64,000 bases of DNA. Source: Paragorgia papillata (Eukaryota > Cnidaria > Anthozoa > Scleralcyonacea > Coralliidae). Shown here piece after piece: positions 1 to 64,000 of this stretch; position 1 is the first letter of the stretch; the number at the start of each line of letters is the position of its first letter. A program made the translations under genes and the position numbers. The notes under the pieces were generated by a model that was not told the origin of the DNA, did no database searches, and was given only the letters and a program-made list of their open reading frames with translations. The stretch lies in contig JAWNZC010000261.1 in the NCBI GenBank assembly GCA_035771165.1, forward strand, positions 205,001 through 269,000, read 5' to 3'.

Positions 1-150
1 TATCGGTTCGATCAGTGTGCGGAATAGTTCGAGTTTGATATTGTTGTTTATGCCTGAGCGCCAGATTTTGTCCAGTTTATATTGCAGGCGACCCACGCTA
101 TTGCCTTGCGTGTTCTAAAGTCCTTCTGAGAATCCATGATGAAGGCCCCA
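1..150 (-). pseudogene. LINE reverse transcriptase fragment (thumb region)
   Basis: Read on the minus strand, two overlapping frames give pieces typical of the region downstream of a LINE reverse transcriptase active site: a DFRTRKAIAW segment, then YKLDKIWRSGINNN and LFRTLIEPI. In non-LTR retrotransposons the segment 'A-x-x-x-LD-IWRS' followed by 'R-LF-x-x-x-(I/V)E' precedes the C-terminal domain. The switch of frame in the middle shows a frameshift. The element is cut by the left edge of the window and ends where the GGATTAA minisatellite begins. It is a decayed fragment with no expected product. The family assignment rests on this short match only. Confidence 0.45.
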
Positions 151-760
151 ATTATTGTTTAGGGATTAAGGATTCGGGATTAATGTTTAGGGATTAAGGA
201 TTAAAAATTAAGGATTCAGGATTAATGTTCAGGAATTAAGGATTGAGGATTGAGGATTAATGTTTAAGAATTAAGTATTTAGGATTCAGGATTATTGTTT
301 GAGGATTCAGGATTCAGGATTAAAGTTTAGAGATTAAGAATTAAGGGTTCAGGATTAATGTTTAGCCGGAATTCAGGATTCACGATTAATGTTTAGGGAT
401 TAAGGATTGGGAAGTTAGGATTAAGGAGTAAGGATGAAGTGTTAAGAATTACGGATTCAGGATTATTGTTTGGGATTAAGGAGTAAGGATAAAGGGTTGA
501 ATGAAGATTAAGGGTTGAAGATTAAGGATTGATGATTAAGGATTGATGATTAAGGATTGATTATTAAGGATTGATGATTAAGGATTTAATATTGAGTATT
601 CAGAATTTAAGATTAAGATTAAGATTAAGGATAAAGGATCAAAGATTGAGGATTAAGAATTACGGATTTAGGATTCAAGATTAAGAATTGAGAGAAAGGA
701 TTAAGGAGTAAAGATTAAGGAATGAGGATTAAAGATTAAGAATGGAGGCTGAAAGATGAA
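150..760. repeat. Degenerate GGATTAA-type minisatellite
   Basis: About 600 bp built from a variable heptamer close to GGATTAA (AAGGATT, GGATTCA, GGATGAA variants). In the first 270 bp a higher-order unit of roughly 28-35 bp is visible, each copy beginning TGTTTAGGGATTAAGG or a variant. Later copies shrink to a simpler GATTAAGGATT alternation. It resembles but is not the telomeric hexamer TTAGGG: TTAGGG occurs only inside TTAGGGATTAA. No ORF or other feature lies in it. Confidence 0.85.
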
Positions 761-1039
761 CGATGAATTCTTATACTGGCCTATTCTGGTCAAAAACTTT
801 ATTTATTTATTTATTTATTTGTTTATTTATTTATACAAGAGTAGTAATTAATTAATATTAAGAAAAGTACTTAATTACACATAGTGAAAGTTGAGTTACA
901 ATGTGAGATATAAAATAATGCAACAGCGATTGCCAATTACTGCGTTCCCAAACAAAAAGGAAAGGCCATATTAATGATTTTGGTTATGCTAATTGTTTTA
1001 TAAGTATGAATTATTAACCATTAATTAACAATTAATTAG

Positions 1040-2810
1040 TTATTAGATACAAGAGCAGATCGCACTAATAAGACTGCGCTGTATTGCATCCCAAGCAAAT
1101 GGTTTTCCATGATCATTTAAACTGTCTAAGAGTGGTTCCCTTTCTACCCATTTCGCACGGAAGTGTGTTGTTCTACACATTCTTGTAAAGAAAGATCGTT
1201 GGAAGGTGACTGTTCTACATTTGCGAGGGGGGGAAGTGAATAATATCGGGGTATGAGTTCGTTCTTGTTGTTCTGAGGATATATGGAGTATAGGTAGGAT
1301 GTCAGGGTTAATTTCGATTAGGTTGATCACAACTTTCGATTAGGTTGATCACGTCTTCAAGAGGGACGAGCTCCGCCAAGAAACCTGTTCGCAGTTGTGA
1401 CTTGGGCAGCGCCAGCTTAAGTCGAGGGTCACCCATACACGCTCTGCTTCAAGCTTTTCGATGGTGTACCCTTTGAAATTGTATTGATGATACACTGGTA
1501 CCTTTCTACGAGTGATCGTTTGTCACTTTGTTTTCTGCTCGTTGAAGTTTAATCCAGAAGACAGTGACCAATCGTTCAGTTTGTTTAGTCCTCTTGGAGA
1601 AGATCCGCATCCGAAGAGGAGTAGGGTCTTAAACAGTTTTTGTGTCGTTAGCAGAACAAGCAATGGACGAAACCCCACAGAGTCGTGTAAGTCGTTAACA
1701 TAGAGTAGGAAGATAATTGACCAAGAATATATTTTTGTGGGACGCCTGATGTAACTGGAAGCGTAGACAACGTTGCTCCTGGACTAGTGACGCGCTGTTT
1801 GCGTCCCGATAAGTAAAAACAAAACCAGGAATGGAGATTCCATGGATTTTTATATCTCCTAGTTTTTCAAGAACTACGCTGTGACGAACTGTATCAAACG
1901 CTTTACTCATATCCAGGTAGATTACGTCCGTCTCGAGTTGATGGCCAATGCATTCCAGAACCTGTACCAGTTGTGTGGAGCAAGACTTTCCAGGAATGAA
2001 TCCATATTGGTTTGGATTGATGCATTGTAACAAATGGTCTCTTATCTTGATCGATATACAGCGTTCCAGCAGTATTGAAATGTTTGAGAGTAGGGAAATT
2101 GTACGGTAGTTCTCAACGTAATCTTTATTACCTTTCTTAAGTACAGGAACGATATTACTTGTTTTCCATTCATCAGGAAAGGTACCAGACTGCAATGATA
2201 GGTTGAACAACAAACGTACACAGCGCGGGGGCAATCTGTTCAGCAGTTTATTTAAAGATTCGATTTCAGCTAGATATTTCGTCGGGTCCAGTGGCTTTGT
2301 GTACGTTTAACGCTCTCAAGAAATAGAATATTTCTTCTTCTGTCAAGTTGATATCTGATTGATTAGAAAGCATTTTCTGCGTTTCATGTGCTGCCGCGAG
2401 GGTTTCCATGTGAAATATGCAAGAAAAATATTTGTTAAAAAGGTCAGCAATCGATGAGTTTGGACTGGACGCAACAGTTCTACTTGCATCGTTAGCGTTT
2501 GCCAATGAAATAGATTCCGGTATGCTTGATTTTTGGACGAAAGCTTAAACACTGACCGGAAGCGTTTTGGAATATATTTTATATCAGTCGATAAAAAGCT
2601 GAAAAAACTTTCTCGGCTGTGGAGATCAGATATTTAGCTTGATTTCTGAGCTCTTTACATTTTTTATGCAAATATTTACTTGGGGAATGTTTCAACTTTT
2701 TCCGAAATGACTCTTTTAGATGGATGGTATATAGAATTTCATCAGAGATCCACGGTGCATGGTTTCTATTTCTTTTTAACTGTTTCGTTAGAACAAATTG
2801 AGAAATCATT
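1040..2810 (-). pseudogene. Decayed LINE (jockey/CR1-like) reverse transcriptase
   Basis: Several minus-strand reading frames follow one another in the order of a LINE ORF2. 2579-2809 is the linker before the RT domain. 2266-2505 carries the conserved 'NVHKATGPDEI' segment. 1695-2234 has 'NIVPVLKKGNKDYVENYR', 'GFIPGKSCSTQL' and 'IYLDMSKAFDTV', the last holding the first catalytic Asp. Continuing past the break near 1740 the minus strand still reads 'TSGVPQ' in another frame. The YADD box is not recognisable, and 1043-1330 is the C-terminal tail. There are at least four frame breaks and no endonuclease domain, so this is a 5'-truncated, inactive copy. It reverse-transcribed its own RNA when intact (target-primed reverse transcription). 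The 3' end is near 1040, in AT-rich sequence. Confidence 0.85.
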
Positions 2811-3105
2811 GTTTTAAAGGTGTTTTCCCATTTTGATCAATTTTCATTAATGCTCAAAATGAATCTATAACAGTAGACAGATTATGTGTTTCAATTGCGG
2901 CACGAAGTTTTCTTTAAAATTAGTCAGCCGGTAGTCATACACGAAACTGAGTTTATCTGTTAGGTATCACACTAACTTAGTTTTACAGTTAATTTCAGGT
3001 TTCTCTTACTCGTTTGAATTCTATTATCTGTGATTTTATTGCTATTTATGATGTAATAAGTCTAAATGTGTTTGCTTCCACAATAATTTTTCTTTTATTG
3101 GTTAG

Positions 3106-3165
3106 ACAACGTTTGATATCACGTCATCCACAGAATGGAAATTTTACGAGAAACTGAATGTCGCG
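3106..3165 (+). CDS. Candidate small exon of the SEFIR receptor-like gene
   Basis: A pyrimidine-rich tract ending in TTGGTTAG is followed by 60 bases open in one frame only, then GTGCGT as a possible donor. The open frame is phase 0 at both ends and reads TTFDITSSTEWKFYEKLNVA. The other two frames have stops. It is placed in the gene because the next candidate exon (7775-7838) starts in phase 0, on the same strand. The residues look like an extracellular beta-strand segment, but no domain can be assigned. The donor GTGCGT is not the commonest form. Support is splice signals and phase only, so other exons may lie between, or this may be chance. Confidence 0.35.
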
Positions 3166-4131
3166 GTGCGTATAGTACTTTTTTTTATAAAATTGTTTGG
3201 TATTTCTTTTATAAAATAACTGATTTAAAAAAACAAAAAAACGGTATATTTAGTAAAAGAATATGATGAAAATAAAAGTTCTCACGAAATTTATCAAATA
3301 CCAATCACATTAGTTCAACATCCAATCACATTTCGTTTCTAACACTTTGATGACGTATGCACTGAACAGGCGAAATGGAGAAACTAACAAGCCGAAACTG
3401 TTTTGGCTTTGTTTTACCGACTTAAAGAGAAAAAAAAATGAAAAAAACTCAACTCTGAATATCGAAAACAGTGAGTATTTGCATGAACTACCGTAGACAG
3501 TCATCTCACCGTCTGGATCGTGTTTTCAAACATAGTTGGCCGTAAAAAGCTATTCAGTGTGAATGAAACGATCTAAAACTCCGAAAAAGAAAAGTAGCCT
3601 TTTTATCGGGAATAGTTTGGATTCAGTATATTTGAGAGGTTGTGGACACTTCCACTCTCTCAGACAAGAATACAAGAGGTATTTAAACACAAATTTATTG
3701 TTAAAAACGTGAACTGATCACAACTTTTGGCTGTGTTTTCATGAGTAGGCCCTTCGTCACAGGGCCTGTGCTCGAAAGGACCTTTGGTCGAAACGTTAGA
3801 CTCCTACGTTCTCTGTTTTGGCAGTATATCAAGCCGTACTATATTATTTTGAATTTTTTGTTTTCAGTTATTTTGTTTTAAGCGATAAAAATGATAAAAA
3901 TTTAACGAGCTTACCATTAATAATTTCCATTGTAACCATTTTGTAGCCGTTTTTGCTTCCTGTAGAACGTATACTATTGCTTCGCGTAGGTGTTCAATTT
4001 CCTAGTCATTTGACTACCCGTTAAATTTCGGCGCCATTGTTGTTGCCCTAACAGAACAACTGCTGGCTCTACTAATAATTTATTACTGATAATATTTGTG
4101 ATTGTTCACAAACTGGGATTGTCTAGGTCAC
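3166..4131. other. Intron-like AT-rich sequence with one interspersed repeat piece
   Basis: No coding region is supported here. Around 3745-3815 lies a repeat segment ending in GAAACGTTAGACTCCTACGT, which recurs almost identically at 21172-21197. The rest is AT-rich with A/T homopolymer runs and has no recognisable feature. Confidence 0.6.
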
Positions 4132-4135
4132 TTAA

Positions 4136-4578
4136 GGCGGCTCCATACAGTTTATAGAAGAATGGAAAATACAAGTTTGAGAGCCTAAAACACGTGCACA
4201 AACAATTCGGAAAAAGAGTAAAACTAACAAACATGATTTTTCCGAGAAACAAAAATTATTCGTTCTACAGAATTTTTTCAAAATCGGCCTATTCATTACA
4301 CATACTTCAAGAAAAAATTTAATGAAAAAAAAAATTGCGGGACACCAAAGTTTTTTTCGAATTCAATTAGTAGTAATTTATTCAAATTGGTAGCCATTTT
4401 GAAACGTCATTGTTGCCATAGCAACAACTGTTGCTATTTATTTGGTAACACTTTTTGATTGTCAGAATGTTTAACTATGGATAACATTTAGTTTTATTCT
4501 TTTTCCGAATTGTTTATCCACGTGTTTCGGACTCTCAACTTGTATTTTCCAGTTTTCAAGAAAATGTATGGAGCCACC
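4136..4578. mobile_element. TTAA-flanked MITE (Kolobok- or piggyBac-like)
   Basis: The two ends are inverted repeats of about 90 bp: GGCGGCTCCATAC... on the left and its imperfect complement ending ATGGAGCCACC on the right. TTAA is present immediately outside both ends (4132-4135 and 4579-4582). TTAA duplication is the hallmark of piggyBac and Kolobok DNA transposons, and termini beginning GG fit Kolobok better. No transposase ORF is present, so the 443-bp element depends on an enzyme supplied elsewhere. The middle contains a nested inverted segment around ATTCAATTAGTAG. Confidence 0.7.
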
Positions 4579-4754
4579 TTAACTCCAACAAAAATCCTAA
4601 ATCTAATCAGAAACTGGGCTTAATACCACATAGTATATAATGTTAACGGTCCATGCGCGTTTTGTTTTTTTAACTTTGCTTGTACGCTAACCTATAATAC
4701 ACTAGCGGGCCGGGGTTTATAATTCTCACATTATGACTAATATTATACACTTAA

Positions 4755-5457
4755 GGTTACGTTACACCATAGAAATTTAAAAATACAAACATTTTTTTTT
4801 GCGTAATTAGCTGCCTTAAGCCAAATGCTGAAAGGTTTTGAAAAGTTTATTTCGTTTAAAGCAAAATTCATTAAGATATTTAGCGATGAAAATTACAAGT
4901 AGTTCTGTTTTCCCGCAAAATTTAAATGTTCCAAGCCTTGTTTCTTCAGCTTTAAATTTCAGCTAAGACTTTTGTTGAACACGGGGTTTGGCCTATTTTT
5001 TTCAAATTTTCACAGTGTATCGGAGACAATAAGAGCTTCAAAAGTGTGTGCGGTAGCTATACGATTTTTTTTTATTGCTGAGTAATCGACTACGATTCAT
5101 GGTATGCACGCAACTTAACTGAGGTTGCAAAAGAATGCCTTATATCTCAAAAATAACAAAAAAAAAACCATAGCTACCGCACACACTTTTGTAGAACAGC
5201 TAGTTGAGTTTCAATTAAAACTATTTTTACATGATTTGATTGAAACTGTAGTTCCACAAAAGTCGCGGCGCAAAGCGAATGCGTTTTCAGAATTTTGTCA
5301 AAACAAAACAAGTTTAAATACTTTTCAAAATTGTAAATCAACTGTCCAATTCTACAATCATTTTGCTATAAACTGTAAAAAATTGAATTTGAGTGCTTTT
5401 AAACTCATGGCGCAGTTGCATTTTTTGCAAAGCACTACTCCAAGGTGTTACGTAACC
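4755..5457. mobile_element. Second TTAA-flanked MITE
   Basis: Terminal inverted repeats GGTTACGTTACACC (left) and GGTGTTACGTAACC (right) are bordered by TTAA at 4751-4754 and 5458-5461. The 703-bp body holds its own foldback at about 5037-5195: AAAGTGTGTGCGGTAGCTAT and its complement lie about 110 bp apart. A 120-codon open frame (5125-5487) crosses the right end and is A-rich with no domain, so it is not called as a gene. The element is non-autonomous and lies in the same intron as the neighbouring TTAA elements. Confidence 0.65.
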
Positions 5458-5461
5458 TTAA

Positions 5462-5577
5462 TGTCTGCTCCCGAGGGAAACAGTTAGTTTTGTTTTCCCG
5501 AGAGTCTAAATGTTTCCCGATACGAACATCGAGACTCGAGGGAAAACAAAACTAACTGTTTCCCGAGGGATCAGACA
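5462..5577. mobile_element. 116-bp palindromic TTAA-flanked element
   Basis: A near-perfect palindrome: arms of about 50 bp beginning TGTCTGCTCCCGAGGGAAAC and ending in the complement ...TCAGACA, separated by a short loop around CGATACGAACATCG. It directly abuts the preceding element. Its left TTAA (5458-5461) is also the right TTAA of that element, and its right TTAA is 5578-5581. This suggests one element landed in the target site of the other. Confidence 0.65.
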
Positions 5578-5853
5578 TTAAGTGCTTTGTTATATAGCTT
5601 GAGTTTCGCTGAATAATTTCGACGTTTATCAAGGGAAAGTACACAAAAGACAAACTCTAAGACTTAAGAAGACATTTCGTCTGGCTTCGTAACTTCCATT
5701 CAACCAAACAAATATGAGTCTCAGAACAAAAGAACAGCAATACATTTCTCCAGTTAGTCTTCACACATGCTTTGAAGACCTGTACATGTTCTTTTTTTTC
5801 GTACCAAACAAACTTTTGTTTATAGGATACCGTGAAGAGTTCAAAGTTCTAGC

Positions 5854-5912
5854 GGGCAACAATTGAAAACTTATTGCCCGAGCAGGCAATAAGTTCTCAA
5901 TTGTTGCCCGCT
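5854..5912. repeat. Near-perfect 27-bp-stem hairpin
   Basis: GCGGGCAACAATTG is followed by AAAACTTATTGCC, a four-base loop region and the complementary arm ending CAATTGTTGCCCGC. Only one or two mismatches break a stem of about 27 bp. It could be the core of a small foldback transposon or a miRNA-precursor-like hairpin. No flanking duplication was identified. Confidence 0.6.
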
Positions 5913-6985
5913 CGGTGTACATTGAAATTAAGCTAAGGGCATGTGAACACAAACCAACCAATGACAGTCATCGTTGTATCCAGCAAAACTCTAGCTATTT
6001 AGCAATAAACCTTATAAATATAACGAACAGCAAGCAGGAAAAAGAAACAAACGTTCAACTACAATAAAGAAAACAAATTTATAGTATAAAAAAATGTAAA
6101 AAAGAAAGAATTTGACTATAGATCTGGATTAGACCCCGGTCTCTCCGAACCACAAACCAGAACACTAGCCTCTACACTACATCGGCAAGCTAAGGAGAAA
6201 TCACTTGGTCCGTGGCTTGATGGTGATAGAAAATAAACGGGAACTAATCCACTGACCTATATCAAGGGAACATAAATGTATCATGTAAGATGGCGTTGGG
6301 TGACTACAATAACCATAATGCTTTGCCAGAATTCTAGGGTTTCTGCTAAAAGGGATGACTTAATGGACCACCGATCTCAATAAAACTGAATAAGACATGG
6401 TGTCGAATTTACCGTGCCAGCTGTATGACGTGACCACTGCCTAAGATGATCGCCACTAAAGTTGATATGCTTTCGTGGATTGAAAACGGACAAAAAGAGT
6501 TATTTTAAGAAAATTGAAACGAATATATTGACACAAGAAGTACTCAATCAGGTTTAAGGCGCTATTTTCTTGCATTTGTTTCTATATACTAAGCTGTAAA
6601 ACATTTAAATTTCGTTGTTTTTCTTCAGTGCTGAAAACGAAGAAACTTCACGATAATATAAACGGTCTTAAATTGTACCTTTCATAGTAATCTTAATGCC
6701 TTATCAATATCTCGTGTTGTGTACTTGCCATTATTTTAGTGTATTTGTTGTTGAACAATGAAAACTAAACCGGCATTTATTGTTTGTTTACGGCTTTTTC
6801 GACTCCCCCGGTTAATCTGACCGTGCTGATGACAAGATTGCTTATGCCAGTCAACTTTAGGATTGGGAACAAGTTCTAAGGCCGCAATGCGTCATTGTTC
6901 CACTGCGTAAGATAGCACCGACTGGCACGAAATGTTTGACTACTAGCCATAGGGAATGCCCTATCCAGCTTACATATATAGAGAT
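5913..6985. other. No gene recognised; contains a repeat shared with 14.0 kb
   Basis: No supported coding region. Bases about 6285-6360 (GATGGCGTTGGGTGACTACAA... to GCTAAAAGGGATGACT) have a diverged copy at about 13998-14075, so this is an interspersed repeat. The rest is unassigned AT-rich sequence. Confidence 0.55.
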
Positions 6986-7225
6986 CAGTGAAAGGGACTC
7001 GTGCAATCCTTTCCCGGCTTTCCCAAAATATGTCGTCAAATATGTTTTCCAAAAACCTAGGTGGTAAACCAGATTTCTGAGTAGGGTTAGGCTTTATGTT
7101 GTGGTTATAGTATCGAAAAGATTGCTAAAACCTTGAGACTCGCCGAAACTTGACGACAAATTTAAACAAATTTGACGACATATTTTGGAAAAGCCGCGAA
7201 AGGACTGGATGGGTCCTGAGGATAT
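6985..7225. mobile_element. Foldback/MITE-like repeat, copy 1
   Basis: CTTTCCCGGCTTTCCCAAAA near the left end is matched in inverse by TTTTGGAAAAGCCGCGAAAG near the right end, giving arms of about 45 bp that include ATATGTCGTCAAAT. Its interior (GAGACTCGCCGAAACTTGACG) is related in inverse orientation to 14090-14230. No target-site duplication was defined. Confidence 0.5.
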
Positions 7226-7774
7226 TTCCGCCATTTTTGATCGGCCACTTTAAGATCCAGTTAACACCGCTGCCAAACGTTTTCGGCATTGCGACGTCCG
7301 AGCTCGTCCTCAGAAAAAGAGCTGGAAAACACTGAAATATTTGGACTGGTCCGAGAGTCCGACACAAAAGTTAAAATTATTAGAATACTACCGAAAAGAT
7401 AAGGTAGTTAATTTGTGCATCGCTTCTTTGTCAGTATTGTAACATATTCTGAAATTACCCCTTTGTAATTTTCTTTACCCTTTTTTTTAAACACAAACGA
7501 ATAGTCTTCGCTGTCTAGTTGTTGTCGCCACGGCTTCTCTTGATATTTATTCTAGCGAATTCACGCATGCGCAAACGTTTGGCAGCGGTGTTGGTCCAGT
7601 TATATATAGGTCAGTTGACTAATGTTATCAACTATCAAAGATGCTATCGACCATGTACGGATTGTTGGAAAAGTGCGTTGCCTCGTAACACGAACTCTTT
7701 TTAAATTTCTCATGAGCTTATGTATATTCTAATAGTAATTCTAAATTTTTCTTCTTATATCAACAAAATTTTAG

Positions 7775-7838
7775 GTTTTTCCATTGCCAATAGCTGACGG
7801 TAAATTTGCTTTTCTAACGTTTAAGCCAACTTACAAAG
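7775..7838 (+). CDS. Candidate juxtamembrane exon of the SEFIR receptor-like gene
   Basis: A pyrimidine tract and AATTTTAG acceptor precede 64 bases open only in phase 0, ending TACAAAG before GTAATGTGAG, a good donor. It encodes VFPLPIADGKFAFLTFKPT plus two residues and ends in phase 1. This is the phase at which the transmembrane exon 2.4 kb downstream begins, so the two would join to give a short extracellular stretch directly before the membrane segment. The other frames contain stops. The evidence is splice signals, phase and position rather than homology. Confidence 0.4.
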
Positions 7839-7839
7839 G

Positions 7840-8472
7840 TAATGTGAGTTCATGTAGTCCACTTTGTAAAAGCTAGACTGGTGCGAGACTGGCCATGGGA
7901 TAGTTTGGGGAGACATCCATGTTTTAAATCACTCCCAAAGTGTGGTTTTTCTATTTATACTTCACAATCTTGCGTATACAACCGCTCTTGATATTTTTAG
8001 TCATACGTTTCATCAGATCTTTGCGATATTCCCTGTTCCCTCAAAATAGTCCTTCGCCTCAAGCCATCACTCTTTTTCAAAGTCGCCTATTTATCTTACA
8101 GAATTTTTCTATTTTGTAAAAACGCTCAAATTATGCCGGCGGGCACTCAGGCTTTCGATCGCGATCACGATTCAGATCGGGTTTTCGATTAAAATTGCAA
8201 TGCGTTAAACGGATGACTACTTGATCGCGATCCGGATCGGCGACCAATCGATATTTTTTTGCCGTGTATAAACGGGGTAATGGTGTCTCTGAAAATTATC
8301 TATTTTAAATATTGAAGTTTGTTCTCAACCGTTTTGTGTTTTAGACGTCACTTCAACTATTCGCACAAAGTCAAAGAATACTTTTCCCGGGGTTGCCACT
8401 AATATTTCAAGTTTTGAGTCAGGTAGCAATTCAAACTTATAGGGCGTATCAATGATGTCAGTTACACTAATA

Positions 8473-8477
<5 letters not shown>
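7840..8477. other. Intron-like sequence, nothing recognised
   Basis: AT-rich sequence with no supported ORF. A GC-richer patch at about 8150-8250 repeats the motif GATCGCGATC in both orientations, without a definable element. Confidence 0.5.
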
Positions 8478-8530
<53 letters not shown>

Positions 8531-8652
8531 TGAGTTTTGGTTCACGAAATGTTAGAGAGTGCTCAATACCATATATAGATAGAGCAAAATGGTAGCGAAG
8601 ACTTTAAGGTAAAACTATACTTCATACTTTATATATATATATATATATATAT
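8478..8652. repeat. Two (TA)n tracts bracketing a 100-bp insert
   Basis: A (TA)n run of about 50 bp ends at 8528 and a second of about 22 bp starts at 8631, followed by (TG)n. The roughly 100 bp between them is not repetitive. The same layout, unique sequence bounded by TA microsatellite, recurs at several places in this window. Confidence 0.8.
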
Positions 8653-8710
8653 GTATATGTGTGTGTGTGTTTTACTTATTGTAATTACATGGTCATCATG
8701 ATTTGTTTCA

Positions 8711-8850
8711 AGAGGGACGATTAATCTCGTATTTTTCTCATTAATACTGGATAAGGACGTTTAGTTCTAAACGTCACTCATCTAATATTCATGAGTGGCA
8801 ATTAAACTAAACGTCCCTCATTATTACTATTACTGAGGAAATCGTCCCTA
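8711..8850. mobile_element. Foldback element with GGGACGATT ends
   Basis: AGGGACGATTAATCTC on the left is mirrored by GAGGAAATCGTCCCT on the right, and inside that AAGGACGTTTAGTT is mirrored by ACTAAACGTCC. Total size is about 140 bp with a short centre. A further GGGACGATT lies at about 8872, suggesting that more of this family is present. Non-coding; no target duplication defined. Confidence 0.55.
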
Positions 8851-8879
8851 AAAACAATCATCGGGACGATTCTAACAGA

Positions 8880-9988
8880 TTGGCTCACTGCTGAAGAAAA
8901 GGTGATGTGAACACTGGCAACAGTAGAGAATCTCTCACGTATTGACTGAGGTCTGAACAACCCTGTCAAGTCTAAACAACGGTGTCAAGATTGTTGCTCA
9001 CAAGTTATGGGATAATAATTTGTCTTTGCGCATGTGTCCATTATTTCGTTTATTTCCTCTGTGACCGCGCAATTACAAAACAAATTATTAGTCATTAAAT
9101 GCCCTTCAAGCTTTTCTTGGCTTTCGGGGAAATTTAATCGTTAACAATCCTCAATGCCATGCATTTACTTATAATAATTGTGTATTTATCTCTAGTACAT
9201 ATACCGACCATAACAAATTTAATTTTCCATACAGCAGCCTGAACCCAGCCCGATTAGCTCTATTATAGTTACTCTATATAGCAATTCTGGATCGCTTCTT
9301 ATCATCTTAGTGTCGTCAACATGTACACTTAGTTAAACGGTTATATAGGTAATACTCCGATGAACGAACACAACCTCGTTCCCAGGGCCTTTTTGAAATT
9401 GGGAGAGCGAGAAAGTAATACTGGGTGTAATAAATTTAGTTTGGTATACAAAGTCATTCTGAGTAATGCAAGTCCCGTGCGTGGGAGAAGTTCATTGTAA
9501 TAGGGGTCCCATTGGTCCCTGCATGTGGCGGCCCCGTTGAATTAGCTATTTGATCATAACTGCACAAAGATATGCATAATTACGTTTCAGGAATTTTCTA
9601 AGAAAAGCAATCAACCAATGAAAATGCAGAGCCAGGGCCTTTCCCCCGCCGAGTACACAGTCCCGCATCATTTATCTATTATCTACTAATTAGGTATGAT
9701 CTGTTACTCAGAACAGCAACTATATATCATTATCTTCCGCTTTGCTGTGGTGTTCGCTGTCCTACAGTATTTATTCTAACAACATGAGATATGACGCTTA
9801 AAAAACGAACGAGCAGTGTTTTCGCGTTTCGTTATTGGTTGCTTTTGCTTTGTTTCATTTTATTGCTTAGGATGATAATTTAAATAAAATTCTATGTCAT
9901 TAGTTTTTTTTATATAAAACCACCGACATCGTACTGACTTCCTACGTGCTTTCCTCATCAATGAGATTTTTTATGAATAGTTAAATCT
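8880..9988. other. No gene recognised
   Basis: Intron-like AT-rich sequence without open frames of note, signature motifs or recognised repeats. Confidence 0.5.
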
Positions 9989-10160
9989 CTTGATATTGAA
10001 GACACTAGATTTCAGTTTTGAAATACCAAATATATAAGCCCCATCATTCCAGGACCTGCTCCCAATTTGACTATGTTGCTCAGTCAATGGAACTTCGAAT
10101 CCCAGCTGCGGTCGAGTAGAGTTTTCTCTACTTACCCGGTATAGTTCGCCACTCGTAGCA
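9989..10160 (+). repeat. tRNA-derived SINE, copy 1 (internally deleted)
   Basis: This matches, in the opposite orientation, the better copy at 35905-36115. Shared landmarks in order are TGATATTGAAGA, a middle CCATCATTC and GCTCCCAA, then TTCGAATCCCAGCTG, GTAGAGTTTTCTCTACTTA and GGTATAGTTCGCCACTCG. The B-box core TTCGAATCC survives. The tRNA middle between the A-box-like GCTCAGTC and the B box is shortened. SINEs of this kind are transcribed by RNA polymerase III and mobilised by LINE enzymes. The copy ends 76 bp before the transmembrane exon. Confidence 0.75.
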
Positions 10161-10236
10161 CGCAATATCATTATTCTCTTGAGTTTGCTTCGCCACAAAA
10201 TTATACTAAATTTGTTGTTGTTCCTACACAATGCAG

Positions 10237-10356
10237 ACAGTGAAAAGATGGTCATCGGTAGTGTCACTGGCGTTGCCATAGGAATCCTGCTTATTGTGGT
10301 ACTGGTTATTCTCTATTTCAAACGTGAGAGAAAAGGACCTGGTACAGTTTATCAAG
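10237..10356 (+). CDS. Transmembrane exon of a receptor-like gene
   Basis: A TTGTTGTTGTTCCTACACAATGCAG acceptor region precedes a 120-base exon, which is followed by a good donor (ATCAAG then GTAATAG). The reading frame is phase 1 at both ends. It encodes SEKM, a hydrophobic run of about 22 residues (VIGSVTGVAIGILLIVVLV then ILYF), and a basic stop-transfer KRERK followed by GPGTVYQ. This is the classic layout of a single-pass type I membrane protein: extracellular side, membrane helix, positively charged cytoplasmic edge. The next recognisable + strand exon with matching phase is the SEFIR exon at 24044. Joined, the SEFIR domain would start about 14 residues inside the membrane, as in IL-17 receptors. 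The upstream candidate exon at 7775 also matches in phase. The exon is well supported; its link to the SEFIR exon is inference. Confidence 0.65.
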
Positions 10357-10646
10357 GTAATAGTTATATGACGAATTTCTTGACTGTAGGGAAAACATTG
10401 GATTATATATATATATAAGCCTATAGCAAATATTAATTTAAGTTAATCAGACAAAAACGGGACAAAGTTCAATTTCTCAGCTGTCAACAACTCAAATAAA
10501 CCCCAGACGGGTATAAGGGTCAGTCTTTCAGACCAGCATGACCCCGCACGTGCAGAACACAAGGCAATGAATAGTCTACCAATGGAAACGATATTTCCTC
10601 TTTTTCGCGGGAAAATCTACCAATAAAATTTCACCTAGTCGTCCTT

Positions 10647-11722
10647 CAGGGGCGGCGCGGAGCGTAAATTTTTTGGTATTAGTTGTGGTATATAACGTAG
10701 GGGGCTCTGGGGGTATCCACCCCCAGAAAATTTTGAAATCTAGAGGCTCTGAAATGCAATTTCCAGCATTCTACAGAAGATATTTTTTGAAAAAATCAAG
10801 CGAGATGAAGATCTAAATGCTAAGCGTTTTACGCGGTTCGATGACTTCACGACCAAATTAACGGAAACATCCATTGAATTAAATCTGTCTGAGACTGTGA
10901 TGTGACTGATGCGCTGCACGTGTGAATACAGTAGCTTGCGTGATGCGCCGACAATACATATGATCAGCGCAACGTCTGCCTGGTTTTGCGAACGCAGACG
11001 GCCAAGGCATTAGAATCGCAAAACTAATACCTTGTAGGATTGCGTTGTTAGATATACAAATATTCGCATCGTTCTTACCTTTGAAGGAGGACTTATGCCT
11101 TTTTTTTGTTAAATATGGATTCAAGAAGGTTTTCCTTTCGTCAGATAAGTTCTAGTCACCATATCAAAGCTTCAAAATTGTTATAAATAATTGCACTTTG
11201 TTTCCATATTATTGATGTGTTGAACTCCAGTGTTGGGAGCTTTTCCTTGTGAAATAGGCGATACAGCCGATACTACATGGATGATTTATATATTGAGATG
11301 TTATATATTGTTAATGTAATGAAGTGAAAAGAATTGCAGACTTCTCGCTGCGAAATAAAAGCAGTTTTAAATCGAAATAGTAAAGCGTCTGACTTTAAAA
11401 TATAAATATTGTACCACCTGTGGTGAAATTTAACACCGAAAATCCGCGTTTCTTGTCAAGCCAAGGTATTAGTTTTGAGATTCTAATACCTCGAGGTCTA
11501 AGCCTTTCAAACACTTGTCGCTAAAGTCGCTAAGGTTGTTGCGCGCATCAGCGAGGACGGTACAGTACTGCGGAATTGAAATCAAACAATCAAAAACAAA
11601 GATGTTGTTTTCTTCCATCCGTCTCTGTTCTTGGAATAATTGTATTATTTTACAATTCATTTCAATCTGGAGAAAAAAAGGTATTAGACTAATACCTTTA
11701 ATACCTTAGCGCGCCGCCCCTG
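10647..11722. mobile_element. Non-autonomous hAT element with perfect 8-bp TSD
   Basis: Terminal inverted repeats CAGGGGCGGCGCG and CGCGCCGCCCCTG are flanked by the identical octamer TCGTCCTT (10639-10646 and 11723-11730). Ends starting CAG(G/T) with 8-bp duplications define the hAT superfamily. The 1076-bp interior has no transposase. An 81-codon frame on the minus strand (10879-11124) has no recognisable domain. The subterminal part GGGGGTATCCACCCCCAG..., followed by AAATTTTGAAATC and GGCTCTGAAA, reappears in diverged form at about 27405-27480. GGTATTAG/CTAATACC repeats extend the ends. Confidence 0.85.
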
Positions 11723-11856
11723 TCGTCCTTATAAGACTTCAACACGCACCATATGAACCATTGTGATCAAGAGCTTTACACAATAAGCTACGTGTAAGCT
11801 CGGTAAAGCGAACAAATTACCACCTATCCCACCCATTCAACGATTTTGCACATCTT

Positions 11857-12010
11857 TAATTACAAAAATCAAAAAAACAACAACAAAAAAACCCCAAATA
11901 AAACCAACCCCCCAAACCCCCCCCAAAAAAAAAAAAACCCAAAAAAAAAACCCCGAAAAAACACGAGAAACCCACAAAAACAACAACCTGCTACCAACAA
12001 CCAACTACCC
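11857..12010. repeat. A/C-rich low-complexity tract
   Basis: About 150 bp consisting almost only of A and C (CAACAACAAAAAAACCCC and similar blocks), strongly strand-asymmetric. It gives rise to a spurious lysine/proline/asparagine-rich open frame. Confidence 0.8.
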
Positions 12011-12498
12011 CTAGAGTCTGTCATGCGAACTGCGTCAAATGACTTAAGGTGGACACTCTATTATCTTAAAGTAATATATGAATCAGTTTTGTATATAGCA
12101 TTACTATTTTAATAAAGATTTGGTTTGGGGATGAAGTGCTCCCAAAGGTCACCCTCGACCCCATAGACTCATATGAATTGATGTAATTATAAGAATTAGT
12201 CGAAAGTAAGAAACGTCCAACTCGGGGATCTATTACCCCTTGGACATGTGGGATGCCCTAGGGGGTCATTACCCCTTCGGCAAAGTCCAACATGGGGAAC
12301 TACGAGCCCTAGGACATTAGACTAGAGCCCTACTTGACAACTAGGACCGTAACGTTGAGTTGTTGGGATGAGGATGACCACAATTTTCACCATTCGGAGT
12401 ACTTTTCCCCGAACCCTTCTCCCACAAAAACATTGCGCGTGTGTCATAGCTGTATTCTTAGTTCTTATTCGAAAAATATGCGTATAAGGAGTTGGATC

Positions 12499-12502
<4 letters not shown>

Positions 12503-12533
<31 letters not shown>

Positions 12534-12850
12534 CTTATGAAAAAAATTCTATAGGCCACCTATAGATTTCTATAGAGAAACATATAGGTTTATATAGAGA
12601 AACCTATAGACATACCCATAGGCGACCTATTGGGCTGTATAGGGAATTGGAAGGTTTTCTATAGGCAACCTATAGAAATTTCTATAGGTTTCTATAGGCA
12701 ATTGTATATAATTCTATATAGCAACCTATAGACATCTCTATATGCTTTGATAGGGAATCGGAACGTTTTCTATAGGCAACGTATAGAAAATCCTATAGAC
12801 AGTCGCATATATAGAGAATTGTATATAGACATATCTAATACTATATAATG
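12503..12850. repeat. (TA)n-linked CTATAG-palindrome repeat, copy 1
   Basis: A (TA)n run (12503-12530) leads directly into ACCCTTATGAAAAAA and then about 310 bp crowded with CTATAG and CCTATAGG palindromes (TTTCTATAGGCAACCTATAG and variants, more than a dozen). The same boundary, in inverse orientation, links a second array (20160-20546) to its (TA)n. The palindromes are irregularly spaced, about 15-30 bp apart, with recurrent phrases such as GGAAGGTTTTCTATAGGCAA. No coding potential and no match to a family known to me. Confidence 0.8.
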
Positions 12851-13087
12851 ATTTTTTACATAGAGAAACCTATGGTAAGTATAGAGCAAAATGAAACATA
12901 TGTACATGGTTGTTTCTTAAAAATTTTTTTTTTTTTAAACATGTACAACCTAATTATTGACAAAATATAATAGATGCTAATAGATTTAATTACATAACAG
13001 TGATGCGACCAGTTACAGTCAATTCGAATGTTCTTTCCCGAGCGCCCTTGTAATATTGACTTGCAAACGGTACACAACGACTTCTCA

Positions 13088-13228
13088 GCAAGTTGCTAAA
13101 AATTCAAATTTTTAATATAGAACTTCACATAATATGAAGTTCTACTGAAAGTCAGGACAACTAACTTTAAGTAAACGTCATGTTATGTGAAGTTCGATAT
13201 TTAAAATGCGAATTTTTAGCAACTTGCC
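13088..13228. repeat. Foldback repeat
   Basis: Arms of about 50 bp: GCAAGTTGCTAAAAATTC and AACTTCACATAATATGAAG on the left are mirrored by CATGTTATGTGAAGTTCGA and ATTTTTAGCAACTTGC on the right. The spacer is short. A small MITE or hairpin, non-coding. Confidence 0.6.
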
Positions 13229-13274
13229 AAGGAGACACCATATACCGTTACATAATGTACATATACATAATGTC

Positions 13275-13275
<1 letters not shown>

Positions 13276-13352
<77 letters not shown>
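13276..13352. repeat. (TA)n microsatellite
   Basis: About 77 bp of uninterrupted TA dinucleotide. It sits between two inversely related segments: GTTGCTAAAAATTCAAATTT near 13091 and AAAATGCGAATTTTTAGCAA near 13202 form a nearby foldback containing the AACTTCACATAA / TTATGTGAAGTT pair. Confidence 0.9.
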
Positions 13353-13353
<1 letters not shown>

Positions 13354-13955
13354 CATATTGTATAAGAAGAAAGCATTTCACGATCCTATTTTAAGAACTT
13401 AAGTACAAATTTAACCAATACCAAGCATTAGTATAAATTATAACCTTTGCACTGTAACAAATAATTAGAAAGTTAAATTTAACAATACTGTACTAACAGT
13501 ATATAGTAAAAACATGCAGACATTGTATATATGTATATACATACGAATGTTCTAACATTCTCCAGCAGAGCAATACTTTTGCAAGTCATTCAGGGTTTTG
13601 GCAACATCCAATTTCATGACATCAGGATGAAACTTCTTGTCACCAAAAAATTAGGTCGTGCAACACGGACAGCGACATCTACCATCCTTGAAGATATGCC
13701 AAATCCAATAACTAGAATATTGCCAATAATATCATGACAGCTTACAACATTTTGCTTTTCTTGAACATACATAGGATTTCCCTACCAAGTAGCACCGCAG
13801 CAACCTTACCAGACACTATAATACCAGGGGTAAAGCTGGACCACTTCCTCAGCCACCTGTCAGGTTGCTAATCATCCTAAAATTACAAAAGCCAAATATA
13901 AAATTAAAATAAAGGTTTAAGTGGAAAGCACAGACAAAAAAGTGTGGTAAATACA

Positions 13956-14330
13956 GTACATATGGCAGGTCTAAATAGACCTGCCATATGAACTGTACGA
14001 TGACGTGAGATTGCGTTGGGTGACTACAACTACCAGAATGCTTTGCCAGTATTCTGGGGTTTCGGCTAAAAGTGATGACTCAAAAGGACCCGTCCAAGGC
14101 CTTTCACGGCTTTTCCAAAATATCTCGTCAAATTTGTTGTTTCCAAATATGTCATCAAGTTTCAGCGAGTCTCAATATTTTAGCAATCTTTTCGATACCC
14201 TAATCACAGCATATAAAACCTTAACAGACTAATCAGAAATATGGTTTTCCACCTATAGCTTTTTGGAAAAACATATTCATATGCCTAATATTTTATTCAT
14301 ATGCCTGATTTTTTATTCGTATGCCTGACT
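13956..14330. repeat. Hairpin, shared interspersed repeat and 22-bp tandem repeat
   Basis: 13956-13998 is a hairpin (CATATGGCAGGTCTA / TAGACCTGCCATATG). 13998-14075 is the diverged partner of 6285-6360. 14090-14230 is related in inverse to 7000-7190 (CTTTCACGGCTTTTCCAAAA, GTTTCAGCGAGTCTCAA). 14268-14330 has three copies of a 22-bp unit TTCATATGCCTAATATTTTA with variants. All are non-coding. Confidence 0.6.
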
Positions 14331-14403
14331 GAATCATTTCTTTTTTCTTGATATTTAGCATCGGTTAATTCATGAGCAATTAAAATCTTCCCATAGCTAA
14401 ACC

Positions 14404-14640
14404 AAATAATTAAACAAACAACCAAACAAACAAACAAACAAACAAACAAACAAACAAACAAACAAACAAACAAACAAACAGACAGACAGACAGACAAACA
14501 AACAAACAAACAAACAAACAAACAAACAAACAAACAAACAAACAAACAAAAATAAATAAATGAATAATTAGATAAATAAATAAATAAGTAAATAAATAAA
14601 TAAAATAATCTCATAAATAAATAAATAAATAATAGAGTAA
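14404..14640. repeat. Compound (CAAA)n-(CAGA)n-(TAAA)n microsatellite
   Basis: About 150 bp of CAAA repeats with a central block of CAGA, grading into TAAA/TAAG repeats to about 14640. The cysteine/leucine-rich open frame on the minus strand here is an artefact of the repeat. Confidence 0.9.
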
Positions 14641-16429
14641 ATAAATATAGAAATAATACGTAAAGAAAGAAATAAGTAAAAAAGTAAATATCAGTCCCTA
14701 CAAAGTAAATGATCAGTCCCTAACAGATAAAAGTATACTCCGGTCTACCAAACAACAAACATACTTAAGTCCAGGTATAATTTTAATTATGGAAACCTTA
14801 TTTTTAGATTCAATTTTTAAAGAGAAAGCTCTATAGTGTGAAGATTCTTGAATAATAAAAAAAAAGTATGTTTCTTAATTCTTTCAGCATATCTGAATAC
14901 CCCCAGCATTAAATAATGAATTTGATGTTAGGCCGCTATTTGTTGCATATTAGTTTCTCATCCAGGACTTTACCAATAGTTCATGCGGGAGGGTGGCCAT
15001 TACCGTTAAGCCATAGCTAATTCAAAACAGCTGAAACTTAAATTTTGAACCATCATTTGTAAATGTGTGCATGATTGCATGAATGTGAGAACCACAGAAC
15101 TGTTAAGAAATAAAACTTTACATTAGATACTAACCAATACATAAGTTGACATATTTTCACACAGTCTAATTAAAGAACAATGTTGTCTTCATTTTGTTCT
15201 GTCATAAATTAGGTTTCCAGTACTATCATCATTTCCAGTCTACGGTATATATTTTTGGTCTTTATAATCCTTTAATAAACTAAGACAAAGATTTTGTTAG
15301 TACTGTATACAGCCAAACACATACACTGTGTTGTGAGCGCTTTCCAATTAACAAGGTCGGATCAGTTAGTCCGTCCAGAATGGACTTGGTTTTGATTAGG
15401 ACCAAATTTTCCAGTCTGACCGTCCCAAGCCTCAAATCAATTGAGTTCCATTTCACCGGACTGACCGGTCTAACCATGTAACTGGGAAGCCCCCTATGTA
15501 TCCCCTTCTTGACCTAAAACACTGATCAAATTGAAAATCAGATTTGCACCGATTTATAGCCTGGCACTAGCTGAATCTTCGTGTAAACCATGTGAGTAGA
15601 TTAACTAATGTAAGAACTTTTTAAAGATTGTTGTAACCTGCATGTAACTACTGTAGCCTGTATCAGGCAAGTGCTTCAATAACAATACAAATATATCAGA
15701 AGAAAACCCTTATTTTTAACTATCAACAATACCATGCATTAACTGCTGAACATTTGTTTAATTAACTCTGAACATCCGCAAACTAAAAGGAAACATGTTT
15801 AATATTATTTGTTGTCTGGTTTAGCCTCTGGTTTATAGCATACATGCACAAGTTTGCCCAAGATTCCAGGTTTTCAAAAAGCAGTGTTTTTAACACAGTA
15901 AAGCCTTTTTTTAAATTAAATATTGAAACATAACAGTTGTATACATCAAAAAGGGAATCAAATATGGTCGACTTTTAGTAAATGCATATCCATGTATTCA
16001 AAATTGCCGCCGTTGTTGATCAACACAAAACAATTTATCACTTCTCAAAACAAACCATAAATCCTTTAATTGTAATAGTTATAAACTACGAAAATAAACA
16101 TATTTTGTAAGAATCAAACCGCAAATCGTTTGTAAGAACATTTCTATTCCGTAGCGAATAAATAAATGAAGACTACAGTATACCTTGCTGACTACCGGTA
16201 TTTTAAATGTAACACATATACAAGTCCGTATACAAACTTGCTACTTAAAGAATCTATGACTTACCTTCAAATATAATGTGATCGCATCCATCGTCTGTAT
16301 ACGTCTAGCGAAGAACCATTTACATGAACAGAAGCAATAAACCAAAGCCAGAAAGGCAAACAATCTCCAACGAACCTCCAATTCGAAAATAAACGCGTCA
16401 CCGGGTTCCCGCGTCATCATGGGATCATA
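14641..16429. other. No gene recognised
   Basis: AT-rich intron-like sequence without supported exons, repeats or motifs. The only open frames are short and featureless. Confidence 0.5.
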
Positions 16430-16769
16430 GGGACTTTAAGAAAGCACGACACGGCAGATGACGACGACGCCCAGAAGTAAAATTATCATTAAATTTGAAA
16501 CTGGGCATGTCTGATACTGATAGATACATTCGCCGCGTCCTGTGAACGTCGACGACGTCTGTTGGACGTGTTTGGCGTTGTCGAGAAAACGCGAAAAGAT
16601 TTTGGTGGAGTCCTTGACTCCTTTCCTAATCCTTTGAACAACAGGTATTGTTTTGATCTTCTTTATGGAGAAAAGTATGAGTAAATAAATATAATAACAA
16701 AATTATATTTGTGGTGTTAGTGATGACTGCTTTTGTTAAGATAGCTTCAAACTTATTCAAATCGTCCTG

Positions 16770-17810
16770 ATGGACCTAATGGCTGCTGCAACAACGTCTG
16801 GCTGTTCTCAGCCTGCTTCTAGTGAAAAAAAGTAAGTGTAACCCGAAAATCTATTATTAGTATAATTTTACTGTTTGGATTCATAACAAGCTTTGTCTTT
16901 TTTTTAATGATCGCTGGTCTGTAGCACTAGTTCACTTGAATTTTCTAATTTTGTAGCGAAAACTCAGCCGAAAAACATCGAAAAACACAATTATCCAACT
17001 ATAAAATAATTGTTGTTTACGTGCTGTCTGTTGAGAAATTTTTGAGGTTTAAGCAGTTAATATCCGCATTTCTTTTTTGATAGCAGTTGTTCAATGTATT
17101 GGACTAAAACCCATGACATTCTTTATTGTCGAGAAGTTCTGGTCTCAAAATTATTCGAGAAAAAGAAGTCATCTGTCGAAAGAGGGAAGGTTTGGGACGA
17201 CATTGCTGACAACCTTAATTCGATTGAAGAGCCATCATTCGATGTTGATAAAAGGTCGATACGAGATCGTTTTAACAACCTGGTAAAGAAGTACAAAAAG
17301 AAAAAGAAAAAAGAAGAAAATTCAAGTGGCATTTCGCCGGAGAAAACAGAATTAGATTCTCTCCTAGAAGAGATATTCGAGAGAGACAGCATGTCTCTTG
17401 AAACCCAACAAAATGCATCTGCCGAGAAGGACAAACAAAAGGAAGCCAAGAAGCAATCCGCGGAAGAAGTGAGAAAATTGGCAATGGAAACCTTTGCCAA
17501 ATCAAAAAAAAGGAAACCCGAGAATGAACAAGACAAACAACCACGGAAGCGGAGGTCGGGTAACGAAGCGTTAGAATATTTAACGATGAAAGCTGAAGAA
17601 GATCGCCTGGTTAAAGAACAGGAAATCACCGAGAAAGGACAGCAAATGGATATTCACCGCCAGGATCAAGAACAACAGGCACAGATGATGAAAGCTATGA
17701 TAGAACAGCAACAAAGCCAGCAGGAAATGCAGAATATGATGATGAGACAACAACAGCAACAAACACAGCTTTTGATCGGGATTATTAACAAGTTTATGTC
17801 AAAACAATAA
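16770..17810 (+). CDS. Harbinger Myb/SANT-like DNA-binding protein (two exons)
   Basis: Exon 1 is 16770-16831 (ATG; MDLMAAATTSGCSQPASSEK, donor GTAAGTG). Exon 2 is 17084-17810, after a TTTCTTTTTTGATAG acceptor; the junction codon AA|C keeps the frame. Residues about 25-100 form the Myb/SANT-like trihelix: YWTKTHDILYCREVL, ERGKVWDDIADNLN and KRSIRDRFNNLVKKYK, then ISPEKTELDSLLEEI. This is the usual pattern for Harbinger-encoded DNA-binding proteins, which bind the element ends and help import the transposase into the nucleus. The middle is rich in lysine and acidic residues (possible nuclear signal KRKPENEQDKQPRKRR). The C-terminal third is a glutamine-rich coiled coil. The frame is intact over about 263 codons, unlike the partner transposase. 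Domestication as a host gene is possible but not indicated. Confidence 0.8.
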
Positions 17811-18501
17811 AGGACTACTAAAAAAACAATGGCATTTTAATGAAACACTATTTGCTAAACAATGTTAGTCGTATTATATACATTGCATATAGTTAGTTCA
17901 CTGTTAAATACGTCTTCTGTTACAACTCTTGTTTGATTTATTAATTAAAATACTCTTGTGTTTTTTTTTAATTTAAACATATATAATCCTAACGTTCACC
18001 CAAGAGCGTACTCGCTCATCGAGGATCAAGTTCTCGCTCAAGTTCTCGCGTACTCGCTCATTGGAGGATCAAGTTCAAAGAAGTATGATGTTGTATTTTT
18101 GTACAAACATGTTAAGGCATTCCTTAATATTGCGGAAACTATGTACATTTTGCCAATTTGGCTTAATTGTATTTTAAGATTTTTTTTTAAATCTAAAAAT
18201 TTGAAATAGTTTACCGCGTAACCACTCCACAGAAACCCTTACTGTGCTCATTGACTTATTAAATGCTTCCATATCTGGGGTTAGAATGGCATTACGAAAT
18301 GGGGCTTGTAAATTTACCCGTAGTGGATATTAAGCAGGGTCTCCATAGATGCACATCGCTTGCTGTGTAGGAGAAAATGCACAATTCTCAAGATCGCCTA
18401 GCAGTCCAGATTCCGCTAACATCCCAGTATCGTGTCGTTTACCCTCTGAAAGATACAATAATAATATGATGTAATGGTGTATATTCCCTGACCATGCATG
18501 A
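17811..18501. other. Harbinger interior, non-coding
   Basis: AT-rich 3' flank of the Myb-like gene. It includes a short direct repeat (GTACTCGCTCAT ... GAGGATCAAGTTC) at 18006-18076 and no supported ORF. Confidence 0.5.
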
Positions 18502-18886
18502 CAGCGCTGGATTTAGGACTGTGGAGGCCCCTGGGCGGTCACTGACCAGCACAATATATCAATTCTATTTCTGAATGTATGCTAAACTTCGAAGTCACAA
18601 TTCACACACTGGATCAGGTTTACAATAACTTGTCAACTCCATCCATCAATCTGTCATAATCGTCATAGTATACACTTTTAGAAGTGACCCTATATATCAT
18701 CCATATATCTTTTGTCTTGTTGTTGACTCATATTTTGGGCTCTCAAGATTTTTGTCATTTCAACACCTATTATTTCAACTTTCAAGACATTTTTGTGGAT
18801 CCCCCCCCCCCCCCCCCCCCTTAAACATTATTTTGCGGGGGGCCCTGGGCGACCGCCTAGTCCGCCCTGTCCTAAATCCGGCACTG
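18502..18886. mobile_element. hAT MITE nested in the Harbinger element
   Basis: Imperfect terminal inverted repeats CAGCGCTGGATTTAGGAC and GTCCTAAATCCGGCACTG lie between identical octamers ATGCATGA (18494-18501 and 18887-18894). Subterminal GGCCCCTGGGCGGTC is mirrored by GGCCCTGGGCGACCGCC. Size 385 bp, no ORF, with a run of about 20 C near its right end. The 8-bp duplication and CAG ends place it in hAT. It inserted after the Harbinger element did. Confidence 0.85.
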
Positions 18887-19131
18887 ATGCATGAGATCAA
18901 ATCACAGAGAAAAAACTTTGAGCTCTTTGGAACACAAGAACTCTTTTAATGTATTAATTCGAAACACAGATACACATGAACACAGAAAAATTATAGTTTT
19001 CTGAAATTACCGGATGTATTAATTGTCGCATAATATTTAAGACCCCTTCTTTCTATTAGCCCCTCTTTTTGTCTACTCTAAGTTCCTTATATAGGAATCA
19101 GTTTTTTCTTGCTCTGACTTGGGAAATTAAA

Positions 19132-19700
19132 TCAGCTCCCTTCCTCTAATAACCCCTCCCCCTTCCCCTCTTGATGACCTAAAATTAAAAGCCCCACAGA
19201 GCTTAATAGAAGAAATACGGTAAGAAAACACACAACTTTACCTATCGGCCCAAACAGGTTAGCAATCATTCCATTTGGAAGTGCAACACATTGAAACTTG
19301 ATGGCATGTACCCGTTTATGGCCATTGTTGACAAGCCTTTGGTGTCGACCTGTACGACAAATTGGACGAACTGTCCCATCTACAAAACCAAAACAATTCT
19401 GGAGGGCAGCTCCTTTGTTCGCAATTGCATCAGCATAATCTTGTAGCTTATCTGATTGGAGTAAAGCATAGTTCCACTGCGATATGTGATGCCCGTGCAA
19501 AGACCCTCAAGTCCACTGCATATGGTCCCTTAGTAGCATCTGACGGTTTCAGGAAGACCTAGTACATCAAAGAGAAGCGGTATATCGTGTTTCTCAAATC
19601 GAAAATTGCTTTTACACTCTGCTTCATTTTCTTCCTCAAATGAGAAAGGCTGGTAATATTTGTAAGGATATTCGGGATTCGTAGACTTTTACATGTCCCA
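19132..19700 (-). pseudogene. Harbinger (HARBI1-like) DDE transposase, broken
   Basis: Minus-strand frames give, in order, 'FRFEKHDIPLLFDVLGLPE' (19690-19560), then after a frame break 'GHHISQWNYALLQSDKLQDY', 'KGAALQNCFGFVDGTVRPIC' and 'NGHKRVHAIKFQCVALPNG', ending 'ANLFGPIG'. 'GF(V/I)DGTVRPICR' carries the first catalytic Asp of Harbinger transposases, and 'HAIKFQ..ALPNG..ANL.GP' is the conserved stretch after it. The region between the N-terminal motif and ISQWN is partly deleted, and everything after the FGPIG motif, including the remaining D and E of the triad, is missing or out of frame. Compared with the usual length of about 350-400 residues, less than half remains. It cannot encode active enzyme. 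Confidence 0.85.
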
Positions 19701-20003
19701 CAACAATAAAAATTCCTCATCGTCTATCAAGTTCTCATACCGACTTATAAGGACCAAACTCCCCTATTTCTTTGAACGATACCATTTATAGTAGAAACAC
19801 TTTTTCACGTTCGCGTCTCTGACAGTTTTTCTTAATTTTCTTGATTTTGGCGCGAACGCCGGTGTTTGTTACCCAATCCCCCCTCTGCCGTCACGTCGTC
19901 GTCATCTGCCGCGTCGTGCTTTCTTAAAGTCCCTCATAATCCCGCGTTAGCCTCGCGTGGTCTTAAAGTAGCACAAAACGTTTTGATGTAAATTTGAAAA
20001 TTG

Positions 20004-20026
20004 CTATATATATATATATATATATA
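20004..20026. repeat. (TA)n microsatellite
   Basis: About 23 bp of TA repeat just right of the Harbinger terminus. Confidence 0.85.
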
Positions 20027-20159
20027 GTTAAATTTGGTGGGAATATTGCTTGGGCAATATACGGTACATCAAAAGCAACACTTATAAGCAAAATATGACA
20101 AATGATAAACTTGGTAAAGCATTTGAAGCTCAATGTTATAACTTAGAGAGGAACAAAAA

Positions 20160-20543
20160 ATCGAATAGACTATTCTATAAAATATTCCATATAGAATTCT
20201 ATAGAATATTCTATAGAATATTCTGTAGAATATGCTATTGGCACCTTATAGTCTATAGGAATTACAATTTTATCGAAACCTATAGGATTAGCCTATAAAA
20301 ATAGTCTATAGGAATTATAATATAGAAACCTATAGGATTAGCCTATAGAAATAGTCTATAGGAATTATAAAATAGAAACCTATACGATTAGCCTATATAG
20401 ATACCCATAGAGAGATTTGCCTATAGACGCTTAGGTCTATAGAAACCTAGCTATATAGGTTTCTATAGGTATTTGAACCTATAGACTTTCTGCCTATAGG
20501 CGCCTATAGAAACCTATAGGCGCCTATAGACTTTTTTCATAAG

Positions 20544-20574
<31 letters not shown>
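20160..20574. repeat. CTATAG-palindrome repeat linked to (TA)n, copy 2
   Basis: About 385 bp of AT-rich sequence saturated with CTATAG/CCTATAGG (phrases such as GAAACCTATAGGATTAGCCT and TAGTCTATAGGAATTATAA repeated several times), ending TTTTTTCATAAGGGT and then (TA)n at 20546-20574. The boundary is the exact inverse of 12528-12545, so the two arrays are inverted copies of one repeat type. A 60-70-bp internal period is visible at 20270-20400. Non-coding. Confidence 0.8.
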
Positions 20575-20579
<5 letters not shown>

Positions 20580-20584
20580 TCAAT

Positions 20585-20630
20585 CTACAGACACGGTGTT
20601 TTCGCTGTACTACAGCTCATCAGTGTAGCT
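20585..20630 (-). ncRNA. Hammerhead ribozyme, second copy with one inserted base
   Basis: Same elements as the upstream copy: stem I CTACA/TGTAG, CTGATGA, stem II GCTGTAGTACAGC and GTC at the cleavage site (20590/20589). However, the GAAA box reads GAAAA because of an extra T on the + strand (20599-20602). The extra A would bulge at the base of stem III and probably weakens activity. Confidence 0.75.
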
Positions 20631-20859
20631 TGGAACAATCTGAATGAATTTCATCAATTACTTATACACATGCGATCGTCGGTGACAACCGCATGTGGGA
20701 CAGCATCGGTGAAGTACATTCAGATAGCGTGAAGTGCGCATGGGCCCCGAGTGCTCAAACTTCCACAAGGGTAGTGAGCGTTGCATTATCGCTAATAGGT
20801 ACCCACGGCAACTTCACAGGGTGCTCAACAACACCGAAGTGAAGGAGCGTACATAGTTC

Positions 20860-20910
20860 AATCTACAGACACGGTGTTTCGCTGTACTACAGCTCATCAG
20901 TGTAGCTTGG
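20860..20910 (-). ncRNA. Hammerhead ribozyme (canonical core)
   Basis: Minus strand, 5' to 3': stem I strand CTACA, core CTGATGA, stem II GCTGT-AGT-ACAGC (5 bp), core GAAA, stem III ACAC/GTGT with a minimal loop, cleavage triplet GTC, and stem I return strand TGTAG pairing perfectly with CTACA. Every conserved hammerhead nucleotide (C3, U4-A9, G12-A14, A15.1-U16.1, C17) is present. Predicted self-cleavage is between 20868 and 20867. The very short stem III is typical of animal hammerheads, which often work best as dimers. Confidence 0.85.
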
Positions 20911-21155
20911 AACAATCTGAATGAATTTCATCAATTACTTATACACATGCGATCGTCGGTGACAACCGCATGTGGGACAGCATCGGTGAAGTACATTCAG
21001 ATATATATATATATTGTCATTTGTTTGATTGGCTAATTTTTTCGCATCTCATTAATTTGTTATTGTTATTTTTATCTGATTGACTTATTTTTGGTCACAT
21101 TATTATCCTTCTTATATAAGCTCGTTGTTTGTTTACACTCTTTACGTTTCTCTCT

Positions 21156-21284
21156 GACGAAGGGCCTTCGCTCGAAACGTTAGACTCCTACGTTCTCAGT
21201 AGTCTATCTAACTTTACTATATTTCGATTGTTGCTGCCTTCGCAGCATGCGCTACCTTTATTTCACTATATATATATATATATA
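21156..21284. repeat. Interspersed repeat ending in (TA)n
   Basis: CTGACGAAGGGCCTTCGCTC is followed by GAAACGTTAGACTCCTACGT. A nearly identical 26-base segment occurs at 3788-3813 after a related upstream sequence with the same palindromic style. The copy runs to a (TA)n tract at 21267-21284. Probably the conserved end of a retroelement or SINE family. Confidence 0.55.
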
Positions 21285-21591
21285 GGAAAAATCTAGGAAA
21301 ATCTTTGTCCAAGGTGGAAAAAATAGACAAAACTTTGTTGGAAAACCTTCTCAATCATGAAATAAGTCAGATATGCGCGCATTATAGCATATCTCTTACT
21401 TACAAATGAGAAGAAAGAGAGAGAAAAGTTAAAGATTAAGAAATATATGCATATTAGGTATATAATTAATACATAATGTCTGATTAAAATCTGGCAAAAC
21501 AAAATGCAATGTACCTTGCCAGACTCTAACCAAATAAAGTGATTTAAATACAAAATAGATATTAATATATATATATATATATGTAATATAT

Positions 21592-21729
21592 CATACACGA
21601 GGAGGAGTGTTTCATCAGGATATCCAAACACCGAGACTTTTGTTGAAAACCGAGGCGAAGCCGAGGTTTTTTAACAAATTTCGAGGTGTTTGGAATCCTG
21701 ATGAAATACTCTTCCGAGTGTATGATATG
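21592..21729. mobile_element. Foldback element (TCATCAGGAT family)
   Basis: Arms ATCATACACGAGGAGGAGTG, TTTCATCAGGATATCCAAAC and ACCGAG on the left are mirrored on the right through TTTGGAATCCTGATGAAA to CGAGTGTATGAT, with the centre CCGAGGCGAAGCCGAGG. It lies next to a (TA)n tract (21566-21582). A related foldback is at 57107-57216. Confidence 0.65.
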
Positions 21730-21891
21730 GATCGTTTTCACTCACGTGATCGGTGACCCCATGCGGGTGGTGAAACAATACGAAATATTTGAATAAGAAA
21801 GAGCTAATTCCCATACCGTACACCAATATGGCCGCCATTTCATTGTTTTGGTACACCAATATGGCCGCCGTGACGTCAGGTGAAAACGATC
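21730..21891. mobile_element. MITE with GATCGTTTTCAC ends
   Basis: Inverted ends GATCGTTTTCACTCACGT and ACGTCAGGTGAAAACGATC bracket 162 bp. Inside, CACCAATATGGCCGCC occurs twice. Directly adjoins the previous foldback. No ORF; superfamily undetermined. Confidence 0.6.
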
Positions 21892-22015
21892 TATAGCTTC
21901 TCAAACAGATCAGTATTTTAAGAGAAAATCGAGGCGAAAGTTGGCTTAATTTATGTAATTTCTTCCTCCGATATCCAAACCACCGTCTCGGTACTGATTT
22001 CCTTTGTTTTCGGCT

Positions 22016-22385
22016 CATGAATTATTAATGAGTTTGAGAAATATATTTCTAAAATTCATTAATAATTCATGAGGAAAACACAAAGAAAAATCATGAGCGA
22101 TACGGATCTATATATGTGATATAGACTCGCTCTAAGTTTCTCGCTGGTTTTTAACGGCTGAGATAAGCTTAATTTTCAAAATTACTACGCCAATGAACGT
22201 ATGAAGTGATTCTTTTTAGAAGCCATTTAAAAACCTTGCAGTACGGGCTTTATCGGCTCTAAAACACTCGGCTATCGCCTCGTGTTTTATATCCGATGCA
22301 GTACGGGCTTTATCGGCTCTAAAACACTCGGCTATCGCCTCGTGTTTTATATCCGATAAAGCCCTCCTGCGCGGTTTATAAATAT

Positions 22386-22459
<74 letters not shown>

Positions 22460-22725
22460 GTGTGTACTATTTACAGAATGAGTGGCCGTTCTGTATTGGG
22501 GGTATACAGAACGGACACCCATTCTGTATATTACTTCTAAAACGATCTATTTGGGAAGTTCATTGGCGTAGTAATTTTTCTTAAAAAAAATCGTTCTCTA
22601 AGTCGAGAAAATCAAAGCTAACGTTTATGTAAATCAAGAGAAATCTATATCACATATATAGACCCTCATTAAACATGGATTTTCTTTGTGTTTTCCTCAT
22701 GAATTATTAATGAGTTTTAGAAATA
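22016..22725. mobile_element. Inverted-repeat element with (TA)n and hairpin centre
   Basis: Arms of about 200 bp: left from ATGAATTATTAATGAG through GAGGAAAACACAAAGAAAA, TATATGTGATATAGA and AAATTACTACGCCAATGAAC; right the inverse order down to CATGAATTATTAATGAG near 22725. The loop holds a 60-bp unit repeated twice in tandem (22238-22297, 22298-22357; GCAGTACGGGCTTTATCGGC), a 65-bp (TA)n (22387-22451) and a hairpin of ACAGAATG repeats. The left outer tip is itself palindromic (22016-22071). Probably a composite foldback transposon. Confidence 0.6.
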
Positions 22726-23209
22726 TATAATTACACCGTCTGTTAGTATTCTAGAATGCTAACGTTCGTGAATATATTAGTCGGATTTCCTAATGTTTTT
22801 CTAGTATTTATTATTTTATTATTTTTCTAGTGCTTATTTATTTTATTTTTAACTTGTCTTGCAAGCAGTGCACGTAGCTATTGTCGAATCACTCCTATAA
22901 TGTAAAATGCAGAAACATAACGATGTTAAGTAGCAAAGCTTTCCCTGAGCATCTGATGCCCATATTTGTTTACGATTGTACATTTAATCCTCTTTGGAAA
23001 ACACGCAAAAGCTCTACTTCTTGTAGACCGTTGACACATGTGCAGACATATTTCGCTGCTGTTAGGCTCTGGAAAACTCCGATGAGATTAGCAATTTTAT
23101 TGGTTAGTCACATCAATCTCGTACCCAGGGCGTTGGGCAATAATTAAAGCTAGCGAACACTTTAAAACACTGATTTATCGAATAGTGTTCATGTTGTTAA
23201 CTTGTTTAA

Positions 23210-23746
23210 AGGGTATTGGCAATATAAACTATCCCATTAGTTTATCTTATTTGAAAGAACTCGTCAAATGGTATAAGAAGCCCTTTTACAATTTTTCCGT
23301 ATCAGTTTTGGTTTGGGAAATATTTCGACCAAACTCAGCGTGCTGTCCGCCATCTTGGAATTATTTTCGATATGCAAAATTATGCATGTGACGACATAAG
23401 TAGGGTAAAGTGAAATTTTTATCTTGCCAACCCTATGACATTATGAGCTAGAAAATCGATTTTTTGTTGCGCTATTTCCATTTTAAATTGACCCACAACA
23501 TTTAAAAAGCCCTCCGTGGAAATTTGGGCACCCACGGAGTAGTTTCATCAGGTTTACCCTGCTGGACGTCACCAATTTCCTAGTTAATTAGACCCAATAT
23601 TACAACAAGATGGCGGATAGCACGCTGTCTTTGGTCGAAATATTTCAAAACACAAGAAAGATACAGAAAAATTACAAAAGGTCTTCTTATACCATTTGGC
23701 GAGTTCTTTCAAATGAGACAAACTTAATTTTTATTGCCAATACCCT
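23210..23746. mobile_element. Kolobok-like MITE, TTAA target site
   Basis: Ends AGGGTATTGGCAATA and TATTGCCAATACCCT (one mismatch) extend as inverted repeats of about 150 bp (TTTGAAAGAACTCG, AAATGGTATAAGAAG, AAATATTTCGACCAAA, CCGCCATCTTG). TTAA flanks both sides (23206-23209, 23747-23750). An AGG terminus with TTAA duplication fits Kolobok. The 537-bp element has no transposase and lies in the last intron of the SEFIR gene, 297 bp before the exon. Confidence 0.8.
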
Positions 23747-24043
23747 TTAATTGATTGTTTAGATGTTCTGTAAGACATAATTATACGCGACAGATCCGAA
23801 ATACAGTTGAATATCCAAATAATTCTAACATCAAAATCCCAAAAGTTTCGAGTGAATCTATTTGATATTTTGCATTAAAAATACAATTATTCATGTAATA
23901 AAATCGATTACATACACAAATTGATGTACAATATCAGTACTGTGACAATGTTAGACCTGTACACGGGCGCTCCGAAACCACATCTGCGGGAAACAGAGTC
24001 CATAGACAATGGAGGCATTTATGTTCTATTTAACTTTTTATAG

Positions 24044-24558
24044 ATTTCTATTACGTTTCCTACTGCCGGGAAAGTGAGAAGTTCACTAAAAAGGTAGAAG
24101 ATTTTGTTTCCTGGTTGAGAGAAAATGGATTTGATGCCCAAATGGTGGACAACATGCTAAGTGAAAGCAATGATTTGCTGCTCCGAGAAATTGGACCATT
24201 CCGATTTGGTGAGCTGAAAATTGGTGAAGCGAAAAATGTTCTGATGGTCATCTCGCCTTCATATCTCAGTCTTTGTCGACTCGACGAAAAAGAAGCGAGA
24301 AAGGAAACGCTATCGATGGAAGAGAAGATTGTTTACGCCGAGATTGTTCAAATTCGTCGCGACCTTTGCGAAAATATTTTCAGGAGTAACCGCTTTATTC
24401 CAATCTTATTCGGCGTGAAAGAAACCGAGCTGCCCTATTGGATCAAAGAGTTGATTATTTACGCATGGCCCGAGGCCAAGACTAATAATAAACTACTGTA
24501 CAGGCTAAACAACGTACCAGAATACTCTCCAATGAAACAAAATGACGAAACTGCTTGA
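24044..24558 (+). CDS. SEFIR-domain terminal exon (IL-17 receptor/Act1 superfamily)
   Basis: An acceptor TTTAACTTTTTATAG is followed by an open frame (phase 1) to TGA at 24556-24558, about 171 residues. It starts FYYVSYCRESEKF (strand A of SEFIR), then VEDFVSWLRENGFDAQ (helix A and strand B), NVLMVISPSYLSLC (strand C), a helix with EEKIVYAEIVQIRRDLCE, then NRFIPILFG and LPYWIKELIIYAWPEAK. These match the order and core motifs of SEFIR domains, closest to Act1-type ones ('FRFIPVLF...VP.WL....VYSWP'). SEFIR domains mediate homotypic signalling between IL-17 receptors and the adaptor Act1 at the cell membrane. Because a phase-1 transmembrane exon lies upstream, a receptor is more likely than a soluble adaptor. 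The TIR element that starts about 5 bp after the stop may supply the 3' UTR, with AATAAA at 24680. Confidence 0.85.
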
Positions 24559-24562
24559 GGTA

Positions 24563-25429
24563 CCGTAAATGCTCGAATTAGCGCCCAGCTTCGAGTGGCG
24601 TGAACAACACTTCTGAACCATTGCAGTTTTTCTGAGTAAAGATGATGGGAAATCTGGTGTTTAAACGACCCGAAGAAGTAATAAAGAATCTTTCTCAGCC
24701 TTCAGCTTTGGAAGATAACAGCACGAAAACCTTTTCTTATACATGCCTTTACAGAAATGGCCATGTGATTCCAAATACCCTTCAATACCTGAAGTTCGTC
24801 TTCAGACTTTGTCGACTTGCTTTAGAAAGGAAGGATGTTGGAATAACAAGCTCATTTTCAAGTGCTCTTAGTTTCTGTTACCGCGTGACCAGCACTTGAT
24901 TTTCTTTGAAATACGAATTAGCGCCTATACTAAAGGGGTGTTTATATGGAGACGAGCTAGCCCGAGTACCGGGATCTCGCTTACGCTGTTATTTCTTGTT
25001 AATTTTCATCTTGTGTTTAGTATGAGGGCCGAGCCAGCACGCCTACACGATATCTTGCTTTGTATGACCGGGATCTCGGTTACCCGGGCTGGTTTTTCCC
25101 CAAGTAAACACAACTGACTGGACTGGCTCGCCTACCCGGACTGGCACTTAAAGCTCCGTACACACGACAAAATTTCTTTTTATCAGCTTTTTTCCACTTT
25201 TTAACATTCCACAATTTCTGTTTGTACATGTACAGTTCATATTAAAAACAATGAGATTTCGTGTCTTGAACTGATAAAGTACGCAATTAGCATAACAAGT
25301 AAACCAGCCCGGCTAGGGGAGCTACCCTTCTCATGTAAACACAAATAAAAATCATCTCGGCAAAGCGGGCTAGTTTGGGTTCCCCGGCTGGCTCTCCTCC
25401 GCCCAGAGTGCTAATTCGAGCATTTACAG
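24563..25429. mobile_element. TIR element abutting the SEFIR stop codon
   Basis: CGTAAATGCTCGAATTAGC (24564) is mirrored by GCTAATTCGAGCATTTAC (25410-25427). Inside are an 85-codon featureless open frame (24642-24899) and a second repeat (24920-25400) with CCCGGGCTGG / CCAGCCCGGCTAGG phrases in opposite orientation. Size about 0.87 kb, target duplication not clear. AATAAA at 24680-24685 could serve the upstream gene. Confidence 0.6.
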
Positions 25430-26359
25430 TGTGTATCTAGCTAGTAGCTGCTTTTCTGCGAAGGAACGCTGGAAACTTTAGGATTTTGTTGTTCTGCGAA
25501 ACAAGCGTCGAATTCACGAAGCTATGCTCCCAAATCACTATTATCGAATTTTCTTGGCAAGATAGTGCTAGACATTTCGCCGTTGCAACCAGATTTGTAA
25601 CGTACAGAGTAATTCAAAATTACACAGGTCCAGACCGTCTGGTAAAAACTCTGTTTATTTCACATTTGGTTTATATTCTACATGTAATTTCCCTTGGTTG
25701 GGCCATCCGTGTATCTAGATATAGTATTAAAGGACTTCCCTTTACACGCGAAACAATTATCTACAGTGCGTCATTTACTTATGTATGGAAGTTATGTTTT
25801 TGCCTATAGTCACTAATGTATAGAAAACATTCTACTGACCTACTTAACTATTTACACGTGCATGGAACTAATCTGTACTTATATCTAGTTTAATATATCG
25901 TCAGCAATTAACATTCGTTAATTACACACTAAAGTAGTAAACACCAAGCGATATACCGCGTGTAAATTAGTTAGTTATATCTATTTGTTTTTACTTGAAG
26001 TTCATCATTAAAAATAGAATTCGGAATAAATTTGTCCTGCATCATATATACCCAAATACGATATTATTGATACGAATTCTGTGTAAAGTGTATAATTGAA
26101 TGTCAAGATATTTTTTCATCTGAGCTTTTATTTTTTGTTGTATTGAGGTTTGTATATCCAAAATTGTAATGAGATGACGTCAAAGAAGGCATAATTTGCA
26201 TACACAATGTTTTGTTGCAGGGGAAGTATTGGGTTCTTGCAGGTGACGTCAAAGTCGTCATGTTGGGTGGCAACTTCAAAGTACCGACGTTTAGTGACCA
26301 AATAATGAATGGTAATCCTTTGGTTTATATGGATTTGCTATCCAGCTTTGGAATACTCG
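25430..26359. other. No gene recognised
   Basis: AT-rich intergenic-type sequence. Open frames at 25486-25809 and 26212-26448 have no domain and no convincing splice context. Confidence 0.5.
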
Positions 26360-26660
26360 CAAGAGCTCAATTTCCCAATTCGTATAAACCCTTCCGGTAT
26401 GGATTTTCAAGACAACTCCCCTTGACGAGTAAAATCGTTTGGCATTAGACCGAGTAAAAAGATAAACTTATCCAAAAAGAATGTGCACGAAAGGGTTAAT
26501 CCTCACATTGTGTTTAACCCTATGCTGCATGCATGCATGAGTTTCCGACACGTTTCGCGCCCATGACAAGTAAAATCCTCTGGCGTTAAACAGAGTAAAA
26601 TGATAAAGTTGTCCCACAACAACAATGCGCACGAGATAGTTAAAGGCCTACTTGAATAGC
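26360..26660. repeat. Diverged direct repeat (two units)
   Basis: GACGAGTAAAATCGTTTGGC ... GTGCACGAAAGGGTT (about 26423-26497) recurs as GACAAGTAAAATCCTCTGGC ... GCGCACGAGATAGTT (26567-26641). A third piece, CAAGTAAAATCGTCTGGCGG, is at about 46710. An interspersed repeat family, non-coding. Confidence 0.55.
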
Positions 26661-27395
26661 ATATTCTATATTTAAATTTTTTTTATTAAAACTTTCAACT
26701 GAGCAGCTTATTATAAGAAAAGGAAGAAAGAAACACAAATGCCTATTTTGCAGTCATCCTCATTACCATTTTGGAAATATCAATCTCAATATGACAACAA
26801 ATAACGATTCCAATTAAGAAATATTTTGAGATTCAACTATTCACATTACATAGAATCAATATCAGTGATATTGTATTTGGGAATTAGGCAGTTTAACAGG
26901 TCTTCGAAGTTACGTAAAGGGGCACTACAGTCCGTTTTGCCCATGTCCACAGGATTGTTTCCGTTTTCATTAGGGTTCATATAATTTACATAATATTTTG
27001 ATAAAATTAATAACATTTTGATACAAAAGTCTTATAAAAGTCTTTAGTGGCATAGTATTGTTTCCTGCTACCAGTGCTTGATGAAGGGGTTTTATGATTG
27101 CAAGATCAACATCAACTATTGGCCGCCAAGAATGAGAACGAGCCTATTGGTTTTTCGGTGAAGTCCCCAACAACAAAACCAAAGAACATGCGCGAAACGA
27201 ACTGTAGGTCCCCCATATGCGTGGGCTCACAATTTTGCTGTGTTTCATAAAGTGGATTTTTTTTTGTCTAAGAAAGACAACATTTATTATCGTTATTGTT
27301 ACATCGTTACGCTTACATATTTTAAAAACACTTATTTACTGGTACCAGGGAATAATAATTTTCTGGCCATAAACGTATAAAGTCATATATTAATT
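26660..27395. other. No gene recognised
   Basis: Intergenic-type AT-rich sequence. No supported ORF or repeat except short poly-T runs. Confidence 0.5.
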
Positions 27396-27660
27396 TATAT
27401 TGTGGGGTCCGGGGGCATGCCGCCACGGAAATGTTTTGATTTTCTCAGTCTCTGAAACGCTATTTCTTGCATTGTGAGATCAGTTTTACAACAAAAATTT
27501 CACGCGCCATGCGCCTGTGCTAACTGGCAGGAGAAAACTCGTGCTTTGACGTCGAATTTTTATGGGGGCTCAGCCCCCTGCTTCCGACGAATAAGGGGGA
27601 CGCCAGCCCACCGCGCCCACCTGCTTCCTACGACCATGATACAGGCGGTTTAGTTGTCTC
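27395..27660. mobile_element. hAT-related fragment (relative of the 10.6-kb element)
   Basis: GGGGTCCGGGGGCATGCCGC, then GGAAATGTTTTGATTTTCTC and GTCTCTGAAACGCTATTTC follow the same order as subterminal sequence in the element at 10647-11722 (GGGGGTATCCACCCCCAG, AAATTTTGAAATC, GGCTCTGAAATGCAATTTC). Termini and target duplications were not found, so this is probably a fragment or a distant family member. Confidence 0.5.
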
Positions 27661-28224
27661 GTATTAACTCGTTTGACCACGGTTAATAGAAGGCAGACTG
27701 GTTAGGTTAGCTGTACCACGTGACAAAACAAACTATTATTCACTCATATTTCGTGTCACGTGATGCGCTAGCTGCATTGATTCAAAAACACAGTATTACA
27801 GTCTGGAAAATCCGCGTTGAAAGTATTCCGTTCTGCGACTTCTGTTAGTTTGTTTGGTTGTAATATTGCTTTCAAATATCATGCAGTCTGGAAATATCCC
27901 TGGTGTAAATTGGTAGTTTTTTTTTTGTTCTCCAAGCAGTAGAAAGCAGTGGATTTTTACTCCGGCTACTTTGGTCGGCCGAGTATAGGTTCCGTCTCGG
28001 CTTTTTATTGTTGTTTTTTGGGGTGTTACGATTTTGCATTTTTGCACTTGTTACTTCCGCTACTATTCGTGCTTCCGGTGAGTTCTTAGCCGTGTGATGG
28101 AGTGAGGACGTGAGGCATGTTGTAAGCTCTTTGCTGTTATTGCTTTTGGAGTTAGAAACAAAAAATTTGAACAGCTTTGCCTTTCGATCAAGGTTTTCTT
28201 GCACATTGTTGGTATACTTCGAAA

Positions 28225-28382
28225 CTGACTGACTGACTGACTGACTGACTGACTGACTGACTGACTGACTGACTGACTGACTGACTGACTGACTGACTGA
28301 CTGACTGACTGACTGACTGACTGACTGACTGACTGACTGACTGACTGACTGACTGACTGACTGACTGACTGACTGACTGACT
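28225..28382. repeat. (GACT)n microsatellite, about 40 units
   Basis: About 158 bp of uninterrupted GACT tetranucleotide. The serine/glutamine/valine frame on the minus strand is an artefact. Confidence 0.95.
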
Positions 28383-29410
28383 TTGTAGTTTATTTAATTC
28401 TGATGAGGCTGACAACTCGATCGGATCTTCCTCGGCCCACTCCCACCTTTGCTTTTGTGGAGAACTTATTTATATCGAAGAAACAGAAAAATATTTAAAC
28501 ATGTTTCGAAACGCATGTTTCCATATGTAATACTGAGTAATACGACACCTACATGAAATCTAGACATGCAAACAGTTCAACATATGTGATATATCTTTTG
28601 CTATATTCGGTGCTTATTACTTACGTTTTGTGTAGTTATAGGACTAAGCAGTAAGCCGTTATTCAGTAAACAGTAAATAGACGGCCGGCCAAGGATCCAA
28701 AATATTACTGTTGATGGCATTCTTTGTTACAAGCAGGCAACCTCGCTAGATCGCATCGAATAGTGTTTACTTTGAAGGTTTGGGGGGTTGCCATCCGTAA
28801 TTTCAATATAAAAATTTGGAGTTTTTTGAAAGCACACTACGGCTTTGATGTTCCGCGTTGACGACCGATGGGATTTTGGTGGAGTAATGAAATGAGTCCT
28901 AATATTTTACTATGATTGTCTAATGTTTTCTGTCATCCAATCAGCGCGCGTAAAGTTTTGGATGTCATAATTCGCATCAGCCACAATGACAAACAAACAA
29001 GAAACACGGCGTGGATACACCGAAATTTGAACACAACACCTCGAAGAAAGGCGACAAGTAGGTAAATTTGTAAAATTTTATAATTTTTTTGGATCTGGTA
29101 GCTACGGTAAAGTCCTTTATATTAAGGGCTACAGTTGGTTTTGGTAATTTGCAAATACTACCATGAACCATAATATATTTCCTTTTAAAGCAAAGCAGTC
29201 GCCCCGTGTTGCTCTGGACTGAACTTGAACATCAGAGTCAGAGCTAGCAAATCAAACTGGGTTGTTGTTCGTTATGACTTATCACTTAAACATAAATATT
29301 AACCTTGGATCTGGTAAATGTGTGTACTGTCTTTAAGTTTTATATTTTATTCTGATTTCGTTTAACAATATTTGTTTACCGTATTTGTGTTCGCTAAAGC
29401 TTATGGTAAG
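28383..29410. other. No gene recognised
   Basis: Intergenic-type sequence without supported ORFs or repeats. Confidence 0.5.
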
Positions 29411-29414
29411 CTTA

Positions 29415-30800
29415 TAGTTATTTTGTAAAGTGCTGTCCTAGTATCGTTGAGAGGTTGGCCTTCTTGAGAAATAGTTTGATGCTTGTGAATTCTTGATGAT
29501 TTCCTAATCCAAGCAGAGAAGTAGTTATTCTAATTGTGTGACCAGCTGCATGAAACAGATCAACAAGTTTCTCTGATCTTGTTGCTTGGTTTAATGTGAG
29601 CCCAAGGCCAATATGTTTTGGGGTTAACTTACAACCTCCTTTTGAAACTGAATACACAATGTCCTGGACAATGTTGCAGGTTTGTTTGTGCATCCTACCT
29701 GATGAATTCTCTAGTGCATCTGTACCCCCCTGCAAAACTTGAATGAAAAGGTACAAGCTATCTGGTATAACTCTGGTGACATGCCCTTGGTCAATGCCAG
29801 CCCATCCAGCATTACGACCTGGCATTTTTTCCAAATCATTTTGGATGTGTAGGGCAGTATGGATCAAATCTAGTAACATGTTATTTGCAGAGGAACAACT
29901 TCATCAGAGTTGTCATCAGCAACCAACTCATCGTCTACTGTAACCTGTTCAGTAGTCAAATGTTCAGCAATAACAAAATTAGACTTATCACTGGGGTATA
30001 TGAGGAGGTGTGATTTTGGATCAAGCGGTCGAACAAAACCAGCCTTTTCACCTAGTAGTTGTTTAACGTCGTTGTAAAAAGAACTTCGTATACCTTTGTG
30101 GAAGTTCAACATTTTCTTTTTGACACATTTTGGTGTAGTAAAGCCAGACCCTTCCCATATCATACACATGGCGTAAGTGCCTAACCCTGTATTAAATTAC
30201 GTCTACACATAGTAATTAACCCTGTAATTATGTATGCACATAGCCGAGCTAAGCAGCCATCTCTATTCCCTTGTCCATCTATTGTTTTAACCTTACTTAC
30301 CTTTTTTGAAACTGCACCCAGCCCTTCAAATGATACTTACCCTCTGCTGCTACTTGGTAGAATCTAATTCTGACAGATCTATTATTTTTTGGGAGAGCTG
30401 CATTGTTGCAACATTTCTGATGTTCTTGCTATCACCTTCTTGGCAAAACATACACACCTTCTAGTCAATAGCTTTTTACATGTTACTACGTGTAGAAGGT
30501 TGCTTAATACACAGACCTGTTGTACAATTCAAATCTGCTTCGTCTAAAACTACCTCATGTTTTTTTCGTAGCCTAGTTAGCTTTCCCTGGTGCGTAAAGT
30601 TACTATAACATGCATGATGCCATTTTACATCCGAACAATTTTGGTTATTGCCAATGATGTGAAGTACCCTATCAATTATGCTACTTGATGTAACGTTGTT
30701 TAATTCCCTTCTTTCTATTGCAGATTGTACAACTCTACTTAATCTTCCATCTGCAGAGGAACAACGCAGGTCACTGGGTTTTTCAACACCCACTTCAACA
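29415..30800 (-). pseudogene. Broken gene of an unrecognised repetitive protein family
   Basis: Minus-strand coding pieces lie in a consistent order. 30793-30341 includes 'DVKWHHACYSNFTHQGKLTR', two in-frame stops, then 'KVCMFCQEGDSKNIRNV', ending at a good donor (AGAGG then GTAAGTATC). A second exon begins after an acceptor AATTTAATACAG near 30188 and reads to 29871 ('KSHLLIYPSDKSNFVIAEH'). After a frameshift, 29879-29418 follows with 'MLLDLIHTALHIQNDLEKMPGR'-type sequence, 'WAGIDQGHVTRVIPDSLYLF' and 'DIVYSVSKGG..LTPKHIGL'. The N-terminal Cys/His pattern (C-x4-H near a CxxC) may bind zinc. I recognise this only as the kind of multicopy, function-unknown protein seen in cnidarian genomes. It may be transposon-linked. 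Stops and frameshift mark it as inactive. Confidence 0.6.
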
Positions 30801-32750
30801 ATAAAATTACGATATTGTAATAATATATTATAACAATAAACGCTTGAATATATCTACAATCTTATACAAACTTTCAGTTGTTGTCCTTTTGCCTTCTGCA
30901 ATAAAATAATAGCCTGATTTCGCTCAATATACTCAATATAATAAAACTTGAGATCGAATATAATTTGCATGAAATGCGCCTGTATCTATGTGCCGGGGGG
31001 GGCTTGTTTTGATTCGCGTGTTCTCATTGGCTATGTAATTATAATCTGGCCAATCACAAGAAAGTACCCGAACGAAATTGTTGCTAGGGAAACCGAACTT
31101 GGAATTTTCAATCCAGTTCGTAGCGCGTGAAATAGCTGTAGAAAACCTCAAAATGTTCACATAAAAACCCGAAACTCGGATGGCAACAGGTCCGTCTAAT
31201 ATACGTTCTTTAATATACTGTGGAGTTTGTTTGTTTTATCTCTTCAGGTCAAGCTTGCATGCTTAGGTATTATTAAATGTACTGTCGATGTAAACACAAC
31301 ATGCATATTTTCGTGTCCTGTGCAACTCGGGTCATTCTGTCTTCATGAACAAACCTTCGTTGTGTTTCTCTCCTATTCTGGAGAATTGTTGAAACCGTTT
31401 TCAGATTTGGATTTTAGAGATCTTAGGTGATCATTGCGATTGACACAACAACCACGGTTCGGCGGTTCCAAAATCACTTGCAAGTTGCAAAGGCCAACGA
31501 AGCTGCGTGTTGGGATTTCGCGCTCGATTTTGCAAGTTCTTACTTTTAAACCAGCTTCGCTTTTGGCCAAAATGTATGTTGGTAGGTTCTCCAAGCCAAA
31601 TTGCTTAGTTGATCAGTGATGTCCATGGCACAACCACAGCATAGGAACATGATGTCGGTGAATTTTCGAAGATTCGAGTCTAGGCTCCATATATGGGAAG
31701 TATTACGCAATTTTGTGTGGCGAAAAAAAAATAATAACAAACGGAGCCGAAACATAGACTCAGCCTACCACAGTAGCCCGAGTAATAAGCTGTTGATATG
31801 CTCTATGATATCATTGAACATTTGAGCTACCGGAACCTGATGGAACTCGAATAGTGCTACTATTTAATACAATATATTTGCATAAATATTTTAAGGCACA
31901 TTGCTGTTTAAAAACGAGACGTAACTATGTTTATACTTGAGTGTGGAAATGCTGTAAAGATGTTCTTTCGCCTCTTTAAGTTATTACACGTACTCAGCAA
32001 AGCATTCTGAGTTTCCCAAAGTATGAATCAAGACTATACAAAATAATCTTATATGGTGAAAACTAGTGAGATTACGAGAGCTCTAAGCAAATTTGAAGTA
32101 TATACAGTAAAAATTAATTGCATTCCTAATATTAATTATCATTTTAAGCTTTCAAATTGTTCGCATTAAACTTTATTTACTGAGTTTATCAAATAAAGTT
32201 GGCATTCTTTATTATATGCGTCATTATGCAGACAATGAATCAGAGTCGATGAATCAAACCCAACTGGCCATCTGTTGGATACAGTCGTGGATCAGTTCAA
32301 AATCAGTTCTATTTAATTGCTGGTTAGGTTATTGAAGACAGGATTTGAATTATGAAAAACTCTAACCCAGTAATAAAACACCCTTGTAGTTTTTGCAGTT
32401 GGACTATTGTCACTGAGGACGATTGCAAAGCAGAAAATTATAGACTATAGTGGTGGGAGTACGTTAAATAATATCAACGAAAATAGAGAAGAAAGCGCCG
32501 CCAGGGAACTGGGGAAAACTGGCTGTAGCACTGTAAAGTAGGATACGTGAGACTTTGTATTCAATTTATCACTTCAATAAACGTTTTTAAAAAATCATGG
32601 ATGTGTTTGCGTGATATTTCTATTAATATTATAGTTATATTAATATTTTTTGTGATTTTATAAGAGAATTAATAAACGAGACAACCAGGGAGTGCACAAA
32701 AAAAGAGAATTTATCGGATAGATATCATATTGTAACATGTTGTTTTAACA
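30800..32750. other. No gene recognised
   Basis: Mixed AT-rich sequence. Several 60-75-codon frames on both strands at 30930-31830 overlap each other and show no domain or splice pattern. Confidence 0.45.
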
Positions 32751-32779
32751 ACAAATGTTAATTTATCCGATGCTGGAAC

Positions 32780-32990
32780 AATGCTGTTGGGTCATGCATG
32801 TAACATCATGTTGGAACAACTTGTTCACGTCTGTTGGTTCATCAGGCGTGAGCAAGCATGTTGGAAAATATGGTGAACAACTTGTTGACAACATGTTCAC
32901 GGGCAGCACAACATTGTTCACGGCTGTCGAGAACAACTTATTCACGTCTGTCAACAACCGTGAACAAGTTGTGCGTTTTTACGCGTGTAC
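32780..32990. repeat. Degenerate GAACAACTTGTTCACG repeat
   Basis: Six or more diverged copies of a palindromic motif around GAACAACTTGTTCACGTCTG are spaced 20-45 bp apart in both orientations. The open frames here are by-products. Confidence 0.6.
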
Positions 32991-33344
32991 CAGACAAATT
33001 TACTTGTACAAGACGGCGAACCCTCAGACAACCTACGCAGCAGACCAGTGGGTTAACATTCAAATGACTCTGTTACTAGTACAGTATAATAAACATCCTC
33101 GTATATAGTAAGAACATTCCATATAACCTTTTTGAACCTGATATTTCAAATAGGTTTAAAAAAATAATTTTAATTGACTGGTACTAGCGAAGCACCAAAC
33201 ATGAGGACAAAATATTATTTCAGTTCCTTACTCTGACCTCTAAAATCAAAACACGCGGACTTCAAAATGGACTAGTGATCGTGAATAATATAGACAAATA
33301 TTTTATTAATATAATCGCAGCGAACACAGAGCAATGAAGCAAAG

Positions 33345-33690
33345 TCATACTGGGCGCCAAACCCAGGCTAGGGCTAAGCACAACTAGCACAACGCAATGA
33401 CGTAAAAAGCAATACTCACATTTGGCGCCAATCCCAGGCTAGAGCTAGAATAATAAAGAGTGACGTATTGAAGCAATTAAAACTCATAGTGGGCGCCAAT
33501 CCTAGGCTAGGGCTAAGAACAGAGAACACAGAACAATGACGTAATAAGCAATGCTCATACTGGGCGCCAAACCCAGGCTAGAGCTAAGCACAACGAACAC
33601 ATAGCAATGACGTAAAACGCGATGCTCAAACTGGGCGCCAATCCCAAGCTAGATCTAAGCACGGAGAACACAGAACAATGACGTAACTTT
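33345..33690. repeat. Minisatellite, about 70-bp unit, five copies
   Basis: Units carry, in order, CATACTGGGCGCCAAACCCA, GGCTAGGGCTAAGCACA, GAACACAGAGCAATGACGTA and AAAGCAATGCT. Starts are at about 33345, 33418, 33488, 33554 and 33628. Each copy has a GGCGCC palindrome, and most have TGACGTAA, which resembles a CREB/ATF site. Copies differ by 5-15 percent. Confidence 0.8.
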
Positions 33691-33718
33691 CATACTGCAC
33701 AGCCAAATTGAGAATTTA

Positions 33719-34032
33719 TTTTACTTAAAACAAGAAAATATTTTTTGGCAAGAATAAACCAAGAACTGATTTCACTTAAAACAAGAAAATATTTTCTTAA
33801 CAAGAATAAACCAAAAATTGATTTTACTTAAAACAAGAAAATCTTTTTTGGCAAGAATAAACCAAGAATTGATTTCTCTTTAAATAAGAAAATATTTTTT
33901 GGCAATATTAAACTAAGAATTAATTTACAAGAAAATATTTTCTAACCAAGAATAAAACGAGAATTTGTTTTACTTAAAACAAGAACAAATTTTCTTACCA
34001 AGAATAAAGCAAGAATTGATTTTACTTAAAAC
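33719..34032. repeat. Tandem repeat, about 57-bp unit, five to six copies
   Basis: Unit TTTACTTAAAACAAGAAAAT followed by ATTTTTTGGCAAGAATAAAC and CAAGAATTGAT. The fourth copy is shortened. It adjoins the preceding minisatellite. Confidence 0.8.
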
Positions 34033-34187
34033 ATTTCTCAGGCGCGAGTGGAACGCCCAGTTGGCCTCAGACTAATTGAAACCTTCGCAAGTTTTCAGGG
34101 CATTCCTACGACTCAGGGGATCCTGCTGTAAAGTAATGACTAAATACTACGCCACACAGCTTGGTCACAATATATGTCTATAATATG

Positions 34188-34312
34188 TTGTCCCCGAGCC
34201 CGGGCGTAGGGCCGAAGGCCCGGAGCCGGGTGAGTGTGCTAATCTCGACATGCGTGGAGTCCACTTTACACGCGAGATGAAAAGCTGAAAGTAATTCTGA
34301 AACCTGTTTATA

Positions 34313-34345
<33 letters not shown>
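34188..34345. repeat. GC-rich repeat ending in (TA)n, copy 1
   Basis: CCCGAGCCCGGGCGTAGGGC, then CGAAGGCCCGGAGCCGGGTG, GCTAATCTCGACATGCGTGG and TTTACACG, ending in TATATATATG and (TA)n (34309-34345). GGGCCGAAGGCCC is a hairpin. A direct copy lies at 35761-35897. Confidence 0.75.
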
Positions 34346-35760
34346 GTTATCAAATCCACATCTTGCGCAGTTCGAATAGCAGGGTACTGGTACCTGTTAA
34401 ATTATTCAAACTCTACTTAAAACTTAAAAGAGAACAACGAAGAAAAGGATGGTGAAAGAGTCAATTGAGATGGGCTAAGAAACAAACAGCCGATTTAATA
34501 TATCTTGAACTCTTGAAGCGAAACCAGAGAACCTGAAGAAACCAAACGCCATATGGTAAACATGATCTCGTCACTCAGTGGTCTCAAAATCATTTTGAAG
34601 TTAACGGTAGGGGATTTGCATTTATTTAGTATAATAAATAATTATATTTATTTAGTATTTATATATTGTGTAAACGCCAAGAACGGTATACAGTTTCAGT
34701 ATACCTTGACCTTGTCCTTATGTTGTTTTGAAGTTTTCGCTTACCTAAAACAATATACAGCTTCACCTTTTCGTGCTTTCCCTTTGCTCGTTCAGACCAT
34801 AAGTCAGCTTAACTAAAGCTAACTTAAAACACTACCTTAGGCTTATGTAGACGTGATGTTTTAGTCATTGATTTGTATGCACTTTTTATTATTAAAAGTA
34901 CTCATGGGTTTTGTCGATTTTCTTGGCTATATTTCCAAATTGTCGACTAAAACGTGGTCTGTTTAATACTTCTTTCAGGAATCCGATTCTACTGAATTGT
35001 TTTATCTCAGACTCTATTATAAATGTAATTTTTTAATTCTGCCTTTGCAAAACATGTATGCATAGGGAAGCCATTTAAAGGCTTGCCAAAAATAATCTCT
35101 TTTGAAACCTCCTAAAAACAATATATTTTTTACAACCAGAATTTAATAATGAAATTGGTATGTTCGACTTCATTAAATCAGTTTTATTAGTCATCTTATC
35201 CATATATTATATAATTAACTTGAGGATTATCATTTGTTTTTATATCTGTTTGTTTTTATATTGGCTGTATATAATCAGGAGTGCTTATTTTAATCAGGGG
35301 TGGGTGGAGGTGTTTCAAAAAAGCATGTAAAAGCGGGCGAGGGGTTGTTGTGTTTATGTATTTCTAGTATGTAAAACTGAATAAAATCTTAAACGCGGAA
35401 TATTTCTCAAAAATATTCCGAAATTCTCCCCGCATACTAGTTTTGCCGTTCTTTAGCTCTTTCTTTAGCGTAGCAAGCGTTTCTTAGTAGCCTGGGTACG
35501 AAAGTGGAGGAAACGCTTCCAGACAGACCCCGATATTTTGAAAACCCAGATCGCCCACGAACGGTGACTTCTGATTGGTGCGGCGTTAGTTATTCTGTCA
35601 ATCAAGTCCATTCAACCGAATAGAGCCTCCGACTCTGAGCTCACATCACAAGCATAAATAGCAGCGGGGAAATTACTCGAAGCTGACGGACTTTCGAAGG
35701 ATGCCATTATAAATCAAGGTGACGCGCTAATTTCTCTTCTTCGTAAGCGGTGATTTTACT
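34346..35760. other. No gene recognised
   Basis: AT-rich sequence between two direct copies of a GC-rich repeat. The only open frame, at 34553-34816, is hydrophobic and featureless. CGGGCGAGGGGTTGTTGTGT at about 35335 has a relative at about 43366. Confidence 0.5.
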
Positions 35761-35897
35761 CCCGAGCCCAGGCGTAGGGCCGAAGGCCCGGAGCCCGGTG
35801 AGGGTGCTAATCTCGACAGGCGTGGAGTGCATTTTACACGTGTGTAGAAAAAGCGAGGGAGACGAAATCTGGGAAATAGTTTATATGTATATATATA
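35761..35897. repeat. GC-rich repeat ending in TATA, copy 2
   Basis: Direct-orientation copy of 34188-34345 (CCCGAGCCCAGGCGTAGGGC ... GCTAATCTCGACAGGCGTGG ... TTTACACGTG), ending in TATATGTATATATATAATG. It directly precedes the SINE. Confidence 0.75.
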
Positions 35898-35904
35898 ATG
35901 ATAT

Positions 35905-36115
35905 TAGGTGTTACTCCGAGTGACGAACCATACCGGTTAAGTAGAGAAAACTCTACTTGTCCCAGCTGGGATTCGAACCCGCGACCTTCGGTTTACTAGT
36001 CCGACGCTCTACCAACTGAGCTACAGGTGAAGTTGGGAGCTGGTGGTCGAATGATGGTACTTGGGCTATTTGATATTTCGAAACAGATACTAGTTTCTTC
36101 AATATCGAGGCATTA
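35905..36115 (-). repeat. tRNA-Thr-like SINE, copy 2
   Basis: Minus strand: 36030-35958 reads like a tRNA with A box TAGCTCAGTTGGTAGAGC, anticodon loop CTAGTAA (anticodon AGT, threonine) and B box GGTTCGAATCC. The acceptor stem does not pair and the T stem has two mismatches, so it is not a working tRNA gene but the head of a SINE. The body follows: GTAGAGTTTTCTCTACTTA, then TATGGTTCGTCACTCGGAG. A second copy in opposite orientation is at 9989-10160. The A and B boxes could still promote RNA polymerase III transcription. Confidence 0.75.
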
Positions 36116-36336
36116 GTCTTTATACATGTAGATTTAGAACAATTATTATATGGCCAGGGTTACTTCCGGTTGAATTATGCCATGTCATTGGTTAATTTGC
36201 GGTCCGGATTTTGGTGTAATGACCTCCGCGGGAAATGCGAGGGCATTACGAAAATTGATAATGCCCTAGAACTTCAAAAGGTACAAACTCCTCAAAATAT
36301 CAGGATTAAATTTCCATTGCTTACTTTTCACTGATA

Positions 36337-37918
36337 ATGAGTGATAGTGAGCATTCGGAAAGCGAGTTCTATTATCCAGACGAAGACAAAGACAAAGAAG
36401 AAGTCCAAGAAGGCTCGACAAATAGCCAGCAGGAGATTGAAAATTTCATACAAGCACAGCAGAGTGTAAATACTGTGAAAAAAACTGCAAGTGATTTAAA
36501 AACTTTTTATCGCTACCTTAATAAACAAGAAAGAACTCAGGTTGGAATTTCTACCTCGCGAAGAATTTAATCATTTGCTCTGCAAATTTTTCATGGATGT
36601 TCGTAAAGTTAATGGCCACGAGTATGAGCCAGGTAGTCTCTCTGGATTACAACGAAGCAAACAAAGATACCTCACCAGCATGAATTCAACAGTCAACATT
36701 TTGCAAGATAGAGAGTTTGAAAAGTCCCGGCAAGTCCTCGCTTCAAAACGAAAAAACCTCGTCCATAAAGCTGGAAAAGGAAACAAACCAAATGTTACTC
36801 GGGCACTTACTAACGAAGAGGAAGATACTCTATTTCAAGCAGGAGAATTTGGAAGCAGTGGACCCGAAGTTCTCCAAAGAACAATTTGGTGGTTTTTAGC
36901 TCTTCATTTTGGGTTTCGTGCAGGAGATGAAAGCAGGAAACTTCGTTGGGGAGATGTCGAACTTCAGAAAGACCCAACTGACGGCCGTGAGATTCTTGTT
37001 TGGCTTTCTGAACGAGGGTCAAAAACTCGAAAAGGACAGGAAAGGGGACACCAACGGTCGTTCTTGCCAAAAATTTACGCCACCGACTCGGAGAGATGCC
37101 CTGTAAAGTATTATAAGATCTTTAAAAGTCATCGTCCTGTCGAAATGAATGCACCGGTTGCTCCGTTTTTCTTGTCAGTGAGAAATGGTAGACGGCTACA
37201 AAACGGAGATATTTGGTACACGAAAAGTCCACTCAAAGCTGCCCATGATGCAGGCCTTCAACGATCCGGCTCGAAAATAAGCAACCATTCTGTACGAAAG
37301 ACTTGCATTTCCCGACTTCTTCACGGCAACACACAAGAAAACTTTGTTGCTCAACTAAGTGGTCACAAAAGCACCGAACGTTTACAGTCATACAAATCGG
37401 CAAGCGACCAACATCAGCGCCAAATGTCTTATCTTTTGAGCAGGAAGCAACCAACATGTATAACCAACACCAACATATCAACCTCAAACTCCGAGACCGA
37501 TTTGATAACAGATAAAAGCAGTTCTACTATGGCTAGCGGATCACTGGATAGTCAGTTTTCGACCAATTTGGTCCACGCAACAACATTCAAAAAGTGTTGT
37601 TCACATTGTTCAAAAAGCAGCGACAAAGATTCAAACAATCAAGCGAGAGAGCTGTCTCGTCGAAGGCTAGAAAACGCGACAGCGGAGGAGAGGGACGTTC
37701 GCTTAGCGAAGAGAAGAGAAGCTTACAAAAAACGCTCAGAAACAAGTAGAGGTAAGCAAATTCAGGGTGTCAGAGAGAGAAGGCGGCGAGAAAGTAGTGA
37801 ACAGAGAGAGAAAGAGAAGGCTGCAAAGTTTGAGACAACAGGCGAGAGCAAGAATAGTAACAAAAACGCAACAACAGAGAACAAGCCGACTCGAGATTCT
37901 GTTGACAAACGCGACTGA
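36337..37918 (+). pseudogene. Crypton-type tyrosine recombinase running into STPR repeats
   Basis: 36337-36540 encodes an acidic N-terminus and the core-binding helices (NFIQAQQSVNTVKKTASDLK). A frameshift near 36540 leads to the 36542-37918 frame. This has the tyrosine recombinase catalytic set: Arg in HFGFRAGDESRKLRWGDV, Lys in SERGSKTRKG, NHSVRKTCISRL (HxxR), LSGHKSTERLQSY (His and the nucleophilic Tyr). The pattern is that of Cryptons and of DUF3504 proteins derived from them. Such enzymes cut and rejoin DNA through a 3'-phosphotyrosine. From about residue 360 of the second frame the protein continues without a break into Arg/Glu-rich 23-residue repeats (RRRLENATAEERDVRLAKRR). The catalytic residues are intact, but two frameshifts (near 36540 and near 37815) disrupt the product. 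Confidence 0.8.
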
Positions 37919-38345
37919 AAGAAGAGTGGAAGAAACGCCTGACCAACGAAACGACCGCCTACAAGTGCTTAGACAAAAGACGAGAGCCCGAATTGATGAA
38001 GAAACTCCAGAACAACGAGCAGAGCGGCTGCAAGGAGTCAGACAAAATGCAGCAGCACGAATTGATGACGAAACGTCTGAGCGACGAGCAGAACGGCTAC
38101 AAGTGCTTAGACAAAATGCAGCAGAATGTATTGAGTCTGAAACGTCTGAACAACGAACAGAACGGCTACAAGTGCTTAGACAAAATGCAGCAGAACGCAT
38201 TGAGTCTGAAACGTCTGAACAACGACCAGAACGGCTACAAGTGCTCAGACTAAATATAGCAGAGCGTATTGAGCCTGAAACGTCTGAAGAACGAGCAAGA
38301 TGGCTCGAGCATGTCAGGTGGGAATTCCTCAGAGGGAAGAGCCCA
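37640..38345 (+). pseudogene. STPR (23-residue) repeat domain of a Helitron-type protein
   Basis: About eight to nine 23-residue units, e.g. EETPEQRAERLQGVRQNAAA followed by RID, then DETSERRAERLQVLRQNAA and SETSEQRTERLQVLRQNAA. The first two or three are in the frame of the tyrosine recombinase. The others are in the next frame (37767-38375) after a 1-base shift near 37810-37825. STPR repeats bind DNA and also occur at the N-terminus of many animal Helitron polyproteins. The nucleotide sequence of the last five units is over 85 percent identical between units, pointing to recent expansion (69-bp tandem repeat). Confidence 0.8.
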
Positions 38346-39990
38346 AAATGTACCTGTACAACAGGGCCAGGTTGACAGTCGAAAAGAGTATCTTCACCAA
38401 GGGGGATGGCAAAATGTTGAGAGTCCTTTACTTGAGCAACAGTGGGCTAAAAATGAAATGCAGAGATTTAACACGGGCCAAGAAGTGTTAAACCATCGAC
38501 AGTGCACTGCTTGTAAAGAAGCCTGGCCAACCAAGTATAATTTGACAGGGTAAAGCTACCTGCACAACCGATGTAAGAGAGATAAGAAATCTCCAAAAGT
38601 GTACAGTATGGAGAATGACATGGATCCAGATATTGTACCACAGCAGATAGATGGTTAACCCAGGTAGAGGAAATGTTAATTGCCAGGGTCTGTCCCATTA
38701 TGAGTGTGTACAGGAAACATGGCGGGCAGAGTGGGTACAAGGAACATGTACTAAACTTACTCCAAGATATCCAGAGTTTCTTCTCTAGGTTGCCATGTCA
38801 TGCAGCAGCATATTTGCCTGTTTTGGTAACAAAAAGACATGGAGTGGATAACACACATCGAGACTTCGCTCTTCGTCGACACAGAGTTCTTGAGACAGTA
38901 TTATAGTTGAAGACCAGCAATCCCTACTTCAAAGATGTAGAGATTGATCGAGAGGCAATCCAGAACTTGCCTGAAAATGGTGTTCCAGATGACCTCAGAA
39001 GTACAGGTAACTGCTCCTGAACAGGAGAACGAAGGCCCACAACAGGAGCCAGTAGGTACTGATAACAGTGTTGAAGAATCTGTTATAGGTTGTGGAAGCA
39101 GCTCATCCATTCCTCAGTGACAAAGGCAGAGGAAGGAAGCTGATGCAATTCGAGAAACTGTTAATGAGGAGGATCCATTAGACTGGCCATCTACTGAACG
39201 TAATTTAGTGAATGAGTTTAAGACAGATGCATGGTCTAGCTACAAAGGCTTTTCCCACATTGTTTCCATTTGGGAAAGGTGATCCAACCACAAGAGCAAG
39301 GCAACATAACAGGATATCACTTTGACTGAGGTATTTAACTACCTGGAAAAGTTTGCCGAAGTGTTGCCAAATGTTGAGTATAGATGGAGGTTTGCTTCTC
39401 ATCCACGTTTTCCATACTAGGTATCATGGTTTATCTCAGTTGAATTTGATGCAGTATGTGTCACACAATACACAAGAATCAGGTCTGAAATAAGAAAGCG
39501 ACCAGTACCATATATTCTGAGGACCTTTCCAAAAGTGTCGGCAAACCCTCATGGGCCTGATTTTGCCAGGTATTGCAAATTTCAGTTGATCAAGTTCAAA
39601 CCCTGGGAGGGTGAACCATCTAATGTATGGGACAATAACGATGAGAATGATGAAATGTTCATCAACACCTATTACATCTTTCTTGAAACTGATTTTGCTT
39701 CTGAGAATGTTTAAGGTCAGGAAGAGCGTGACAGAGTTTTCCAACACATGTCAGGTGAAGGAAATGAAGCGGATAGTAATGATAGTAACACAGGCAACGA
39801 TAATGATGACCAATACATGACCAATGATCCAGAAAATCAACTTGATGTCTGGATGCAGTTATGCGGATTGAACCAACGATATGAGGAGTTGGGTGATCGG
39901 CTGTTGGGGGTTGGGAACGACTGGTATGCAGTTTTCATGTACTTTCAAGGTGGCGTGTACATTGTGTCTCAAACGTCTGAAAAATATATG
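38345..39990 (+). pseudogene. Helitron polyprotein remnant (no Rep catalytic part or helicase)
   Basis: Frames after the STPR repeats follow the order of Helitron proteins: 'CTACKEAWPTKYNLTG', 'MENDMDPDIVPQQ', 'VEEMLIARVCPIMSVYRKHG' and 'HVLNLLQDIQSFFSRLP', then 'VTKRHGVDNTHRDFALRRHR' and 'NPYFKDVEIDREAIQNLPEN'. After several stops come 'EDPLDWPSTERNLVNEF' and 'FASHPRFPY'-like sequence, then directly 'GPDFARYCKFQLIKFKPWEG', 'NDEMFINTYYIFLETDFAS' and 'WMQLCGLNQRYEEL'. The last three belong between the Rep nuclease and the helicase. Everything carrying the HUH/Tyr Rep motifs has been deleted at about 39420, and no PIF1 helicase follows. Dead copy. Confidence 0.8.
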
Positions 39991-42900
39991 TGATTTTGAA
40001 ATGTTCTAAAATTAGGGAGAATGTTTTCTAAAAAGATGGCATAATGTTATAGGCAATCTTGCTTTAATTGAATAAAATCAGTAAAAAAAGATTAAGAGCA
40101 GCAAAACATTGAATTGCTTTGATTCATTAATTACAATGTCACTGTACATTTATATACAGTATAACAATAAATTATTAACATATTAAACCAGACTTGGGAG
40201 ACATTATGTACTGATTATTAAAGTGGCCTTCTCCCTATATGGGTGGCCAGATGATGCATGTTCCTGGACACTTCACTGTATTTGCAAGGTGGCATGGCCT
40301 GTTTCCTGGGTGCATGTTTGACATGTACTTCCATGGTGGCCTTCATACTGTATTTATTATGAACAAAAATAATGAGAGCCTGTTCCTGCACACATTACTG
40401 TGTTAGCAAGATGGCTAGGCCTGTTTTCTGGGTACACTTAACATGTGTACTTCCACGGTGGCCTACTGTACATTCTTGGTTTGTTTTTTTATAATATAGG
40501 TTATAAATTACAATTTATTTTCTACTGTATGTAACTTATTTCAGCCTAGATGACCTTCCCAAAAAATAGAAAAAAATTGTATTAGGCTAAAAAGTAAAAT
40601 GGTCAAGGTCATCTAGACAGGAATGGGTTAACACTATCAATATTTACGATGTAAAATACAGTATAATTATGTATAATTTCAGGAAATTAATTATATTCAT
40701 TACAAAACTACTGTACATCACTTTTAACAGATTTATTATACGAAGGCTGATATTACATCATGGGCATGAATAGTTAATTTGCTTTCCAGCATAGACAATG
40801 TGAATAGGCCAATGTTAATACATAAAATTGCAATTATTTTTTGTTCTATTTTTTGAAACAACACTGTACACAGTACTGCTCATTATACAACAATAACCTA
40901 GATCAAACCAATGGGATCCTTGGTTGTTTTATGTTAATGACTGAAAATAAGATCATCTGTTTGCTGCACAAAGCAGCAACTCAACCACTGTTGAACTACA
41001 GTAATTACGTTTTATACTCACTTGGACTCACAGGAATGCGGGAAAATCAATGTATGATGTAGGTTACTTCTTAGCAGTACTGTATTAATTAATACATATC
41101 TCCAGAACTGATCAAGAAATTTAGATACAATGTAAAATCAAATAATTGAGAATTTCAGTCTAATTTTATCATGAAAACTTATTCAAAGATCAAGAACGGC
41201 ATAAAGAATTTAGAATATTAAGGTAAATGAATAGCTGATACATTAGCGTGATGTTCATTGTACATGTATATTAAAATCTATGCATGAAAGCCTGCCGTAC
41301 ATATTTACTGTATCCTCCTTCCTTCGTGGTAATATATGTTTAATATTCTCAAATGTCAACATAGTAGTGAGACTGAACTTCTTTTTAATATTACAGATCA
41401 TTGAGATCAATAACAACCTCCATAAAATCAGGAGACAGTGCTTAATAGTAAATTGCCTCAAACATGTTCCAACCAACCTTAATTGCTACAGTCTGTACAA
41501 TGTCATCAATTATCATCAATCGGTCGATTCTGGCGCCTACAGTGTGATCATTTTTTATGCATAATACACGGGTAAGTATCCTCACGCATAGCCTTGCTTT
41601 CCATTTTGTTCCTTTCCCGTATTAATTTTTGGATTTCATTTGTCAACGTTTTGAGGCGAAGCATGGACGATTAAGTATTAACCCTTTCACCGTTTTTTTG
41701 TTTTGTTTTATTTTTTTGCTCTGATTTGGAGTTGTGGACTGGGTATGAGTTGGGAACTTATGAATATGGAAGCTATACTGATATATTTTTTTTGTTTATG
41801 ATTGTATTGTTTTATAATAGTGCAAATAAGTATGTGTGTTGATCATCATCCCTCTATCAAAGTTCTATTGTTTAAGTGGTCTGTGGTCATTAAAAAGAGA
41901 CTATTAAAGCAGTAACCACCCTCTACTATTGAGAATATGGACTGATTGGTAATAGATTTATTGCAGTTTCTATCGTTAAATAATTAAAAGTTAATAATTA
42001 TTTTGCTCTCACTAATAATGTATATTTTTTAATAGTCATTGGCAGAAATTGTCTTTGTAAAGTTAGCGGATTCTGTATTCAAACACAAATCCCTCATGTC
42101 TTCAAATCCTTCCCACAGTATAATCTTCATAACAAATTCTATAGTAATATTCTGTGTTCTCTTCTGGTTTATGGTTTATAGGAATTCAAATCTGATATGC
42201 GACTTTGCAATTTATTCATATGCAACATTGCAATTTTGATTGATCAATTCAATCAGCAACCTGCAAACGCTTTATCACAATTCCTCAATGGGTTGCCCTA
42301 AAAATAGTTTTAAATGCCAAACTTTGGATAGTGCGCGTGCGAAATTCTACATAAAGTTAGTATCAGTTACCAGTATAACATCACATTCAAGTATAACATC
42401 ACATTCAAGTATAACATCACATTTATATGTATGCAAGAGAACAGCCAGTTTGACTATAAATGATTTTTTGACTATATATACATACAGGCATGTACAACTG
42501 GAGAATTGTTTTACTGCTTATCAATGTTGATGATTATGTTCTTAACGTACCATCCAGGCAACCACATTTTTTATGGATAACTTTATTATTACTTTAGCCA
42601 ATATAATTATGGTATTTTCCAACACTTTCAGAAACATGAGGGACTGATTTGGCCAGTACAATTAAGTAGCAGACAACTTTATGGAACGCAGGCTACTTTA
42701 TGGCAGACCTTAATAGTTAATACACCATCTGAAGCCTGTCTCTTTCAACAGTGTTCTAGCTAGCTTTCTAATGCTACTACAATACAGTTTTTTAAACAAG
42801 TAAGATTTTAACTTTTTTAATAGTCAAACTTCTAATTCGTAAATTAAAATTTGTTCTTTTTCAGTTTTACAAAACAGTGAGCTATTTCGTGATAGGATGA

Positions 42901-43438
42901 TCCATACACCTGATCTTTCCTGATACCCTCCTATATATTTAACATAATTGTATTGTGAATCTCTGATAAATTTTAATGCTTTATCTGAATGCAGAAAAAG
43001 TGCATTTTTATACTTGTCTTTCAGTTGAACCAAGGAAGCTGTATATTCAGTATAGTTCACCTGAAACAGTACATGTACAAGCTGAGGGAATGGTAGAAAC
43101 TTTGGTTACCGTACTATTCAGTTTGAGGAATTCTATTGATAAAAAATACTAACTTTATATTGATCTGTGGAAGGAAAATTATGAGCTGACAGTGCATGTG
43201 TATTACACCATGTAACTGTATAATTTAAATAAATGAATATTATTTAAAGTAGTAGGATGTAGTGGATCAGGGTATAATTAACCTGCAATCAGGCCATATA
43301 ATGCCTGTAACAGTTTAAGATTATTTAATACAGGTTTAGAGACCTGACATTACAACACTGGCATGCGCGGGCGAGGGGTTTTCGTTTACGTATTTCTAGA
43401 ACAGATCACTAAAATAGTTAGCCTGTAAACAGACTGTC
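39991..43438. other. No gene recognised; small tandem repeats
   Basis: AT-rich sequence. 40240-40480 holds two diverged copies of a unit of about 122 bp (CTGTTCCTGGACAC, GCAAGGTGGCATGGCCTG, CTTCCATGGTGGCC). 42370-42424 has three copies of an 18-21-bp unit (AGTATAACATCACATTCA). 40547-40618 is an imperfect inverted pair (AGATGACCTT / AAGGTCATCT). Open frames of 65-96 codons here (41280, 42039, 42240) show no domains. Confidence 0.5.
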
Positions 43439-43440
43439 TT

Positions 43441-43611
<171 letters not shown>

Positions 43612-44660
43612 CTTTGGGAGAAGTTACGACAGTCTGTGTACAATCCATTCAAAAATAAATTATCTAAAAGACCTTTCACCCACGACCCACGACTCATGCC
43701 ACGACAGTTGCTTTCTTTGTTTGCAAACTCGCTTTAAGTGCGGGATATTTACCTGGACAAATACTGCACAAATTAAATGCTTTAAGCCTAAGGGAGTTAT
43801 ACTTGAAAGAAAACTTAGGGCAATCAAAGTAAAACATAAAAATTAAAAATACGCCATTACTTGTCCGGTCATCTTTGTTTAGGATCTGCCAGTCGTCTTC
43901 CGCGCCTGCACATTCCCATCCGGTAACAAAACCCTCAAATTTTCAGAGACGACTGGGTACGAGTCAAACCTATTAGATTTCATAGGTCAAAGGGTATACG
44001 CCAGATTCTGTTAAAACGTTAATATCTGTGAATGCTCCTGCCATGCTTCTCTGTTTACTAAAACAAAACAATACCAACAAGTTTTTGGACTTATACACAC
44101 TTTAAGATTGAACTTAATCCATTGCGATTTAAGAATTGGTAAATGAAAACGCTGTGTCATCGTGGGTTGTTTGTGCCGCACAATTTTTTTTAAAATTCCA
44201 TGTAGTTATAACGCACCGGTTACATTAAATCCATAAGGTGTTAGGAGAAAAACAAATTTATAGGTGTTATTACAGAATGATTTATGCATTTTAACATTTT
44301 TCATATTATTATGACAATTTGCATGCGAGAAACAGATGTTCGCCTCGAAGACCAGCTGTTGAGTTATGTTAATAATTTCCTATGCAAGGAAAGCATACGT
44401 GCAGATACCTTTCAGTCTGCCAAACAGGAACGTTCTGTATTAAAAAGAAATTGGCACACCTTGAAACCGTAGGGTTGCTGTATTTTAAACGCTGTTCTTT
44501 GAAAAGGTAAGTAATAAATTGAAAATAAACATATTACAAAAAAAAGAAGAAAAAAGTTTAGTTTTGACAATAATTAGGGAGTGCTCAAGCATTTTCAAGC
44601 TACACTATATAATTGTGATATATACGGACTCGTGAAACAATGTTGGATAAGAGATTGTAA
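43612..44660. other. No gene recognised
   Basis: No supported exon, repeat or RNA. Short open frames at 43439-43846 and 44284-44472 lack domains. Confidence 0.5.
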
Positions 44661-44665
44661 ACTCT

Positions 44666-44670
<5 letters not shown>

Positions 44671-44697
<27 letters not shown>

Positions 44698-45010
44698 GCT
44701 ATATAGTAGGGGATCTATTATAGTTTTGCAGTTAGACGGTTTTAACCATTATTTTAGGACGGATTTTGATCATATCCAGGTTTTCGGGGCGGTTTGCGGT
44801 TAATTGAGAACCGTTCGGTTGCTGAAAACTTTGAATACGGTTATCTTTTAGAATATATATATAGGGCGCTTTTCAGAGAACTAGCAATGATTTCTCAAAA
44901 ACGAGGTTAGGTTCCTAAGTGAAACGGACAAGCGGTTGCTGTTTAAATTGCTAAAATAGAACGGATTTCGAAAATTCAGACCGCATATAATAGACCCCTA
45001 TAGTACCACG
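44671..45010. mobile_element. MITE with GGGGATCTATTATA ends next to (TA)n
   Basis: After (TA)n at 44671-44697, TAGGGGATCTATTATAG is mirrored about 280 bp later by TATAATAGACCCCTATAG. The interior repeats GGTTTTAACC/GAACGGATTTCG-like phrases in both orientations. Non-coding. Confidence 0.55.
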
Positions 45011-45014
45011 TATG

Positions 45015-45230
45015 ATTTTCTTTGATTAACGTAACGTGTCTTGAAGTAAGTTTTCTTTAAAAAAATCGTATACGGTGAAATTTATTTTTTTACGATTCTA
45101 CAAACGCAGAATGAAAACATGTAAGTACATAATATTCTCATTCTGTGTTTGTGGAATCGTAATAAACTAAATTTCACCTTATATGATTTAACTTTGGTTA
45201 AGTAACCTAACACGTACTTAAACCTGCAAA
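45015..45230. mobile_element. Foldback element
   Basis: Arms ATCGTATACGGTGAAATTTA and TTACGATTCTACAAACGCAG, then AATGA on the left are mirrored by TCATTCTGTGTTTGTGG, AATCGTAATAAACTAAATTT and CACCTTATATGATTT on the right. The spacer is about 25 bp. Confidence 0.65.
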
Positions 45231-45334
45231 ATATCAATTGTTCAAAAATATCGAATTAGGATCATCTTATTTGAAATTCTGATCATGATAGCTTATTTGA
45301 AAACAATATGCTTTCTGTCCCTTTCTATTCTCAA

Positions 45335-45342
<8 letters not shown>

Positions 45343-45365
<23 letters not shown>

Positions 45366-45690
45366 TTTATAAAATAGGTTGCGTCTTACGCACGCTGTGA
45401 TTGGTCAATTACCGTGTTTATATCAGGCTATGTAAACACGGTTGTGATGTCACGGCACATTTTTTAGCCTTATTTCATAAAAGAAATAGAAAATGGATGC
45501 CCTGTGTTTATATAACCTGATGCAAACACTCGAGTGAGTTGGGAGAATTCGAAAGTACTTATGTAAACCCTCGCCTACGGCTCGGGTTCACATAAACTTT
45601 CGAATTCTCCCAACTCACTCTCGTGTTTGCATCAGGCTATATAAACACGGGCGGCCATTTTCTATTTCTTAAATATATATATATATATTT
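45343..45690. mobile_element. Long hairpin foldback bounded by (TA)n on both sides
   Basis: (TA)n at 45343-45364 and 45673-45690 bracket a foldback. AGAAATAGAAAATGG, CTGTGTTTATATAACCTGAT and GAGTTGGGAGAATTCGAAAG (45481-45556) are mirrored by CTTTCGAATTCTCCCAACTC, GCATCAGGCTATATAAACAC and CCATTTTCTATTTCTT (45597-45672). The centre reads GTAAACCCTCGCCTACGGCT. Stem about 80 bp. An outer pair (CCGTGTTTATATCAGGCTAT) repeats the same phrase. Confidence 0.7.
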
Positions 45691-45699
45691 GTGTCAATT

Positions 45700-47380
45700 T
45701 AACCATACAATGCAAAACGTTCAGTATTGTTTGTTTAATGTTTATCCTGGGAGCACAATGTGCAAAAATGTTGTTGTTATTTCTTAACTAAATCAAACAT
45801 GGATTTCCTTTTTTAAACTTGATGGCTTGACGAATCCCATCACAAGACTTTTGTTAGAAAATTATAATTACCTAGTAAATACGTATTTTTCATAAAAGCC
45901 ATGCATACGATAAGATTTGAAACATAATAAAGTAAGACAAGAAAGATGTGAGTGAAGAGTGTAGAGGTAAAGAAACGGTGTTATTCATGCAGTTCGGATA
46001 GGAAAATAACCATCTTGATATCCTTGCTTTCAAACGTCATAGGCCAGGCTTGGAAAATTGACCATTCCTAGTGAGTTTTTTTATTATTATTTTAGCTTTG
46101 TTTAATTGTAATTTTGATGTCTTCATGAATGAAACTTTGTTTATTCTTTAAAATAACTTTTTTCGAATAGCAACTGATACTTGGAGATTTGCAAATTTGA
46201 CAAAAAAATATGGAAAAATAGAAGAAGCTAAATTATTTTATGGATCGGGTGGCCTACAACGAAATTTGCTACATCAGAGATGAAATTAGGAAAAAGCCAT
46301 TACTCATTACGGCAATCGATCGGTTCTCGTTATAGTCGGAAATAGTGAATTGCCTTTTCAGTTTAAGTACAACAACGGTGCGTTAGAAGATGAGTTTTTT
46401 AACTTAACGACATTCGAAATAATAATGCGGCTGACGAAAGCGTATGAAGAACATGGTTTTTTAACCCAATGTATGCCAAACGACTGATTTAAAATGAACA
46501 ACAGAAAACAAACATTTTGAAATCCGGAGTGAATCTCTAAATAGTTAACGTATCAGTTAAATTTACTTTAAGGAATTAACTTTAAAAGACTCCAGTTATA
46601 ATGAGGTTTAGTGATGATAAATTTTGCTGTCAAATAGGAGGAATTCACAATTATCCAATAATTGATAAACATTTTAACTTTATTTCCGAGGGCCATCCTC
46701 TTGACATGCAAGTAAAATCGTCTGGCGGAATAAAATACTAAATGCTGCTTAGTTCGAAAACAAACCAAACGGTAGACAAAGAGTTAAGGAGATTTTTTGT
46801 TGTTGGTTTTTTTTGGGGTTTTTTTTCTATTTTTATTTTAGTTTCGATTAACTGTCATTTTGATGTCTTCGTCAATGAAAGTTTGTTTATTCCTTATTTT
46901 TTTTCATAACAATATTCTATCTTTTCCATTATCAATATTTCAATTTCTGTCAGCTTCTATTAATTTATAACATCTGTTTTGTATCATATTGATATAGTTA
47001 GTTGTATTAGTCAAAATCGTTATTTAAACATCGCCAACTATTCCGGTCATTGAGCCCACAATGTGTAAGCGGATATTCCCAAAAGCCAAAACAAAATGGT
47101 AAATAAAATTATCATAGAATTACTATACAATTAACTAAGAGTAAACAAAAGACAGCCAACAGAGCAGAACATACTGGTATTTTCGAATTTGACAAAATAG
47201 AAGAGAGTTCTAATATTATTTGTTAACAGTGCTGTTACGGATATGCCTACCCTAAGACAGTTAATTAACTAGACGTTATTTGATCACTGAACATAATAGG
47301 TACCTGTAACCAATTAGTAAATACTTGTGACTTGGCATGAGTCAGCTGTGATGTCATTTAGTAATTACGTAAATATATTA
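45700..47380. repeat. Diverged tandem duplication of about 750 bp
   Basis: ATTTTGATGTCTTCATGAAT and GAAACTTTGTTTATTC at about 46110-46145 recur as ATTTTGATGTCTTCGTCAAT and GAAAGTTTGTTTATTC at about 46856-46892. Further landmarks (AATTTGACAAAA...AGAAG) follow in the same order. GTATTAGTCAAAATCGTTATTTA near 47010 starts a motif that recurs at 48090, 48180, 55590 and 55760, on both sides of the LTR element. The 46568-46768 frame is not a gene. Confidence 0.5.
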
Positions 47381-47860
47381 TATATAGTATGAAGTATGTT
47401 ACTATAATTATATATACTCTAGAAACTATATAAGCAGCCATCGAACATTTCTCAGGCATGCATATGTATGAGAGTGAGCTATATGTATCAAAGTGGTTAC
47501 GAAGTCAGTCCTGGAGTTCCTGCCGTAGGTTTTATTATTCCTTCCTTTTCAAGTCCATACGGATTGTTAACCTGTTGCCGGAATCTCCTACAAACTCGTA
47601 CCCAGGGTCGACTTATCTCCGCTTCCCCGCCCCCGCCCACCGCTGCGAAAAACTCTGGTTTCGGCTGGTCACGTGGCCAGAATCTGGGTGCTAACAAACT
47701 TTTCTTGTCAGGGTCGGGTGGTTATTTTGCCCAGACAGCGTTATACTCCATGATCTTGTTGGGTATCAGGCCTCATTCTGCAAGTTTAGGTGAGATTGCA
47801 AGCTCCTTTTTGTCGGTAAAACTATCTCACATGGTGCTGTGTTACAGACTGGAAAGTTTG

Positions 47861-47946
47861 TGGTAAAAATATCGTTTTTGTAGCAGCTGGTCGGCGTTGT
47901 GGCACGAGAGGTCGACGACGAAGCTAAGGACGGTGAAATCGAATGT
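47861..47946 (+). repeat. Direct repeat, left copy (LTR-element leader?)
   Basis: GTGGTAAAAATATCGTTTTT, GTAGCAGCTGGTCGGCGTTG and TGGCACGAGAGGTCGACGAC are repeated with three changes at 49599-49686. The two copies bracket the gag/protease-like part of the LTR element. They may be leader sequence duplicated by recombination. A 132-codon frame (47468-47866) ends in the left copy and has no domain. Confidence 0.6.
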
Positions 47947-48240
47947 TGGCGAATAGTTGGCGGGGATTATTCTATAAATGATTCTTGAATAGTGAAGTTG
48001 GTAATAAAATAATTAATATGTTTTTTCAATCTTATTTTTTTATGGCTTTTTTAACAACATCTGTTAATTTTGTGTTATATATTTATAGTATAGGTGTATT
48101 AGTCAAAATCATTATTTAAAAATTATTATATAAATGCTGCTTGAATAGTCAAGAAAGGGTAAAACATTAATATAATGTATTAGTCAAAATTATTATTTAA
48201 TTACGTCTCGGATTATAAAGAACCCGTAGAGTACTAAGAG

Positions 48241-49607
48241 TTGTACACTAAAGAAACAGACGAAAATTCAACGTGTAAAATCTCTACAAAGAGCGTACTG
48301 ACAAACAACATCGTCGCCGTTCGAGCACCTAAGCAGTGGTCGCTCACTACTACAGATACGATTACTTCCATAGAAGCTTGGGAGAACAACCTAAAATATA
48401 TCCTCTCTCTGGACCCTAATTTTTCTTCTTTCCTCACTGATGGATCTAGTTGGCTAAAGAAAACTAATAATTATGCTTCACCTCTTCGTGGCTTTACCGA
48501 CGACGACGACGATGTTCCCGTCATTCAACGCAGGACTGCAGCTAAAAAGGTAACCCATCTTGAAATGATGCTTGGTCAGATTGCGAATTATGCTCCTGTT
48601 ATTTCTCGCAATACTATTGTAAAGAATTCAACGTCTGTCAGTTGTGTATGGCAATCTATTTGACAACATGGTCTACAATCTACAGGCTCTCGTTTCTTAC
48701 CCAGTACCCAGTCACCTCACCTTCATGCTTTCTTCAACCACCATGCACTCCGCCTTCACTAGAGACCGATGGTCTCACCTCTCTTTCCATCATTGGTGAA
48801 ATCCACCTATCATTGTCTCGTAATGAAAAAAGTCTCACCATTGAAGCCCTAGTGGTGGAAGACCTAGATGTGGACATTCTTGCTGGAACTCCATTTATGA
48901 CCACCAATGACATAGCTGTTCGACCAGCCAAACACGAAATTATTATCGCTGGTTCCGACGTAGTGTCCTATGGGTCTAACGATTCCACTACCAATTATCA
49001 TGCCGTCAGATCCTGCTAAGTCTTGCGTGTTCCTCCTGTCAACACCACTATTTGGCCTAGCAGCTTCCTGGAGATTGACGTTCCAACTGATTTCCCATCG
49101 GATACCCAACTCGCCATCGAACTTCGTGTCGATTCTACTGTCTGTCGATCAGTCAAGTCTTCATATGCATGGCCTCAGCCTGATATCCTTGACACCGTTG
49201 GCGGTAAGCTGAGACTTGACAATGCTTCTGACGAACCCATCCACATGAAGAAGAATGACCACCTTTGCCAAACTCATCTGGTCATTGCTGATCCCTCGCC
49301 TGAAATATCTGCTCCTTGCCCCAAACCTCCTGGACTGCGATCGTCTTCCAACACCAACATACCAGAGTGTCCTTCCGAGCCAGTTCGTGTGGATCCTGAT
49401 AGAATATTGTCACCCAGTAAAAAAGCTAGTTATCGTGCTCTTTTGAAGGAGTTTGATCACGTTTTCAGCCCGATCATACAAGGATACAATGGTGCCGTGG
49501 GTCCACTCAAAGGTGTGGTGAACATGGGTCCTGTTTTACCTCCTCAACGCAATGGCCGTATGCCTCAGTATGTTCTTTGGTATGGTCGTAGACATTGGAA
49601 GTGGTAA
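48241..49607 (+). pseudogene. LTR retrotransposon gag and protease-region remnant
   Basis: 48241-48663 encodes a gag-like N-terminus ([52 protein letters not shown] then [15 protein letters not shown]), cut short at IWQSI-type sequence. 48735-49017 resumes downstream with a protease-like tail (LTSLSIIGEIHLSLSR, LVVEDLDVDILAGTPFM, NDIAVRPAKHEI). 49023-49607 continues in another frame with VNTTIWPSSFLEIDVPTDF, ILDTVGGKLRLDNASDEP, then DHVFSPIIQGYNGAVGPLKG and VNMGPVLPPQRNGRMPQY, the stretch just before the reverse transcriptase. The order is that of an anthozoan LTR-element polyprotein. The middle of gag, the protease active site and the RT are missing. The superfamily (probably Gypsy) is not certain. 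Confidence 0.7.
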
Positions 49608-49686
49608 AAATATCGTTTTTGTAGCAGCTGGTCGGCGTTGTGGCACGAGAGGTCGACGACGAACATAAGGACGGTGAAATCGAATG
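49599..49686 (+). repeat. Direct repeat, right copy
   Basis: Second copy of the 86-88-bp sequence at 47861-47946. The pol frame ends inside it (at GTGGTAA), showing that pol is broken exactly at the repeat. Sequence after it (to about 50030) is unassigned and has one 118-codon open frame without a domain. Confidence 0.6.
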
Positions 49687-50139
49687 TTCGACGAAGTGTT
49701 GTGCTCGTTCGGACGATGTTTTGATTTTCGATTTACTTGTTGTGAGGAGACGAGCGCGAACGCAGGTCCCCCATTACCAGAAATTGTACGCTCGAGTTAC
49801 CCACATTTGGGGTAATCGTAGGAGTCAAGACAGTCGAGTTGCAATGAGAGGCCCTCGTCCTCAGAGGACTTCCTTGCTGATCAAAATACCTCTCGCGTCA
49901 GGTAAGTATGCCTGTGTATGTTGCGAAAATTCTATGAGTGGGTACTATGGGTCAGCGGCATGTGGAATTGTGGGGCTAGTATATACCCTCGAATAAAAAC
50001 AGTGACGAAAACTGTGTGCTTACCTCTTCGTGGCTCACGGCGGTGAAGAAATTGTGTACCATTTGGGTGCGGTCACTGCTAGAGCGTCTTTCGTTTACAT
50101 CTGCAAAATAGAAACAAGGCCAAAAATCAGTTTAATATA

Positions 50140-52915
50140 TAAGTAATAATAAATATAATAATAATTAAAACTTTTATAGCGCAAATTAACATTTGAATAT
50201 GATCAAATGCGCTTTACAGGAATTGATATTGACATATAAAATAAATAATGTAACTAATCTAATTACATATATAAAATAATTAATCTACTCAAACATTAAA
50301 CGCAATCTTAAAAAAGTGAGTCTTTAAAATATTCTTAAAACTTGTAAAATTGTTCGTGTTCCGAATATGTAACGGTAGCTTATTCCAGAGTGTTGGGGGC
50401 AGCAGATGTAAATGACCTATCCCCTAATGTCTTTCTGAGTTTAGCACTAGGTTGATTAAGGAGTAATACACTGTTAGATCGAAGACTATATATAGATCTT
50501 TCCCTAATACCTATTAAATTAATAATATATTCAGGCGCCAGGCCATGAATCGCCTTGAAAGTAAGGATAAGTATTTTATAGCTAATGCGAAATTTAATAG
50601 GCAACCAGGGCAGGGTATATAGCACAGGAGTTATATGGTCAAATCTTGATGTTTTGCAGATTATTCTCGCCGCAGAGTTCTGTGCACGTTGTAGTTTACC
50701 AAGATGGACTGACGGTAGACCATAGAGAAGGCTGTTATAATAATCCAGGCGCCCAATAATGAACGCATGAACTAACGTTTGCGTCGTTTCATTAGATAGG
50801 TATTTCCTAATGCACCTTATGTTATTTAAATGGAAATACACAGCTCTGCAGGTCTTATTGATATGCTCTCTTAAGTTGAGGTTAGAATCAAACCATGTTC
50901 CCAGAGTCTTAGCTGCACTAACAGGATTGATTTTAGATCCACCGACAGTTAGGTGATCAATGTTGACTTTACAAAGTTGTTGTTTAGTTTCAATAACCAT
51001 GAACTCAGTTTTTCCATCATTAATTTTAAGTTTATCCACTATCATCCATGTTCTTATGTCATTCACACAACGTTCCATCGCATCCAATGCCGCTGCCTGA
51101 CTCACTTCGCTATCTGGCTTGAATGAAAGGTAGAGTTCAGAATCATCCGCGTGTGCATGAACATCTGGAAGATGATTTCGTATAACCTGAAATAGCTTGC
51201 TGGAGTAAATCGTGAATAGCAATGGTCCTAAGCATGAGCCTTGTGGGACGCCTTGTAGGAGAGGAAAACTGTTCGAAACACAACCACTAAAGGTAATTCG
51301 CTGAGATCTATTCGTTAGGTACGATGTAAACCAGTTTAAGACATTTCCTCTCATTCCAAAGCTTGATGTCAAACGCGAAATTAGGATATCATGGTCAACA
51401 GTATCAAACGCCGCACTCAAGTCAAGGAACACCAACAAAGTTACGTGTTTCTTGTCCATATTCATAAGAATGTCATTATGCAACTTGAGTAGGGCTGTTT
51501 CGGTACTATGTCCTTGGCGGTATGCTGACTGTAGTACAGGATAAAGGTCAAACCGCATCATGTGATTGTGCATTTGATCAAAAACAGCACGCTATGTCAA
51601 TTTGGATATAAACTGCAAATTACTGATCGGACGAAGGTTGCAAAACTCCGAGTTTAAACCAACTTTCTTCAGGAGAGGACTGACAAGAGCTTTCTTCCAT
51701 TCTTCCGAGAATTGACCAGACGATAGAGATAGATTAACTATACACGTGATTATAGGTAAGAGCTCATCTAGGCACTTGACCACCAATGATGTTGGCATGG
51801 GATCTAACGAACAGGACTTTTTAGCTGACTTTTGGATAAGGGAGTTCACATCATCTTCAGTGAGAAGTTGGAAATCACTGAATGTTTGAGTATCATCTAC
51901 TTCCAGATCTTTAGGAACTACATCACGCGCACTCTTGTCTAAATCAACATCAATAGCCTCAATATCCGAACGAATTCCTTCAATTTTCTTCACAAAAAAT
52001 CTGCCGATGTCATTGGCTAAGGCTACTTTATCGCAGTAATGAGGGAAGGATACCTCGTCGCTCTTCCCTAGAAGTTTCTTTGCAGCTTTAAATAACCGAC
52101 CCTGATCAGCGCTGTTCTCATAAATGAAATTTCTATAGAACTCCCGTCTGGCCCGGTTCATAATGTATGTAACATAGTTTTTCTTCTTCTTAAAATTAAT
52201 GAAATCAATATCCGATTTCGTTCTTCTCCACTTCCTCTCTGCCTTTCTTCTTGAGCGTTTACAAGTGTTAATATCATCATTGTACCACGGCACAGCAGGT
52301 CTGACCACCATATTCTTGGTATTCAATGGGGCATGACGGTCTATAGCTTTAGAAAGTGTATTATTGTAATTCTGAACAAGGACATCAAGATCAATATGTT
52401 GGTTATTATATAAATCACTGCATAATGTAGATCCAGCCAAATTACTTCGAAGGGATTCCAAATTCACAGATTTAATCTTCCTGTAATTTATTTTCTTCAC
52501 AGTTATAGCTGGTTTGGACTCAAGTAAATTGCACAGGACTGACGCATGATCAGATATATAGCGGTCAACATATGGGAGGTCTTGTATGATATTATCTGAT
52601 AGGCGTGTGATTATTAAATCCAGTATATGTCCATCAACGTGAGTAGGTTGTGCTACGTGCTGTCTGAGGCCCAGAGACTCCATAAGATCAAGAAACTTCC
52701 GCGTTTCAGGTTGGTCAGCGGCATCCATATGTATATTAAAATATCCGGTAATCAACAATTGCTGTTTACACAAAAGAAGAGTTTCCATGTAATTCGCAAA
52801 CTCTGTGAAGAAAACAGAAGTTGCAACCTTGTGCTCTTCAGAGTATGGTGGACGGTAGATGTTAACGACCCGAAGCCAGGCGTTGCCTGGCATACCAGAT
52901 ATTAAGCTGATAAGA
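50140..52915 (-). pseudogene. Near-intact LINE (CR1/L2-like) with a single nonsense codon
   Basis: Minus strand: 52893-51592 and 51573-50380 are in the same frame, separated only by TAG in '...FISKLT*RAVFDQM'. The first part holds the C-terminal half of the apurinic endonuclease (NIYRPPYSEEHK, GYFNIHMDAADQ, GHILDLIITR, YISDHASVLC), then the linker and the RT start (LVSPLLKKVGLN, NLRPISNLQFISK). The second has LLVFLDLSAAFDTVDH (catalytic Asp), LQGVPQGSCLGPLLF, AHADDSELYLSF (the DD motif), and the C-terminal WLPIKFRISYKI region. A second break near 50395 shifts the last 35 codons (LWNKLPLHIRNTNNF...). The 3' end has GTAAAGCGCATTTG and an AAT-rich tail. It is 5'-truncated in the endonuclease and inserted, inverted, in an LTR element. 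Confidence 0.9.
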
Positions 52916-53770
52916 ACAGATACTACACTTGATCTTGTTTTGGACTCTACTCTTCCACGTAGGCCACATCTGATGACCCTGAGCTCATGCTCGCCTCATT
53001 GACTACCGAGTGGTGGACTGAGGCGCCCGGACTCAGTTCAATCCAGGAGACAGTGCTCTAGAAAGAAGACTAGGAACGGGATACGCGTTAGAAAAGTTAA
53101 AAAGGCCATAATGGCTTAGGAACTCAGCACGGCCGGGAAAGAAAGGGATCCGTCAGCAGACAAAAGGCCCAGAACACCCCCAGTAAGCCACTGAGACTCA
53201 AAAACGCAGGAGAACAGTGTCGCTGTTGCACCCGCAAGATAAACTTAAAGATGGATTTGACTTTCTTCAGCGACCGCAGGAGCTCTGGATGAATACCGTC
53301 AAAACGGAAGGAATTGTGGGCCACCCATAACGGATAAGCCCAAGGAGGGCTAAAAACCCTGGCGGTATATAGGCGGAACCCCGGTAGGTAAATCGCATCT
53401 GGATAGAAGCAGGACGAGGCACCAAGATCTCCCCAGATATCTCGATGGAAGCAGGACGAGGCGCCACTATCTCACCAAATCTCCCTACGCCATCTTGCCG
53501 GCTCCGGTAACTTACCTTCCGACTTATAGCGAGTCGCAACACCCCTCCTTGCGATGATCCTCGTTGTCAAATCTGCTTCTTCATCTCCAAAGCAGAAGAT
53601 TCTGGTGTCCGCCCCATTTCCTTCCACGACGTCCTCTCCGGTTCTGTGGTTCTCCCTTTTACCACTCGATCTGCCTGGTTACAGACCCAGCAGGTGTGCC
53701 TCGATTTGCGACGTGTGTCCACTCTCGCCTAAACCAGGGCACCCGTCCTTCAAATAAATCCACCAATATC
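52916..53770. other. Unassigned sequence between the LINE and the integrase
   Basis: Mixed GC content higher than the surroundings. Contains two short direct repeats (ATCTCGATGGAAGCAGGACG / ATCTGGATAGAAGCAGGACG near 53398 and 53443) and open frames without domains. It may be residual LTR-element sequence. Confidence 0.4.
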
Positions 53771-53776
53771 AAATAG

Positions 53777-54955
53777 GTGAAGCGCTATCTCAACGTTGTT
53801 TCTCTTTCAAGGGACGGCCTACTTGTAGTCAGAAGAGATGAGCCTTTCTGCCTTTCTCGTGAGTGCATCGTCACTCCTTGCTCCATAATAGATGGCCTCC
53901 TGTCTGCCCTACATGTCGAGCTCAACCACCCGTCTCGTCACCAGTTAAAGCTAGTCTTTCTCCGATCTTTCTACGCCTTAGACCTCGACAAGGCTCTAGA
54001 CCAGTTACCCAGATCATACCAACGTTCTTGTTTGGTTGAGCAGACCACATCCGATCCTCCTGATGCAGTTGGCATCTCCATTGCTGCTGACGTCATGAAA
54101 AGGTACCGTCAACTCACCTTGGTAATTCGTGAGACAACATTTTCCTTTACCACATCCTGCATTATAGAAAACGAGCCCTTTGTGCCGGCCTAATTCGTTT
54201 CTGCCTCGAGTTGTGTCCCATTTCTGGTCCATGCGCTGTAGTTAGGGTCGACCCTACACCAGGGTTTGCCTCCCTATCCAATGACGAAGAACATCGACGC
54301 CTTAATATTTCTGTCGAGATTGGTCGCGTCAAGAATGCAAACAAGAACCCCGTGGCTGAAAAGTGTATCACTGCGCTTAGTGATGAGCTTCTCCGCATCC
54401 GTCCAGAAGGAGGCATGGTCATTCCTCTTACCTTAGCTATCGCCACCGCCAACCTGAACACTCGCATTCGTGATAGAGGATTATCCGCCCGTAAGATGTG
54501 GTGACCAGTTTACTTACTTCCAACTCCTCCTTTCCGATCTCCACCTGATCAAACAATAGCACTCACAACGCCTTGGTAACCATCCTTCAAGCGAGAAATC
54601 CAAAGCCCCCAACGCCCGACCTTCTCTGTCCTCTTCAGTGGAAGTCGGCGACTTGGTGTACATTACCTCAGATGGTTCAGAGACCCGTGCTCGCGACAGA
54701 TACCTGGTCGTTTCCATTGATGGCCTGTGGTGTAATGTTCGTAAGTTTACCGGCTCCCAACTCCGTTCCACCGCATACTGCGTGAAATTAGCCGAGTGTT
54801 TCCGTGTTCCCGACCATTTCGTGTTCTCGTTCCCACCAGTACGACCCCACCACCCCAGCGACGATTCCACTCCTCTTGAGGTATGTTCCTCCTACAACAT
54901 TTGTCCAGATTCCCACACCTCCACTTCCTCCGCAGGTTCCCGACGAGCTGTCTGA
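53777..54955 (+). pseudogene. LTR retrotransposon integrase remnant
   Basis: 53777-54193 starts with YLNVVSLSRDGLLVVRR and LLSALHVELNHPSRHQLKLV, matching the zinc-binding N-terminal part of an integrase, then SIAADVMKRYRQLTLVIRE (first catalytic Asp in AAD). After a stop and frame change, 54211-54504 gives RVDPTPGFASLSND (second Asp) and RVKNANKNPVAEKCI (the Glu), then ATANLNTRIRDRGLSARKMW. After another shift, 54638-54955 has VGDLVYITSDGSETRARDRY and IDGLWCNVRKFTGSQLR, the C-terminal DNA-binding part. This is a DDE integrase broken by two frameshifts. It belongs to the same family as the 48.2-49.6-kb gag/pol piece, so the two are probably one element split by the LINE and by deletion. Confidence 0.75.
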
Positions 54956-55289
54956 ACCACCACACCAAGATGATACCGACCTTCCAAGCTCAAGTACTAC
55001 TCCTCCTTGTTATCTACACGATCCCCAGCTTGAAGCCCTCCACCAAGATGTCTCGGAATATATTCCCTCTCCTAAGTGCGACGAGCCCACCACCCCTGCG
55101 ATCGATTCCTACCCGGGCGAACATCCTATTCCTCGTCGTTCCAGTCGACAACGTAGTCGTCCTGCTCTCCTACACGACTTTATTCTGTATAGCTGATCTC
55201 AAGGAAGCCTAACGTTTAACGCCCTCCTTGGATTGCTCTTATTCTTGTTCAACTGTTTTAGCTGAATATTTTCTCAAGTTTGTTCAGCT

Positions 55290-55520
55290 TACTTTACCCC
55301 TCTTGGGAGGATAGAAACAGATAAGGGGCAGAGAAGACTAGCCACGCCATTATGTTGTTAGTTGTGCATTGCGCCTGCGATACCTTGTGTACTCCTATCG
55401 GTTATACTTTGTGTTAGGCTCGGCCTAGTGGCTCCTTTGTCCTTCCTCGATCGTCCTGTGTTTTCCTGGTCAGCCTTTATGTTAATAAATTATCTCTATA
55501 TTATTCGCTCTGTGAGTTGT
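55290..55520 (+). repeat. Possible 3' LTR region
   Basis: After the integrase frame comes a purine run AGATAAGGGGCAGAGAAGA (possible polypurine tract), then sequence with GTTATACTTTGTGTTAGGCT and an AATAAATT signal near 55483. No matching 5' copy could be found on the left, so this is tentative. Confidence 0.35.
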
Positions 55521-55544
55521 TTCGTCTCTTAATATTGGCATGGC

Positions 55545-55780
55545 TCTTTTTAATAACTTCTGTTCTGTATTACATTATTATAGTTAGGTGTATTAGTCAA
55601 AATCATAATTTAAAAAGTATTATATAAATTTTGCTTAAATAGTGAAGAAAGGGTAAAAAATTAATATAATGTTTTTCCCAATCTTATTTTTGTCATGGCT
55701 CTTTTTAATAACATCTGTTTTGTATCATATCTTTATAGTTAGGTGTACATGTATATTAGTCAAAATCGTTATTAAAGAAA
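55545..55780. repeat. TTAGTCAAAATC repeat, two units
   Basis: Two copies, about 145 bp apart, of CATGGCTCTTTTTAATAAC, TCTGTTTTGTATCATAT and GTATTAGTCAAAATCGTTAT. Relatives lie at 46970-47030 and 48040-48200, left of the LTR element. The LTR element therefore probably inserted into, or arose with, this repeat array. Confidence 0.6.
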
Positions 55781-57100
55781 TCGTCTACCTCTGAGTGAGT
55801 GCTGGAGCGCAAAACCGGACAGCAGAAGACCATTCTTGAATCACCTGCTACTACGCGCATTAAAAAAGTTTTACCTGAAATGAAATGAAGATTTGAAGTT
55901 GAACAAGTGATTAAGATGCTGTGTCCGTATTTGCAAACGGTATTTTCAGCAGTTTTCCAACAAATGCAAATGACGAATTTACTTTGGAGATATATGGCGT
56001 TGACCGTCAACTTCTCAGTAACGAGAAGGCAAATTTTGAGAATATTGACACAAATGATGATTAAAATTAATGCGAGAGAAGTACCGCCGCTTTGACGTAA
56101 TTTGATGTCATGTGACGTGAAATTGGGCAAATATTCTGTTTAGCTCCTCTTCGCGACTTTTATGATTTTCGCGATTTTTTTGCAACTTTTTCCGCGACTT
56201 TCTTTGCGACTTTTATGGTTTTTGCGAATTTTTTTGCGGCCTTTTTTGCGACTATTGTTGCGACTTTTTCCCCAACTTTTTTCGCGACTCTTTGCAGATT
56301 TAGGTAAAGGGAATATTACGGTGTCTCAGAGATGACATAAACTGTTTTGTATTTTCGCGCAGAAGAGGTTGGACACTTCTTGCAAAGCATCATGGGATAT
56401 CACAGTGTTTTCAAAAATTGCGCTCATTTTGTGTTTGACAGTCGTGGAGTGAAGAGCTCTATGCTACCCTTGTCTGTTATATCGTATTCTATCAGTCCTT
56501 TCGAATTTGGTTTGCGACTTCGATATTACCGTTTTGAAGCCTGAACTGGTTATGTGGCGTGCTAAAACGATTAAAATTTATGCTATAAACTCAGCACGTT
56601 GCCATAAACTAGATCTGTTCCCAAATTTACAAGTCATGTTGTCAAAGTATTCAAGACGAAGGAGGCTTGAATCGCTATTTCTTATCAATGTGAGTACTAT
56701 AACTTCAAAACCCCGCACTTTTATAATTATTTTGAAGTTAATTTTAATATCTTTATACTAGATCCCCCCTCTTTCATGTCATGAAGAGTGGTGCAATACT
56801 GCAATGCAAATTTTACGGTACAACTATATCTCAAACTTATGAATAATTCGTGAGATAATCAGCCAATTACAATAGTTCATTCAATCGCCTGACTGAAGTT
56901 GGATACTCCAGTAAGGCCCAAGATATTAGATGAAAACCGGTGTTCATCTAATTCTTAAGATTTTTATTATCTATGCAAAATAAACAAGTTGCTGTATGAA
57001 TAAATTTTACACACACTCATGAATAAAATCTCATGAGGGTTTAATTTAATTGTATTTTTCAATTGAAATCGCTCGATTGAGATGCCATATAAACAACTCG
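55781..57100. other. No gene recognised; GCGACTTTT minisatellite
   Basis: 56149-56297 is a degenerate minisatellite of an 11-20-bp unit around TTGCGACTTTTTT (GCGACTTTTATG, GCGATTTTTTTGC and similar, nine or more copies). The remainder is AT-rich without supported exons. Confidence 0.55.
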
Positions 57101-57106
57101 TTTATC

Positions 57107-57216
57107 ATATTTCATCAGAGGAATCCAAACACTCGAAAACAATAAAACCACTCTTCCTCGTGCTTTCATCATGTTTTTTTTTGTGTTTGGATCCCCTGAT
57201 GAAACACTCAAACTTG
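57107..57216. mobile_element. Foldback element (TCATCAGG family)
   Basis: TTTCATCAGAGGAATCCAAA and CACTCG on the left are mirrored by GTGTTTGGATCCCCTGATG and AAACAC on the right. Same family as 21592-21729 by its TCATCAGG...CCAAACAC ends. Confidence 0.6.
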
Positions 57217-57539
57217 TTGTTGATATATTACATACTGTATGTAAAATGTGAAGGTGTAAATATAACTGATATTTCTACTTTAATATATTGAATTTTTCCT
57301 CAGTTTGGTCTAATTGATATCATGGCAATAATTAAAGACATAACCTATATGCATTTAAAAAACTTTATATACACAAAACATTTATATACAAAAAACAAGG
57401 GTAAATTATAGATAAATTGTAGTCTTGTCTAATCCTGGTTGTGAAGATTCATCATCCATCTAGATTTCATGTGATGTTGACGTGTTGCTTTCCTCCGCGA
57501 TAAGAATTCTTCTTATGTCCCATATTGTAATTATTAATT

Positions 57540-58094
57540 TCCTAAAAAAAAAAAAAAATCGTGTTACAAAATTGAAAATTCTTAGACCATGCTTAATGTT
57601 TCCTAATATATTCCCCCAACTCCCTCACCAGAAGTGCAGAGGCTACCGTTATCATGGAAACTTGGCAATGTTGAAGAAAGCAAACAAACGTATGTTCTTT
57701 TTAGTCTTACTGAAACGCGCTAAGGTTCCTGTGTCAGATTTCGTGAACTTTTATTGCACCTGTGTAAGATCAATTCTAGAGTACTGCTCGACGGTCTTCC
57801 ATTATTCCCTCCCCTCCTATCTGAGCGACGACTTGGAACATCTGCAGAAAAGGGCTCTATCCATTATATCGCCTGGAGTGTCATATGAGCAGAACTTAGA
57901 TCTGAGTAACCTCAGTTCTCTGTATGAAAGACGCGAGGAACAATGCTGCAAGTTATTCGATAAAAATTGTATCTGACCACTTACACAAATTACACAAATT
58001 ACTTCCACCATAACCTCACCTCGGGTAAAACAAAGAAAAACTGGAGACATTCATCTTATATTCACCAGTTTGTCATTCCCCAGAGGGTGGGGAA
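57540..58094 (+). pseudogene. LINE reverse transcriptase C-terminal fragment
   Basis: The frame 57482-57976 reads LKKANKRMFFLVLLKRAKVP, FVNFYCTCVRSILEYCSTVF and LPSYLSDDLEHLQKRALSII then SPGVSYEQ, the conserved tail after the RT domain of non-LTR retrotransposons. Past its stop, SDHLHKLHKLLPP continues the same region. At 58094 it is interrupted by the 5' LTR of the Gypsy element. Its RT catalytic part is absent. It may belong to a different LINE family from the 50-kb copy. Confidence 0.75.
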
Positions 58095-58261
58095 TGTAAC
58101 GGGATGCGCTCGGGGTTTGGTGCTTATTAGCCCCTTCCGTTGTAACCGGGCCACCGCGATCGTTGTTGTTAGGAGTTCGCTTCTAGAGAGCTTTTTGTAG
58201 ACAAACCTTTAGATTAAAAGTTGTTTTGTTCTGAAGAGTTCATTAGTTACGTAACTTAACA
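58095..58261 (+). repeat. Gypsy 5' LTR
   Basis: 167 bp beginning TGTAACGGGATGCGC and ending ACGTAACTTAACA (TG...CA termini). It is immediately followed by a primer-binding site and, 105 bp later, by gag. It is inserted in the LINE fragment. The 3' LTR is not in the window. Confidence 0.75.
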
Positions 58262-58279
58262 TGGTACCAGGAGTAAATT
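58262..58279 (+). promoter_or_regulatory. Gypsy primer-binding site
   Basis: TGGTACCAGGAGTAAATT directly after the LTR. TGGTACCAGGAG-type sites pair with a tRNA 3' end to prime minus-strand DNA synthesis in Gypsy elements. Confidence 0.65.
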
Positions 58280-58790
58280 AAACCATACTTGTGAACTGCA
58301 CGCTACGCTTACCAGTGCTAAGAAACCAGAAGTACTTTCTTTCGACTCGAGGGAAGTGCGAAAAATATGGCCGACCATGACGAACCCGAGCCGTCGATGG
58401 CACCTCCAGAGACCAGAGTAATACAAATTCCCGTGAATTTACCCATGCCATCCCAACTGGACATGAGCGGTAATCTAGCCACTAATTGGAAGCGATTCTC
58501 TAGAGCCTGGAATAACTACGAAATCGCCGCTCGTTTGAAAGATCCGAGCAATCCAGGAACGAACAAAGAGCTGCGAACAGCGACGTTGTTAACGTGTATT
58601 GGTGCTGATGCACTTGATGTTTTTGACGGCCTCGACTTCGAAAATGAAGACCAGAAGAAGGACATCGACGATGTGTTAAATAAGTTGGAAAAGTACTGCA
58701 TCGGTGAGACAAACGAAACGTATGAAAGGTATCGTTTCAATAAGCGCGAGCAAGAGCCCAACGAGACAGTCGATGCCTATGTTACAACCC

Positions 58791-59679
58791 TTCTCACACA
58801 TCATTAGATATTCATAGCATTTCGGCCAATCCGCTTGATTTACGTCACATGTACTTACCTGGAAGCTCAGTCTAAACCAGAGACCTAATTAATTCAAGTG
58901 GGCAGGGCTTAGAAGATGAGGGAAATTGAGGGGAAAACAATACAATTGTTAATTTAAAATTTCAATACTGTATTTAGAAATGTTTTCTAAATACAGTAAA
59001 CTGTGAGGGGAAAACAATACAATTGTTAATTTAAAATTTCAATACTGTATTTAGAAATATTTTCTAAATACAGTAAACTGTGAGGGGAAAACAATACAAT
59101 TGTTTTCTGTCGAAAAAGAAACCAGTTCTAAATACAACAAATTATTTTACCCAACAGCGCTTCACAATATAAGCGACTACATGCGATACATATATTAAAA
59201 GTAAAATAGACTAACAAGAAACCAAACTTACGTTGGTGCAATTTAAGTTATTCGACGATAGACAGAAACCTACGAAAAGCTCTAGAACAGTGATGTTGCT
59301 TGCAGACTGATTGAAGTAATGAAGTTTAAGCGTCCATCTACCTTTCATAATAATCTATAGATACAAAAGTATACAAGACAGTAACCTCACGCTTTGTTTT
59401 ATCCGGTATCGACCATTAACATCTTCTGTCTTCTTTAGTTTATAAAGTTCTACATTATTCCAATTGTCATCTATATTTTCTATGCTCAATATCAGTCCTG
59501 GCTAAATTGATCCTGCTGTTCAACATAATCTAATGTATGTTATCCAATAAATCCAACGTCTGCGAACCAAAACTCCTCGCTGTTTTGAAACAACATTTTT
59601 CCCTGTCTCTGCAAGCGCTTGACGACAAGTCTGTTGTGATTGCCCTCATTGCAGTAAATATCTGATGATGTGTGAGAAG
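58791..59679. mobile_element. TIR element inserted in Gypsy gag
   Basis: TTCTCACACATCATTAGATA at the left is mirrored by TATCTGATGATGTGTGAGAA at 59660-59678. The element (about 0.89 kb) has no ORF. It includes a tandem repeat at 58920-59105: 2.4 copies of a 77-bp unit, each with the palindrome CTGTATTTAGAAA/TTTTCTAAATACAG. Superfamily not determined. Confidence 0.7.
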
Positions 59680-59682
59680 CTA

Positions 59683-59815
59683 TTTAAAATCCTCGTTAGT
59701 GTTTTAGACTTGGTTGCCAAATCCCATGTGCCGTTAACAATAGCTCGGCTGCGCCTCGCTATTGTTAACGGCACATAGGATTTAGAAACCACGTCTAAAA
59801 CACTAAATCGGATTT
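59683..59815. mobile_element. Foldback element next to the previous insertion
   Basis: AGTGTTTTAGACTTGGTTGC, CAAATCC and CATGTGCCGTTAACAATAGC on the left are mirrored by GCTATTGTTAACGGCACATA and AACCACGTCTAAAACACT on the right. The loop is TCGGCTGCGCCTC. Outer ends ATTTAAAATCC / GGATTTGAAAT. It separates the TIR element from the resumed gag frame. Confidence 0.7.
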
Positions 59816-60199
59816 GAAATATTATTTCGTGCTCTAGCCAAAACGTGCAACTTTGTTGAACTCGAGGACATTTTGACGTACTGGCACTCGACAGAGAAAC
59901 TTGCAAAGAGCACGGGATACGCGAGAAAACGACAGAAGATGGCCTGATCAAGTGTAAGTTTTGCAGCAAAAGTCACCCCAGAGATAAGTTCAAATGTCCA
60001 GCTTGGGGAAAAACATGCTCGTTGTGCAAAAGAAAGAACCACTTTGCAGTTGCATGTAAGGCCAAACCAAACCAGAGAAGACAGTTTGGCCCCAGGAAAT
60101 CGGTATCCGGCGTCGATGACGACACAGATTCGTCAGAGGAATATGTAGCCTTGTTAGAGACCAAGGGAGAAGCAATGCAACCACAAGCCCAATCCCACG

Positions 60200-62759
60200 C
60201 TGATGATTAATGGCAGGCTGGAAACATTTCAGCTTGACAGTGGAGCTACAGTCAACGTTTTGTCCAAAAGAACACTTGGGGATTTATTTCGAAGCCAGTA
60301 GAGAAAAGAATTGAAAAAACCAACACAACCCTAGTCATGTACAATGGGTCCGGGGGAAAAAACAGTTGGAAAAACAAGAGTCCAAGTCGTTAACCCTAAG
60401 AATTTGAAGAAGTACAGCGTCGAATTCATGGTCGTCGAAGAGAATTGCAAGTCAATAATTGGGGCGAAATCTAGCCAACAGGTCGAAGTTATTTCTGATC
60501 AACAAAGAGAACATTTTCGCCTCGGAGACACGAGCTGAAGCCCCCTCCCCAGTCTCTACTAAGCCTCTCACGACCCAACAACTTATTGAGGAGTATCCAG
60601 AAGTTTCCCATGGTGAGGATATTTTACCTGGCACGATGCACTTAGAAATGGAGAAAACAGTCCCTCCAGTTCAACTACCTACACGGAGAATACCAATCAC
60701 TGTAAAAGATAAACTCAAAACAGAACTCAGCCGCCTAGTTCAGCTAAACATCATCACACCCGTTGACGTCCACACAGACTGGATCTCGACCACCGTGATT
60801 ACAGTGAAGAAGAATGGTAAATCAGATTGTGCATCGACCCCAAGCCATTGAACAAAGCTCTGAAACGTAATCATTATCCCCTACCAACAATCGACGACAT
60901 CTTGCCAGATTTGGTCCATGCCCGTTGTTTCTCAGACCTGGATGCCAAGAATGGTTTCTGGCATTTCCTCCTGGATGAAACAAGTTCATTTGCTACCACG
61001 TTCGGCACTCCCTGGAGACGGTACCGTTAGCGGAGGATGCCTTTTGGCCTGTCACCACCATCGGATGAGTTTCAACGTCGAGTTAACGCTATCTTGGTAG
61101 TCCTCCCGGGTATCAAAGTAATCCCAGACGATATTCTTGGCTTTGGCAGTAGAAAAACAGACGTGGAAGCAGTGCAAGACCACGACAGAAACCTCAGAGC
61201 TTTGATGGAGCGTTGTAAGGATAAGGGTTTAAAGCTGAATGCTGAAAAGATGCAGCTACGACTGAAGTAGGTAACCTACATGGGCCATCGCATTACCGCC
61301 GACGGGCTGAAGGTGGATCTAGAAAAGACCAAGGCCATCCGAGACATGCCAGTCCCCACAGACAAGCAGGGAGTACAACGTCTGCTTGGCATGGTAAACT
61401 ATGTCCAAACGTTTGCCCCAAAACCTTCTGAAATCACCACACCTCTCCGTGAGTTGATCAAGAAAGGAAACGGATTCATTTGGGGGGAGCATGCACATGG
61501 TAAAGCCTTAGAAGAAGTTCGACAGATTCTCTCACCGCCACCAGTTCTAAGGTTCTTTGATCCAACTATCACACCGCTGCTGCGGTGTGATGCCTCCATG
61601 AACGAACTGGGGGCATGTCTGTTACAGAACAATGAACCAGTGGCATATGCATCCAGATCCCTGACACCTACTGAAGTCCATTATGCACAGACCGAGAAGG
61701 AAATGTTGGCCATAGTGTTTGGAATGGAAAAGTTTGAAAGTTATCTATATGGTCGAAAAGTGACAGTGGAATCAGATTTCAAGCCGTTAGAGACCATTCT
61801 AAAAAAGAGTCTCCTCAGTGCACCACGGCGGTTTCAACGAATGATGCTTCGACTCCAGAAATTCGAGTTAGAAGTAGTTTACGCCCACTTATGTACATGC
61901 GACGAACGACATCAAGAGACCGAAGATGTGATGCTTATACAGGATAGAAGATCAGCCACTGAAAACGAAGTGGAGCAAATTGATATGCTAAAAAACCTGT
62001 CTGTAAAACCAAGCACCCTGACCCAACTTCAACAACAAACGGCGGCCGACGACAACCTGCAAGCCCTGATAACCATTATTAAAGAAAGATGGCCAAGTAG
62101 AATCGATGCGCTTCCCCCCAGCACTGCGTCTCTACTATTCCTTTCGAGACGAACTAGTGGTTCAGGATGGAGTCATTTTCAAAGGAAAAAGGTATATCGT
62201 GCCAGAAGGAATGAAAACAGAGATGAAGGAAAAGCTCCACTTCAACTTATATGGTGGTATATTCAAGCAACTCTACGAAGAGCAAGCGATGCCTTCTACT
62301 GGCCAGGTATGAATAAAGACATGGAGAAGTTCATCACCAGCTGCTGCATCTGTTCAGCGTATCAGACAACAAACCAGAAAAAGCCTCTCATGAGCCATCC
62401 TGTTCCACACGACCATGGGTGTCCATCGCAACTGATTTATTCCAACTACGAGGCAAATATTATATGGTCACAGTGGATTACTTCTCATCAACATATCATA
62501 AACAAATTGAAAGCGCACATGGCACAACATGGAATTCCACAAAGGTTAGTAAGCTATAATGCGCCACAATACAGTTCCGAAGAGTTCCAAGCCTTTTCCA
62601 GAAAGTATAAGTTCGATGTGACCTCATCGCCGTGGTATCTTCAATCAAACGGAAAAGCAGAGAGCGCTGTCAAGACCGCCAAAAGAATCATGGAAAAGGC
62701 CTCAGCTGCAGGATTGGATCCTTACATAGCACTGTTAGAACACAGAAATACACCGTCAG
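60200..62759 (+). pseudogene. Gypsy pol: protease, RT, RNase H, integrase (truncated)
   Basis: Near 60225 a frame reads FQLDSGATVNVLSKRTLG (aspartic protease, DSG). RT runs from about 60570: CIDPKPLNKALKRNHYPLP, CFSDLDAKNGFWHF (catalytic Asp), MPFGLSPPSDEFQRR, and VIPDDILGFG, where the usual Y-V-D-D has become I-P-D-D. RNase H: LLRCDASMNELGACLL and QTEKEMLAIVFG. Integrase: FYWPGMNKDMEKF and CCICSAYQ (zinc-binding), ATDLFQLRGKYYMVTVDYF in a shifted frame (first Asp), then SYNAPQYSSEEFQAF, where the second Asp is Tyr, and NGKAESAVK (Glu). At 62759, inside EHRNTPS, the gene is cut by the Copia LTR. Frameshifts occur near 60835, 61030, 61270 and 62430. Confidence 0.9.
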
Positions 62760-62963
62760 TGTTAAGAATTATGATAATTTATGCTATACCACTGTTGAGT
62801 TCTTGTTGGTTATATTAGTCACGTGGCTTCACGTTACTATGACTACATCGTACTTTCGTTCTTGCTACGTCCGAACATGCGGTCGAGATATGTATTGTAT
62901 GTGTTTTGTTCGTTATGTATTTATTAAAGGTTTGATAAATACGAGAGGGTGATTATTTTAACA
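62760..62963 (+). repeat. Copia 5' LTR
   Basis: 204 bp from TGTTAAGAATTATG to ATTATTTTAACA (TG...CA termini), inserted in the Gypsy integrase. Left target bases are GTCAG. It contains ATTTATTAAAGG, a possible poly(A) region. The partner LTR lies beyond the right edge. Confidence 0.8.
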
Positions 62964-62981
62964 GGTTATGGGCCCAGGACG
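62964..62981 (+). promoter_or_regulatory. Copia primer-binding site
   Basis: GGTTATGGGCCCAGGACG directly after the LTR. GGTTATGGGCCCAG is the half-tRNA-iMet type primer site used by copia-class elements. Confidence 0.8.
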
Positions 62982-63060
62982 TGAAAGTTATAGCTGTGAG
63001 ATACGTATATTAGTCCTGCGTTGTGTGAGTTGATTTCTGAATAGTTGTTTATGCCGCGTC

Positions 63061-63711
63061 ATGGCGGAGATCACGAAGATCGAAAAGTTAAATGAAAGAA
63101 ACTATCAGTCATGGAAATACAATATCAAGCTCGTTTTGAAGGAGCGTGGCCTATGAGGATTCACTCAAGAAGGACAAGAGACACCTCCCGAAGACACTGC
63201 AACTGTCGCTGTTAAGAATGCTTTTCGACTACGTTCAAACAAAGCATACTCGTTGATCGCCCTAAATGTGGAGAAATGTCTTCAAATACACATCTCTTCG
63301 GGAACAGACCCCCTGAAAGCATGGCAGATTTTACAGAAGCAGTTTGAATTTGTGTCAGTCACACAGATTGTCCGTTTGAATCGTAAATTTTACGCAGCCA
63401 ACATGGAAGAGGGAGCGGTTTTAATGAAACATTTAACCTATATGACTTCACTTGCTGAGCAATTGCGTGAAATGAAAGAGGATATCTCTCCAAAGAAATT
63501 TGCCACTGTTGTGTTGGGAAGTTTGCCAGAATTATACGACAATTTCCTGACGAGTTTGAATGCCAGAAAGGCTGATGAACTAGACTGGTATGATGTAAAA
63601 GGATTATTAATCGAAGAGTATATGAAACGGAAGGAGAAAATCGAGAAACATGATTCTGACAATGATTTTTTTGCTAAAAGAGGCAGAAATTTCAACAGGG
63701 GAAGAAGTTAA
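63061..63711 (+). pseudogene. Copia gag
   Basis: Starts MAEITKIEKLNERNYQSWKY. The Copia gag opening 'L(N/D)-x-x-NY-x-x-W' is clear, then LVLKERGL followed by TGA where a Trp codon is expected (63154-63156). It continues in frame: LIALNVEKCLQIHISSGTDP, AWQILQKQFEF, RLNRKFYAANMEEGAVLMKH, LGSLPELYDNFLTSLNA and WYDVKGLLIEEYMKRKEK. This is the gag-polypeptide of Copia-type elements, which forms the particle shell. Apart from the one nonsense codon the 217-codon frame is preserved, so the copy is fairly young. Confidence 0.85.
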
Positions 63712-64000
63712 GTGCCTAGACGCACTGAGATTCCCCGTAGATGGTCACAAGATTACAAAGCATCATGGAACAACAAATCTCAGTAAACACGTGCGGCACT
63801 GCATGATGAACCGGAAAGAAACAGGGTCAGATGTTTCAAATGCAGTCAACTTGGGCATATTGTTAAGAACTGTCCATACAATAAACGGAACACTGACAAA
63901 AATGAACATTCAAATGTTGCTAAACTGGCCGAACGTGAAGGAGTGGCACTGATATCAAGCACAGTGAATCGTACAAATGAATGGTTTATTGATTCTGCGG
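63712..64000 (+). pseudogene. Copia zinc knuckle and start of pol (cut by window edge)
   Basis: In the frame around 63824, CFKCSQLGHIVKNC is a CCHC zinc knuckle (C-x2-C-x4-H-x4-C). It is followed by LAEREGVALISSTVNRTNEW and FIDSA at the last bases, the protease active-site region of Copia elements (normally DSG/DSA). A frame change relative to the preceding gag lies near 63710-63760. The rest of pol is outside the window. Confidence 0.8.

Follow-up and report, generated by a model that had tools for sequence, protein, structure and literature searches.

Fixed 3' ends in TA microsatellites point to target-primed reverse transcription of a predicted circular RNA in a retrozyme family of Paragorgia papillata

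A hammerhead-bearing tandem element in the analysed stretch of 64,000 nucleotides (hereafter, the window; C261:205001–269000 in a genome of 618 Mb and 473 contigs) belongs to a large dispersed family whose copies have their 3' ends fixed inside stem I of the ribozyme and joined there to TA runs, while their 5' ends are mostly truncated at varying places. A fixed 3' end together with free 5' truncation is a classical mark of target-primed reverse transcription. Judged by its sequence, the element is best classed as a metazoan non-LTR retrozyme with a distinctive integration footprint, both its cleavage and its circle being predicted. The model that we favour, with a probability of roughly 0.8, is that a self-cut transcript is closed into a circle of about 278 nt and reverse transcribed at a nicked TA run from a fixed start.

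The tandem array of about 278 bp on the minus strand claimed by the original prediction at 20576–21001 is confirmed at 20576–21003, and so are its two hammerheads, one canonical and one with an extra A (structural scan and alignment), and the TA microsatellite at both array ends. The array is 428 bp long and comprises 1.54 units of approximately 277/278 nt according to alignment to the unit. The features of the locus are as follows.

20576..21003, minus strand: retrozyme array (unit alignment, self-match at 277)
20846..20917, minus strand: hammerhead 1, canonical type I (structural scan; HH9 21.0 bits, below the cut-off)
20900–20894, 20893–20881 and 20868/20867, minus strand: CUGAUGA, stem II and predicted cut of hammerhead 1, respectively; its stem III has 3 bp with a 3-nt loop, and its stem I has an internal loop (stems by reading the sequence)
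20568..20640, minus strand: hammerhead 2, with an extra A beside stem III (HH9 18.8 bits, alignment)
20590/20589, minus strand: predicted cut of hammerhead 2
20590..20867, minus strand: 278-nt unit between the predicted cuts, the predicted circle (circular fold)
20850..20855, minus strand: UAUGUA, putative priming site, unit positions 13–18 (array ends, exact junction counts)
20546..20574, no strand: TA run on the 3' side of the element in minus-strand sense (Tandem Repeats Finder)
about 21003..21015, no strand: TA run between the 5' end of the retrozyme and its neighbour (read from the sequence)
21016..21268, plus strand: neighbour, a 5'-truncated Penelope-like 3' end, CACTA and then a TA run, outside the retrozyme
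21154..21181, plus strand: minimal hammerhead-like core of the neighbour, CTGACGA...GAAACGTT (pattern found once, 0.01 expected)

Ungapped self-match gives the array a period of 277 (132 of 166 positions), and the predicted cut sites lie 278 nt apart owing to an additional base in the copy nearer to 20576. One extra base is also the sole difference, over 150 nt, between the overlapping copies 20576–20726 and 20854–21003, and this near-identity suggests a recent insertion. A 24-base core pattern allowing up to three mismatches occurs twice in the window, at 20600–20623 and 20877–20900, and not once in 100 shuffles. When both strands of the window were scanned under strict structural rules, the canonical hammerhead alone was returned, hammerhead 2 being missed because of its extra A, which is also present in units from two other genomic places, L020 and L021, among 24 aligned ribozymes. 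The core has the type I form, with stems II and III closed and stem I open.

At the Rfam gathering cut-off, no hammerhead was found in the whole 64-kb window; the best local matches of the array are to HH9, with 21.0 bits (E 0.018) and 18.8 bits (E 0.09), the gathering score, curated for one family, being 52. The original prediction had proposed an Rfam check and named the lack of a significant hammerhead model hit as evidence against itself: the core and stems are present as claimed, and the model scores fall short. The low scores weaken the hammerhead label rather than the structure; by its core and stems, the hammerhead motif of the array is real, and the Rfam test is passed weakly. Folded as a circle, the 278-nt unit (GC content 47.8%) has a predicted energy of −92.3 kcal/mol, z −4.7 relative to 100 dinucleotide shuffles. 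No ORF of at least 130 aa overlapping the array was found, and likewise no enzyme encoded by the retrozyme. Window positions 20165–20530, immediately to the left of the array, are dense in palindromic repeats of the CTATAGG type.

The genome search for further copies, also suggested originally, uncovered a large family, with 882 candidate places and 2,862 exact 3' junctions. Scoring the best 40 of the 882 candidates against a query of 321 bases yielded 130 matches. A length of 277 nt is shared by 85 out of the 135 whole units in the fetched arrays, distinct units (n = 109) have a median identity of 99% to the majority sequence, and the core and stems, by the pattern defined in this analysis, are kept in 139 out of 172 hammerhead-like sites. 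One array, made up of L038 and L039 and with a run of N at its start, comprises at least about 64 units. There are 2,330 junctions between adjoining units, which makes them less numerous than the 3' ends. Three pattern scans of viral contigs for relatives gave 0 matches.

We take the window copy to be a genuine retrozyme of a known kind, probably inserted recently. The same mechanism might also have operated in a family that no longer moves, with the window copy as its fossil, as could be suggested by the prevalence of short fragments among the sampled copies and by the extra A in the second ribozyme of the window copy. We regard this as improbable, since the copies in the window match over 150 nt except for one base and the median unit identity is 99%, which argues for recent spread.

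The landing of the element in TA microsatellites, proposed from the window alone, is strongly supported by counts of exact junctions. The unit letters TGTAGATTGAACTA followed by TATATATA occur 2,862 times genome-wide, versus 0 and 1 for control junctions in which two other unit positions lead into TA (for the control with one match, the backward-read control also gives one). The 25-mer that leads from the cut site via GAACTA into TATATATA has 2,749 exact matches; the 2,862 count refers to the same junction minus the three letters before the cut. Hence, in 2,749 out of 2,862 junctions (96%) the unit sequence is continuous over the predicted cut, and RNA ending there could account for no more than 4%. 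These numbers are exact-match lower bounds and cover 3' ends in TA runs; they are not counts of independent events, because nine same-strand junctions cluster in C1:417016–425334, within 8.3 kb. Nested insertions and secondary amplification are possible readings of this cluster.

The array ends were delimited in 31 fetched stretches holding 34 arrays of at least 200 nt, eight of which were dropped since an end lay outside the stretch; the remaining 26, chosen by score, are biased towards long copies. In 25 of them, the 3' end falls at unit positions 11–19, counted from the cut, and the sole exception, a piece in L025, seems to be interrupted by another insertion. A TA run of at least eight bases lies within 35 nt of the 3' end in 22 arrays, of the 5' end in 20, and on both sides in 17 out of 26, the background for such runs being 1.5% of random 35-mers of the window. 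The 5' ends, in contrast to the 3' ends, are scattered over unit positions 8 to 274 (those of L015 and L032 rest on a poor fit to the unit). Target site duplications, expected to exceed 4 bp in metazoan non-LTR retrozymes when present, are unreadable here because both flanks are usually TA repeats.

Copy lengths were sampled at every fifth of the first 100 listed junction places (n = 20). Fourteen inserts are shorter than one unit (27–212 nt), three are longer (313–614 nt), and three exceed the 717 bases examined. A TA run of at least eight bases lies within 35 nt upstream of the insert in 11 out of the 17 with a visible 5' side, and microhomology of at least two bases is seen at six out of 12 TA-flanked 5' joints, compared with 6% expected from simulation. 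In two places, inverted retrozyme pieces abut the 5' side of the insert (around 737–820 of L019 and just before the junction in L081); these are perhaps fold-back or second-strand events. In addition, a dispersed repeat with terminal TA runs, which may be a landing ground for retrozymes, was observed in L011, L017, L064, and at about 8529–8628 of the window (minus strand).

These end patterns bear on whether the family could be an ordinary satellite spread by DNA recombination (unequal crossing over, extrachromosomal DNA circles) and containing a hammerhead by chance. The array of L038 and L039, with at least about 64 units, speaks for such a process, and unequal crossing over would homogenise arrays as well; DNA circles, however, predict equal phase at both ends, whereas the observed 3' end is fixed and the 5' end free. 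Moreover, 14 out of 20 sampled copies do not reach the length of one unit yet have that same 3' end, and 139 out of 172 ribozyme sites are intact. Taken together, these observations leave the satellite explanation very little probability.

We therefore return to target-primed reverse transcription of a circular template, which would proceed in the following way. The transcript would be cut by the predicted hammerhead ribozymes and closed into a circle of about 278 nt. A TA run would be nicked, and its end would anneal to UAUGUA, the 3' strand of stem I, 13–18 nt past the cut; a primer end TATATA could pair with UAUGUA with one wobble. The enzyme, presumably supplied by an autonomous element, with a Penelope-like element cutting AT-rich DNA as the leading candidate, would copy the RNA round part of a lap or several laps, and the 5' end would be sealed in TA sequence, often via microhomology.

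As the start lies 13–18 nt past the cut and copies run on across the cut, the template should have been either closed or uncut, since on a linear monomer left by cleavage only 13–18 nt would be available for copying. The choice between the two is less certain. In eight out of 31 multi-piece arrays (L011, L019, L025, L026, L033, L035, L036, and L037), every covered piece carries a private variant absent from the pieces of other arrays, with three such fully private shared variants in L033 and two in L019; the other 23 arrays have none. Private shared variants are as expected if one molecule was copied lap after lap, and for this reason a circle is preferred over an uncut multimer, although homogenisation in DNA could equally yield them and long arrays may have grown in DNA. 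High within-array distances, up to 0.19–0.23 in L009, L016, and L022, are tentatively attributed to poor alignment of partial units.

The competing possibility is that a linear uncut multimer or a read-through transcript serves as the template and its (UA)n tail passes the 3' junction on, in which case both the ribozyme and the circle would be dispensable. Nearly all 3' ends read GAACTATATATA, as such inheritance would have it; uncut RNA would likewise span the cut site, as 96% of the junctions do, and a Penelope-like element of Anolis inserts ribozyme-dead as well as active RNA (PMC11167929). On the other hand, the junctions of L011, L015, L033, and L028 hold unit letters beyond GAACTA, TATGTA being retained before the TA run in the first three and TATGTG in the last, which excludes an inherited GAACTATATA tail as their source; this retention fits priming at slightly different places. 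The private variants in eight out of 31 arrays also fit one molecule copied repeatedly, even if a homogeneous parent array would produce them too. We consider the linear template unlikely. As far as the junctions indicate, the template RNA was continuous over the ribozyme site and most probably circular.

The features listed above allow us to compare the layout of the family with that of known retrozymes. Metazoan non-LTR retrozymes (Acropora, Mytilus, axolotl), as described in the sections of Cervera and de la Pena (2020, PMC7229834) used here, have type I hammerheads, low-GC tandem units of 150–450 bp, a strongly self-paired predicted circle, and Penelope-like elements in the genome. The retrozyme reading is supported accordingly: hammerheads of type I, tandem units of about 277 nt, within the 150–450 bp range, GC content of 48%, below 50%, a stable self-paired predicted circle, a large family of dispersed copies, and Penelope-like elements were all found in our data. 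The circles of those retrozymes have been seen by northern blot (PMC7229834, in part), whereas the present circle is predicted from sequence. The copies described in the same sections are tandem dimers and larger arrays, and the priming step is left undecided there, in contrast to the present family with its 3' ends fixed inside stem I and joined to TA and its mostly 5'-truncated sampled copies; as to the mechanism, these sections propose circular templates, priming by the target or by a small RNA, and Penelope-like elements as candidate helpers.

Plant LTR retrozymes are likewise non-autonomous hammerhead elements for which spread via circular RNA is supposed, but, according to the relevant parts of PMC7229834 and PMC7761336, they have a type III hammerhead, LTRs, a primer site, and 4-bp target duplications. 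Assignment to this class was rejected, as the hammerhead here is of type I, with stems II and III closed and stem I open; nor was a layout of the plant kind noticed. A possible parallel is the small viroid-like RNA of carnation, whose DNA copies are reported, in the part of PMC9695139 concerned, to lie in microsatellite-like genome sequence. Among titles and abstracts on retrozymes, target priming, and microsatellites, we found none in which animal retrozymes are described as having a constant 3' end or as targeting TA.

A closer mechanistic likeness is provided by Poseidon of Anolis, where, similarly, the RNA is reverse transcribed from an internal point downstream of a hammerhead, targets are AT-rich, and 3' ends are clustered (PMC11167929). 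The start in the Anolis element lies 85–92 nt past the cut (computed from the text of PMC11167929) in a sequence not homologous to the target; the retrozyme, unlike it, starts 13–18 nt past the cut, at UAUGUA able to pair with TATATA.

The neighbour of the retrozyme, separated from it by about a dozen TA bases and lying in the opposite orientation, is read as a Penelope-like element from its sequence relationships. The element is dispersed: the search of the genome gave 2,261 candidate places, of which 40 were scored. ORFs upstream of three copies (L044, L047, L055) match GIY-YIG below the curated cut-off (E 0.0033–0.028), and RVT_1, PF26215, and GIY-YIG occur in relatives of the ORF in L044 found among the best 120 of 765 (e.g., P0232, P0238); in solved structures, no relative of the Penelope-like ORFs was found. 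The neighbour-type core, which resembles the minimal hammerheads described for Penelope-like elements (PMC7761336, in part), is present in 18 out of 19 measured rows of related copies (L041–L059), and the 3' end of the family, with 1,662 exact matches, is situated 91–103 nt after the predicted cut in 18 out of 19 rows reaching the end by similarity, rows with an earlier match end, e.g., L052 and L059, being excluded. For the copy in the window, this distance is 91 nt by similarity and 87 nt to A21268 by direct reading. A Penelope-type enzyme as the helper is supported by the closeness of 91–103 nt to the 85–92 nt of the Anolis element; the much shorter distance in the retrozyme, 13–18 nt from cut to start, tells against it.

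The neighbour family itself was considered as a helper sharing the target and rejected: a straight TA run follows only two out of 18 copies (that of the window and L053), and in L044 a TA run starts two bases beyond the 3' end. The family mostly does not land in TA runs, so that it is not TA-selective in the measured copies. No helper was found among sequences recurring beside TA runs, where the dispersed repeat with TA runs was retrieved.

Other hammerheads of the genome form separate groups. Rfam Hammerhead_1 has 50 matches in the genome, and none of 14 control genomes is positive. As further retrozymes, the 20 of the 50 that were fetched (L060–L079) were rejected, having no similarity to the unit. 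One dispersed element, near position 1506, is common to 17 of these 20 places (L061–L063, L066–L079), with one above-cut-off hammerhead per copy about 270 nt before the end of the element. An ORF in L068 and L079 is, as we presume from inspection by eye, of Penelope type. In the middle of the remaining three stretches (L060, L064, L065) lies a third hammerhead type, CTGACGAGTCCC/CTGATGAGTCYC...GAAACAGCTGTCCACAG, flanked by longer complementary arms.

Elsewhere in the window, ORFs of a LINE endonuclease and reverse transcriptase occupy 50380–52893 of the minus strand; a piece of U2 snRNA (52875–52932, minus strand, model positions 27–84) overlaps their start, and a full-length U1 match (49745–49909) follows them on the same strand. 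The whole region 49745–52932 is possibly an snRNA-linked LINE insertion. At 43441–43611, a run of about 171 G (97% matches) gives rise to a spurious polyglycine ORF. For two proteins of the window, the relatives that bear a name belong to Paramuricea in the first case (4 of 20 rows) and, in the second, among 120 of 203 rows, to Paramuricea, Actinostola, Acropora, Montipora, Actinia, and Oculina, in keeping with an anthozoan host.

The return of animal retrozymes into DNA is treated as an open question in the part of PMC7229834 that addresses it, and the footprint of a fixed 3' end bears on it directly, as it shows where on the RNA reverse transcription began, which target was used, and that the template was joined across the ribozyme cut. 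Extending the model to animal retrozymes in general, we lean, with less confidence than for the present family, towards rolling-circle target-primed reverse transcription, in which a TA nick would be primed on UAUGUA in the hammerhead of the circle and the circle copied over anything from part of a lap to tens of laps, seeding satellite arrays in microsatellites. If this is true, the ribozyme that makes the circle also contains the priming site; with the start inside the ribozyme, as in the present family, the same 20 nucleotides would serve cleavage, closure, and priming. This would be one possible route by which RNA seeds satellite arrays.
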